Source: a virus | Reading direction: 5' to 3' (one strand) | IMG/VR virus record: IMGVR_UViG_3300027782_000207 | Location: 1-34,231 of that record | Length of the DNA stretch: 34,231 nucleotides | In this document: positions 1 to 34,231 of the stretch, piece after piece | Layout: each line of letters begins with the position of its first letter | Numbering within the stretch: the stretch's first letter is position 1 | The notes under the pieces: generated by a model | The model's database searches: none | What the model was told of the DNA's origin: nothing | Seen by the model: the letters and a program-made list of their open reading frames with translations, nothing else | Program-made: the position numbers and the translations under genes

Positions 1-1413
1 GAGGAGCGTATCAAGCTCAATCAAGAAGCGAAAGCCGAAGCGCAATCAATGCTTGCCGGTTTAAACGGAATGCCAGCTACGCAAGGGCGCCCCGCCGTTA
101 TGGGTCGCCCCGAGGTTCCGGCACAACCCGCGACGTCATTTAAACCGATGGGCGCGGACTTTGAGGACAATCCTAATTTGCCGGTCGCTCCGTCGGGCAA
201 CGTAGAAACGCCGGCGGTCGCGTATCAACCCGCCGTCGCTCCGCAAGCCGCGATACCTCCGTCGGGCGGCATGGCGTTGACGCAAGACCAAAGGCGTCAA
301 AAACTTGTTGAAATGATGATGAACCCTAACCCGTACATTTCGCCGGTTGCGAAAATCATGTACGAGAGCTTAGAGAAAGAGAACGCCGGCCCATTGGCTA
401 AATACAACCTTTACGTTGCACAAACCAAGGCTAACGGCGGAACGCCTCTTAGCATTGATGAATTTGAAACAAAACAAAAAATCGCCGGTCGTTCGGTTAC
501 TAACGTTAACGTACCGTCGTCAATGGCGCCTATGTGGGTTAGAAACAAATCGACCGGTCAAATGCAATGGATTCAACCGGATAACCGCGGCTCTTTTGAT
601 TTAACAAATTTTGAACAAGCCGGCACTACGGAAGTCGAGAAGCTAATCGAAGCAAGGGATAGATTGCCCAAAGATAGCCCCGACCGCGCCGTTCTCGATA
701 GAATGGTTCAACAATTAGCAACCAAATCATATACCGCCGGCGCGACCGTCGAGGGGCCAAAAGGTAGAGAAACATTGTTGCCGCCGCCTCCGGACGGCAT
801 GGTTTACATGAAAATCGACGGCGTTCCTACCGCGATACCGATTGCTCAAGCGCAAGAACTAAACGCCAAATATCAAGGCGCCGCCGCAAAAGCAAAAGGA
901 ACCGCCGAAGCCGAGCTTGATTTGGTTAGCGTTCCCGATCCAAAAGGAACCGGCGCTAAAGTCTACATGACTAGATCGGAACTTGCCGCGCAAGCCGCCG
1001 GCGGAAAGCCTCCGGTTGCTTCGGTAGACACAAAGGCGCAACAAGGGCAAACTGTTTTAGATTTGGCGTCAAGGGCTAAAGCGGTATTGCCTCAAGCATC
1101 ATCGGGCTTAATTAGTAGCTTGTTTACAATGGCAACCGATGCCGCGGGCGTACCGACGGATAAATCTAAAGCCGACGGACAATTGCGAGTTATTGGCGGA
1201 GCGTTAACGTCTAATATGCCTCGCATGGAGGGGCCGCAAAGCGATGCCGATAGATTGCTTTATCAACAATCCGCGGCGGACGTTGCAAATCCTAACAAGC
1301 CCTATCAAACACGCATGGCGGCGCTTGAAACGGTTATTGGCTTAAATGAAAAATACGCCGCGACTCCAAGCGCCCCTCCCGCGGGCGCCGTCCGTAGGAT
1401 TACTCCAAAATGA
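1..1413 (+). CDS. Internal virion (ejection) protein, C-terminal part; 5' end cut by the window edge
   Basis: The frame is open from base 1, so the gene begins before the window; the first internal ATG is at 49. The visible part is about 470 residues. A Pro/Ala-rich linker (about 40-95) is followed by a soluble, mostly helical region rich in Gln, Lys and Ala, with no signal peptide or membrane segment. The stop overlaps the start of the next gene (ATGA at 1410). The likely N-terminal part is the truncated frame at 34042-34231; joined with one shared base they give a protein of about 533 residues. Its place between other ejection-type proteins suggests a virion interior or DNA-ejection role. 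That role is inferred from position and composition; I recognise no family motif. Confidence 0.7.
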   Translation, partial: EERIKLNQEAKAEAQSMLAGLNGMPATQGRPAVMGRPEVPAQPATSFKPMGADFEDNPNLPVAPSGNVETPAVAYQPAVAPQAAIPPSGGMALTQDQRRQKLVEMMMNPNPYISPVAKIMYESLEKENAGPLAKYNLYVAQTKANGGTPLSIDEFETKQKIAGRSVTNVNVPSSMAPMWVRNKSTGQMQWIQPDNRGSFDLTNFEQAGTTEVEKLIEARDRLPKDSPDRAVLDRMVQQLATKSYTAGATVEGPKGRETLLPPPPDGMVYMKIDGVPTAIPIAQAQELNAKYQGAAAKAKGTAEAELDLVSVPDPKGTGAKVYMTRSELAAQAAGGKPPVASVDTKAQQGQTVLDLASRAKAVLPQASSGLISSLFTMATDAAGVPTDKSKADGQLRVIGGALTSNMPRMEGPQSDADRLLYQQSAADVANPNKPYQTRMAALETVIGLNEKYAATPSAPPAGAVRRITPK

Positions 1414-3680
1414 CGCAAGCAACCTTTGAGGTAAAGATTGGCAAGGAGGTCTACGAGGTAGACGCCAAAGACGAGGCCGAGGCATGGAAGCTAGCTAACG
1501 CTTTCCATTCTCAAACGCCCCCTCCCCCGCCTCCCGAGAAAACGACCGGCGAGAGCATTATGTCGGCGGTTACGGACTTCCCTCGGCAAATGGGGTTAAC
1601 CGGTCGCTATGCCATTGAGGGCGCGGCAAATGCGGTCGGTATGCCGTTCGAGCCGATGCGTTTAGGCGTTAGCGCAATATCGCAAGCCGCGGGAGGCCCC
1701 GAAGCCGCCTCGATTTCTACATACGGTAGAAAACTAGCCGATTTGCTCGGGCTTCCCAAACCAAAAGAATCGTCCGTTATGGACGTAAAAACCGGTTTAG
1801 CCAAGGTATTGCCGAGCGAGCAAGTTGTCGGCGACGTCGCTACGTCTATGGCGTCTACTATCCCGATGATTTCGGGGGCGGGTTTAGTCGCTAAAAACGC
1901 AACCGGCATTACGGGCAACGTTGCGGGCCAATTAGCCGCTAATCCGATGTTGCAATACGGCTCGGCGGCGGGCGCGGGCTACGGTAGCGGTTTAGTAAGA
2001 GAAACCGGCGGCGACCCCGTACAACAATTTATAGCCGGCATTATGGGGGGCGTTGCGACGCCTATGGCATACGGCGGGGCAAAGTCATTGCTTACCTCGA
2101 CCGGTCAAAAGGTCGCGCCCAATCTAACCGGCAAGCTAAACCCCGACGCGGCTATTCCGAGTACGGCGGACGTTGAGCAAATGATTACGCTCAAGTTGGG
2201 GCAATCGGGTATTGACTATAACCGCATTTCCGACCAAGTTAAAAAGGCTTTGAATGCCGACGTAGCGAATGCGTTGCGTACCGGCGGGGACTTGGGCGGG
2301 GACGCGTTGCGTCGGTTGCTCGATTTCCGCATGGTTGAGGGTACGACGCCGACCAAGGGCATGATTACGCTCGATCCGCGGCAAGTTACGCTCGAGCAAA
2401 ACCTAGCTAAAACGGGCATGAATTCGACCGACCCTAATTTGCAAACGTTAGGCAATGTACAAGCGCAAAACAACCGCGCTTTGATTGACGCGCTAAACGC
2501 GCAAGGCGCCGGCAACGTAAAGGCCCCGTATTTGATGGAAGCGGGCGAGGCGAGCGCGGCAAAGATTACCGCCGAGGACGCCGCGAGGCAAACGGCAACG
2601 TCCAAGTTGTATACGGACGCGCAGAATATGCCAGGGGGTACAACGCCGTTAAATCGTGCGGAATTGATAAATAACATCGACACGGCATTGGCAAAAGCTA
2701 ACGCTAACGCGTTTTTGCCGCCCGAAATCCGGACAATGCTTAACGAACTAAGCGCCGGTCAAACAACGATTAACGGTAAAACGCTTCCCGTCCCGTTTGA
2801 TACGAACGCGCTTGATAACCTAATGACTATGGTAGCGACCGCGCAACGTCGGGCGGACGGCAATGCAAGCAAGGCTTTAAGGTTGGTTCGACAAGCAATT
2901 GACGATACCGAAATTGCTCCGATTAAAAAAGAGTTTGGCGGCAATCAATTAGTAACCGAAGCCGGCGCCAACTTCTTGCAAACGCAAGACGCGCAAGCCG
3001 GAGAATTGCTAACCGCATTAAACAAGGCGCGAGCAAGTCATCGGGAGCGCATGAATTGGATTGAATCTAACAAGCCGATTGAACAAACCGTTAACGGCAT
3101 GGAGCCGGACAAGTTTGTACGCAAATTCGTACTTAACGGCGACGTAGCGGATGCCTCGGCGGTAGCTCAAGCGGGCGACCCATTAGCAACAAAAAGCGCC
3201 ATATTGACGCATTTAAAAGACCGCGCTTTGGGCGGCAAGTCCGACGAAACGGGTACTTTTGGCGCCTCGACGTACAACAAGACGTTGAGCGACATTGGCG
3301 ATAGAAAGCTCGCCCTATTCTTTTCGCCCGAAGAAATCGGAGAATTAAAACGTTTAGGCCGCGTTGCCGAATATACTACCTTGCAACCCAAAGGCTCGGC
3401 GGTTAACAATAGCAACTCGGGCGCCCTAGTGCTTGGCGCGGGTATCGACGCCCTAGCTAACCTTGCGGGCGTAAGCTCTTTGGGCGTTGGCGCTTCGGTT
3501 ATTGTTCCGTTGGGCAAGAAATTTATGCAAGGTACGCTAAATGCGGCGGAGCAACAAAAGGCGCTAGATATGGGTAAGGCGTTGTCTAATAAAATTCCAG
3601 GGCTAACCCTCGGGGAGCGGGCGGTACCGGCATCGGTTTACGCGGGGCTATTGACCAACCCCCGCCCTCGTCAACAATAA
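1410..3680 (+). CDS. Large internal virion / DNA-ejection protein
   Basis: 756 residues, the largest protein in the window. An N-terminal segment of about 35 residues is followed by a polyproline stretch (about 36-42). Two long Gly/Ala-rich hydrophobic stretches (about 139-215 and 670-706) look like amphipathic or membrane-interacting regions. The middle (about 255-660) is helical and charged. This build is typical of the large podoviral ejection proteins (P22 gp16/gp20 class, T7 gp15/gp16 by analogy) that leave the capsid with the DNA and help cross the envelope. I see no lytic transglycosylase motif. It is translationally coupled to the gene before it and followed directly by the tail-fibre genes. 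Homology to a named family is not proven here. Confidence 0.65.
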   Translation: MTQATFEVKIGKEVYEVDAKDEAEAWKLANAFHSQTPPPPPPEKTTGESIMSAVTDFPRQMGLTGRYAIEGAANAVGMPFEPMRLGVSAISQAAGGPEAASISTYGRKLADLLGLPKPKESSVMDVKTGLAKVLPSEQVVGDVATSMASTIPMISGAGLVAKNATGITGNVAGQLAANPMLQYGSAAGAGYGSGLVRETGGDPVQQFIAGIMGGVATPMAYGGAKSLLTSTGQKVAPNLTGKLNPDAAIPSTADVEQMITLKLGQSGIDYNRISDQVKKALNADVANALRTGGDLGGDALRRLLDFRMVEGTTPTKGMITLDPRQVTLEQNLAKTGMNSTDPNLQTLGNVQAQNNRALIDALNAQGAGNVKAPYLMEAGEASAAKITAEDAARQTATSKLYTDAQNMPGGTTPLNRAELINNIDTALAKANANAFLPPEIRTMLNELSAGQTTINGKTLPVPFDTNALDNLMTMVATAQRRADGNASKALRLVRQAIDDTEIAPIKKEFGGNQLVTEAGANFLQTQDAQAGELLTALNKARASHRERMNWIESNKPIEQTVNGMEPDKFVRKFVLNGDVADASAVAQAGDPLATKSAILTHLKDRALGGKSDETGTFGASTYNKTLSDIGDRKLALFFSPEEIGELKRLGRVAEYTTLQPKGSAVNNSNSGALVLGAGIDALANLAGVSSLGVGASVIVPLGKKFMQGTLNAAEQQKALDMGKALSNKIPGLTLGERAVPASVYAGLLTNPRPRQQ

Positions 3681-3690
3681 AGGCTAATCA

Positions 3691-4383
3691 ATGAGTTACA
3701 ACGGAAGCGGTACCTTTTTAATTAACTCGGCGGGGCAACCCGTTGTAGCCGGTACGATTATCTCGTCGACCTCGTTTAATGCGTTGACTAGCGATTTGGC
3801 TAGCGGGTTGTCGACGGCTATTACCAAAGACGGTCAAACAACGCCTATTAACAATATTCCGATGGGCGGATTTAGGATTACCGGATTGGGCGCCGGCGTA
3901 AACGGTACCGACGCGGCTCAATTAGCGCAAGTACAAGCCGGAACGCTTTCGTACATTACGGTAACGGGTACGGATACGCTACTCGGCACGTTGATCCCGA
4001 CGCTACTCTCTTACCAAACGGGTAATTTGTTTAGCTTCGTTGTGCAAAATACGAATACCGGCCCCGTAACGCTAAATATTGATAGCTTGGGCGCTAAAGC
4101 GGTACGACGCAATGCGACCGAACCGCTACAAGCCGGCGATTTAACCGTTGGAAACGTTGTCGTTGTAATATATGACGGTACTCAATTCCAACTAATTTCG
4201 GTCGGATTTGGCGGCGGCGCGACCGGTGCGGGCGGCGATAAAATCTTTGTGCAAAACGGGCAAACTGTGACTACGAGTTACTCAATTCCCGCGCTTACAA
4301 ATGCAATGTCTACCGGCCCGATTGCAATTGCGTCGGGGGCAACGGTAACAATCCCGTCCGGTAGTGTTTGGGCAATTATCTAA
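3691..4383 (+). CDS. Tail fibre / appendage protein with phage-attachment N-terminus
   Basis: 230 residues. The N-terminus (about 1-80: SYNGSGTF, then a stretch ending GGFRITGL) matches a module I know from many environmental phage tail-fibre proteins. The middle is beta-rich. The last ~45 residues form a small beta module ending in VTIPSGSVWAII, which recurs at the C-terminus of the 535-residue protein at 23747-25354. It is the first gene of the appendage block and has a spaced start after GGCTAATCA. Probable role: structural part of the receptor-binding apparatus. No catalytic motif is visible. Confidence 0.65.
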   Translation: MSYNGSGTFLINSAGQPVVAGTIISSTSFNALTSDLASGLSTAITKDGQTTPINNIPMGGFRITGLGAGVNGTDAAQLAQVQAGTLSYITVTGTDTLLGTLIPTLLSYQTGNLFSFVVQNTNTGPVTLNIDSLGAKAVRRNATEPLQAGDLTVGNVVVVIYDGTQFQLISVGFGGGATGAGGDKIFVQNGQTVTTSYSIPALTNAMSTGPIAIASGATVTIPSGSVWAII

Positions 4384-4392
4384 GGAAACGTT

Positions 4393-4614
4393 ATGGCTGG
4401 TCAAATTGGCTTAAAAGCACCGAGCGGCGGCACGATTACGCTCAACGCGGTAGACACGGCGAGCAATTTTACGCTTACCCTACCCGCGGCGGCGGCGACC
4501 GTCTTAGCATCATCGGCGGCTTCGGTTTCGGTTTTGAATACCGTAACCAACAAGATTCCGGTCGTAATCGGCGGCGTAACGTATTACTTGCTTGCCTCAA
4601 CTTCGGCAACATAA
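4393..4614 (+). CDS. Short beta-rich tail-appendage protein
   Basis: 73 residues, rich in Ala, Thr and Ser, preceded by AAGGAAA at a good distance. The sequence has the pattern of small accessory proteins that sit between fibre genes in environmental podoviruses (APSGGTITL near the start, then a TLTLPAAAATVL core). No membrane segment or enzyme motif. Its position between a fibre gene and a glycine-rich adhesin suggests a structural or fibre-accessory role; this is inference from context only. Confidence 0.5.
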   Translation: MAGQIGLKAPSGGTITLNAVDTASNFTLTLPAAAATVLASSAASVSVLNTVTNKIPVVIGGVTYYLLASTSAT

Positions 4615-4623
4615 GGAAAGAAA

Positions 4624-5520
4624 ATGCCATCATATATCGGCGGTACGACGGGCGTAGCTCCGGCACAATGGACAACGGCGGGGCGACCATCAAGCCCATT
4701 AGCGGGACAATTGGGTTGGAATACTACGCTTAGTCAATTGGAAGCATGGAACGGTACAACTTGGACTCAAGTTACTTCTCTACTATACACGGCTAGTTAC
4801 CTTGTTGTGGCGGGCGGTGGCGGAGGCGGTCAAGCGGGTGGTGGCGCCGGCGGTTTAACTACGGGAACAACGGCATTTTCTGCTGGTGTTGCTTACACAA
4901 TTACCGTCGGCGGTGGCGGCACAGGGGGTACTTCTTCGGGTACGTCTGGCGGCAATTCTGTTTTAGGCTCTGCGGTTACGGCGGTTGGCGGTGGCCGCGG
5001 TGGACACCCTACAAATTATGCGGGGGCTGCTGGCGGATCCGGTGGCGGCGCTCCGGCGTATGGGTATACTTTTGGTTTAGGCACTTCGGGGCAAGGAAAT
5101 AATGGCGGTACTGGCGGTCAAAACTCTTTTGACGCAGCGGGTGGCGGGGGCGGTGCGGGTTCGGTTGGCGGCAATGGTGTTGCGGGGCCGTCTACCTCCA
5201 CTGGCGGTGCTGGTGGCGCCGGCGTAGCAAATTCAACCTCGGGATCGGCGGTTAATTATGCCGGCGGCGGTGGCGGTTACGGTATTACTGGCGGCGCCGG
5301 CGGAAGCGGCGGTGGCGGTGCGGGTGCTAGCGGCGCCGCAACCTCTGGAACTTCAAATACGGGCGGTGGCGGTGGCGGCGGCGGTACGCCGGCAAACGGC
5401 GGCTCCGGCATCGTAATCATTTCCTACGCGGGCGCCCAAAGAGGTACCGGCGGAACCGTTACATCGGTTGGCGGGAATACGATCCATACATTTTTAACCA
5501 GCGGTACCTATACGGCGTAA
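4624..5520 (+). CDS. Glycine-rich tail adhesin, copy 1
   Basis: 298 residues in three parts. The N-terminal module (about 1-52) ends in the pattern WNGTTW. It is followed by YLVVAGGGGGG and a central region (about 60-255) made largely of poly-Gly and Gly-Ala runs. The conserved C-terminus (about 256-298) runs SGIVIISYAGAQRG to the end. This architecture fits glycine-rich phage adhesins such as S16 gp38, where Gly-rich strands form a polyglycine-II sandwich that carries receptor-binding loops. Copy 2 lies at 5910-6863. The gene has many CTG triplets (GCTGGT, ACTGGC), unlike nearly all of the genome, so this allele may have been acquired recently. Probable role: host recognition. Confidence 0.75.
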   Translation: MPSYIGGTTGVAPAQWTTAGRPSSPLAGQLGWNTTLSQLEAWNGTTWTQVTSLLYTASYLVVAGGGGGGQAGGGAGGLTTGTTAFSAGVAYTITVGGGGTGGTSSGTSGGNSVLGSAVTAVGGGRGGHPTNYAGAAGGSGGGAPAYGYTFGLGTSGQGNNGGTGGQNSFDAAGGGGGAGSVGGNGVAGPSTSTGGAGGAGVANSTSGSAVNYAGGGGGYGITGGAGGSGGGGAGASGAATSGTSNTGGGGGGGGTPANGGSGIVIISYAGAQRGTGGTVTSVGGNTIHTFLTSGTYTA

Positions 5521-5530
5521 GGAGATTTAC

Positions 5531-5896
5531 ATGGGACATTTTGCAAAAGTAGTCGACGGAAAAGTAACGCAAGTCATCGTCGCGGAACCGGAATTTTTTA
5601 ATACGTTTGTCGACTCAAGCCCTGGCCAATGGTTGCAAACCTCATACAACACGGTCGGCAATAAACACTTAAGCGGCGGTACTCCTTTGCGCGGTAACTA
5701 TGCCGGCATTGGTTATCACTACGACCCCGCGGCGGACGTATTTTACGCCCCGCAACCCTATGCGTCATGGGTACTAAGTCCAAAAACTTTCTTATGGGAG
5801 GCTCCCGTAGAAATGCCCGACGACGGCAAGCAATATATGTGGAACGAAACCGCGAAAGCATGGGACGAAATTGCAATTGTCGGAACTACCGTTTAA
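5531..5896 (+). CDS. Conserved small protein between the adhesin genes
   Basis: 121 residues, start preceded by AAGGAGATTTAC. It belongs to a family I recognise from cyanophages and other aquatic phages: begins MGHFAKV, has a central LRGNYAGIGYHYDPAADVFY and a Trp-rich end (W79, W88, W103, W110). The family usually lies among fibre genes and its function is not established. Placement between two paralogous adhesin genes suggests a structural cap or a folding helper for the adhesin; that is inference. Confidence 0.6.
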   Translation: MGHFAKVVDGKVTQVIVAEPEFFNTFVDSSPGQWLQTSYNTVGNKHLSGGTPLRGNYAGIGYHYDPAADVFYAPQPYASWVLSPKTFLWEAPVEMPDDGKQYMWNETAKAWDEIAIVGTTV

Positions 5897-5909
5897 TTAA
5901 GGAATAATC

Positions 5910-6863
5910 ATGGCTTTAGTTGTAGGCGGTACGGACTATGTGCAAATGCCCGTCGGCACGACGGCGCAACGCCCAACCTCGCCCGCGGCGGGCATGACGC
6001 GATTTAATTCAACAACAGGTTTGTTGGAGTATTACAACGGAACTTCATGGATTAACGCCGGAGTTTACGCCGCAAATTACCTTGTTGTGGCGGGCGGAGG
6101 CGGCGGTGCGGGAGGCGGCGGAGGAGGCGGCTCCGGCGGCTTGCTAGCGTTCACCGGAATAGCCATAACGCCCAATACATCTTATGCAATTACGGTCGGC
6201 GCCGGCGGCGCGGCCGGCTCAAGCTCGTCCGGATCAAATGGTTCAAATTCATCTATCGGCTCTTTAGCTATTTCAATAGGCGGAGGCGGGGGCGGAAGAT
6301 TTAATACGTCCGGTTCAAACGGCGCAACCGGAGGCTCCGGAGGGGGCGGCGGCGGAAGCACAAGCGGGGCGGCGGGATCGGGCGGAGCCGCTACGAGTAC
6401 ACAAGGAACAAGCGGCGGCAATGGTTTTGCTGACGCCGTTTATAGCGGATCGTCCGGCGGCGGCGGCGGAGCAAGCGTTGCCGGAGGTAATGGCGTTTAC
6501 GGCGGCGGCGTTGCCGGCAATGGCGGCGCGGGGACTTCTAACTCAATTTCGGGCGCCGCGGTTACTTATGCTGGCGGTGGCGGCGGTGGCGCGGGCGGTG
6601 GCGGCGGAGGAACCGGAGCCGGAACGGGCGGAGCCGGAGGCGGGGGTAAAGGAGGCGATGCGGTTGCTCCTACCGCCGGAACCACAAACTTAGGCGCCGG
6701 CGGCGGCGGAGGTTTTTACAACGCTACCAATGGAGCCGCGGGCGGTTCGGGAGTAGTAATTATTTCTTACGCGGGCGCACAAAGAGGATCGGGCGGGACG
6801 GTTACATCGTCCGGCGGGAATACGATTCATACCTTTTTAACAAGCGGAACTTTTGTGGCGTAA
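5910..6863 (+). CDS. Glycine-rich tail adhesin, copy 2
   Basis: 317 residues, paralogue of the protein at 4624-5520. The N-terminal module (about 1-50) reads GTTAQRPTSPAAGMTRFN and then YYNGTSW. The centre is again poly-Gly rich but differs strongly from copy 1. The C-terminal ~40 residues differ from copy 1 at only about six positions. A 21-bp identical DNA block encodes the start of the Gly-rich region in both copies (4797-4817 and 6077-6097). Here Gly codons are mostly GGC/GGA and CTG is rare, so the two copies have different codon histories. Likely receptor-binding tip with a different specificity. Confidence 0.75.
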   Translation: MALVVGGTDYVQMPVGTTAQRPTSPAAGMTRFNSTTGLLEYYNGTSWINAGVYAANYLVVAGGGGGAGGGGGGGSGGLLAFTGIAITPNTSYAITVGAGGAAGSSSSGSNGSNSSIGSLAISIGGGGGGRFNTSGSNGATGGSGGGGGGSTSGAAGSGGAATSTQGTSGGNGFADAVYSGSSGGGGGASVAGGNGVYGGGVAGNGGAGTSNSISGAAVTYAGGGGGGAGGGGGGTGAGTGGAGGGGKGGDAVAPTAGTTNLGAGGGGGFYNATNGAAGGSGVVIISYAGAQRGSGGTVTSSGGNTIHTFLTSGTFVA

Positions 6864-6866
6864 ATT

Positions 6867-7016
6867 ATGGCTCTTGAAATCCAAAACGTTGATTACTTAC
6901 AATACCCCGCCGGAACCACCGCACAACGCCCGACTCCGGTTACTGGGATGATGCGTTTTAATACGACGACTTTTTTAATGGAGTTTTACAACGGGTCGGC
7001 TTGGATAAGTATTTAA
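6867..7016 (+). CDS. 49-residue stand-alone N-terminal module of the glycine-rich adhesins
   Basis: ATG at 6867, stop at 7014. The product contains GTTAQRPTPVTGMMRFNTTT and then FYNGSAW, aligning over its whole length with residues 1-50 of the adhesin at 5910-6863 and more weakly with the one at 4624-5520. The Gly-rich and C-terminal domains are missing. It is either the remnant of a third adhesin gene or a free attachment or plug domain that could compete for the same site on the tail. The start is 3 bases after the stop of copy 2; I see no strong Shine-Dalgarno, so translation may be coupled. Confidence 0.55.
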   Translation: MALEIQNVDYLQYPAGTTAQRPTPVTGMMRFNTTTFLMEFYNGSAWISI

Positions 7017-7129
7017 CCTTTATCGGAGCAATATTACTTTTACCGGTAGTATTGCTTTGTAGTTTGTGGCTCATTCCTTGGGCGCTTTACGCAATATTTA
7101 AGGACGTTCGATGGATTGGCAAAACCTAA
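7001..7129 (+). CDS. Putative 42-residue single-pass membrane miniprotein
   Basis: Frame from TTG at 7001 to TAA at 7127-7129. The residues after LDKYLTF form an uninterrupted hydrophobic span (IGAILLLPVVLLCSLWLIPW, about 8-27) followed by a basic tail (KDVRWIGK). Such a span is unlikely by chance and the gap between neighbouring genes would otherwise be empty. It sits at the head of the lysis/membrane block, so it could be a small holin-like or spanin-like protein. The TTG start has only a weak upstream GGGTCGG, and the gene overlaps both neighbours; the start is uncertain. Confidence 0.4.
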   Translation: MDKYLTFIGAILLLPVVLLCSLWLIPWALYAIFKDVRWIGKT

Positions 7130-7344
7130 TAAACTTGTGCGGCGGCGCGGCATTAGCGACTATCGGTTGGTTTGCTCGTCAATTATGGGACGCCGTTCAA
7201 AAGCTCAAATCCGACATGAGCCGCCTAGAGTTATCCATTTCCGACAATTACGTTAAAAAAGACGATTGGAAAGACGGGATAAAAGAAATTAAAGAAATGC
7301 TTGGCAAAATCTACGACAAACTAGACACAAAAGCCGATAAATGA
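7111..7344 (+). CDS. Small membrane protein with coiled coil (holin-accessory-like)
   Basis: 77 residues, start preceded by AAGGACG. One hydrophobic segment (about 8-24, containing CGGAALATIGWF) is followed by a long amphipathic helix (about 25-75) with heptad-like Leu/Ile spacing. The pattern (DWQNLINL at the start, KIYDKLDTK near the end) is common in phages next to lysis genes and resembles XhlA-type membrane-associated proteins. Probable role: inner-membrane factor assisting holin or tail-membrane contact. The stop overlaps the next start by ATGA, indicating coupling. Confidence 0.55.
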   Translation: MDWQNLINLCGGAALATIGWFARQLWDAVQKLKSDMSRLELSISDNYVKKDDWKDGIKEIKEMLGKIYDKLDTKADK

Positions 7345-7946
7345 GCGAAACAAAGGACACGGTAACGAGTGTTTTGCAATATGTGGATAGCCCTTTTAAG
7401 CTAATCGTAGTCATTCTTTTGGGCGTTTTGGGGTATGTAGGCTATTTCGCGTATGACAACAAAAACTTTTTACTAAACGTCTACGAGAAGTCAAACGCCC
7501 TACCTAAAATCCAAGCGGCAAGGTTCGACCATGTTGTCGAATTGTTAATGAAAGACCCGAACGTTTTGGTTGTGTCGATTATGTCGGTCGACCCCATATT
7601 CAACAAGCGCGTTATTTTACGGGTAGAGAACCGCGACGGTAAGCGGGCCAAGCATTTAGAGGGCATAAACGTCGGTTTGTTTACGTCGAGTAGCGCGAAT
7701 AACTCCGACGTCGTCGAGCTAATGGCGGGCAATGTCCCATGCGGTTTCTATTCAACTCCGCAAAGCGAGGCCGGTATCTATTACCTCGAGCAAGGCGCGA
7801 CGTTTGGTTGCCGAACCTCGGTACCGCCGGACTATACGAGCTTTATCGGACAAATTACGGTTATGTACAAAGACGCCCCGCTCGATTTGGATAGAGCAAA
7901 GGCAATCCTCGTTATCGCGGCAAGAATGTTATCGGAGCAAAAATAA
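7341..7946 (+). CDS. Membrane-anchored conserved phage protein of unknown function
   Basis: 201 residues. A clear membrane segment (about 20-38, LIVVILLGVLGYVGYFAY) near the N-terminus is followed by a soluble domain of about 160 residues with the conserved-looking stretches VDPIFNKRVI and VSVPPD-like TSVPPDYTSFIGQITV. Only one membrane pass is seen, so the C-terminal domain is either periplasmic or cytoplasmic. Similar proteins occur next to lysis genes in aquatic phages, but I know no experimentally assigned function. It overlaps the upstream gene by four bases and the holin gene by one. Confidence 0.55.
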   Translation: MSETKDTVTSVLQYVDSPFKLIVVILLGVLGYVGYFAYDNKNFLLNVYEKSNALPKIQAARFDHVVELLMKDPNVLVVSIMSVDPIFNKRVILRVENRDGKRAKHLEGINVGLFTSSSANNSDVVELMAGNVPCGFYSTPQSEAGIYYLEQGATFGCRTSVPPDYTSFIGQITVMYKDAPLDLDRAKAILVIAARMLSEQK

Positions 7947-8359
7947 TGTTTCCATTGATGGATATACTCGGCGTCGGGATGAAAGTCCTCGACAAATTCT
8001 TTCCCGATCCGGAGCAAAAAGCTAAAGCTCAACTCGAGCTTATGCAAATGCAACAAAACGGCGAGCTAGCAAAAATGCAAGCCGATATGCAAGAGCAAGG
8101 CGAGCTTACCAAGCGACAAGAAAACGATATGAGGTCGGATTCTTGGCTAAGCAAAAATATCCGCCCCATGACGCTTATAGCCATTCTTACGGGGTACTTT
8201 ATCTTTGCCATGCTTTCGGCGTTTGATATTGAAACGAATAGCAAGTACGTCGAGCTATTGGGGCAATGGGGAATGCTAATAATGAGTTTTTATTTTGGCG
8301 GTCGGACGTTAGAAAAGATTATCGACATGAAAAGCAAGGGGAAAGACGAAACAAAATGA
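7946..8359 (+). CDS. Holin, GTA-type 3-TM family
   Basis: 137 residues. The N-terminal half carries DPEQKAKAQLELMQMQQNGE and then a Met/Gln-rich amphipathic stretch, followed by SWLSKNIRPMTLIAIL and two hydrophobic segments (about 75-93 and 103-118). This order matches the holin family known from gene transfer agents (GTA_holin_3TM). The N-terminal LMDILGVGMKVL may form the third amphipathic membrane helix. Role: opens the inner membrane so that the endolysin encoded downstream reaches the peptidoglycan. The stop overlaps the HNH gene start by ATGA, although the endolysin would be the expected neighbour. Confidence 0.75.
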   Translation: MFPLMDILGVGMKVLDKFFPDPEQKAKAQLELMQMQQNGELAKMQADMQEQGELTKRQENDMRSDSWLSKNIRPMTLIAILTGYFIFAMLSAFDIETNSKYVELLGQWGMLIMSFYFGGRTLEKIIDMKSKGKDETK

Positions 8360-8814
8360 TTACACAACAAGAATGTCTAGAATTGTTTGAATATCAAGAC
8401 GGCGATTTAATACGCAAGTCAAGCAATAGGCTTTTGAGGTCGCCAACTCATTTTGGGCATTTGCGAGCTAGAGTAAAGGGGCGTAATTATTTTGTACATC
8501 GGCTTGTTTTTTTAATGCATCATGGTTATTTACCAAAACAAATTGACCATATTGACGGGAATCCCGCAAACAACAAAATTGCTAATTTGAGAGAAGCATC
8601 ACAATCTCAAAATATGTGGAATAGAAATGCCAATACAAATTCTATGTCTAAAATAAAAGGCATTAAGATACATCAAAACGGAAAATATCAAGTCCGGTTA
8701 CAAGTTAATAAAAAAAGTATGTATTTTGGTCTGTATGTTGACTTAGAGCTTGCCGAATTGGTGGCTATTGAGGCAAGAAACAAATTTCATGGAGAGTATG
8801 CAAATCATGGTTAG
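8356..8814 (+). CDS. HNH-AP2 homing endonuclease inside the lysis cassette
   Basis: 152 residues from the ATG at 8356 (a longer frame extends upstream, but the conserved domain starts here). HNH core: H48 in YFVHRLVF, D64-H65 in IDHIDGNPANNKIANLR, then SQSQNMWN. An AP2-type DNA-binding domain follows (about 102-150, GIKIHQNGKYQVRL to YFGLYVDLELAE). This two-domain build is typical of free-standing phage homing endonucleases. The gene is AT-richer than its neighbours, uses codons such as AGA and ATA more, and separates holin from endolysin. Expected activity: site-specific cleavage of phage DNA lacking the insert, so that the gene spreads during co-infection. Confidence 0.85.
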   Translation: MITQQECLELFEYQDGDLIRKSSNRLLRSPTHFGHLRARVKGRNYFVHRLVFLMHHGYLPKQIDHIDGNPANNKIANLREASQSQNMWNRNANTNSMSKIKGIKIHQNGKYQVRLQVNKKSMYFGLYVDLELAELVAIEARNKFHGEYANHG

Positions 8815-9343
8815 CAATTGGAAATTAGCCTTTGAGCAAATGCTTAAATCCGAGGGCGGGTTTAGCGACGACGAGCGCGACAAGGGAAACAAGCTACCGG
8901 ACGGACGCAAGGGTTCGACCATGCTCGGTGTTACTCAATTTAATTGGGAGCAATACGTCGGGCATGAGGTTACGCACGATCAAATGCGAAAGCTAACGCC
9001 CGAGGACGTCGAACCGTTGTACAAAAAGAAGTATTGGGACGTTGTGAGGGCGGACGAGCTTCCGAGCGGCATTGACTACCTCTGCTTCGATCTGGGGGTT
9101 AATGCCGGCCCAGGGCGTTCGATTAAGCTCTTGCAAACCGCGGTAGGCGTGCCGGCGGACGGCGGGTTAGGGCCGATTACCATGCAAGCCGTACTAGCCG
9201 CCGACCCCGCCGAGCTAATCGAGCGGTTTAGCGCCGAGAAAGAAGCCTTTTACCGCGGCTTGGACGACTTTAAAGTCTACGGTACCGGTTGGTTAAACCG
9301 CGTCGCCCAAGTCAAGGTAAAGGCTACCTCGATGCTAGGTTAG
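8807..9343 (+). CDS. Endolysin, GH108 muramidase with peptidoglycan-binding domain
   Basis: 178 residues from the ATG at 8807; GGAGAG at 8791-8796 gives a 10-base spacing, better than for the ATG at 8798. The N-terminal catalytic domain has the GH108 signature EGG (E16 is the expected acid) followed by the DDERDKG and GVTQFNW stretches. The C-terminal half (about 95-175) contains FDLGVNAGPGRSIKLLQ and GVPADGGLGPITMQAV, typical of PG_binding_3. Role: N-acetylmuramidase cutting peptidoglycan once the holin fires. No signal peptide, so it depends on the holin. Its start lies inside the last codons of the homing endonuclease gene. Confidence 0.85.
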   Translation: MVSNWKLAFEQMLKSEGGFSDDERDKGNKLPDGRKGSTMLGVTQFNWEQYVGHEVTHDQMRKLTPEDVEPLYKKKYWDVVRADELPSGIDYLCFDLGVNAGPGRSIKLLQTAVGVPADGGLGPITMQAVLAADPAELIERFSAEKEAFYRGLDDFKVYGTGWLNRVAQVKVKATSMLG

Positions 9344-9526
9344 GTAATACCTTGCAAACCGTGTTTTGTCGCCCTTAATCATCACGGTTTTAATCTTAAA
9401 CCCTTGGTTTTTGAGCTTGTACACAATATCGGCTAGTCGGGTAGCTCGATATAGCGTTATTGCCTCCCATGAGGTTATATGTTTTTGCTTCTTCAAATGC
9501 ATATAAACGGCGTCAATTTTGCTCAT
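9335..9526 (-). CDS. Small helix-turn-helix protein
   Basis: 63 residues. The pattern AVYMHLKKQKHITSWEAITLYRATRLADIVYKLKNQG (quoted in parts: ITSWEAI, YRATRLADIV, LKNQGFKI) is a compact helix-turn-helix/winged-helix fold common in phages. It probably binds DNA or acts as an early regulator. It is the last gene of the minus-strand early operon and overlaps the 3' end of the convergent endolysin gene by nine bases. I see no terminator between them. Confidence 0.6.
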   Translation of the reverse strand: MSKIDAVYMHLKKQKHITSWEAITLYRATRLADIVYKLKNQGFKIKTVMIKGDKTRFARYYLT

Positions 9527-9804
9527 ATTACCTCCGCTAATTTTAATTTGCGTGTTTCACCGTCATAAGTAAATTTCACGTTGTCCGAACCATATTTGCA
9601 AAGAGTTTGCGTACCCGTATGGCTATGGGTAATTGTTAAGTATGTGTAAAAATCAGGTTTTGGCTCAGGCTTAATGCGGTATTCCAAATCCTCCCTCCAA
9701 ATTGGGTATTTTTCTAAGTCATCCCATTTGCTTGTACAAGTCAATACTTGGATTTGCGCCCCATCAGCCCATGCGTGGATAAGTTTTGCGTGTTTGTGTT
9801 TCAT
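9523..9804 (-). CDS. Conserved phage hypothetical protein with WD/EYRIKPEPKP motif
   Basis: 93 residues from the ATG at 9804. A longer frame exists, but the conserved part begins MKHKHAKLIHAWADGA and this start forms an ATGA overlap with the upstream gene. The order of motifs (HAWADGAQIQV, then WDDLEKYPIWREDLEYRIKP) is one I know from many phage early proteins of unknown function. The C-terminal 40 residues look like a small beta domain. Function is unknown; the early-operon setting makes a host-takeover or anti-defence role possible but unproven. Confidence 0.6.
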   Translation of the reverse strand: MKHKHAKLIHAWADGAQIQVLTCTSKWDDLEKYPIWREDLEYRIKPEPKPDFYTYLTITHSHTGTQTLCKYGSDNVKFTYDGETRKLKLAEVI

Positions 9805-9998
9805 TGCATCACCCATGCCATAAACGGAACAAGCCCAAAAACGACGCCTAAGAGCGCCAAGCCGACCGCCCATGCAACGGGAGGTATTCTCTCGTCCGCA
9901 CGCGTATAGCGGCTATAAACGCGCATAGAGCGCGATGTACGACCCGTCCAATTAGGGTCGCCCAAGTCGGTCAAAAAGGGCCAATTGTGCTTATTCAT
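9801..9998 (-). CDS. Small membrane protein, C-terminal TM segment
   Basis: 65 residues. A basic, polar N-terminal half (FLTDLGDPNWTGRTSRSMRV) is followed by one hydrophobic segment near the C-terminus (about 41-63, VAWAVGLALLGVVFGLVPF). I do not recognise the family. Start and stop overlap the neighbouring genes, so it is translated within the minus-strand operon. A tail-anchored inner-membrane protein is the simplest reading. Confidence 0.5.
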   Translation of the reverse strand: MNKHNWPFLTDLGDPNWTGRTSRSMRVYSRYTRADERIPPVAWAVGLALLGVVFGLVPFMAWVMQ

Positions 9999-10248
9999 AA
10001 TCTTCCTCGTTGGCGGTTATGGTTTCAATATGGTTAATGTCGATGAAATGGGTATACATCGGGACGGCACAACAAAGAACGTCGTCGCGGTCAATCTTAA
10101 TAAACGGTTCGCCGGTCGAATCTAGCTTTACCCCGTCGGCGTATTGGTCGATCAATTCGGCAATCTTTTTGTCGGTCAATTCATAGGACAAATCGCGTAA
10201 TAATTTGCGTTTTCCCTCGTCTGTTAGCTGAATGTAAGAATATTTCAT
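9991..10248 (-). CDS. Hypothetical early protein (85 aa)
   Basis: 85 residues, preceded on the minus strand by AAGGGGTAGGCC, a good ribosome binding site. The N-terminal half is helical and charged (YIQLTDEGKRKLLRDLSYEL). The rest is acidic, ending in EEDYE. No cysteine cluster motif beyond a CC pair in VLCCAVPM, no membrane segment, no recognised domain. Part of the minus-strand early operon. Confidence 0.5.
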   Translation of the reverse strand: MKYSYIQLTDEGKRKLLRDLSYELTDKKIAELIDQYADGVKLDSTGEPFIKIDRDDVLCCAVPMYTHFIDINHIETITANEEDYE

Positions 10249-10251
10249 GGC

Positions 10252-10401
10252 CTACCCCTTAAATCCATGTTGTTTGAGAGCTTGATGTTGCTCGGGGCTT
10301 GCCATGCAAACCGCCATAGGATGCTTTGCTAAATACGCTTGCAACTTGGCGCGAGCTTGCTCGGTCGGGTTTTTAAGAAAGGCTTCTAGTAACTTGTTCA
10401 T
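10252..10401 (-). CDS. Small conserved early protein (49 aa)
   Basis: ATG at 10401 (minus), TAG at 10252-10254. The product begins MNKLLEAFLKNPTEQARAKL, continues with QAYLAKHPMAVCMASPEQHQ and ends GFKG. It is an amphipathic helical miniprotein of a type I have seen repeated in phage early regions, function unknown. Upstream the minus strand reads GGACGAAACAAC directly before the ATG, the same 12 bases that precede the gene at 10417-10584. This shared leader supports it as a real gene. Confidence 0.55.
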   Translation of the reverse strand: MNKLLEAFLKNPTEQARAKLQAYLAKHPMAVCMASPEQHQALKQHGFKG

Positions 10402-10416
10402 GTTGTTTCGTCCGGA

Positions 10417-10584
10417 TTATTTAGATTGATTGAAATACGCTTGGGCTACGGCTTGGAGCATTTCGCTAGAAAGGCCCATTTTGTGCTTGATTACCTCGGG
10501 AGACCAACCGACGCCCATCAAATTAGCAAATTGATGGATCAAATCTTGCGTAACGACGTTGCCAAGCTCGGTATTAGTTTTCAT
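10417..10584 (-). CDS. Hypothetical early protein (55 aa)
   Basis: 55 residues from the ATG at 10584; the longer frame upstream crosses a hairpin and another gene, so this start is preferred. It shares the GGACGAAACAAC leader with the gene at 10252-10401. The sequence is helical (VTQDLIHQFANLMGVGWSPE, then LSSEMLQAVAQAYFNQSK), no cysteines, no membrane segment. Possible small DNA- or protein-binding helix bundle; function unknown. Confidence 0.5.
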   Translation of the reverse strand: MKTNTELGNVVTQDLIHQFANLMGVGWSPEVIKHKMGLSSEMLQAVAQAYFNQSK

Positions 10585-10603
10585 GTTGTTTCGTCCAAAG
10601 TAA

Positions 10604-10617
10604 GGGGCTTGCGCCCC
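10604..10617 (-). terminator. GGGGC-tetraloop-GCCCC hairpin between early genes
   Basis: Perfect 5-bp GC stem with a GNRA loop (GCAA on the minus strand), located just after the stop of the gene at 10625-10801 and before the start of the next. It is followed on the minus strand by TTACTTT, so at best a partial terminator. Two sister hairpins with the same stem occur at 12958-12971 and 13355-13368. Confidence 0.45.
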
Positions 10618-10624
10618 GAGGGTT

Positions 10625-10801
10625 TTATTGAATTTCGGTAGCAATGATTCGGAAAACAAAGTCGGGATTATTTGCCCATTCGACGTAATTTTCGATAAAG
10701 TTAATTGCGTCTTGCTTTGTTGCGTAGGCGCCGAGTACGGCGGTAAAGTTTTCGTCATTCTTGCGATGCGATACGGCTAGGTAGATTGTCTTGTGTTTCA
10801 T
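10625..10801 (-). CDS. Hypothetical early protein (58 aa), first gene after promoter P1
   Basis: ATG at 10801 (minus), TAA at 10625-10627, 58 residues. It begins MKHKTIYLAVSHRKNDENFT and contains AYATKQDAINFIENYVEW, an alpha/beta pattern like small phage proteins that tolerate a strand-helix-strand fold. AAGGAAATCGG precedes the start. It is the first gene downstream of the P1 promoter module, so it should be strongly expressed early. Function unknown. Confidence 0.55.
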   Translation of the reverse strand: MKHKTIYLAVSHRKNDENFTAVLGAYATKQDAINFIENYVEWANNPDFVFRIIATEIQ

Positions 10802-10819
10802 CCGATTTCCTTGTTTGTT

Positions 10820-10870
10820 ATGGCGTCGTTGCCATGTACAAATATTAAGCTAGCTAAACAATTAAAACAA
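10820..10870 (-). promoter_or_regulatory. Early promoter module P1 with operator and downstream dyad
   Basis: Minus strand: -35 TTGTTT (10865-10870), 17-bp spacer, -10 TAATAT (10842-10847). The operator-like motif TTAAGCTAGCTAAA (plus strand, 10845-10858) covers the -10 and part of the spacer. Seven bases downstream of the -10 starts the dyad ATGGC-N6-GCCAT (10820-10835). The same arrangement occurs in P2 and P3. The remaining DNA between this module and the exonuclease gene (10871-10997) holds only the dyad at 10879-10897. Confidence 0.7.
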
Positions 10871-10878
10871 GCGATAAG

Positions 10879-10897
10879 CATAGGGACAAACCCTATG
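10879..10897. repeat. Inverted repeat CATAGGG-N5-CCCTATG upstream of P1
   Basis: Perfect 7-bp arms around ACAAA. The core TAGGG-N5-CCCTA is repeated at 13669-13683, also just upstream of a minus-strand promoter (P3). It could be a regulator site or, read on the minus strand, a hairpin ending the exonuclease transcript, though no U-run follows. Confidence 0.5.
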
Positions 10898-10997
10898 TTT
10901 TGCATTTATTTTAATATTTTGGGGTTTTTACAACAAAAAGGAGCGGCTACTAACCGAACTAAGGAGTGTGAGGGACACAAGCGTTCGCCGCAATTGA

Positions 10998-11735
10998 TTA
11001 TAGGTTGTTTTTGCGCTTATAGAAGCCGAGCAAGTATTGGAAGCAATCCCATGCTTGCGCGAGGTCGTCCTCCGAATGCTCTATGAGCTTTACGCTGCCC
11101 TCCGCGGTAAAGTAAACGTTCGCGCATCGAGCGGTCGGCTTGCCGAGGCCATTACGGTAAGCCGCCAATTGCATGATTTGCTCGTGAAACGGCGTTACCT
11201 TTTCCAAGCTCCCCTCTTTGCTCTTGAAGTCGATAACGATGTTGGCGCCGATTAGGTCGACCTTGCCGCCAAACCCTTGATAGGCAAACGACCTCTCCGC
11301 CTCCCATTCTTGATCGTGTCCAAAATGCGCTCTAACGGCCTCGTCGACTTGGGATACATATACGGGGTACTCGTCGCGTTCGCCGCGGTAGAACCGCTCT
11401 AGGATGCCATGCATCATCGTTCCCCGATCCATTGCGTCGCGTCCGGTCGACTTGCTATCCGTCATTACTCTTTCTAACCAATTTTCTTCGGACTCGCCCT
11501 CGATGCGCGGCAAAGTCAAAGCGGCTAACAATACTTGTTGTTGTAGCCAATTGGAAAGCCCTGGCTTTGCAACCAAGCCCAAAATCGTTGTTACCGACGG
11601 GACTAGGTTTAATGAGCGGGCGTCCCGTACCGTTGTATTTCTCTCGTTGCCGTTTTTGCCGACAATCCGGTAAGCCGGAGTGCCATCTTGTGTGTACCAA
11701 TGTCCGGATTCGGAATCCGCGGTTTTAATAATCAT
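10998..11735 (-). CDS. PD-(D/E)XK exonuclease (Cas4/RecB-like)
   Basis: 245 residues. The catalytic core is visible: H109 (MMHG), D160 in GGKVDLIG, then D169-F-K171 in VIDFKSKEG, and a downstream QLAAY (Q189, Y193) matching the QxxxY element of Cas4/AddB/RecB-type nucleases. The expected activity is metal-dependent DNA end resection, generating single strands for annealing. The SSB-like protein lies three genes upstream in the same minus-strand operon, giving a resection-and-coating pair. The start forms an ATGA overlap with the preceding gene. No helicase domain and no Fe-S cysteine set are seen, so it is closer to phage exonucleases than to full Cas4. Confidence 0.8.
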   Translation of the reverse strand: MIIKTADSESGHWYTQDGTPAYRIVGKNGNERNTTVRDARSLNLVPSVTTILGLVAKPGLSNWLQQQVLLAALTLPRIEGESEENWLERVMTDSKSTGRDAMDRGTMMHGILERFYRGERDEYPVYVSQVDEAVRAHFGHDQEWEAERSFAYQGFGGKVDLIGANIVIDFKSKEGSLEKVTPFHEQIMQLAAYRNGLGKPTARCANVYFTAEGSVKLIEHSEDDLAQAWDCFQYLLGFYKRKNNL

Positions 11736-11968
11736 TTTCGTTCCTTTATCATTGCGTCGGCGTATTTGTAAGCGGCTTGTGCCAAAGAAAAGTCGGCTTT
11801 TTTGCCGGCGCTAAATTCAAAATCGTTTGGAAATACATAGTCGGGATGCCATGCTTTCGCGGCAAGAATGCCTTGCATGGCGGACGCGGCAAAATAATCG
11901 CGCAACGTCATACCTCTTTCCATGTCAACAAAATCCCTTGTTGGAAACGCCGGAGAATCATCTTTCAT
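11732..11968 (-). CDS. Conserved small phage protein with TLRDYFAASA motif
   Basis: 78 residues. It contains GMTLRDYFAASAMQGIL and ends AAYKYADAMIKERK, a combination repeatedly seen in short proteins from phage early operons and prophages; no biochemical role is established to my knowledge. Mainly helical, no cysteines, no membrane segment. It overlaps both neighbours by four bases (coupled translation between the 56-residue protein and the exonuclease). Confidence 0.6.
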   Translation of the reverse strand: MKDDSPAFPTRDFVDMERGMTLRDYFAASAMQGILAAKAWHPDYVFPNDFEFSAGKKADFSLAQAAYKYADAMIKERK

Positions 11969-12135
11969 TTGTTTGCCCTCTTGGCTAGTGTTTTAAGCAT
12001 TTCGATAGCGTCCTCTAGGTCTTGCATGGCGCGAGGGTCTAAGACCATTCCCTCGTACCATTGCCGAAGTCGCCAACTAATCAATATTGCTTCTTCGGTT
12101 TCGCTCAAGATAAGCTCTTTAAAACGGTAAGTCAT
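11965..12135 (-). CDS. Hypothetical early protein (56 aa)
   Basis: 56 residues from the ATG at 12135, inside the end of the SSB-like gene (17-base overlap). A longer upstream frame is out of step with the conserved SSB reading and is rejected. The product is a charged helical protein (ELILSETEEAILISWRLRQW, then DLEDAIEMLKTLAKRA). No recognised domain. Its coupling to the SSB-like gene suggests a role in recombination or replication, by context only. Confidence 0.5.
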   Translation of the reverse strand: MTYRFKELILSETEEAILISWRLRQWYEGMVLDPRAMQDLEDAIEMLKTLAKRANK

Positions 12136-12760
12136 CGTCAATATCCGCAACCGAGCCGCCCGAGGCCGCGACGTATTGCTCGACGGTCGTAGGTTGCCCC
12201 ATTGCTCGGTACTCGCTCGATTTGACGATAATCGCTTTAATCCATTCCGAGAGGCTCTCAAACATGACGGGATCAAATTTGGTTAGGTCAAAAATCATCG
12301 TATCGTTAATGCCCGCCGGTAGGCCCGCTTTTCTAATGATGGACGGGACGCTCGATACATTCTTAACGTCGGCGTAGTTTTTACCGTTTGATGCGCGATG
12401 GGCAATCGTCAACATACAAAATTGTCCGAGAACCTTTTTAATGTCAAAGCCTTTTAACTCCGCGTCCGAGAAAGCAAGCCCTCGCCAAGCCTCTAGATGT
12501 TGCCTTAGAGCGGCTTTCTCATGGAGCGACCATGTATATTCGCGGGATTGAATCATCGGGCGCCCGTCGTCCATAGACAAGGGATTGCCTCGCTCGTCCT
12601 CGCCATGCAATTCCCAAAAGAATTTGACGCGGCGCGTCATGTTTACTTTGCCCTCCCATTCGCGCATTTGTGTACCCAAATCAATTACGCGATACAAGCG
12701 GGCAAGATGGTTGCCGACGGGGGCAATTTTAAACTCGGAGTTTGAGCCGGTAACAATCAT
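12119..12760 (-). CDS. SSB-like single-stranded DNA-binding protein
   Basis: 213 residues. The body has the strand pattern of phage ssDNA-binding proteins (LARLYRVIDLGTQMREWEGK, VKFFWELHGE, FCMLTIAHRASNGKNYADVK). The last residues, DIDDDLPF, closely copy the acidic tip of bacterial SSB (consensus DDDIPF) that recruits host DNA-repair and replication proteins. Established for SSB: the C-terminal Phe is essential for partner binding. Here the tip suggests recruitment of host partners such as RecO, exonuclease I or primase-associated factors. It lies in one operon with the PD-(D/E)XK exonuclease. Confidence 0.75.
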   Translation of the reverse strand: MIVTGSNSEFKIAPVGNHLARLYRVIDLGTQMREWEGKVNMTRRVKFFWELHGEDERGNPLSMDDGRPMIQSREYTWSLHEKAALRQHLEAWRGLAFSDAELKGFDIKKVLGQFCMLTIAHRASNGKNYADVKNVSSVPSIIRKAGLPAGINDTMIFDLTKFDPVMFESLSEWIKAIIVKSSEYRAMGQPTTVEQYVAASGGSVADIDDDLPF

Positions 12761-12939
12761 TTTGATTCCTCGAAAATTTCGTCAAAGTTAAAAGTAGAGT
12801 TATTTGTTTTCTTAGTCATTCCGCAAGCATGGCGAATGATAGCCATGTGACGCTCGGTAATGTAACCGGCGGCAACGTCGTCTAATGCATGAGCTAGTTG
12901 TTGTTCGTACTCGTCTTGCATTTGTTTAATTTCGTCCAT
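12757..12939 (-). CDS. Hypothetical early protein (60 aa)
   Basis: 60 residues from the ATG at 12939. A TTG at 12990 would extend it, but that start overlaps the upstream gene and crosses the hairpin at 12958-12971, so the ATG is preferred; GAGAAA lies upstream. The N-terminal half is a Gln/Glu-rich helix (MDEIKQMQDEYEQQLAHALD). The second half has RHMAIIRHACGMTKK. The stop overlaps the SSB-like gene start by ATGA. No recognised family. Confidence 0.5.
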   Translation of the reverse strand: MDEIKQMQDEYEQQLAHALDDVAAGYITERHMAIIRHACGMTKKTNNSTFNFDEIFEESK

Positions 12940-12957
12940 GATTTTCTCAATAGAAAT

Positions 12958-12971
12958 GGGGCTTTCGCCCC
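12958..12971 (-). terminator. GGGGC-GAAA-GCCCC hairpin
   Basis: On the minus strand GGGGC, GAAA tetraloop, GCCCC, then ATTTCTATT. It follows the stop of the gene at 12978-13190 by a few bases and precedes the next start. Same stem as the hairpins at 10604 and 13355. It could attenuate read-through from P2 into the SSB/exonuclease genes. Confidence 0.45.
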
Positions 12972-12977
12972 GTTGAG

Positions 12978-13190
12978 TTAGTTTTTGCAAGTACCTTTTG
13001 CGTCTTTAATGAATACCGACTTGTTGTACGCGGCGCCTTGTTGAGTACCGGCACAACTACAATGAATCGTTAACCCGTCAATAGGGTGAATTGAGGCGGC
13101 ATGATATTTAGTACCGGTACGACCAAGCCTTACCGCGCCGATCAAATTCATGTTGCTAAAAGCAAATAGCTTGCTAGTTTTTGTGTGCAT
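12978..13190 (-). CDS. Hypothetical early protein (70 aa)
   Basis: 70 residues, preceded by GGAAGAATAATT. Basic N-terminus (MHTKTSKLFAFSNMNLIGAV), then GRTGTKYHAASIHPIDGLTI and a cysteine pair in HCSCAG with a third Cys near the C-terminus. Beta-rich appearance, no membrane segment. Not recognised. It is the second gene after promoter P2. Confidence 0.5.
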   Translation of the reverse strand: MHTKTSKLFAFSNMNLIGAVRLGRTGTKYHAASIHPIDGLTIHCSCAGTQQGAAYNKSVFIKDAKGTCKN

Positions 13191-13201
13191 AATTATTCTT
13201 C

Positions 13202-13276
13202 CTATTCCAATTCGCTAGAGGCGGGAACGCGAACATACTCGTCCAATTCTTCGTCGTAAAAATAATAAGCATCCAT
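13202..13276 (-). CDS. Putative 24-residue acidic miniprotein
   Basis: ATG at 13276 (minus), TAG at 13202-13204. It is preceded by AAAAGGAAATGTA, the same ribosome binding leader used by the gene at 13378-13578, and is the first start after promoter P2. The product is acidic and tyrosine-rich (contains YYFYDEELDEYVRV). The stop is 11 bases before the next start. Short, so coding status needs comparison with relatives, but signals and spacing are good. Confidence 0.45.
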   Translation of the reverse strand: MDAYYFYDEELDEYVRVPASSELE

Positions 13277-13296
13277 TACATTTCCTTTTCATCCAA

Positions 13297-13347
13297 ATGG
13301 CGTTATTGCCATGTACAAATATTAAGCTATCTAAATCTACAAGTCAA
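13297..13347 (-). promoter_or_regulatory. Early promoter module P2 with operator and downstream dyad
   Basis: Minus strand: -35 TTGACT (13342-13347), 17-bp spacer, -10 TAATAT (13319-13324). Operator-like TTAAGCTATCTAAA (plus strand, 13322-13335). Dyad ATGGC-GTTATT-GCCAT (plus) at 13297-13312, again seven bases past the -10. Spacing is identical to P1 and P3. Confidence 0.75.
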
Positions 13348-13354
13348 ACAAAAC

Positions 13355-13368
13355 GGGGCTTTCGCCCC
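13355..13368 (-). terminator. GGGGC-GAAA-GCCCC hairpin before P2
   Basis: On the minus strand the stem-loop is followed by GTTTTGTTTG, the most terminator-like of the three sister hairpins. It lies ten bases after the stop of the gene at 13378-13578 and just upstream of the P2 -35, so it may insulate P2 from P3 transcription. Confidence 0.5.
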
Positions 13369-13377
13369 ATTGGTTTA

Positions 13378-13578
13378 TTAAGTCTTACTACAATCTTTGC
13401 AATTGCAAGTAATGACGTCTTCTTTAGCCGCTTCGCGCAATTCTTTCATAGTGTCAAAGCCGCGGGTATGAACCAAGTCGTCGTAGAACCTATAACCAAA
13501 CGGCAAACAAAGCATATAGCCGTCGGGATGACTATCGACGTCGCGCTTGGTGTCTAACTTGTATTGTTTGTAAACCAT
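13378..13578 (-). CDS. Hypothetical early protein (66 aa) with CxCxxC tail
   Basis: 66 residues from the ATG at 13578, preceded by AAAAGGAAATAAC. The frame is open upstream to an ATG at 13614, which coincides with the predicted P3 transcript start; initiation there would add 12 residues (MASTPFGRKGNN). The protein is basic at the N-terminus (MVYKQYKLDTKRDV), has an aromatic middle (LPFGYRFYDDLVHTRGF) and ends with cysteines in CNCKDC, a possible metal site. Family not recognised. First gene after P3, so probably the earliest minus-strand product. Confidence 0.55.
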   Translation of the reverse strand: MVYKQYKLDTKRDVDSHPDGYMLCLPFGYRFYDDLVHTRGFDTMKELREAAKEDVITCNCKDCSKT

Positions 13579-13598
13579 GTTATTTCCTTTTCGTCCAA

Positions 13599-13649
13599 AT
13601 GGCGTTGATGCCATAACTAGATATTAAGCTATCTAAATAATAATGTCAA
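13599..13649 (-). promoter_or_regulatory. Early promoter module P3 with consensus -35
   Basis: Minus strand: -35 TTGACA (13644-13649, perfect sigma70 consensus), 17-bp spacer, -10 TAATAT (13621-13626). Operator-like TTAAGCTATCTAAA (plus, 13624-13637). Dyad ATGGC-GTTGAT-GCCAT at 13599-13614. It fires away from the regulator promoter at 13710-13729, so this is a divergent control region similar in logic to immunity regions of temperate phages. Confidence 0.8.
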
Positions 13650-13668
13650 GCAAATATCAATTATTTTC

Positions 13669-13683
13669 TAGGGGATTTCCCTA
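13669..13683. repeat. Dyad TAGGG-N5-CCCTA in the divergent control region
   Basis: Perfect 5-bp arms around GATTT, between P3 and the regulator promoter. The same arms and spacing occur at 10881-10895 upstream of P1. Possible second operator class. Confidence 0.45.
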
Positions 13684-13686
13684 AGT

Positions 13687-13729
13687 TTGATAAAAAACAT
13701 ACAGAAAACTATATGTTAAGATAGCTACA
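13687..13729 (+). promoter_or_regulatory. Promoter and operator of the Cro/YdaS-like regulator, probably leaderless
   Basis: Two readings. (a) -35 TTGATA (13687-13692), 17-bp spacer, -10 TATATG (13710-13715). (b) Extended -10 TGTTAAGAT (13714-13722), which would put the transcript start at or next to the A of the ATG at 13729. The operator-like TTAAGATAGCTACA spans 13716-13729 and runs into the start codon. No Shine-Dalgarno is present, so the message is leaderless or nearly so, as for lambda cI from PRM. The arrangement implies autoregulation. Confidence 0.6.
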
Positions 13730-13944
13730 TGAACACAAACGACATTATCGAAACGCTCGGCGGTACGTTTTCCGTAGCTAAGCTATGCGGGGTAAGCCCG
13801 CCCGCGGTTAGTCAATGGCGAACCAATGGAATTCCTACGAATAAATTAGTATTGGTCGCGTTGCAATTAGAGAAAAAATCTAACGGGCAATGGACGCGAA
13901 AAGAAATACCGAATTGGCATCAAATCTGGCCCCGCTTACGATAG
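13729..13944 (+). CDS. Cro/YdaS-like helix-turn-helix regulator
   Basis: 71 residues. The helix-turn-helix is visible (about 14-36, FSVAKLCGVSPPAVSQWRTN then GIP), with the pattern of the YdaS/Cro group (LGGT at the start of helix 1, AVSQWR in the recognition helix, GIPTNKL after it). Role: binds short operators to switch early promoters. It is encoded divergently from the minus-strand early operon, and a 14-bp motif resembling an operator is found in its own promoter and in four others nearby. There is no CI-type partner with a peptidase domain and no integrase, so this may be a lytic-timing repressor rather than a lysogeny switch. Confidence 0.8.
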   Translation: MNTNDIIETLGGTFSVAKLCGVSPPAVSQWRTNGIPTNKLVLVALQLEKKSNGQWTRKEIPNWHQIWPRLR

Positions 13945-13950
13945 AATAAA

Positions 13951-14437
13951 TTGCCTTTAGCAAGCATGAAACGTAACAATGATAAGGGTCGTGTTTCACT
14001 AGCCTAGCTTTAGGGCTTGACTCCTCGGAAAGACGAGGGCATAATTAAATTGTTGTCTTGGCAGACGATGAATTTAAGCCGTTTTAGTGTGTATTTTGAT
14101 TCTCTTGCGCCTTGAAGCCGATAGAGAATGTCCCGAAAGGGTCTGCCAACAAAATACACTCTAAAGCGGCTTTTTTATTGGCCTTGGCAATTGGATTGCA
14201 AACCAAAGTTAGTTGCAAACAAAGAGGGACTCAGAACCCTGCCAAAATTAGTACGTCGCAAGTTGGAGGCTCTAACGACATACCAGCGGCTTGCGGCGCG
14301 TTTAGTAGACTGGGGGTAAGAGGATGAAATACTACAAACATCGGCGGCGAAGTTAGCACCGATTCCTCGCAAGGCTGACGGGTTCCGTGGCTCCGATAAG
14401 CATGGTTTAAGGCGACCCTAGGTAGGCTAGGTTCGTC
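13951..14437 (+). ncRNA. Candidate large structured phage RNA (about 490 nt)
   Basis: No supported gene between 13945 and 14575. Plus-strand hairpins: TTGC/GCAA (13951-13963); TGAAAC/GTTTCA (13967-13998); AGCC/GGCT (14001-14017); CCTCG/CGAGG (14023-14038); 23-nt arms (14076-14098 with 14150-14172) enclosing ATTCTCT/AGAGAAT (14099-14105/14123-14129) and CCC-GAAA-GGG (14132-14141); GTAcGTCG/CGACaTAC (14251-14283) with inner TTGGA/TCTAA; ATCGG/CCGAT (14340-14363); ACGG/CCGT (14378-14388); an 11-position hairpin closing on CCTAG/CTAGG (14411-14437). A 9-nt match (14058-14066 with 14141-14149) would form a pseudoknot. The GAAA loop fits only the plus strand. CAG/CTG is about seven times denser than in the rest. 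14441-14520 is A-rich and unstructured. I see no tRNA, tmRNA or RNase P signature. Giant phage RNAs such as GOLLD or ROOL are the closest known class; identity is not shown. Transcription could run on from the regulator promoter. Confidence 0.6.
14076..14172 (+). repeat. Long inverted repeat with terminator-like end inside the candidate RNA
   Basis: Arms 14076-14098 and 14150-14172 pair over 23 positions: 21 Watson-Crick, one G-U, one T-T mismatch. The base of the stem is AAGCCG/CGGCTT and is followed by a run of six T (14171-14176). This could end a shorter RNA (about 13951-14176) or be one arm of the longer RNA. Confidence 0.65.
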
Positions 14438-14520
14438 CACCAAAAAGCATCCCTAAAAGAACTACAAAGAAATAGCCAAAAACATAGACAAAAAATAGAT
14501 CAAAAGTACATATAAATAAT

Positions 14521-14557
14521 TTGCCTTTTTTTTATTCATCATGTTAAGATAGCTAAA
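14521..14557 (+). promoter_or_regulatory. Promoter/operator of the plus-strand early operon
   Basis: -35 TTGCCT (14521-14526), 18-bp spacer, extended -10 TGTTAAGAT (14542-14550). Operator-like TTAAGATAGCTAAA at 14544-14557 covers the -10 and the expected transcript start. A good ribosome site AAAGGGG follows before the ATG at 14576. The motif is the fifth copy of the one found at P1, P2, P3 and the regulator promoter. Confidence 0.65.
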
Positions 14558-14575
14558 CAATTAAAGGGGTTCAAT

Positions 14576-14758
14576 ATGACGATATGGGATTGGATGTTTG
14601 TTTTTTACTTGGGGGCCTCGATAGCATTGGGGGCCGGTTTATGGTTGTGGAAAACTCGACCTTCAAAAAATGAGCGACTTTCTTTTGATAAACCTTGCCA
14701 ATGCTTGCATCCGATTAAATGCGACCTATTCGACAAATGCATGAGGGGCGACAAATGA
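14576..14758 (+). CDS. Small membrane protein with cysteine-rich tail
   Basis: 60 residues, first gene of the plus-strand early operon, preceded by AAAGGGG. One membrane segment (about 5-25, DWMFVFYLGASIALGAGLWL) followed by a cytoplasmic-type basic stretch and a tail with four cysteines in CQCLHPIKCDLFDKC, a possible zinc site. Function unknown. Strong early expression of a membrane protein would fit host-envelope or superinfection-related effects, but nothing here proves it. It overlaps the next gene by ATGA. Confidence 0.55.
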   Translation: MTIWDWMFVFYLGASIALGAGLWLWKTRPSKNERLSFDKPCQCLHPIKCDLFDKCMRGDK

Positions 14759-15063
14759 GTACGCTAGAAAACATACTTAGATATTGCGCGACGCCAAAGA
14801 CGACAAAGGATATTGCCGAGTACCTTTGCCTAGAGAAGCAAAGCATTTATACGCATTTGAACCGGCTACAACGCAACGGCAAGATACAAAAATTAGGGGA
14901 CGGTAGACGCCGAGCGGCTCCGGCTACGTTTGTCGTTGTAAGACAAGCTCCGACCGCCTCGGAATCAACCGGCGACTATGAAAATCTCGCCATTACCAAC
15001 GCCCATAACCCTTTTGGATTACGCCCATGGACAAAGAACAAAAAGTTTTTGCAAAAGAAATAA
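14755..15063 (+). CDS. Winged-helix DNA-binding protein
   Basis: 102 residues from the ATG at 14755 (overlapping the previous stop as ATGA), not the upstream in-frame ATG at 14719. Residues about 1-50 form a winged helix: TLENILRYCATPKTTKDIAE, then LCLEKQSIYTHLNRLQRNGK and IQKLGDG as the wing. The C-terminal half is a low-complexity linker. Likely a DNA-binding early regulator, or the separated DNA-binding part of a replication initiator whose C-terminal part is encoded at 15707-16081; the latter is speculation. Confidence 0.6.
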   Translation: MSTLENILRYCATPKTTKDIAEYLCLEKQSIYTHLNRLQRNGKIQKLGDGRRRAAPATFVVVRQAPTASESTGDYENLAITNAHNPFGLRPWTKNKKFLQKK

Positions 15064-15269
15064 GCGAAATGCTTACGGATATGTACAACCGCGGCTTTGC
15101 GGATTGCGAGGCGGCGGCAAAATTAGCCATTGAGGCCGGCATCAAAAAAGCAATGGCCTTAGAGCGCGAGGCTTGTTTTGAGCTTGTTTATAACTATGAG
15201 GATACTTATCATCATTTTGGTTTGTGCAAACGCGCCGCCGAACTAATTAAAAAAAGGGGCGAGGAATGA
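15027..15269 (+). CDS. Hypothetical helical early protein (80 aa)
   Basis: 80 residues, overlapping the previous gene by 37 bases in another frame. Mostly one charged helical bundle (EISEMLTDMYNRGFADCEAA, then AGIKKAMALEREACFELVYN). The LEREACFEL stretch resembles a motif frequent in short phage proteins of unknown function. No strong ribosome site is seen, so translation may be coupled. Ends with an ATGA overlap. Confidence 0.5.
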   Translation: MDKEQKVFAKEISEMLTDMYNRGFADCEAAAKLAIEAGIKKAMALEREACFELVYNYEDTYHHFGLCKRAAELIKKRGEE

Positions 15270-15493
15270 CAAAAGCGGATTACGTTCATTTGTTTAAAGA
15301 GGCTTGCGGGGGCCGTTGTAATGCCGAGTACAACCCTTGCGCGTTTAGGCGAGCCGCGGATTCTTTAGAGAAATTAAAACCGGTCGGTACGTTTGCATAC
15401 GACGAAGAAAACACGGTTTGGGAAGAATTAACGCCAAACACAAAAGGCATACAACTTTATCAATTAGACGAGGCAAACAATGAACCCGCTTAG
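15266..15493 (+). CDS. Hypothetical early protein (75 aa)
   Basis: 75 residues. N-terminal half with three cysteines (C14, C18, C25 in the region EACGGRCNAEYNPCAF), C-terminal half acidic (AYDEENTVWEELTPN). The last part (PVGTFAYDEENTVWEEL) resembles short beta motifs in phage proteins of the Ead/Ea22 type, weakly. Function unknown. Coupled by overlap to both neighbours. Confidence 0.5.
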   Translation: MTKADYVHLFKEACGGRCNAEYNPCAFRRAADSLEKLKPVGTFAYDEENTVWEELTPNTKGIQLYQLDEANNEPA

Positions 15494-15710
15494 CCCAAAA
15501 CAAATCCTTAGAAACCTCGAGAACGGGTTTTTTATGACCCATCACGAGCAAACCGAAGCCGCCGAGTACATTCGGCAATTGCAAGTGTCTAATCAAGCGT
15601 TAATGGAGGGAATGTTGCAAAACGCCGAGGAGGTTGTAAGGCTCCGCCGCGAGCTAGCCGAAGCATTGGGGCTTGACGCCGCGACAAAAATATTCGGGGC
15701 GAAGAAATGA
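15480..15710 (+). CDS. Hypothetical coiled-coil early protein (76 aa)
   Basis: 76 residues. After PLSPKQILRNLENGF comes a long helix (about 22-66) with regular hydrophobic spacing (AAEYIRQLQVSNQALMEGML, EEVVRLRRELAEALGL). Such short coiled-coil proteins are common before replication genes in phage early operons; no function is known to me. It overlaps the previous gene by 14 bases and the next by four. Confidence 0.5.
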   Translation: MNPLSPKQILRNLENGFFMTHHEQTEAAEYIRQLQVSNQALMEGMLQNAEEVVRLRRELAEALGLDAATKIFGAKK

Positions 15711-16081
15711 CCTTTGAAGCCTTTTGGACGAAATACCCTCGCAAGGTCGCCAAAAAGACCGCGATGCAATCGTTTGCCAAGCTACCTATGGACGAACAAG
15801 AGTTAGCCGTCGACGCCCTAGAAACGCATTTGGAGTATTGGAAGCTCAAAGAAACCGAAATGGACTTTATCCCGCATCCGGCGACATGGCTAAACCAAGG
15901 GCGGTATTACGACGAATTGGATATGAAACCGAAGCAAATCAAGAAGCCAGGGCTTCCTTGGTACTCGACCGATCAGTTAACTATGGATAAAGCGCGGGAG
16001 CTAGGACTAACGCCTCGGGCCGGCGAGGAAATGGGGCAATTTAGAACGCGTATTTCTCAACGAATAGCGGAGTTGGCATGA
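15707..16081 (+). CDS. Replication protein O-like C-terminal domain protein
   Basis: 124 residues. FEAFWTKYPRKVAKKTAMQS near the start and FIPHPATWLNQGRYYDE (about 58-74) are the hallmark of the C-terminal part of phage replication initiators and helicase-loader-associated proteins. The usual N-terminal DNA-binding domain is absent: the frame begins right at the motif. Role by family: recruits the host replicative helicase to the phage origin. It is the only replication gene recognised, so the phage must borrow host polymerase, primase and helicase. It sits between a coiled-coil protein and the DNA methyltransferase, with ATGA overlaps at both ends. Confidence 0.65.
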   Translation: MTFEAFWTKYPRKVAKKTAMQSFAKLPMDEQELAVDALETHLEYWKLKETEMDFIPHPATWLNQGRYYDELDMKPKQIKKPGLPWYSTDQLTMDKARELGLTPRAGEEMGQFRTRISQRIAELA

Positions 16082-16938
16082 TTGACTTATTGGGGGATGA
16101 AATCGTTGTCGACGAACTATTGCGCGACAAATTCATAGAGCCGCCGTTTTCGGTACTCGACACAAAGACCGCGAGTTGGCAACAACGCAAGCGCGTTTGG
16201 ATAAGCAAAGGCCTAAAAAGCGAGGAGGGCCGCAATTCAAACGTTATAAAAATTGGCTTAGATTCTTACGAGCAAAGAAGCGATTCCGCCTCGAACTATG
16301 TAAGCGTATTCGACCCCGCGCTATGCGAAGTCATTTACCGATGGTTTTGCAAAGACGGCGGCAAGATACTCGACCCGTTCGCCGGCGGTAGCGTCCGCGG
16401 CATTGTGGCGAATTATTTGGGCTACCGCTATACCGGCATTGACATACGGCAAGAGCAAATAGATAGCAATCGGGAACAAGCGGCAAATATCCTCGACGTT
16501 ACTAATCAACCAAATTGGTACGTCGGCGATAGTAACGAGTTGCTCGACGGCCCTTGGAATGATGAATACGACCTTGTGTTTAGTTGCCCGCCCTACGCCG
16601 ACCTCGAGGTTTATAGCGACTTGGAGGGCGATATAAGCAATAAGCCATACGCCGAGTTTTTACGCTTGTATGAGAGCATCATCGGCAAAAGTTGCAAATT
16701 GCTTAAACGCGGGGGCTACGCTTGTTTTGTGGTCGGCGAGGTTCGGGACAAAAACGGGTATTACATCGGTTTTGTACCGGACACGATACGGGCGTTTGAG
16801 AAATGCGGCATGAAGTTTTACAACGAGGCGATATTGCTAAACCCCGTAGCGAGCGCGAGCATGAGGGCAAACGGGAACATGAAAACCGAAAAGCTAGTCA
16901 AAATCCATCAAAACGTTTTGGTATTTAAAAAGCCATGA
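16078..16938 (+). CDS. DNA methyltransferase (N6-adenine or N4-cytosine type)
   Basis: 286 residues. S-adenosylmethionine-binding motif I is DPFAGGS (99-105) followed by GIDI (120-123). The catalytic motif IV is SCPPY (169-173), a variant of the D/N/S-PPY/F loop of amino-methyltransferases. An N-terminal segment with SVLDTKTASWQQRKRVW is shared with a group of phage-encoded solitary methyltransferases. Expected role: protects phage DNA from host restriction or marks it for packaging or regulation. No restriction enzyme or specificity subunit is nearby. The target sequence cannot be read from the protein. Confidence 0.8.
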   Translation: MIDLLGDEIVVDELLRDKFIEPPFSVLDTKTASWQQRKRVWISKGLKSEEGRNSNVIKIGLDSYEQRSDSASNYVSVFDPALCEVIYRWFCKDGGKILDPFAGGSVRGIVANYLGYRYTGIDIRQEQIDSNREQAANILDVTNQPNWYVGDSNELLDGPWNDEYDLVFSCPPYADLEVYSDLEGDISNKPYAEFLRLYESIIGKSCKLLKRGGYACFVVGEVRDKNGYYIGFVPDTIRAFEKCGMKFYNEAILLNPVASASMRANGNMKTEKLVKIHQNVLVFKKP

Positions 16939-17258
16939 AAGATCAACATGACGCAATAGACTACATATTCAACACGGCGCCCGCCTACGGTCAAGCTCGG
17001 GGGCGCGTCGCGGAGTTGGAGGCGTATAAGCATAGCTTGCGGGCCATAATGATGAGCAAGTCGACCGAAACGACTATCGGCGGACAAGAGAAAGAAGCCC
17101 TTGCAAGCGCCGAATACCAAAACCTATGTAAAGCTATAGGGGCGGCTACGGAAACCGCGGAAACGCTCAAATGGAGGCTTGAGAGCGCCAAAATGAGATT
17201 CGAGGCATGGCGAAGCGAGCAAGCAAACAACCGAAACCTCGATAGGCTTACAAAATGA
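16935..17258 (+). CDS. Conserved phage coiled-coil protein
   Basis: 107 residues, entirely helical: AIDYIFNTAPAYGQARGRVA, ELEAYKHSLRAIMM, then TAETLKWRLESAKMRFEAWR. This pattern (YI..TAP at the start, WRLESAKMRFEAWRSE near the end) is widespread in phage early and recombination regions, just before a Ref/NinX or RusA gene as here, and has no proven role. A structural or DNA-recombination accessory is plausible by neighbourhood. ATGA overlap with the methyltransferase gene. Confidence 0.6.
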   Translation: MKDQHDAIDYIFNTAPAYGQARGRVAELEAYKHSLRAIMMSKSTETTIGGQEKEALASAEYQNLCKAIGAATETAETLKWRLESAKMRFEAWRSEQANNRNLDRLTK

Positions 17259-17416
17259 CGGACTTATTAGCGCAATTGGACAAGATTATTAAAATGTACC
17301 GCGACGCCGTAGCAAAGAAAGAGTACGACCTATCCGCCGGATTGGCGGTCGACATTGGGCTTCTCGCTCGGGATTTACAAGAATGGAGCGAAAATAAACT
17401 TGAAGAAAGCCGATAA
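17255..17416 (+). CDS. Hypothetical early protein (53 aa)
   Basis: ATG at 17255 (ATGA overlap with the previous stop) to TAA at 17414-17416. Contains DLLAQLDKIIKMYRDAVAKK and ends ARDLQEWSENKLEESR; a small all-helical protein. It fills the gap before the HNH gene and keeps the overlap pattern of the operon. Function unknown. Confidence 0.5.
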   Translation: MTDLLAQLDKIIKMYRDAVAKKEYDLSAGLAVDIGLLARDLQEWSENKLEESR

Positions 17417-17666
17417 GAAGCATTACGATAAGCTCGCCGGCCTCGGTTGCGCGTTGTGTCGGCATTTGGGTTACGGGGAAAGCCCCGCCCATATTCATCA
17501 TATTAGGCGGCTAGGAATGAAACGAGAAAACGCGCCGGTTATCCCGCTTTGCCCGAGTCATCATACCGGCAACGAGGGCGTGCATGGATTGGGTAAAAAG
17601 GCGTTTGCAACCAAATACGGCGTAACCGAGGAGGACTTGCTCGCGCAAACCGAGCTATTGCTATGA
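17400..17666 (+). CDS. Ref/NinX-like HNH-type recombination nuclease
   Basis: 88 residues from the TTG at 17400, 11 bases after GGAG; a frame extends further upstream, but the gene at 17255-17416 occupies that DNA. Zinc/HNH features: CALCRHLG, AHIHHIRRLGMKRENAPVIP, LCPSHHTGNEGVHGLG, then AFATKYGVTEEDLL. This matches the family of P1 Ref, a RecA-dependent nuclease, and related NinX-like phage proteins that assist recombination. It precedes the RusA gene, a frequent pairing. The start codon is not certain. Confidence 0.65.
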   Translation: MKKADKKHYDKLAGLGCALCRHLGYGESPAHIHHIRRLGMKRENAPVIPLCPSHHTGNEGVHGLGKKAFATKYGVTEEDLLAQTELLL

Positions 17667-18013
17667 TAGCGACGCTCCAATTACCGCTCCCGCCCTCAAT
17701 GAATACTTATTGGCGCAACTTTCGGGGCCGGACGGTACTAAGCAAGGGCGGAAAAAGCTATAAGCTAGCCGTCCAAGAATACGTTACCGTCCATAACGTC
17801 CCGAGCTTTGGTCAAAACCGCCTCCAAGCGATTATTACGATATTCCCGCGGGATAGGCGCTCAATAGACTTGGACAACCGCCTAAAGGCTTTGTTGGATA
17901 GTTTGCAAGACGCGGGGGTTTACGACGACGACGGGCAATTTGACAAGATAGAAATAGCGCGGGGGTCGATTAAATCCGGCGGGGGTTGTACAATAGTTTT
18001 AGCTACTATGTGA
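17663..18013 (+). CDS. rusA: RusA-family Holliday junction resolvase
   Basis: 116 residues. LPLPPSMNTYWRN at the start, then RDRRSIDLDNRLKALLDSLQ and DAGVYDDDGQ. Aspartates D69, D71 and D90 align with the catalytic set of E. coli RusA (D70, D72, D91). Expected role: a dimer cutting four-way junctions, resolving recombination and replication intermediates before packaging. ATGA overlap with the Ref-like gene. Together with the exonuclease, SSB-like and Ref-like proteins it completes a recombination kit. Confidence 0.85.
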   Translation: MIATLQLPLPPSMNTYWRNFRGRTVLSKGGKSYKLAVQEYVTVHNVPSFGQNRLQAIITIFPRDRRSIDLDNRLKALLDSLQDAGVYDDDGQFDKIEIARGSIKSGGGCTIVLATM

Positions 18014-18020
18014 GGTCGCT

Positions 18021-18377
18021 ATGGATTATCCCGCCGTTTTTGTGTCGACGTTGTTCCATTCGGGGACAAACGCGCACTTTATGCACTTGCAAACCGACTC
18101 GTATGCAAGGCACGTCGCGCTCGCCGAATACTACGACGGCATTATCGAGTTAGGCGACAAATGGGCGGAAGCGTACCAAGGTTGTTACGAGGTAATCAAG
18201 AGTTACCCGAAAGAATTTCACTTGGCAACCGATCCGGTTAAATATATAACCGGTATAAAAACTTTTGTTAAAGACATTCGCTCGGAATTGCCCGAGGATT
18301 CGGAATTGCAAAACATTGTCGACGAGATTGCCGACTTGGTAGATTCGACGCTTTATAAATTGAAAACCTTTAAATAA
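18021..18377 (+). CDS. Conserved helical phage protein (DUF5856-like)
   Basis: 118 residues. ALAEYYDGIIELGDKWAEAY, QGCYEVIKSYPKEFH and the C-terminal LQNIVDEIADLVDSTLYKLK are a pattern I recognise from proteins of marine and freshwater phages, often placed in a domain of unknown function. The helical arrangement with spaced His and Glu/Asp (H24-like histidines, EYYD, DEIAD) recalls small ferritin/Dps-like bundles, but metal binding is only a guess. Last gene of the early operon before the packaging block. Confidence 0.55.
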   Translation: MDYPAVFVSTLFHSGTNAHFMHLQTDSYARHVALAEYYDGIIELGDKWAEAYQGCYEVIKSYPKEFHLATDPVKYITGIKTFVKDIRSELPEDSELQNIVDEIADLVDSTLYKLKTFK

Positions 18378-18386
18378 GGAACGATT

Positions 18387-18743
18387 ATGGACAACCAAAG
18401 ACTCGCCAAGTTGCTACAAATGGCGGAAGAACAACAAGCGCAAGCTAAGCAATACTACGACCCGAGCCAAATGCAAGGCGCTATGTCAAACCGCGATAAC
18501 CAAATGAGCGCTATGGCGGGCATGGGCGCGTTGTCCAATCAAGACCGCGCAATGATGGGCGCCGCGGAAAGACAAGGGTTCTCGCAACCGGTACCGATGG
18601 GTCAACCGATGCCGGACAATTCAAGCGTTCCGATGATCGGCTATCCGATGCAACAAGGCCCTCGCTCGGTTCCGATGCCGACAACCGGTAACGGCCCAAT
18701 GAGCGAGCAAGACATGGAATACATCCGCTCGCTAATGCGATAG
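18387..18743 (+). CDS. Met/Gln-rich protein before the terminase genes
   Basis: 118 residues, preceded by AAGGAACGATT. Low-complexity, very rich in Met, Gln, Pro and Ser (AKLLQMAEEQQAQAKQYY at the start, MSEQDMEYIRSLMR at the end). Similar in style to the Gln-rich protein at 33731-34039 and to the protein at 20767-21135, so it may be a small virion or assembly protein. No recognised domain. Confidence 0.5.
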   Translation: MDNQRLAKLLQMAEEQQAQAKQYYDPSQMQGAMSNRDNQMSAMAGMGALSNQDRAMMGAAERQGFSQPVPMGQPMPDNSSVPMIGYPMQQGPRSVPMPTTGNGPMSEQDMEYIRSLMR

Positions 18744-18765
18744 GGCTAAATTACTCTTATTAGCC
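18744..18765 (+). other. GGCTAA/TTAGCC hairpin between the early and packaging blocks
   Basis: Perfect 6-bp inverted repeat with a 10-base loop right after the stop at 18743. No T-run follows, so it is not a standard intrinsic terminator. A third GGCTAA lies at 18782-18787. The 82-bp gap up to the TerS gene is AT-rich downstream of this hairpin and could hold a late promoter, but I see no convincing pair of boxes. Confidence 0.35.
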
Positions 18766-18825
18766 AACAAACGGATAAGTCGGCTAAACTTAAAATATCT
18801 TAAATCTAAGACCATTGAGAAAGAT

Positions 18826-19125
18826 ATGCAAGAAGCTAAAATAGCAAAAACTAGAACGAGGATTGGGGGGCGAGCTTTAGGTACGCCTAACAAGTCAACG
18901 GCAAAGGCGCGGGAAGCGATTGCGGCGTTTGTTGATGGTAATGCTCATCAATTGCAAACATGGCTTGAGCAAATCGCCAAGGACGAGCGTTACGGCCCGA
19001 AAACGGCTTTTGAATGCTTTATGGCGGTCGCCGAGTACCATGTACCGAAGCTAGCTCGTCAAGAACACGTCGGCGCCGACAATGGCCCTATTGAATTGGT
19101 CGTCAAGTGGCAAGACGGGAAGTAG
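18826..19125 (+). CDS. terS: Small terminase subunit
   Basis: 99 residues. GRALGTPNKSTAKAREAIAA near the N-terminus, then WLEQIAKDERYGPKTAFECF and AEYHVPKLARQEHVG fit the small-terminase-type proteins that precede TerL in many podoviruses. Role: oligomeric DNA recognition at the packaging start. The start region lacks a strong ribosome site (GAGAAAGAT). It overlaps the terL start by 19 bases. A short N-terminal basic stretch (KIAKTRTRIGGR) may contact DNA. Confidence 0.65.
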   Translation: MQEAKIAKTRTRIGGRALGTPNKSTAKAREAIAAFVDGNAHQLQTWLEQIAKDERYGPKTAFECFMAVAEYHVPKLARQEHVGADNGPIELVVKWQDGK

Positions 19126-20444
19126 TCTTACCGTACTCGCCTCGGACGGCTTTCAAACCCTTTCACAACCGAACCGAGCGATGGGCTTGCCTAGTCGCCC
19201 ATAGACGCGCCGGCAAGACGGTAGCCGCAATCAACGACATTATTCGGGCCGCGCTTATGTGCAAAAGCCCTAATCCGTTGTTTGCCTACATTGCCCCGTA
19301 CCGTAGCCAAGCTAAAAGCGTCGCTTGGGATTATTTAAAGCATTTTGCCGCCCCCGTCCTCGCGTCAAGCAACGAGGCGGAGCTAACCATTGAGCTAGTA
19401 ACCGGCGGTAAGATACGCTTGTTCGGCGCCGACAATGCGGACGCAATGCGGGGGTTGGGGTTTGACGGCGTATTCATGGACGAATACGGGGACTTTCGAC
19501 CCTCGGTATGGGGTAACGTAATTCGTCCCACGCTCTCAGACAAAGGCGGCTGGGCCGTTTTTGCGGGGACGCCGAAAGGAAAAAATCAGTTTTGGGAAAT
19601 CTACGCAACGGCTAAAAGGGCGCCCGACGAATGGTTTCATTTAGTCCTAAAGGCGTCGGAATCGGGACTATTGCCAAACACCGAACTACGCGCCGCCGCG
19701 GCTCAAATATCCGACGACCAATTTTTGCAAGAGTACGAGTGTAGTTTTGAAGCCGCCATTCAAGGGGCATTCTTTGGCGAGGACTTACGCAAGATTACCG
19801 AGGCCGGACAAGTATGCCGCGTCGATTACGACCCGTACTTGCCGGTGCATACCGCTTGGGACTTGGGATATCGCGACGATACCGCGATTTGGTGGTACCA
19901 AGTCGTCCGCGGTGAAATCCATATTGTTGATTATTTTGCAATAAGTGGTGCAAATATCCAAGAAATCGCTAAAATATGCCTACAAAAGCCTTATAAATAC
20001 GGAAAACATCATTTACCCCATGATGCGCGAGCTAAGACATTAGCGGCGGCGGGCAAGTCGGTTATTGAGCAACTAGCGGAATACCTCGGTATTAACAACA
20101 TGACAATCGTTCCGGACTTAGGCGTACAAGACGGCATCCAAGCGGTTAGGCAAATGTTGCCTAATTGTTGGTTCGACGCCGAGCGGACGCATGACGGACT
20201 AGAGGCGTTAAGGCAATACCAAAGAGAATACGACGAGGACAAAAAGGCTTTCCGGCAAACGCCGAGGCATGATTGGACGAGTCATCCCGCGGACGCGTTC
20301 CGAATGCTTGCGGTAGCATGGAGGCTTGAACCAAAAGTTAGGGCGCCGGACGTAGTCAAGCCCTTAATGGTAGGGCCGGAAAATACGGTAACGCTTGACG
20401 ATATGTGGGCAACCCACAAAACAACTAGGAGTAGTCGATTATGA
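19107..20444 (+). CDS. terL: Large terminase subunit (packaging ATPase and nuclease)
   Basis: 445 residues, GTG start overlapping terS. Walker A AHRRAGKT (31-38), Walker B GVFMDE (121-126), coupling motif AGTPKGKN (153-160). The nuclease domain has WDLG with D252, then D275 and, near the end, HPADAFRM with D396; HHLPHDA (301-307) lies in between. Role: ATP-driven translocation of DNA into the procapsid through the portal and cutting of the concatemer. Length is normal for the family. The cutting mode is not decided by sequence, but the split gene at the window ends fits headful packaging with circular permutation. Confidence 0.93.
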   Translation: MARREVVLPYSPRTAFKPFHNRTERWACLVAHRRAGKTVAAINDIIRAALMCKSPNPLFAYIAPYRSQAKSVAWDYLKHFAAPVLASSNEAELTIELVTGGKIRLFGADNADAMRGLGFDGVFMDEYGDFRPSVWGNVIRPTLSDKGGWAVFAGTPKGKNQFWEIYATAKRAPDEWFHLVLKASESGLLPNTELRAAAAQISDDQFLQEYECSFEAAIQGAFFGEDLRKITEAGQVCRVDYDPYLPVHTAWDLGYRDDTAIWWYQVVRGEIHIVDYFAISGANIQEIAKICLQKPYKYGKHHLPHDARAKTLAAAGKSVIEQLAEYLGINNMTIVPDLGVQDGIQAVRQMLPNCWFDAERTHDGLEALRQYQREYDEDKKAFRQTPRHDWTSHPADAFRMLAVAWRLEPKVRAPDVVKPLMVGPENTVTLDDMWATHKTTRSSRL

Positions 20445-20755
20445 GCGGTGTACAAAATCCATACGAGTATCAATACGAACACGTTTCCGCGAGCGCAACG
20501 GCTCAAGTATTGGGCGGTACCGGCGCGATTGGTGATTACATTCATCGGTTGGTTTGTACGGTAACGACCGCGGCAACCGGCAACGTCATTATTTTGGACG
20601 GCTCGGGGTTCTCGCATACCATTTTGCCGGCAAGCGCCGGTACGGGCATCAATAGCTACAACATTGAGCTAAATACAATTTCTAAACTCGGGCCATGGAA
20701 GATTACAACGGGCGCGGGCGTCGAAGTATTGGCAATCGGAATTTTTAGCGCATAA
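20441..20755 (+). CDS. Small beta-rich head-region protein
   Basis: 104 residues, ATGA overlap with terL. The N-terminus has NPYEYQYEHVSASATAQVLG, the middle GDYIHRLVCTVTTAATGNVI, and the end VEVLAIGIFSA. This kind of protein recurs near terminase and portal genes of aquatic phages; it looks like a single beta-sandwich and could be a decoration or fibre-related protein. Function not established. Confidence 0.5.
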   Translation: MSGVQNPYEYQYEHVSASATAQVLGGTGAIGDYIHRLVCTVTTAATGNVIILDGSGFSHTILPASAGTGINSYNIELNTISKLGPWKITTGAGVEVLAIGIFSA

Positions 20756-20766
20756 AGAGGTTCTAA

Positions 20767-21135
20767 ATGGACTTCCAATACCAAACGGACGACGAAAAGC
20801 AACGGGCGCTCGCTCAATTTTTGCAAGCTCAAGAGCAAGCGCGAAAAATGATGCAATCGTTTAACTTGCCCGACGCAATGCCTCAAGACATGGGGCAAGG
20901 CGACATGAACGCCCCCGAGGCCAATTTAAGCCCGTACATAAGCGCAATTGGAACCGGCGGGTTAGGCAATAGCGTCGCGTCCGGCTTTGGTCAAATTAGA
21001 GGCAATATTCCCGTCGGAGAAAATACGACAATTAGCCCCTATGCCGGAGGCGCCGGAGTACGAGGCTCGGCGGGCGGACAACGGTTTGGGATGTTCATGC
21101 CTCAAGTCGGCGTAAACTTTACGCACAAATATTAA
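20767..21135 (+). CDS. Hypothetical head-region protein (122 aa)
   Basis: 122 residues preceded by AAGAGGTTCTAA. Helical Gln-rich N-terminus (DEKQRALAQFLQAQEQARKM), Met/Pro linker (about 35-55), and a Gly-rich C-terminal part with SPYAGGAGVRGSAGG and VGVNFTHKY. The ending resembles beta-barrel-like strands, but no family is recognised. Located directly upstream of the portal gene, so probably a virion or assembly protein. Confidence 0.45.
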   Translation: MDFQYQTDDEKQRALAQFLQAQEQARKMMQSFNLPDAMPQDMGQGDMNAPEANLSPYISAIGTGGLGNSVASGFGQIRGNIPVGENTTISPYAGGAGVRGSAGGQRFGMFMPQVGVNFTHKY

Positions 21136-21144
21136 GGTTTAAAT

Positions 21145-23352
21145 ATGGAAGCTCTAACCGGCGTTCAAAAGTGGCTAAATTGCATTAGCTCCTATGACAA
21201 CGAATTCAAGAAATGGGAAGCGCGTACCAATAAGATAGTTAAACGCTATCGGGACGACAATCGCAATCAAAACACCAACGAAACGGCAAAATTTAATATT
21301 TTGTGGAGCAATGTCCAAACGTTGATCCCCGCCGTATACGCTCGGTTGCCAAAAGCGGACGTATCGCGTCGCTTCGGCGATAACGATCCGGTTGCCCGCG
21401 TCGCGTCGCAATTGATTGAACGCGCATTAGATTACGAGATTGAGCATTACACCGACTTTCGCTCGACGATGAAACACGCGGTCGAGGATAGGTTTTTGGG
21501 CGGTCGCGGCGTCGCATGGGTTCGCTATGAACCTCATGTTAGAACGCAAGATATGCCCGAGGACGGCTTGCAAGTTACCGAGGACGTCGACGAGGCGGAC
21601 GAATACGGCGAGAAACAAGTAAAAAACGTCATGACGCTAGACGGCGCTATGGGCGAGGAAGTAGAGCCGCAAGAGGAAATCGAATACGAATGCGCCCCGA
21701 CGGATTACGTCCATTGGAAAGACTTCGGGCATTCGGTTGCGCGGACATGGGAAGAAGTAACCGCCGTATGGCGTTGGGTCTACATGACAAAAGAGAGCCT
21801 TGCCGAACGCTTTGGCGAGGAAATGGCTAAAAAGATACCGCTCGATGCGGGGCCGGAAACCAACAAGCAATATACGACGCAAAACAAAGACTTTACTCGC
21901 GCTAAGATTTGCGAGATTTGGGACAAAGAAAGCGGCAAAGTATTTTGGATTAGCAAAAGTTGCCCGCAAGTATTGGACGAACGCGACGACCCGCTAGAGC
22001 TTGAGAACTTCTTTCCATGCGCTAAGCCGCTATACGCGACCATGACGTCGGACACGTTGGTTCCCGTCGCCGACTTTGTGCTTTATCAAGACCAAGCAAC
22101 CGAGCTAGACATTTTGACCGACCGTATCGACGGCTTGGTTAAGGCTTTGCGCGTCCGCGGCGTATACGACGCCTCACAACCCGCTTTGCAACGCTTGCTT
22201 ACCGAGGGCGATAACAATACGTTGCTACCGGTTGATAAATGGATGGCATTTAGCGAAAAAGGCGGCTTAAAAGGGTCAATCGACCTCTTGCCGTTAGATA
22301 CCTTGTCAAACGCTCTTTTGCAATGCTATCGGGCGCGGGACGAGATCAAGAACCAAATCTACGAAATTACGGGCATTTCCGACATTGTTCGCGGACAAAC
22401 CGCGGCAAGCGAAACGGCTACCGCTCAACAAATCAAGGGGCAATATGCTGGCTTGCGTTTGCGAGCAATGCAAGAGGACGTCGCCCTATTTGCAAGCGAG
22501 CTATTTCAACTAAAAGCTCAAGTTATTTGCACTAAATTCCAACCCGCGACCATCATGCAATACGCGGCGGCGGATGCCATGCAAGACGCCGATAAAGCGT
22601 TGATTCCGCAAGCGTTAGAGCTAATTAAAAACAAGCCTTTACGTTCGTTCCGTATTCAAGTCGATTCGGATAGCTTGGTTCAAATTGACGAGAACCAAAA
22701 CAAGCGGGATCGGGTCGAATTCTTGCAAGCGATGGGCGGCTTTTTGTCGCAAGCGGTACCGATGGGGGCGCAAGCTCCGGAGTTGGTTCCCATGCTTATC
22801 GAGTTGGTCAAGTTTGGCGTCGGCGCCTACAAGAAAGCCGAACCTATCGAGGGCATGATAGATCAAGCTATGGATCAATTAAAAGTGAAACAACAAAAAG
22901 CCTCGGAAACCCCGCCCCCGCCCGATCCGGAAATGATTAAGGCTCAAATGGATCAACAACGCGAGCAATCGAGAGTAGAGGCGGACTTGCAAATTGAGCA
23001 AATCAAGGCTCAAGGCGACGCGGCTCTCGAGAATCAAAAGCAACAATTCGAGCGATGGAAAACCGAGTACGAAGCGCAAAACAAGATTAACTTGGCGCGG
23101 ATTGCGGCGAACCCAGGATACGATATACCGCTCCTCGAGCAACAAGAATCGGCAAATCAACAAATGATCGTTTCGGTCGCCGAAAGCATGAAAGACGCTA
23201 TTAGCCAAATGGCACAATTACATCAAGCCATGATGCAAATGCAAGCTCAAACCATGCAACAAATTGAGGGCGTTAAGAATATCGTCGGAGCGCCTAAACG
23301 CGTTATCCGCGGTCCCGACGGCAAGGTCGCCGGAGTTGAGGTTGTGCAATGA
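21145..23352 (+). CDS. Portal protein, P22-like
   Basis: 735 residues, close to the 725 of P22 gp1. The N-terminal part has NEFKKWEARTNKIVKRYRDD and ILWSNVQTLIPAVYARLPKA, typical of podoviral portals. The clip/stem region is around residues 290-420 (YQDQATELDILTDRIDGLVK, EITGISDIVRGQTAASETAT). The C-terminal ~140 residues (about 575-715) are a Gln-rich helical barrel/coiled coil. Role: dodecameric ring at one capsid vertex for DNA entry and exit and docking of TerL and the tail. Encoded downstream of terL as usual. The next gene starts within its stop (ATGA). Confidence 0.85.
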   Translation: MEALTGVQKWLNCISSYDNEFKKWEARTNKIVKRYRDDNRNQNTNETAKFNILWSNVQTLIPAVYARLPKADVSRRFGDNDPVARVASQLIERALDYEIEHYTDFRSTMKHAVEDRFLGGRGVAWVRYEPHVRTQDMPEDGLQVTEDVDEADEYGEKQVKNVMTLDGAMGEEVEPQEEIEYECAPTDYVHWKDFGHSVARTWEEVTAVWRWVYMTKESLAERFGEEMAKKIPLDAGPETNKQYTTQNKDFTRAKICEIWDKESGKVFWISKSCPQVLDERDDPLELENFFPCAKPLYATMTSDTLVPVADFVLYQDQATELDILTDRIDGLVKALRVRGVYDASQPALQRLLTEGDNNTLLPVDKWMAFSEKGGLKGSIDLLPLDTLSNALLQCYRARDEIKNQIYEITGISDIVRGQTAASETATAQQIKGQYAGLRLRAMQEDVALFASELFQLKAQVICTKFQPATIMQYAAADAMQDADKALIPQALELIKNKPLRSFRIQVDSDSLVQIDENQNKRDRVEFLQAMGGFLSQAVPMGAQAPELVPMLIELVKFGVGAYKKAEPIEGMIDQAMDQLKVKQQKASETPPPPDPEMIKAQMDQQREQSRVEADLQIEQIKAQGDAALENQKQQFERWKTEYEAQNKINLARIAANPGYDIPLLEQQESANQQMIVSVAESMKDAISQMAQLHQAMMQMQAQTMQQIEGVKNIVGAPKRVIRGPDGKVAGVEVVQ

Positions 23353-23747
23353 CGCTCTATTATTCCAATGGGACGCGCCATGCTCAAAACGAGGGGCTAA
23401 TCGCGTTCGCGGGTACGGGTTGCAAATTCAACTTGTACAACGGCGTCCAACCGGCTAACGCAAATACCGCGGTAACTAGCCAAGTATTGCTCGCAAGTCT
23501 TACCATTCCGTCGACATTCGGATCGGACGTCAACGGTACGCTTACGCTAGGCTCCGTAACGAGCGCCGTAGCGTCCAATGCGGGGACGGCTAGTTGGTTC
23601 CGTATATTTAAATCCGACGGCACAACGGTCGTTTTAGACGGCTCCGTCGGTATTGCCGGCGCCGACCTAAACTTAAATAGCGTAACGATTGCCGCATTGC
23701 AAACCGTGGCGATTACCTCGGGAACAATCATTAGGAATAATCAATAA
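23349..23747 (+). CDS. Conserved beta-rich virion-type protein
   Basis: 132 residues. LYNGVQPANANTAVTSQVLL and ASWFRIFKSDGTTVVLDGSV, followed by LNLNSVTIAALQTVAITSGT, are a known pattern of small phage structural proteins of unknown role, often near head or fibre genes. Predicted mostly beta. It may be a head decoration or fibre base. ATGA overlap with the portal and one-base overlap with the fibre-like gene that follows. Confidence 0.55.
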   Translation: MTLYYSNGTRHAQNEGLIAFAGTGCKFNLYNGVQPANANTAVTSQVLLASLTIPSTFGSDVNGTLTLGSVTSAVASNAGTASWFRIFKSDGTTVVLDGSVGIAGADLNLNSVTIAALQTVAITSGTIIRNNQ

Positions 23748-25354
23748 TGCCGATTTCCGTTAAACATACGAAAGTAAGCGCGGTTGCGGACGGTGCCGAT
23801 ACAAGCGTTGTCCGTCCCTCGGATTGGAATGCCGACCATACGCTAATCGGATTAGGTACCGCCGCGGCTTTGGATGCCGGCGTTGCTAACGGCGTCGCTA
23901 CATTGGACGGCTCGGCGACCGTACCCATTTCTCAATTGCCCGCCGCGGTATTGGGGTCGGTTAGCTATCAAGGGACATGGAATGCCTCAACCAATACTCC
24001 GGCATTGGCGTCCGGCGTCGGCACAAAGGGCTATTACTACGTCGTATCGGTAGCCGGCTCGACCAACCTAGACGGGATTACCGATTGGAAAGTCGGCGAT
24101 TGGGCTATCTACAACGGCTCCGCATGGCAAAAGATTGACAATACGGACGCGGTTCAAAGCGTTAACGGCTATACCGGCGCGGTAGTATTGAACGCTTCCG
24201 ATGTTGGAGCCGTACCCTATACGGGCGCGACCGCCGCGGTAGACCTCAACGCTAAGACATTAACTAACGTTTCTCGTTTGGGCATTAACTCGACCGCCGT
24301 ACCGGACATTTTGTTGCGAGCGTATGGCGACAATAACTCGACAAGCCGCATGGCAATTCGCGGTTACTCAAACGATGCTAATAGCTCGTCGATGCGCGTC
24401 GCTAAATTCCGCGGTACCTTTGCCGCCCCGCAAGCGCCTCAAAGCGGCGATAGCCTAGGAAAGTTTGAGTTAGCCGGCTATGGGACTACCTCCTCGAGCG
24501 GTTATCCGCAAGCGTCCATCGAGGGTTTGGCGACCGAGAATTGGGGCGCTACCGCTCGCGGCGCGAAAGCCGTAATCAAGGTAACGCCGAATACGACGAT
24601 AAATCAAGTAACGGCGCTTACGATCAATCAAGACTCGACCGCCGTATTTGCGAACACGGTAACGGCTAATTCGGTATTGCTAACGGGCAATTTGGGTACG
24701 GTTACGGGCGTTACGGGTACGGCTCCGGTCGTATCGTCGGGCGGCACAACGCCGGCTATTTCAATGGCGGCGGCTACCGCGTCGGCGGACGGCTACCTAA
24801 CCTCGGCGGATTGGACAACATTTAACGGCAAGCAACCGGCGGGAACCTACGTTACCTCGGTATCGGCAACCGCCCCCATTACGTCATCGGGCGGAGCGAC
24901 GCCTAACCTAGCCATGCCGGCGGCTACGACCTCGGTAAGCGGGTATTTGACCTCGACGGATTGGACGACGTTTAACAACAAGGGGTCGGGAACCGTTACT
25001 AGCGTTGCGGCTTCGGTTCCGTCTTTTCTTAGCATTGCCGGAAGCCCCATAACTTCCTCGGGTACGCTTGCAATTACCTATAGCGGGACGGCGTTGCCGG
25101 CGGCTAATGGCGGTACCGGATTAACCGCGGCGGGCGCGGCGGGCAACGTATTGACGTCTAACGGCTCGGCATGGGTAAGCTCGGCGCCGGCGGGTAGCAA
25201 CATTACGGCTCAAGGTTTATACGAAAACGCCGCAATCATTTCGGCTAATTACACAATTGGGACGGGTAATAACGCGGTAAGCGCCGGCCCGATAACCATT
25301 AACTCCGGCGTCGTCGTTACCGTACCGAGCGGTAGCGTTTGGGTTGTCGTATGA
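23747..25354 (+). CDS. Fibre-like protein encoded within the head gene block
   Basis: 535 residues. The start (VSAVADGADTSVVRPSDWNA then DHTLIG) and SVNGYTGAVVLNASDVGAVP (about 140-160) are typical of phage fibres. Three units of about 50 residues follow from about 320 to 470, sharing TSSGG and YLTS.DWTTFN elements. After an AANGGTG stretch the C-terminus ends SAGPITINSGVVVTVPSGSV, which matches the C-terminus of the fibre protein at 3691-4383. Role: trimeric fibre or capsid fibre. Its location between portal and scaffold, far from the other tail genes, is unusual for a tail fibre and suggests a head-fibre or collar appendage. Confidence 0.65.
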   Translation: MPISVKHTKVSAVADGADTSVVRPSDWNADHTLIGLGTAAALDAGVANGVATLDGSATVPISQLPAAVLGSVSYQGTWNASTNTPALASGVGTKGYYYVVSVAGSTNLDGITDWKVGDWAIYNGSAWQKIDNTDAVQSVNGYTGAVVLNASDVGAVPYTGATAAVDLNAKTLTNVSRLGINSTAVPDILLRAYGDNNSTSRMAIRGYSNDANSSSMRVAKFRGTFAAPQAPQSGDSLGKFELAGYGTTSSSGYPQASIEGLATENWGATARGAKAVIKVTPNTTINQVTALTINQDSTAVFANTVTANSVLLTGNLGTVTGVTGTAPVVSSGGTTPAISMAAATASADGYLTSADWTTFNGKQPAGTYVTSVSATAPITSSGGATPNLAMPAATTSVSGYLTSTDWTTFNNKGSGTVTSVAASVPSFLSIAGSPITSSGTLAITYSGTALPAANGGTGLTAAGAAGNVLTSNGSAWVSSAPAGSNITAQGLYENAAIISANYTIGTGNNAVSAGPITINSGVVVTVPSGSVWVVV

Positions 25355-25779
25355 CGCAAGCGTTTCAACTTAACGCATTTCAACCCAACGCGTTTCAAAC
25401 GCTTGAGGTCGAGGGCGTTTTGTATGCGACCGACGGTAACGATATTGGCGCGTTCGTCGGTACCGTAACGGGCGGTAAAATCCTCATTGATACGCATGAC
25501 GGGGGAGAGCGCAAGAAGAAAGAAGCCGCCGAGCGTAAACGGTTCAAAGACAAGCAAAAATCAAAACGGGACGAGATAATTGCATTATTCGAGCAAATAA
25601 TCGAGGGAAAACCTCGTATTGCCGAAGAAATAGCCGAGCCGTTTGTAGTAATTGAGGCGACAATTGAGGCGCCCGCGGTTATTGACTATGATGCGATGTT
25701 GGCGGATTTGGATCGGGTCGAGCGTATTTATCATGCTCATATTGAAATGGACGACGAGGAAGTTTTAGCCTTGCTATGA
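25351..25779 (+). CDS. Hypothetical protein with FQ-NAFQ repeats and charged helix
   Basis: 142 residues from the ATG at 25351, overlapping the previous stop. The N-terminus has the short repeat AFQLNAFQPNAFQTL, common in phage structural proteins. A basic helix (about 50-75, ERKKKEAAERKRFKDKQKSK) and an acidic C-terminal half follow. This charge split suggests a bridging or assembly factor. Not recognised. Coupled to the next gene by ATGA. Confidence 0.5.
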   Translation: MTQAFQLNAFQPNAFQTLEVEGVLYATDGNDIGAFVGTVTGGKILIDTHDGGERKKKEAAERKRFKDKQKSKRDEIIALFEQIIEGKPRIAEEIAEPFVVIEATIEAPAVIDYDAMLADLDRVERIYHAHIEMDDEEVLALL

Positions 25780-26096
25780 GAAAAACCTACATTTACGTTA
25801 ATGGCGAATTGGTCGAGAAAGGCTCAAAAGAGCATTACGAAAGCCTCGGCCCGACCGTTATGCCGGATATCGCGCCCTACAAGAGCATGATTGACGGATC
25901 AATGATTACGAGCCGTTCTACGCATCGCGACCATTTGCGGCAACATGGTTGCATAGAGGTCGGAAACGAGAGAATGGAAACCAAATTACCCCCGCCGAAA
26001 GACACTCGACGGGAAGTAATGCAAGCCCAATTAGCCAACATGACGCACAAACAAGCTAATCGGATTCTTACGGAAATTCGTCGTAAATTTACCTAA
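25776..26096 (+). CDS. Conserved phage protein upstream of the scaffold gene
   Basis: 106 residues. YVNGELVEKGSKEHYESLGP, then MPDIAPYKSMIDGSMITSRS and HLRQHGCIEVGNERM are strongly patterned motifs that I recognise from many podovirus head operons, always just before scaffold and capsid. The C-terminal helix (MTHKQANRILTEIRRKFT) is basic. Function is not established; an assembly role is likely by position. Confidence 0.6.
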   Translation: MRKTYIYVNGELVEKGSKEHYESLGPTVMPDIAPYKSMIDGSMITSRSTHRDHLRQHGCIEVGNERMETKLPPPKDTRREVMQAQLANMTHKQANRILTEIRRKFT

Positions 26097-26108
26097 AAGG
26101 GGTATACC

Positions 26109-27026
26109 TTGGAAAACACTGAACCGCTTGATCGTCGGGAGTTATTGTCACAGCAATTCGACGATGTTCAGAATGAAACACCCGCGGAAAGCATCAAAAC
26201 ACAACCCGAAATAGCCCCCGCGGAACCGCCTCCGGAACCGCCGGTATGGGAAAGACCTCCCGCTAGTTGGAAAAAAGATTATCACGAGGCATGGACTACC
26301 GCCGACCCCAAGCTAAAGGAATATGCTTGGAAACGCGAAGAAGAAATGAAAGCCGGCGTCCAACCGTTGCTTTCTAAGGCGCAATTTGCCGACCAAATGC
26401 AACAAGCCATTGAGCCGTATATGCAAAATATCCGCGGCTTGGGTATCGAGGCGCCGCAAGCCGTCAAGGCTTTGATGGAAGCGGACAATATCTTGCGTCA
26501 CGGCTCGGCCCAACAAAAACAAGCGTACTTTGCACAATTGGCGACCCAATACGGGATCAATTTAGGCGAAACGCAATTTCAAGCGGTAGACCCCAATTTT
26601 TACGCTATTCAAAACGAACTTGCACAAGTCCGCGGCGAAGTGTTAAATTGGAAACAAGCGCAAGAACAAGCGCAAAATCAAGCTCTTTTGAGTGAAATTA
26701 ACCAATTTCAACAAAAGGCGCAGTATTTTGAAGAAGCGCGTCCGACGATGATTCAACTCCTAAATTCGGGGGTTGCAAAAGACTTAGACGATGCTTATCA
26801 AAAAGCAATACGCCTAGATAACGACTTGTTTACGAAGCAACAACAAACCCTACAAGGTTCGTCGGATGCGGCAAAACGAGAACAATCGAATAGGGCGGCG
26901 AAAGCGGCTCGGGCGGCAGCGGTGAGCGTTAAATCCTCAACACCAGGGGCGCAGACGAGTACCAAAGCGCAAGATAGACGGTCGATGCTATCGGAGCAAT
27001 TCGATAATTTAAACGAACGTTTTTGA
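26109..27026 (+). CDS. Scaffolding protein (putative)
   Basis: 305 residues from a TTG start preceded by AAAAGGGG. Position directly before the major capsid gene, a Pro-rich acidic N-terminal part (about 20-60) and a long helical, Gln-rich body are typical of podoviral scaffolds. An odd feature is a near-repeat at both ends: DRRELLSQQFDDV (8-20) and DRRSMLSEQFDNL (289-301). The C-terminal region before it is basic (KREQSNRAAKAARAAA), as in scaffolds that bind coat protein. CAG triplets are more frequent here than in most genes. Homology is inferred from context and build. Confidence 0.75.
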   Translation: MENTEPLDRRELLSQQFDDVQNETPAESIKTQPEIAPAEPPPEPPVWERPPASWKKDYHEAWTTADPKLKEYAWKREEEMKAGVQPLLSKAQFADQMQQAIEPYMQNIRGLGIEAPQAVKALMEADNILRHGSAQQKQAYFAQLATQYGINLGETQFQAVDPNFYAIQNELAQVRGEVLNWKQAQEQAQNQALLSEINQFQQKAQYFEEARPTMIQLLNSGVAKDLDDAYQKAIRLDNDLFTKQQQTLQGSSDAAKREQSNRAAKAARAAAVSVKSSTPGAQTSTKAQDRRSMLSEQFDNLNERF

Positions 27027-27046
27027 TAACCTAATTGGAGATTACT

Positions 27047-28048
27047 ATGGCATTTGCCAATAGCTCAATTTCGGACATCATTGCGACCAACATCCAATCT
27101 CGCACTGGTGAACTTGCCGATAACGTCACAAATAACAACGCTCTACTCCGTCGTTTGAAAGAACGCGGTAACGTAAAAACCTTTTCCGGCGGTAACGTAA
27201 TTCTGCAAGAAATTATGTACTCGGATGCCGCGACAAATAATACTAATTCCTATTCAGGATATGAAGTTTTAAATGTTAGCCAGAATAGCCCCATTTCGGC
27301 GGCGCAGTTTTCGATCACCCAGTACGCGTCGGCGGTTTCGATTAGCGGCTTGGAAATGATCCAAAATAGCGGCAAAGAAGCGATTATCGACTTGCTCGAC
27401 GGTCGTATGTCGGTTGCCGAGGCTCAATTGGCTAACCGTATTTCGGGCGATATTTACCTCGACGGTACCGGTAACTCCGGAAAAAATATCACCGGTCTGG
27501 GGGCCGCAGTGCCTGACGCGCCAAGCACAGGCACCTACGGTGGAATCAACCGCGCAACTTGGTCGTTTTGGCGCTCGGTTGCATACTCGGGCGTTACCAA
27601 CGGCGGCGCGGCGGTTTCGGCAAGCAACATCCAAGCGTACATGGATGCTCTAGCCGTTCAACTTATCCGCGGTACCGATAAACCCGACTTGATCGTTTGC
27701 GACAACAACTATTACTCGTTGTATTTGCAATCGCTTCAAGCAATCCAACGCATTACCGACGGCGGTAATTCTTCGGCGGGTTCCGGCTTCGCTTCGTTGA
27801 AATACTACGGCGCCGGTATGGCTTCGGACGTCGTTCTCGACGGCGGTATCGGTAATTCGGCAACGGCAAATCATATGTGGTTTCTGAACACCAAATACTT
27901 GATGTTCCGCCCCCATGCCGACCGTAATTTTGTGCCAATTGGCGGCGAACGCCAAGCCGTTAACCAAGACGCTATCGTGAAATTAGTAGGCTGGGCAGGT
28001 AATCTTACTGCCTCCGGCCCGCAATTTTGCGGCGTTTTGATCGCCTAA
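27047..28048 (+). CDS. Major capsid protein (HK97-type fold expected)
   Basis: 333 residues from the ATG at 27047, with TTGGAG at 27035-27040; an upstream TTG in frame is part of that ribosome site and is rejected. Features: N-arm MAFANSSISDIIATNIQS, ALLRRLKERGNVKTFSGGNV, GRMSVAEAQLANRISGDIYL and ending LVGWAGNLTASGPQF. This is the pattern of podoviral major capsid proteins seen in environmental phages. Role: icosahedral shell. The gene carries about 14 CAG/CTG triplets per kb against 2-3 per kb genome-wide, so it is compositionally distinct and may have been replaced by recombination or be under different codon selection. Confidence 0.85.
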   Translation: MAFANSSISDIIATNIQSRTGELADNVTNNNALLRRLKERGNVKTFSGGNVILQEIMYSDAATNNTNSYSGYEVLNVSQNSPISAAQFSITQYASAVSISGLEMIQNSGKEAIIDLLDGRMSVAEAQLANRISGDIYLDGTGNSGKNITGLGAAVPDAPSTGTYGGINRATWSFWRSVAYSGVTNGGAAVSASNIQAYMDALAVQLIRGTDKPDLIVCDNNYYSLYLQSLQAIQRITDGGNSSAGSGFASLKYYGAGMASDVVLDGGIGNSATANHMWFLNTKYLMFRPHADRNFVPIGGERQAVNQDAIVKLVGWAGNLTASGPQFCGVLIA

Positions 28049-28061
28049 AGGAGAAATCATC

Positions 28062-28358
28062 ATGGCATACTCAGTCAGTCCTATTATTGGTGCGACGCTT
28101 ACTAGCACCGTTACGACCAACACCAACTCGGCGGGTACCGCGGTTCCTACGAGCGGCCCCCTCGGCTTGCAAGCCTTTGGGTCGGATGGTAAGTTGTATG
28201 TTTTGGCAAAGGCAAACGCAAGTATTGCCGCGTCCGATGCCGATTGTTCGGTTGATCCGACAACGTTCCTAGCCACGGCTAGCGGCGGCGCCTACACAAG
28301 CCCCGCCGTCGCTTTGGTTTCGGGCGATTTTGCATGGTTTAGTAAGGCTTCGGTCTAA
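28062..28358 (+). CDS. Small capsid-associated protein, probable decoration protein
   Basis: 98 residues, start preceded by AAAGGAGAAATCATC, the strongest ribosome site in the window. Ala/Ser/Thr-rich and beta-like: SPIIGATLTSTVTTNTNSAG, then GSDGKLYVLAKANASI and VSGDFAWFSKASV. Position after the capsid gene and before a strong terminator, in a gene pair expected to be highly expressed, supports a head decoration or cement role; the family is common in phages but not functionally assigned to my knowledge. Confidence 0.6.
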   Translation: MAYSVSPIIGATLTSTVTTNTNSAGTAVPTSGPLGLQAFGSDGKLYVLAKANASIAASDADCSVDPTTFLATASGGAYTSPAVALVSGDFAWFSKASV

Positions 28359-28368
28359 GTTAGTATCG

Positions 28369-28398
28369 GAGGGTAGGGGCAACCTTACCCTCTTTTTT
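28369..28398 (+). terminator. Strong intrinsic terminator after the capsid genes
   Basis: Ten-pair stem GAGGGTAGGG (28369-28378) with CCTTACCCTC (28383-28392), closed by a GCAA tetraloop, then TTTTTT (28393-28398). One G-T pair, no mismatch. This is the only classical intrinsic terminator I find in the late region. Confidence 0.9.
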
Positions 28399-28421
28399 AT
28401 CTATCCCCACAGGAGAGTAAA

Positions 28422-28958
28422 TTGTCGCTAGATTCCGATGTTCACAACGCAGACAGCCAGTTGCACGTCGAATTTTATATTTTTGATAAAGAGCCGTACA
28501 AAGAAAAGCCTTTTGTCCGTATTATTGTCCCAGGGGATAAGACGACGGTAATTGAAACGCCGGTTAGGGACGACCACAAAGAACGATTTCCGAGGCAATG
28601 GTTGCATTTCCAAATGCAAAACAATAACGCCGAAGTTGTCGGTATTCCTTTGGTAGAATGGCACAAAGATAGGCCCGACGAATTTAACGATATGCAACTT
28701 GCCGAGATGCAAATTTTTAAATTCCAAACCGTCGAGCAAGTGGCTACCGCTTCGGACGGTCAATTGCAACGTGTCGGTATGGGCGCGGTAGGAATGCGAG
28801 AGTTAGCAAGACGGTATTTACAAGCTAAAAACCAAACTTCTAGTCAAACGGAAATGGATAGCACAAGGCGCGAGCTTGCGGAAGTTAAGGAGCAAATGGC
28901 GGCGCTTATGGCTCAACTTACCGAAAAGAAGTTAGGACGACCAAAAAAAGAGGATTAA
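28422..28958 (+). CDS. Conserved virion-region protein with coiled-coil tail
   Basis: 178 residues from the TTG at 28422 preceded by AGGAGAG. An N-terminal mixed alpha/beta domain (HVEFYIFDKEPYKEKPFVRI, RFPRQWLHFQMQNN) and a C-terminal helix (about 140-172, ELAEVKEQMAALMAQLTEKK) ending GRPKKED. The same build is seen in proteins just after the capsid gene in podoviruses; a role in head-tail joining or in assembly is likely but unproven. The start is immediately after the terminator, so transcription must read through or start here. Confidence 0.55.
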   Translation: MSLDSDVHNADSQLHVEFYIFDKEPYKEKPFVRIIVPGDKTTVIETPVRDDHKERFPRQWLHFQMQNNNAEVVGIPLVEWHKDRPDEFNDMQLAEMQIFKFQTVEQVATASDGQLQRVGMGAVGMRELARRYLQAKNQTSSQTEMDSTRRELAEVKEQMAALMAQLTEKKLGRPKKED

Positions 28959-29867
28959 ATGTCATCAACCATGCTAGAACTCGTTACCCAAGTCACAAAC
29001 GAGCTTGGGGTCGGAACGCCGACTAGCGTGGCGGGCAATCCCAACCAAGACGTTATTCAAATCTTGGCACTAATGAACGCCGCCGGTTATGAATTCTTAC
29101 GAAAACATGATTGGCGGCAACTTACGAAACAACATATTTTTACGACGAGCTTTACGGTTACGACCGGCGACGTCGCTTTAAATAGCTACCAAATTACAAA
29201 CATTCCGAGTACCGCCGGCATTGACGATACCTATCAAGTCGTCGGCAACGGTTTGTCGAACGCTTGCTATGTGCAAAGCGTCGATTCGGCAACCTCGGTA
29301 ACGGTAAACCTCCCCGCAACGGGTACTTACGTCGGCGCTCAAATCACGTTTGAGAAAGTCAAATACAACCTCCCCGTTGACTACAATTCGACCGTCCCGC
29401 GCACGCATTGGGACAAGTCAAAGCATTGGGAAATGATAGGCCCCGAAACCGCCCAACAATGGGAATGGTTGTTATCGGGGTTTATCTCGACCGGCCCGCG
29501 TATTCGTTGGCGCCTACTCGGTAAGTATTTTCAGATATGGCCAGGGGTTTCTACGAATGAGCTACTAGGCTATGAATACCGCTCGGTAAGTTGGGCGGAA
29601 TCGTCCGCCGGCGTCCCCAAGACCTCGTTTACCGCGGATAGCGATACTTGCATTTACCCCGACCGCTTAATGGTATTGGCGACCAAGCTCAAGTATTTTG
29701 AGGCGAAAGGCTTCGATACGACGGCGATGTATCGCAACTATCTAGAAGAATTTGAAACGGTTCAAGCCCAAGATACGTCCTCGGCTAACTTGTCGTTCGC
29801 GCCAAGGCCAGGAACCGTACTTATTGGCTATGACAACATTCCCGACACCGGTTACGGGCCGAACTAA
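28959..29867 (+). CDS. Head-to-tail adaptor protein
   Basis: 302 residues. An N-terminal helical part (MLELVTQVTNELG, MNAAGYEFLRKHDWRQLTKQ) is followed by an inserted beta region (about 55-125) and the strongly patterned KVKYNLPVDYNSTVPRTHWD and WEWLLSGFISTGPRIRWRLL, with LEEFETVQAQD near the end. This is the arrangement of the adaptor or tail-tubular-A-like protein that sits directly under the portal in podoviruses. It precedes the nozzle gene, and the two overlap by one base. Confidence 0.7.
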   Translation: MSSTMLELVTQVTNELGVGTPTSVAGNPNQDVIQILALMNAAGYEFLRKHDWRQLTKQHIFTTSFTVTTGDVALNSYQITNIPSTAGIDDTYQVVGNGLSNACYVQSVDSATSVTVNLPATGTYVGAQITFEKVKYNLPVDYNSTVPRTHWDKSKHWEMIGPETAQQWEWLLSGFISTGPRIRWRLLGKYFQIWPGVSTNELLGYEYRSVSWAESSAGVPKTSFTADSDTCIYPDRLMVLATKLKYFEAKGFDTTAMYRNYLEEFETVQAQDTSSANLSFAPRPGTVLIGYDNIPDTGYGPN

Positions 29868-31396
29868 TGGTAACTCGACTCGTTCAAGGTACCGCGGCTC
29901 GCGTCCAATCGTTGCCCTCCCCAATTGGCGGATGGAATGCCCGCGACTCTATTGCAAACATGGACGTCTTAGACGCCGTTCAATTAACGAATCTATTCCC
30001 GAGCGTTAATAACGTCATATTGCGGAAAGGGTACTCTAAACACGCGACGGGCATTTCCGGACAAGTACAAACGCTAATGTCGTATTCAAGCGGCGGAGCG
30101 GACAAATTGTTTGCCATTGCCGGATCGTCCATCTACGACGCTACCGCCTCGGGAGCGGTCGGCGCCGCGGTTAAAACCGGATTGGGAAATGCGAAATGGG
30201 AATACGTCAACGTAACAACCCCCGCCGGTGGCTACATCTATGCCGTGAACGGGGTCGACAAGCCTTTGTTATACAACGGCTCGACATGGACAAATCCGGC
30301 GATTACGGGCGTAACCGATACGTCGTTGAGCAACATTACGACATTCAAAAATCAAGTATGGTTTACGCAAAATAACTCGCTCAAAGCATGGTATTTGCCA
30401 ACCTTGAGCATTGCGGGCGCCGCGGCGGCTATTGACATGAGCGCGGTCGCTCAACTCGGCGGCTATTTGGTCAACGTCGGAACATGGACGCTCGATGCCG
30501 GCTACGGCGTAGACGACAACCTAGTCTTTATTACGAGCAATGGCGAGGTTATTGTCTACTCGGGTACCGATCCCTCGGACGCGACGAAATGGGCGCTAGT
30601 AGGCGTATGGCGCGTCGGTAAGCCGGTCGGTAAACGTTGCTTTTTAAAGTACGGCGGCGACATATTGATATTGACCTATAACGGGTTATATCCCCTCGCC
30701 GCGAGCTTGCAATCGTCGAGGCTCGACCCTCGGGTCGCATTGTCGGACAAGATACAAGGCGCTTTTGCCGCGGCGACGCAAGCATACGGCGAAACGTTTG
30801 GTTGGCAAATCGTATTTGATCCGAAGCACAACGCTTTAAAAGTTAACGTACCGGTTTCGGTTGGCAATCAAGAGCAATATGTAATGAACAACATTACTAA
30901 ATCTTGGTGCAATTTCACAAATTGGCACGCGAATTGTTGGGAAATTTTTGACAATGAGCCGTATTTTGGCGGCGATGGTTACGTCGCTCATGCATGGGAC
31001 GACTCTAGCGCGGACGACGGCGCGAACATAAATACCAATGCGTTTCAGGCGTTTAACTATTTTGACGCTCGAGGCGTTAAGAAGTATTTCACGCGGGCAA
31101 GACCGTCGGTATTTACAAACGGTACGCCTACGGTTTACGTCGGCATGAACGTCGACTTTAACTTGCAAGACACGAGCGCATCATTGTCATTTAGCCCGAG
31201 CAACGCGGCTATTTGGGATACGGCGCTATGGGATAGTAGCTATTGGGGTACGGACTCAATCATCACAAATAATTGGCAAGGGATAACCGGTATCGGTTAT
31301 TGCGGTTCAATTCAATTTAAAACGGCTAGCCAAGGAGTAACAATCTTGTGGGCATCGACCGATGTAGTCTATCAACAAGGCTGGGCTGGCATATAG
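29867..31396 (+). CDS. Tail nozzle / DNA-stabilisation protein (P22 gp10-like)
   Basis: 509 residues. The opening SLPSPIGGWNARDSIANMDV, LTNLFPSVNNVILRKGYSKH and repeated beta-strand blocks (YIYAVNGVDKPLLYNGSTW, VWFTQNNSLKAWYLPTLSI) fit the beta-propeller nozzle proteins of podoviruses, such as P22 gp10 and T7 gp12. Role: the tube through which DNA leaves, and the point where fibres attach. The last 49 bases overlap the next gene in another frame. Confidence 0.75.
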   Translation: MVTRLVQGTAARVQSLPSPIGGWNARDSIANMDVLDAVQLTNLFPSVNNVILRKGYSKHATGISGQVQTLMSYSSGGADKLFAIAGSSIYDATASGAVGAAVKTGLGNAKWEYVNVTTPAGGYIYAVNGVDKPLLYNGSTWTNPAITGVTDTSLSNITTFKNQVWFTQNNSLKAWYLPTLSIAGAAAAIDMSAVAQLGGYLVNVGTWTLDAGYGVDDNLVFITSNGEVIVYSGTDPSDATKWALVGVWRVGKPVGKRCFLKYGGDILILTYNGLYPLAASLQSSRLDPRVALSDKIQGAFAAATQAYGETFGWQIVFDPKHNALKVNVPVSVGNQEQYVMNNITKSWCNFTNWHANCWEIFDNEPYFGGDGYVAHAWDDSSADDGANINTNAFQAFNYFDARGVKKYFTRARPSVFTNGTPTVYVGMNVDFNLQDTSASLSFSPSNAAIWDTALWDSSYWGTDSIITNNWQGITGIGYCGSIQFKTASQGVTILWASTDVVYQQGWAGI

Positions 31397-31794
31397 TCCA
31401 AGGCGAAGAAATTGGTCGTTGGGTTGCCGAACGTATTGCGGGCGAGTTTTATTCCGAGGATAGTAGCGCCATAGGATTGCAAAAAGACGGCGTAACAATT
31501 GCCGGAGTGATTTACGAGAATTGGAATCGACAAAGTATCTTTTGTCATATAGCAATTGAGGGGCGAATGACAAAGGCGTATTTAAAGGCAATTTTTGATT
31601 ACCCTTTTAACGTTTGCAAAGTAAAAAAGATTATTGTCCCCGTAGTTAGTAGTCATGCAAAAAGCATAAAATTAGTTACTAAAATGGGGTTCGAGGAAGA
31701 AGCGAGATTAAAAGAAGCCTCGCTTGACGGCGACATTATATTTTTGACGTTGACACGCGAAAAGTGTCGTTTTTTAGGGGTAGAAAATGGGTAA
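31348..31794 (+). CDS. GNAT-like acetyltransferase-fold protein
   Basis: 148 residues from the GTG at 31348; AGGAG lies 10 bases upstream. The C-terminal half has the GNAT pattern KKIIVPVVSSHAKSIKLVTK then MGFEEEARLKEA (about 94-124), where the loop normally holds acetyl-CoA. The canonical Q/RxxGxG/A loop is not obvious, so activity is uncertain. Proteins of this type are often encoded between nozzle and ejection genes of podoviruses. Possible role: modification of a virion or host protein; the substrate cannot be read from the sequence. Confidence 0.65.
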   Translation: MGIDRCSLSTRLGWHIVQGEEIGRWVAERIAGEFYSEDSSAIGLQKDGVTIAGVIYENWNRQSIFCHIAIEGRMTKAYLKAIFDYPFNVCKVKKIIVPVVSSHAKSIKLVTKMGFEEEARLKEASLDGDIIFLTLTREKCRFLGVENG

Positions 31795-33046
31795 ATCAAC
31801 GGCGGCACCACCAACTCCGGACTATGTAGGAGCGGCTAAGCAACAAGGCAAAGATAACCTTGAAGCGGCAAAGACTTCTAACATTATGTCAAACCCGAAC
31901 ATGATTACGCCGTTCGGCAATCAAACGGTAACGTATTCCTCCCCGACATTTGACGAAAAAGCATATAACGATGCGTTGTCAAAATACAACACCGGCGCGG
32001 GAGTCAACAAATCCGACTATTACACGTCCGACGAATCGGGCGGAACCGTTTTTAACCAAAGCCAATACGACGCGGCGCTAAAAGCACGCGGCGCGGCTCC
32101 GGATAGAAGCGGCTTTATGACGGGCGGCGGTCAACCGACGGTTACGCAAACGCTTACCCCGCAAGCGCAACAAACCCTAGAATCGCAACAACGGGTACAA
32201 ACCGCGTTGGCTAACTTGGGCGAAACCGGTATCGCAAACGCTCGGGCAACGCTTGAAAAGCCATTTGTGCCGACGACTACCGAAATCAAACACGATTTTG
32301 GCGGCTACGGCGCCGTTCCCTTGTCCGAAAACTTTACGTCAAAAAGCGAAGTGCCTTTAACGACTTCAATCGACACAAGCAACTTTTCCGAAATGCCGCT
32401 TAACGCCGGCGTCAAGGCTCAAGATTTAATTCTTAGTAGATTAAACCCAACGATTACCGCGGGCGATACGTCGTTTAAGCAAGCTCTTGCCAACCAAGGC
32501 TTAGCGCCAGGAACCGCCGCTTACGACGCCGCTTATCGTAATCGCGCCAACCAAATTAACGACTTGTACAACCAAGCGGCCCTATCGGGGATTAACCTCG
32601 ATATGACCGCTCGGAATCAACAATTACAAGAGGAATTGTCAAAAGGCAATTTTGCTAACGCCGCGCAATTATCCGGCGCCGGTTTGTACAACTCGGCAAT
32701 GCAAGATAATTATGGTCGGGGCATGACGACTCAAGGAACGCAATTTAGCCAAGGTTTGAATAAAGCTCAATTTCAAAATACCGCGCAACAACAACAACTT
32801 GCGCAAGATTTGGCATTGAGAGCGCAACCGATCAACGAAGTTATCGGGCTAATGGGCGGTTCACAAATTCAATTGCCGCAATTCCAAGGCTATCAAGGCA
32901 CAAGCGTAGCTCCGGCGCCGACTTTTGCGGGTACGCAAGCGCAAGGGCAAGCAAATATGCAAAATTACGGTATTCAACAATCGGGCGCCAATGCGACGAC
33001 GCAAGGGCTTACTTCAATTGCTTCTATGGCGGCGATGTACTTTTAA
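31787..33046 (+). CDS. Internal virion / ejection protein
   Basis: 419 residues, starting eight bases before the previous stop. Begins MGKSTAAPPTPDYVGAAKQQ, then SNPNMITPFGNQTVTYSSPT and two similar short segments, FDEKAYNDALSKYN (about 55-68) and FNQSQYDAALKARG (about 89-102). The C-terminal half is Gln/Asn-rich and helical, with a Gly-poor end ATTQGLTSIASMAAMYF. These proteins are a regular member of podoviral ejection-gene sets in environmental phages. Probable role: internal head protein expelled with DNA. No enzyme motif seen. Confidence 0.6.
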   Translation: MGKSTAAPPTPDYVGAAKQQGKDNLEAAKTSNIMSNPNMITPFGNQTVTYSSPTFDEKAYNDALSKYNTGAGVNKSDYYTSDESGGTVFNQSQYDAALKARGAAPDRSGFMTGGGQPTVTQTLTPQAQQTLESQQRVQTALANLGETGIANARATLEKPFVPTTTEIKHDFGGYGAVPLSENFTSKSEVPLTTSIDTSNFSEMPLNAGVKAQDLILSRLNPTITAGDTSFKQALANQGLAPGTAAYDAAYRNRANQINDLYNQAALSGINLDMTARNQQLQEELSKGNFANAAQLSGAGLYNSAMQDNYGRGMTTQGTQFSQGLNKAQFQNTAQQQQLAQDLALRAQPINEVIGLMGGSQIQLPQFQGYQGTSVAPAPTFAGTQAQGQANMQNYGIQQSGANATTQGLTSIASMAAMYF

Positions 33047-33738
33047 TGTTAGGACTAGCCTTTTCCGGCGGCAAAGATTCTCTAGCTTGTTGGTATTTGT
33101 ACCGCGAGAAAAACCCGATTGTCTTTTGGGCAAATACGGGAAAGGCTTACCCCGAAACAATAGAAATCATCGAGCAAGTAAGGTCGGAAGCGACGGAGTT
33201 TATCGAGGTTAAAACCGATCAAGAGCAACAAATTAAGTTTTACGGCTACCCGAGCGACGTTGTGCCGATTGACCATAGCCTAGAGGGTATGCAATTCGTC
33301 GGGGATAAACCGGTACGGGTACAAAGTTATTTAAATTGTTGTTGGGCAAATGTAGGGCAACCGTTAACCGAAGCAATTGCTAAACGCGGGATTACGCATT
33401 TGATCCGCGGGCAAAGGCTCGATGAAAGCCATAAATCGACCGCTCGGCATGGGTCGGTCGTTAACGGCGTAACCTACATTCAACCCATTGAAACATGGAC
33501 GAAAGAGCAAGTTTTGGCGTTTTTGCGTACTCAATGCCAACTACCCGAGCATTACGCAATCGGACACTCGAGCTTGGATTGCTATGATTGTACGGCGTAC
33601 CTCGAACACTCGACGGATCGGGTCGCATGGATGAAAGAAAAACACCCAAATTTGCATGAAAAATATAAAATAAACATGGCGGCTCTCAAATCCGCTTTGT
33701 TGCCGAATTTAGAGCTATTAAGGAATTGCGATGCTTAA
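33046..33738 (+). CDS. PP-loop ATPase / PAPS-reductase-family protein
   Basis: 230 residues. A perfect PP-loop SGGKDS (7-12) lies at the N-terminus, followed by VFWANTGKAYPETIE, LIRGQRLDESHKS (about 119-131) and C179-x2-C182 in SLDCYDCTAYLEHSTD. This is the phosphoadenosine-phosphosulfate reductase superfamily; the catalytic ECGLH-type Cys of true CysH is not seen. Possible roles are sulfur transfer to a nucleic acid or small molecule, or sulfur metabolism in the host cell. It is placed among ejection-protein genes and overlaps both neighbours, so it is expressed late. Relatives occur in other phage late regions, but the substrate is unknown. Confidence 0.75.
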   Translation: MLGLAFSGGKDSLACWYLYREKNPIVFWANTGKAYPETIEIIEQVRSEATEFIEVKTDQEQQIKFYGYPSDVVPIDHSLEGMQFVGDKPVRVQSYLNCCWANVGQPLTEAIAKRGITHLIRGQRLDESHKSTARHGSVVNGVTYIQPIETWTKEQVLAFLRTQCQLPEHYAIGHSSLDCYDCTAYLEHSTDRVAWMKEKHPNLHEKYKINMAALKSALLPNLELLRNCDA

Positions 33739-34039
33739 CCAATACGTTAATTTGTCCCCTCAGCAAAAAATGGCTCAAATGTTGCAACAACAAGAGCAAC
33801 AAACCCAATTGCAAGGGCAACAAGAATTGCCGCAATCAATGGGCCAACAAGCGGCACAAAACCCGTTTGGCGGCGCTCAAGACGCGATGAAAATGTACAA
33901 CCAATTTAGTCAACAAGGCGGTATGCAAGACTATAAGGATTACATGGCGCGGCTCAAATTGGGGCAAAACGCGACCGGCGGTATGTTTGATTCGGCTAAT
34001 GCTCAAGCGCCGAAATATACCGGCGATATGGGGACTTAA
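33731..34039 (+). CDS. Gln-rich small virion-region protein
   Basis: 102 residues, overlapping the PP-loop gene by eight bases. Very rich in Gln and Met (LSPQQKMAQMLQQQEQQTQL at the start), then NPFGGAQDAMKMYNQFSQQG and YKDYMARLKLGQ. Coiled-coil or aggregation-prone helix expected. Similar in style to the Met/Gln-rich protein at 18387-18743. Probably a small internal or assembly protein; not recognised. Confidence 0.5.
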   Translation: MLNQYVNLSPQQKMAQMLQQQEQQTQLQGQQELPQSMGQQAAQNPFGGAQDAMKMYNQFSQQGGMQDYKDYMARLKLGQNATGGMFDSANAQAPKYTGDMGT

Positions 34040-34041
34040 TC

Positions 34042-34231
34042 ATGGATTTAGATTACAACACTCGGTTAGCCGCGATCCAACGAAATGAAAAGTTGGCGCA
34101 AATCATGCAACAACAAGCGTTTCAACCCGTTGAAATTCAAAGCTACAACGGCATTCAAGCGCCTATTTCGCCATTGTCGGGACTTGCCAAGGTATTGCAA
34201 GCCTACATGGGCGCGAGAGGTACGGGCGACG
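34042..34231 (+). CDS. Internal virion protein, N-terminal part; 3' end cut by the window edge
   Basis: ATG at 34042, open to the last base (63 codons). It contains LAAIQRNEKLAQIMQQQAFQ, SYNGIQAPISPLSGLAKVLQ and AYMGARGTGD, a pattern I know from N-termini of podoviral internal virion proteins. The frame at base 1 begins EERIKLNQEAKAEAQ, which continues this pattern well. Joining end to start in frame needs one shared base (34231 equal to base 1). Confidence 0.65.
   Translation, partial: MDLDYNTRLAAIQRNEKLAQIMQQQAFQPVEIQSYNGIQAPISPLSGLAKVLQAYMGARGTGD

Follow-up and report, generated by a model that had tools for sequence, protein, structure and literature searches.

The window, i.e., the whole 34.2-kb virus record that was analysed, carries its left gene run on the minus strand. 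A Cro/YdaS-like helix-turn-helix gene on the plus strand (13729-13944), with PHROG matches to DNA-binding proteins and transcriptional repressors (best E 3e-11), is followed by a plus-strand run for replication initiation, methyltransferase, RusA, terminase, portal and tail functions, and the gene-free stretch under study sits at the junction of the two runs. From 13944, where the Cro-like gene ends, to 14576, where a plausible gene next begins, there are just short, mutually overlapping ORFs, in agreement with an earlier sequence-only reading that had found no supported frame in this gap. Related phages differ here by hairpin-sized insertions and deletions, which disrupt any reading frame; a coding gene was ruled out, no frame being conserved among relatives. 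The same reading had proposed a single structured phage RNA of ~490 nt ending at 14437. Compensatory changes, together with the lack of a protein frame in relatives, uphold the structured non-coding RNA; its extent requires revision, as two or three modules are present and the RNA runs on to about 14458. The region is thus a genuine non-coding RNA locus, made up of more than one RNA.

The dense structure attributed to the region is borne out by its folding energy, which for the entire stretch is -161 kcal/mol compared to -143 kcal/mol for shuffled sequences (z -3.05, with none of 100 shuffles as good). The bulk of this excess stems from its 5' half, here termed element A (z -7.2 for 14052-14177). 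Taken separately, the 3' half is no more stable than chance (z -0.46), and minimum-energy folding of the 3' module was dropped as uninformative; the structure of this half rests on covariation, not on energy. Frequent G-U pairs support an RNA of the plus strand. The hairpins listed previously are real (CCCGAAAGGG at 14132, CTCCTCG/CGAGG at 14021/14034 and CGCAAG/CTTGCG at 14257/14290), except that the CCTCG..CGAGG hairpin lies in a promoter spacer, upstream of the predicted transcription start. The supposed richness in CAG and CTG dissolved on counting, since the two triplets total seven rather than eight, a value reached by 28 of 675 windows of equal length, and composition is therefore no strong signal. 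An Rfam search of the whole stretch matched one family only, namely RF02932 (Betaproteobacteria-1 RNA), in the 3' half, so that the suggestion of a new class fails for this half and holds for element A, which has no matching Rfam family. Kinship with GOLLD or ROOL was not supported, as no match to either was obtained at the gathering level or at E<=10. A tRNA gene search of the window found none, and a plasmid collection yielded no match. What is new at this locus is element A, three pseudoknots in the 3' module, and a set of alternative large leader RNAs that occupy one slot.

A sigma70-like promoter, TTGACT-17-CATAAT (14017-14045, plus strand, 10/12 match), is the joint best match within 13.6-33.5 kb and contains the dyad CCTCG-gaaaga-CGAGG in its spacer, which is compensated in the related locus L239. 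The predicted transcription start, at about 14053, coincides with the 5' end of element A. This arrangement recurs: of 56 copies of element A, 27 show a promoter of at least 9/12 within 55 nt, compared to 8% in shuffles, with a nearly constant spacing of the -10 box. Among AT-rich members of the RF02932 family, many carry TTGCAA-18-TAAGAT, from which the start falls on the RNA's 5' end; in many such members without element A the promoter adjoins the RF02932-type RNA itself. No sigma70-like promoter was seen in most GC-rich members. As a separate observation, the 99 bp after cro (13949-14046), promoter included, share 86% identity with phage MW202520.1 (L239), which exceeds the expectation for a spacer. 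In L243, L247, L264, L267 and their relatives, GTTTAAAC palindromes are repeated ~50-200 nt upstream of the RNA, between a cro-side terminator and the RNA promoter; these are possibly repressor operators.

Element A (14053-14176, plus strand) begins with a small hairpin, P1 (TTGTC/GACGA, 14053-14068), whose loop carries a 5' kissing strand, S1a (14058-14066). It continues into a 21-bp terminator hairpin, P2 (14077-14171, with arms 14077-14098 and 14150-14171), and ends in a U tract (14171-14176). A 3' kissing strand, S1b (GTCTGCCAA, 14141-14149), lies inside P2, abuts its 3' arm and is complementary to 14058-14066. Evidence for this kissing helix first came from eleven diverse examples, in which a perfect helix joining a strand located before P2 to one within P2 averages 7.7 bp, compared to 5.2 bp in shuffles (maximum of 500 shuffles, 6.2). 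Two pattern scans for element A then gave 37 distinct matches, two of which were judged chance-like; in the real matches the inner strand lies directly against the terminator's 3' arm, with constant spacing (mean 7.84 versus 5.21, maximum 5.73) and the outer kissing strand is located in the loop of P1. In 28 aligned elements, P2 is paired in 99.3% of cells, with eight pairs altered on both sides, while no scored cell lacks any of the six core kissing pairs, five of which show changes on both sides. The covariation score of the kissing helix is 0.771, against 0.202 for shuffled and at most 0.17 for slid controls. The window's own copy scores 100 bits with the corresponding model R2, of whose training set it is a part. 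On this comparative evidence, element A represents an undescribed type of predicted terminator with a conserved kissing helix. The outer kissing pairs of the longest S1 share bases with P1, so that S1 and P1 compete, and we infer that the element works as a switch.

Between element A and the 3' module, a further element, I (14196-14239, plus strand), was recognized by eye: a TTGCAA-ACCAAAGTTAG-TTGCAA hairpin followed by GGG-ACTCAGAA-CCC. It was likewise recognized in L113, L081, L384, L383 and L306, with a compensatory change in CGCAG/CTGCG.

The 3' module is a member of RF02932, its Rfam portion (14256-14383, plus strand, full model 1-120) scoring 79.5 bits (E 3e-13), above the gathering score of 49.4. 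The Rfam entry describes an sRNA gene without a stated function; a search of the available literature found nothing on RF02932 or Betaproteobacteria-1 RNA, and the probable source paper of the family appeared in NAR. A DNA pattern taken from the conserved core of the family retrieved dozens of viral relatives, and two further patterns were used; a pattern scan of genome contigs returned mostly chance matches and a few real members (L145 and L198). The closest relatives, L113 and L081, show about 80% similarity over 14198-14450 and share little further upstream, indicating that conservation extends beyond the Rfam model on the 3' side. A 32-sequence alignment was built into a model of 209 positions, R1, with which about 70 further full-length members were found outside the training set, nearly all with E below 1e-15. 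In the 84-source search, R1 placed the full module of the window at 14249-14458 (159 bits, E 2e-48; the window is part of the R1 training set). The 120-nt Rfam model thus spans part of an element of ~210 nt with nine helices.

In the 84-member alignment, 89.9% of cells are paired compared to 66.3% in shuffles, and the covariation score is 0.637, against 0.206 in shuffled controls, which ignore phylogeny, and at most 0.11 in slid controls, which preserve it. The three consensus helices of Rfam are all kept in the window: H1 (14258-14263 with 14289-14294) is 97.6% paired with double changes at six of six pairs; H2 (14302-14307 with 14330-14335), imperfect in the window's own copy, is 83% paired and its outer four pairs covary strongly; and S2 (14352-14357 with 14374-14379) is 99% paired. 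Three pseudoknots, found by eye and by unbiased covariation, were absent from the model used for alignment. PK1 (14283-14286 with 14310-14313), which is missing from the Rfam structure, is 94.9% paired with double changes at four of four pairs; PK2 (14341-14344 with 14359-14362), interleaved with S2, is 94.9% paired with double changes at three of four; and PK3 (14321-14324 with 14364-14367) is 70.7% paired with double changes at four of four, this figure being taken from an alignment not fitted to PK3. Considered by themselves, the pseudoknots score 0.615 in covariation (0.226 shuffled, at most 0.15 slid). As deduced from these alignments, the module is a chain of interleaved predicted pseudoknots missing from the Rfam structure line. 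A three-way covariation of columns 154/215/264 in alignment A2 was rejected as reflecting clade structure, not pairing.

Towards its 3' end the module contains hairpin H5 (14384-14406; 93.2% paired, five of five pairs with double changes) and a terminal hairpin, H6 (14411-14438), identified in the 84-member alignment, after which CACCA and a second copy of the word AAGCAT follow (14439-14450, the word itself at 14445-14450). Conservation ends there, without a terminator. The first AAGCAT (14398-14403) lies on the 3' side of H5, and its recurrence just after H6 forms a direct repeat that varies among phages and matches inside each phage: the longest common word averages 6.06 within compared to 4.21 between members (maximum of 200 shuffles, 4.56). 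Pairing of the H5 5' arm with the second copy is likewise better for a phage's own copy (duplex energy -5.73) than for those of other members (-5.17; best of 100 shuffles, -5.57), which suggests that the repeat permits two alternative pairings of this arm.

The two halves of the locus are not obligate partners, as element A was not detected in most RF02932 members. Conversely, a model search of the 51 loci that the element A scans had yielded found the RF02932 module in four, while L238, L239 and most of the scan loci have element A without it. Other element A loci carry one of two large RNAs without an Rfam match, namely family B/C (~270 nt, alignment A3; L364:2494-2798 and relatives), which has one 3' domain and two alternative 5' domains, and family D (~250 nt, alignment A4; L374:3532-3821 and relatives). 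Compensatory changes occur in 23 of 45 predicted pairs of B/C and in 17 of 34 of D. The core of family D, GAGCCGGTGCAAATCCG, resembles a cobalamin-riboswitch motif; a cobalamin riboswitch (GGTGCAAATCC) was rejected, there being no model match even at E<=5. Among loci retrieved solely through their B/C or D sequence, about 30 of 53 have element A directly upstream, linking it to a large RNA, and none has the RF02932 module. In L450 and L467 a B-type 5' domain is joined to a D 3' domain, showing that domains recombine. With element A followed by RF02932, B/C or D in different phages, the slot is modular. From L386:2338 onward yet another sequence (CCGTATACATGATG...) follows element A, perhaps a further type of leader RNA. 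In L238 (MW202674.1, 4881-5377), the hypothetical ORFs annotated on the minus strand, antisense to both element A and a family C RNA, are probably spurious.

Carriers are consistent in the sense orientation of the RNA and in its place at the operon start. For RF02932 members the downstream 3 kb lie mostly on the same strand in 54 of 63 cases and the upstream sequence in 24 of 65; for element A the corresponding counts are 35 of 42 and 10 of 43. The typical order is a leftward operon, a rightward cro, the RNA and a rightward gene run. In GC-rich members primase on one side and NinB/RusA/HNH/terminase genes on the other flank the RNA. In MW202545.1, a complete genome, almost every structural gene is on the same strand downstream of the RNA, and in Acidovorax phage AP1, the cultured carrier, the RNA is flanked by primase and the terminase run. 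Of 399 genomes sampled from the order to which the Variovorax carrier belongs, five have RF02932 above the cut-off, and one Burkholderiales genome can hold three copies. In carriers or related phages, matches to int-alpA RNA (RF02996, L239:1992-2058, minus strand) and C4 antisense RNA (RF01695, L017:1656-1745, plus strand) were also noted. The next gene is not conserved and its distance varies from 12 to over 300 nt, which speaks against a gene-specific riboswitch and suits an operon-wide role. Terminators are not enriched after the RNA (4 of 83, compared to 4.1% of random pieces). Sense-strand intrinsic terminators are scarce in the following 8 kb (six in 288 kb, against 30 antisense), so a need for antitermination gains no support from that test; the window itself has a strong one at 28368-28393 (28371), inside the late gene run 14 kb downstream. 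A search for the Q antiterminators PF03589 and PF06530, with a positive control in E. coli, gave nothing over cut-off in 44 carrier records including the window, some of which are fragments.

Comparison among relatives establishes the predicted modules and their pairings, the promoter position in those lineages that have one, the strand, the position in the operon and the missing terminator. The region is very probably a composite untranslated leader that heads the long rightward/late operon of the phage. How such a leader would act is a more tentative matter, and an effect in cis on transcription is proposed here with some reserve. The promoter after cro would start RNA at about 14053, and element A would fold either as the strong terminator P2 or into the kissing contact S1, serving as a gate. 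Transcripts that pass it would form the pseudoknotted module near the start of the message and, as no terminator follows, the module would remain part of the operon message while forming beside RNA polymerase. It could then act in cis on the elongating polymerase by antitermination or antipausing, in the manner of HK022 put, which is the precedent for such a role, and the leader would serve replication genes first and packaging and structural genes thereafter. We infer contact between RNA and RNA polymerase and altered elongation; for an RNA that is promoter-proximal, untranslated, unterminated and densely knotted, and that heads a 30-50-kb operon, the best reading is a leader with an effect on the very transcription complex that makes it. 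Counting against this, most GC-rich members have no visible sigma70-like promoter. As a whole, a composite leader acting in cis on RNA polymerase is the best explanation, at somewhat below an even chance.

It is unlikely, if still worth considering, that the module is cut from the leader and persists as a stable RNA acting in trans, with RNA polymerase, the ribosome or a host defence as conceivable targets, in which case phages may vary the RNAs of this slot as they vary anti-defence genes. The compact pseudoknotted fold, the sharing of one early-expressed slot by several unrelated RNA types and the possible triplication in a Burkholderiales genome fit such a role, but the consistent sense orientation at the operon start, the coupling to the start site in AT-rich lineages and the lack of a terminator of its own do not. 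Element A starts at a predicted start, ends in a strong hairpin with a U tract and occurs without the RF02932 module, as would a terminated sRNA in its own right, comparable to lambda 6S RNA from PR'-tR', with the downstream RNA as a separate gene; its position upstream of B/C or D in over half of those loci and the absence of a second promoter match listed between element A and the module in the window make this rather improbable. Slightly less probable again is a leader that stabilises the 5' end or controls translation, a ligand-sensing switch on the message included: the leader position, the two pairings open to the H5 5' arm and the resemblance of element A to an attenuator are set against the unconserved next gene and distance, and no conserved pairing with a ribosome site was found. 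Conservation at the DNA level, as a replication origin, packaging or recombination site, may draw on the location among early replication genes and on the direct repeats and dyads, but is already disfavoured and very improbable given G-U pairs and compensatory changes, which mark selection on one RNA strand, and a position relative to replication and packaging genes that differs among lineages.

Returning to the proposed cis-acting leader, these data provide the orphan family RF02932 with a complete structure, a role in the genome and a carrier in culture, and reveal that phages swap large structured RNAs within one leader slot. Should RNA polymerase prove to be the target of even one of these RNAs, RNA-only antitermination, of which HK022 put is the standing example, would be far commoner and more varied, and testable in vitro. 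The broadest form of the proposal, a widespread and modular RNA-only control of elongation in which a kissing-loop-gated terminator and at least three exchangeable pseudoknotted RNAs modify RNA polymerase over an entire lytic operon of 30-50 kb, instead of the N and Q proteins doing so, is rather doubtful.

Among known systems, the module shares its three Rfam helices with RF02932, whose model lacks the pseudoknots, H6, the direct repeat and the leader context. GOLLD and ROOL are similarly large structured phage RNAs with pseudoknots; however, GOLLD members are often longer than 800 nt, and either kind is frequently found close to tRNA islands (PMC12286853), while the window has no model match and no tRNA genes. 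In lambda, tR' is a terminator between the start and the late genes, and in some lineages element A is placed alike, after its promoter as tR' is after PR'. The PR'-6S RNA-tR' order of promoter, short leader, strong intrinsic terminator and late genes is found in the window, with the differences that its terminator has a conserved kissing helix and that no Q homologue exceeds the cut-off in the 44 carrier records. Lambdoid phages exchange antitermination modules at this slot. The put RNA of HK022, acting in cis near PL and PR and requiring no phage protein, suppresses pausing and termination, and occupies the slot where lambda uses nut/N (PMC9378689). Like put, the window RNA is untranslated, near a lytic-operon promoter, next to cro and apparently without a dedicated phage protein; the likeness seen is one of position and not of sequence or fold: put consists of two simple stem-loops in ~70 nt, whereas the module of the window, three times longer at 210 nt, has nine helices.
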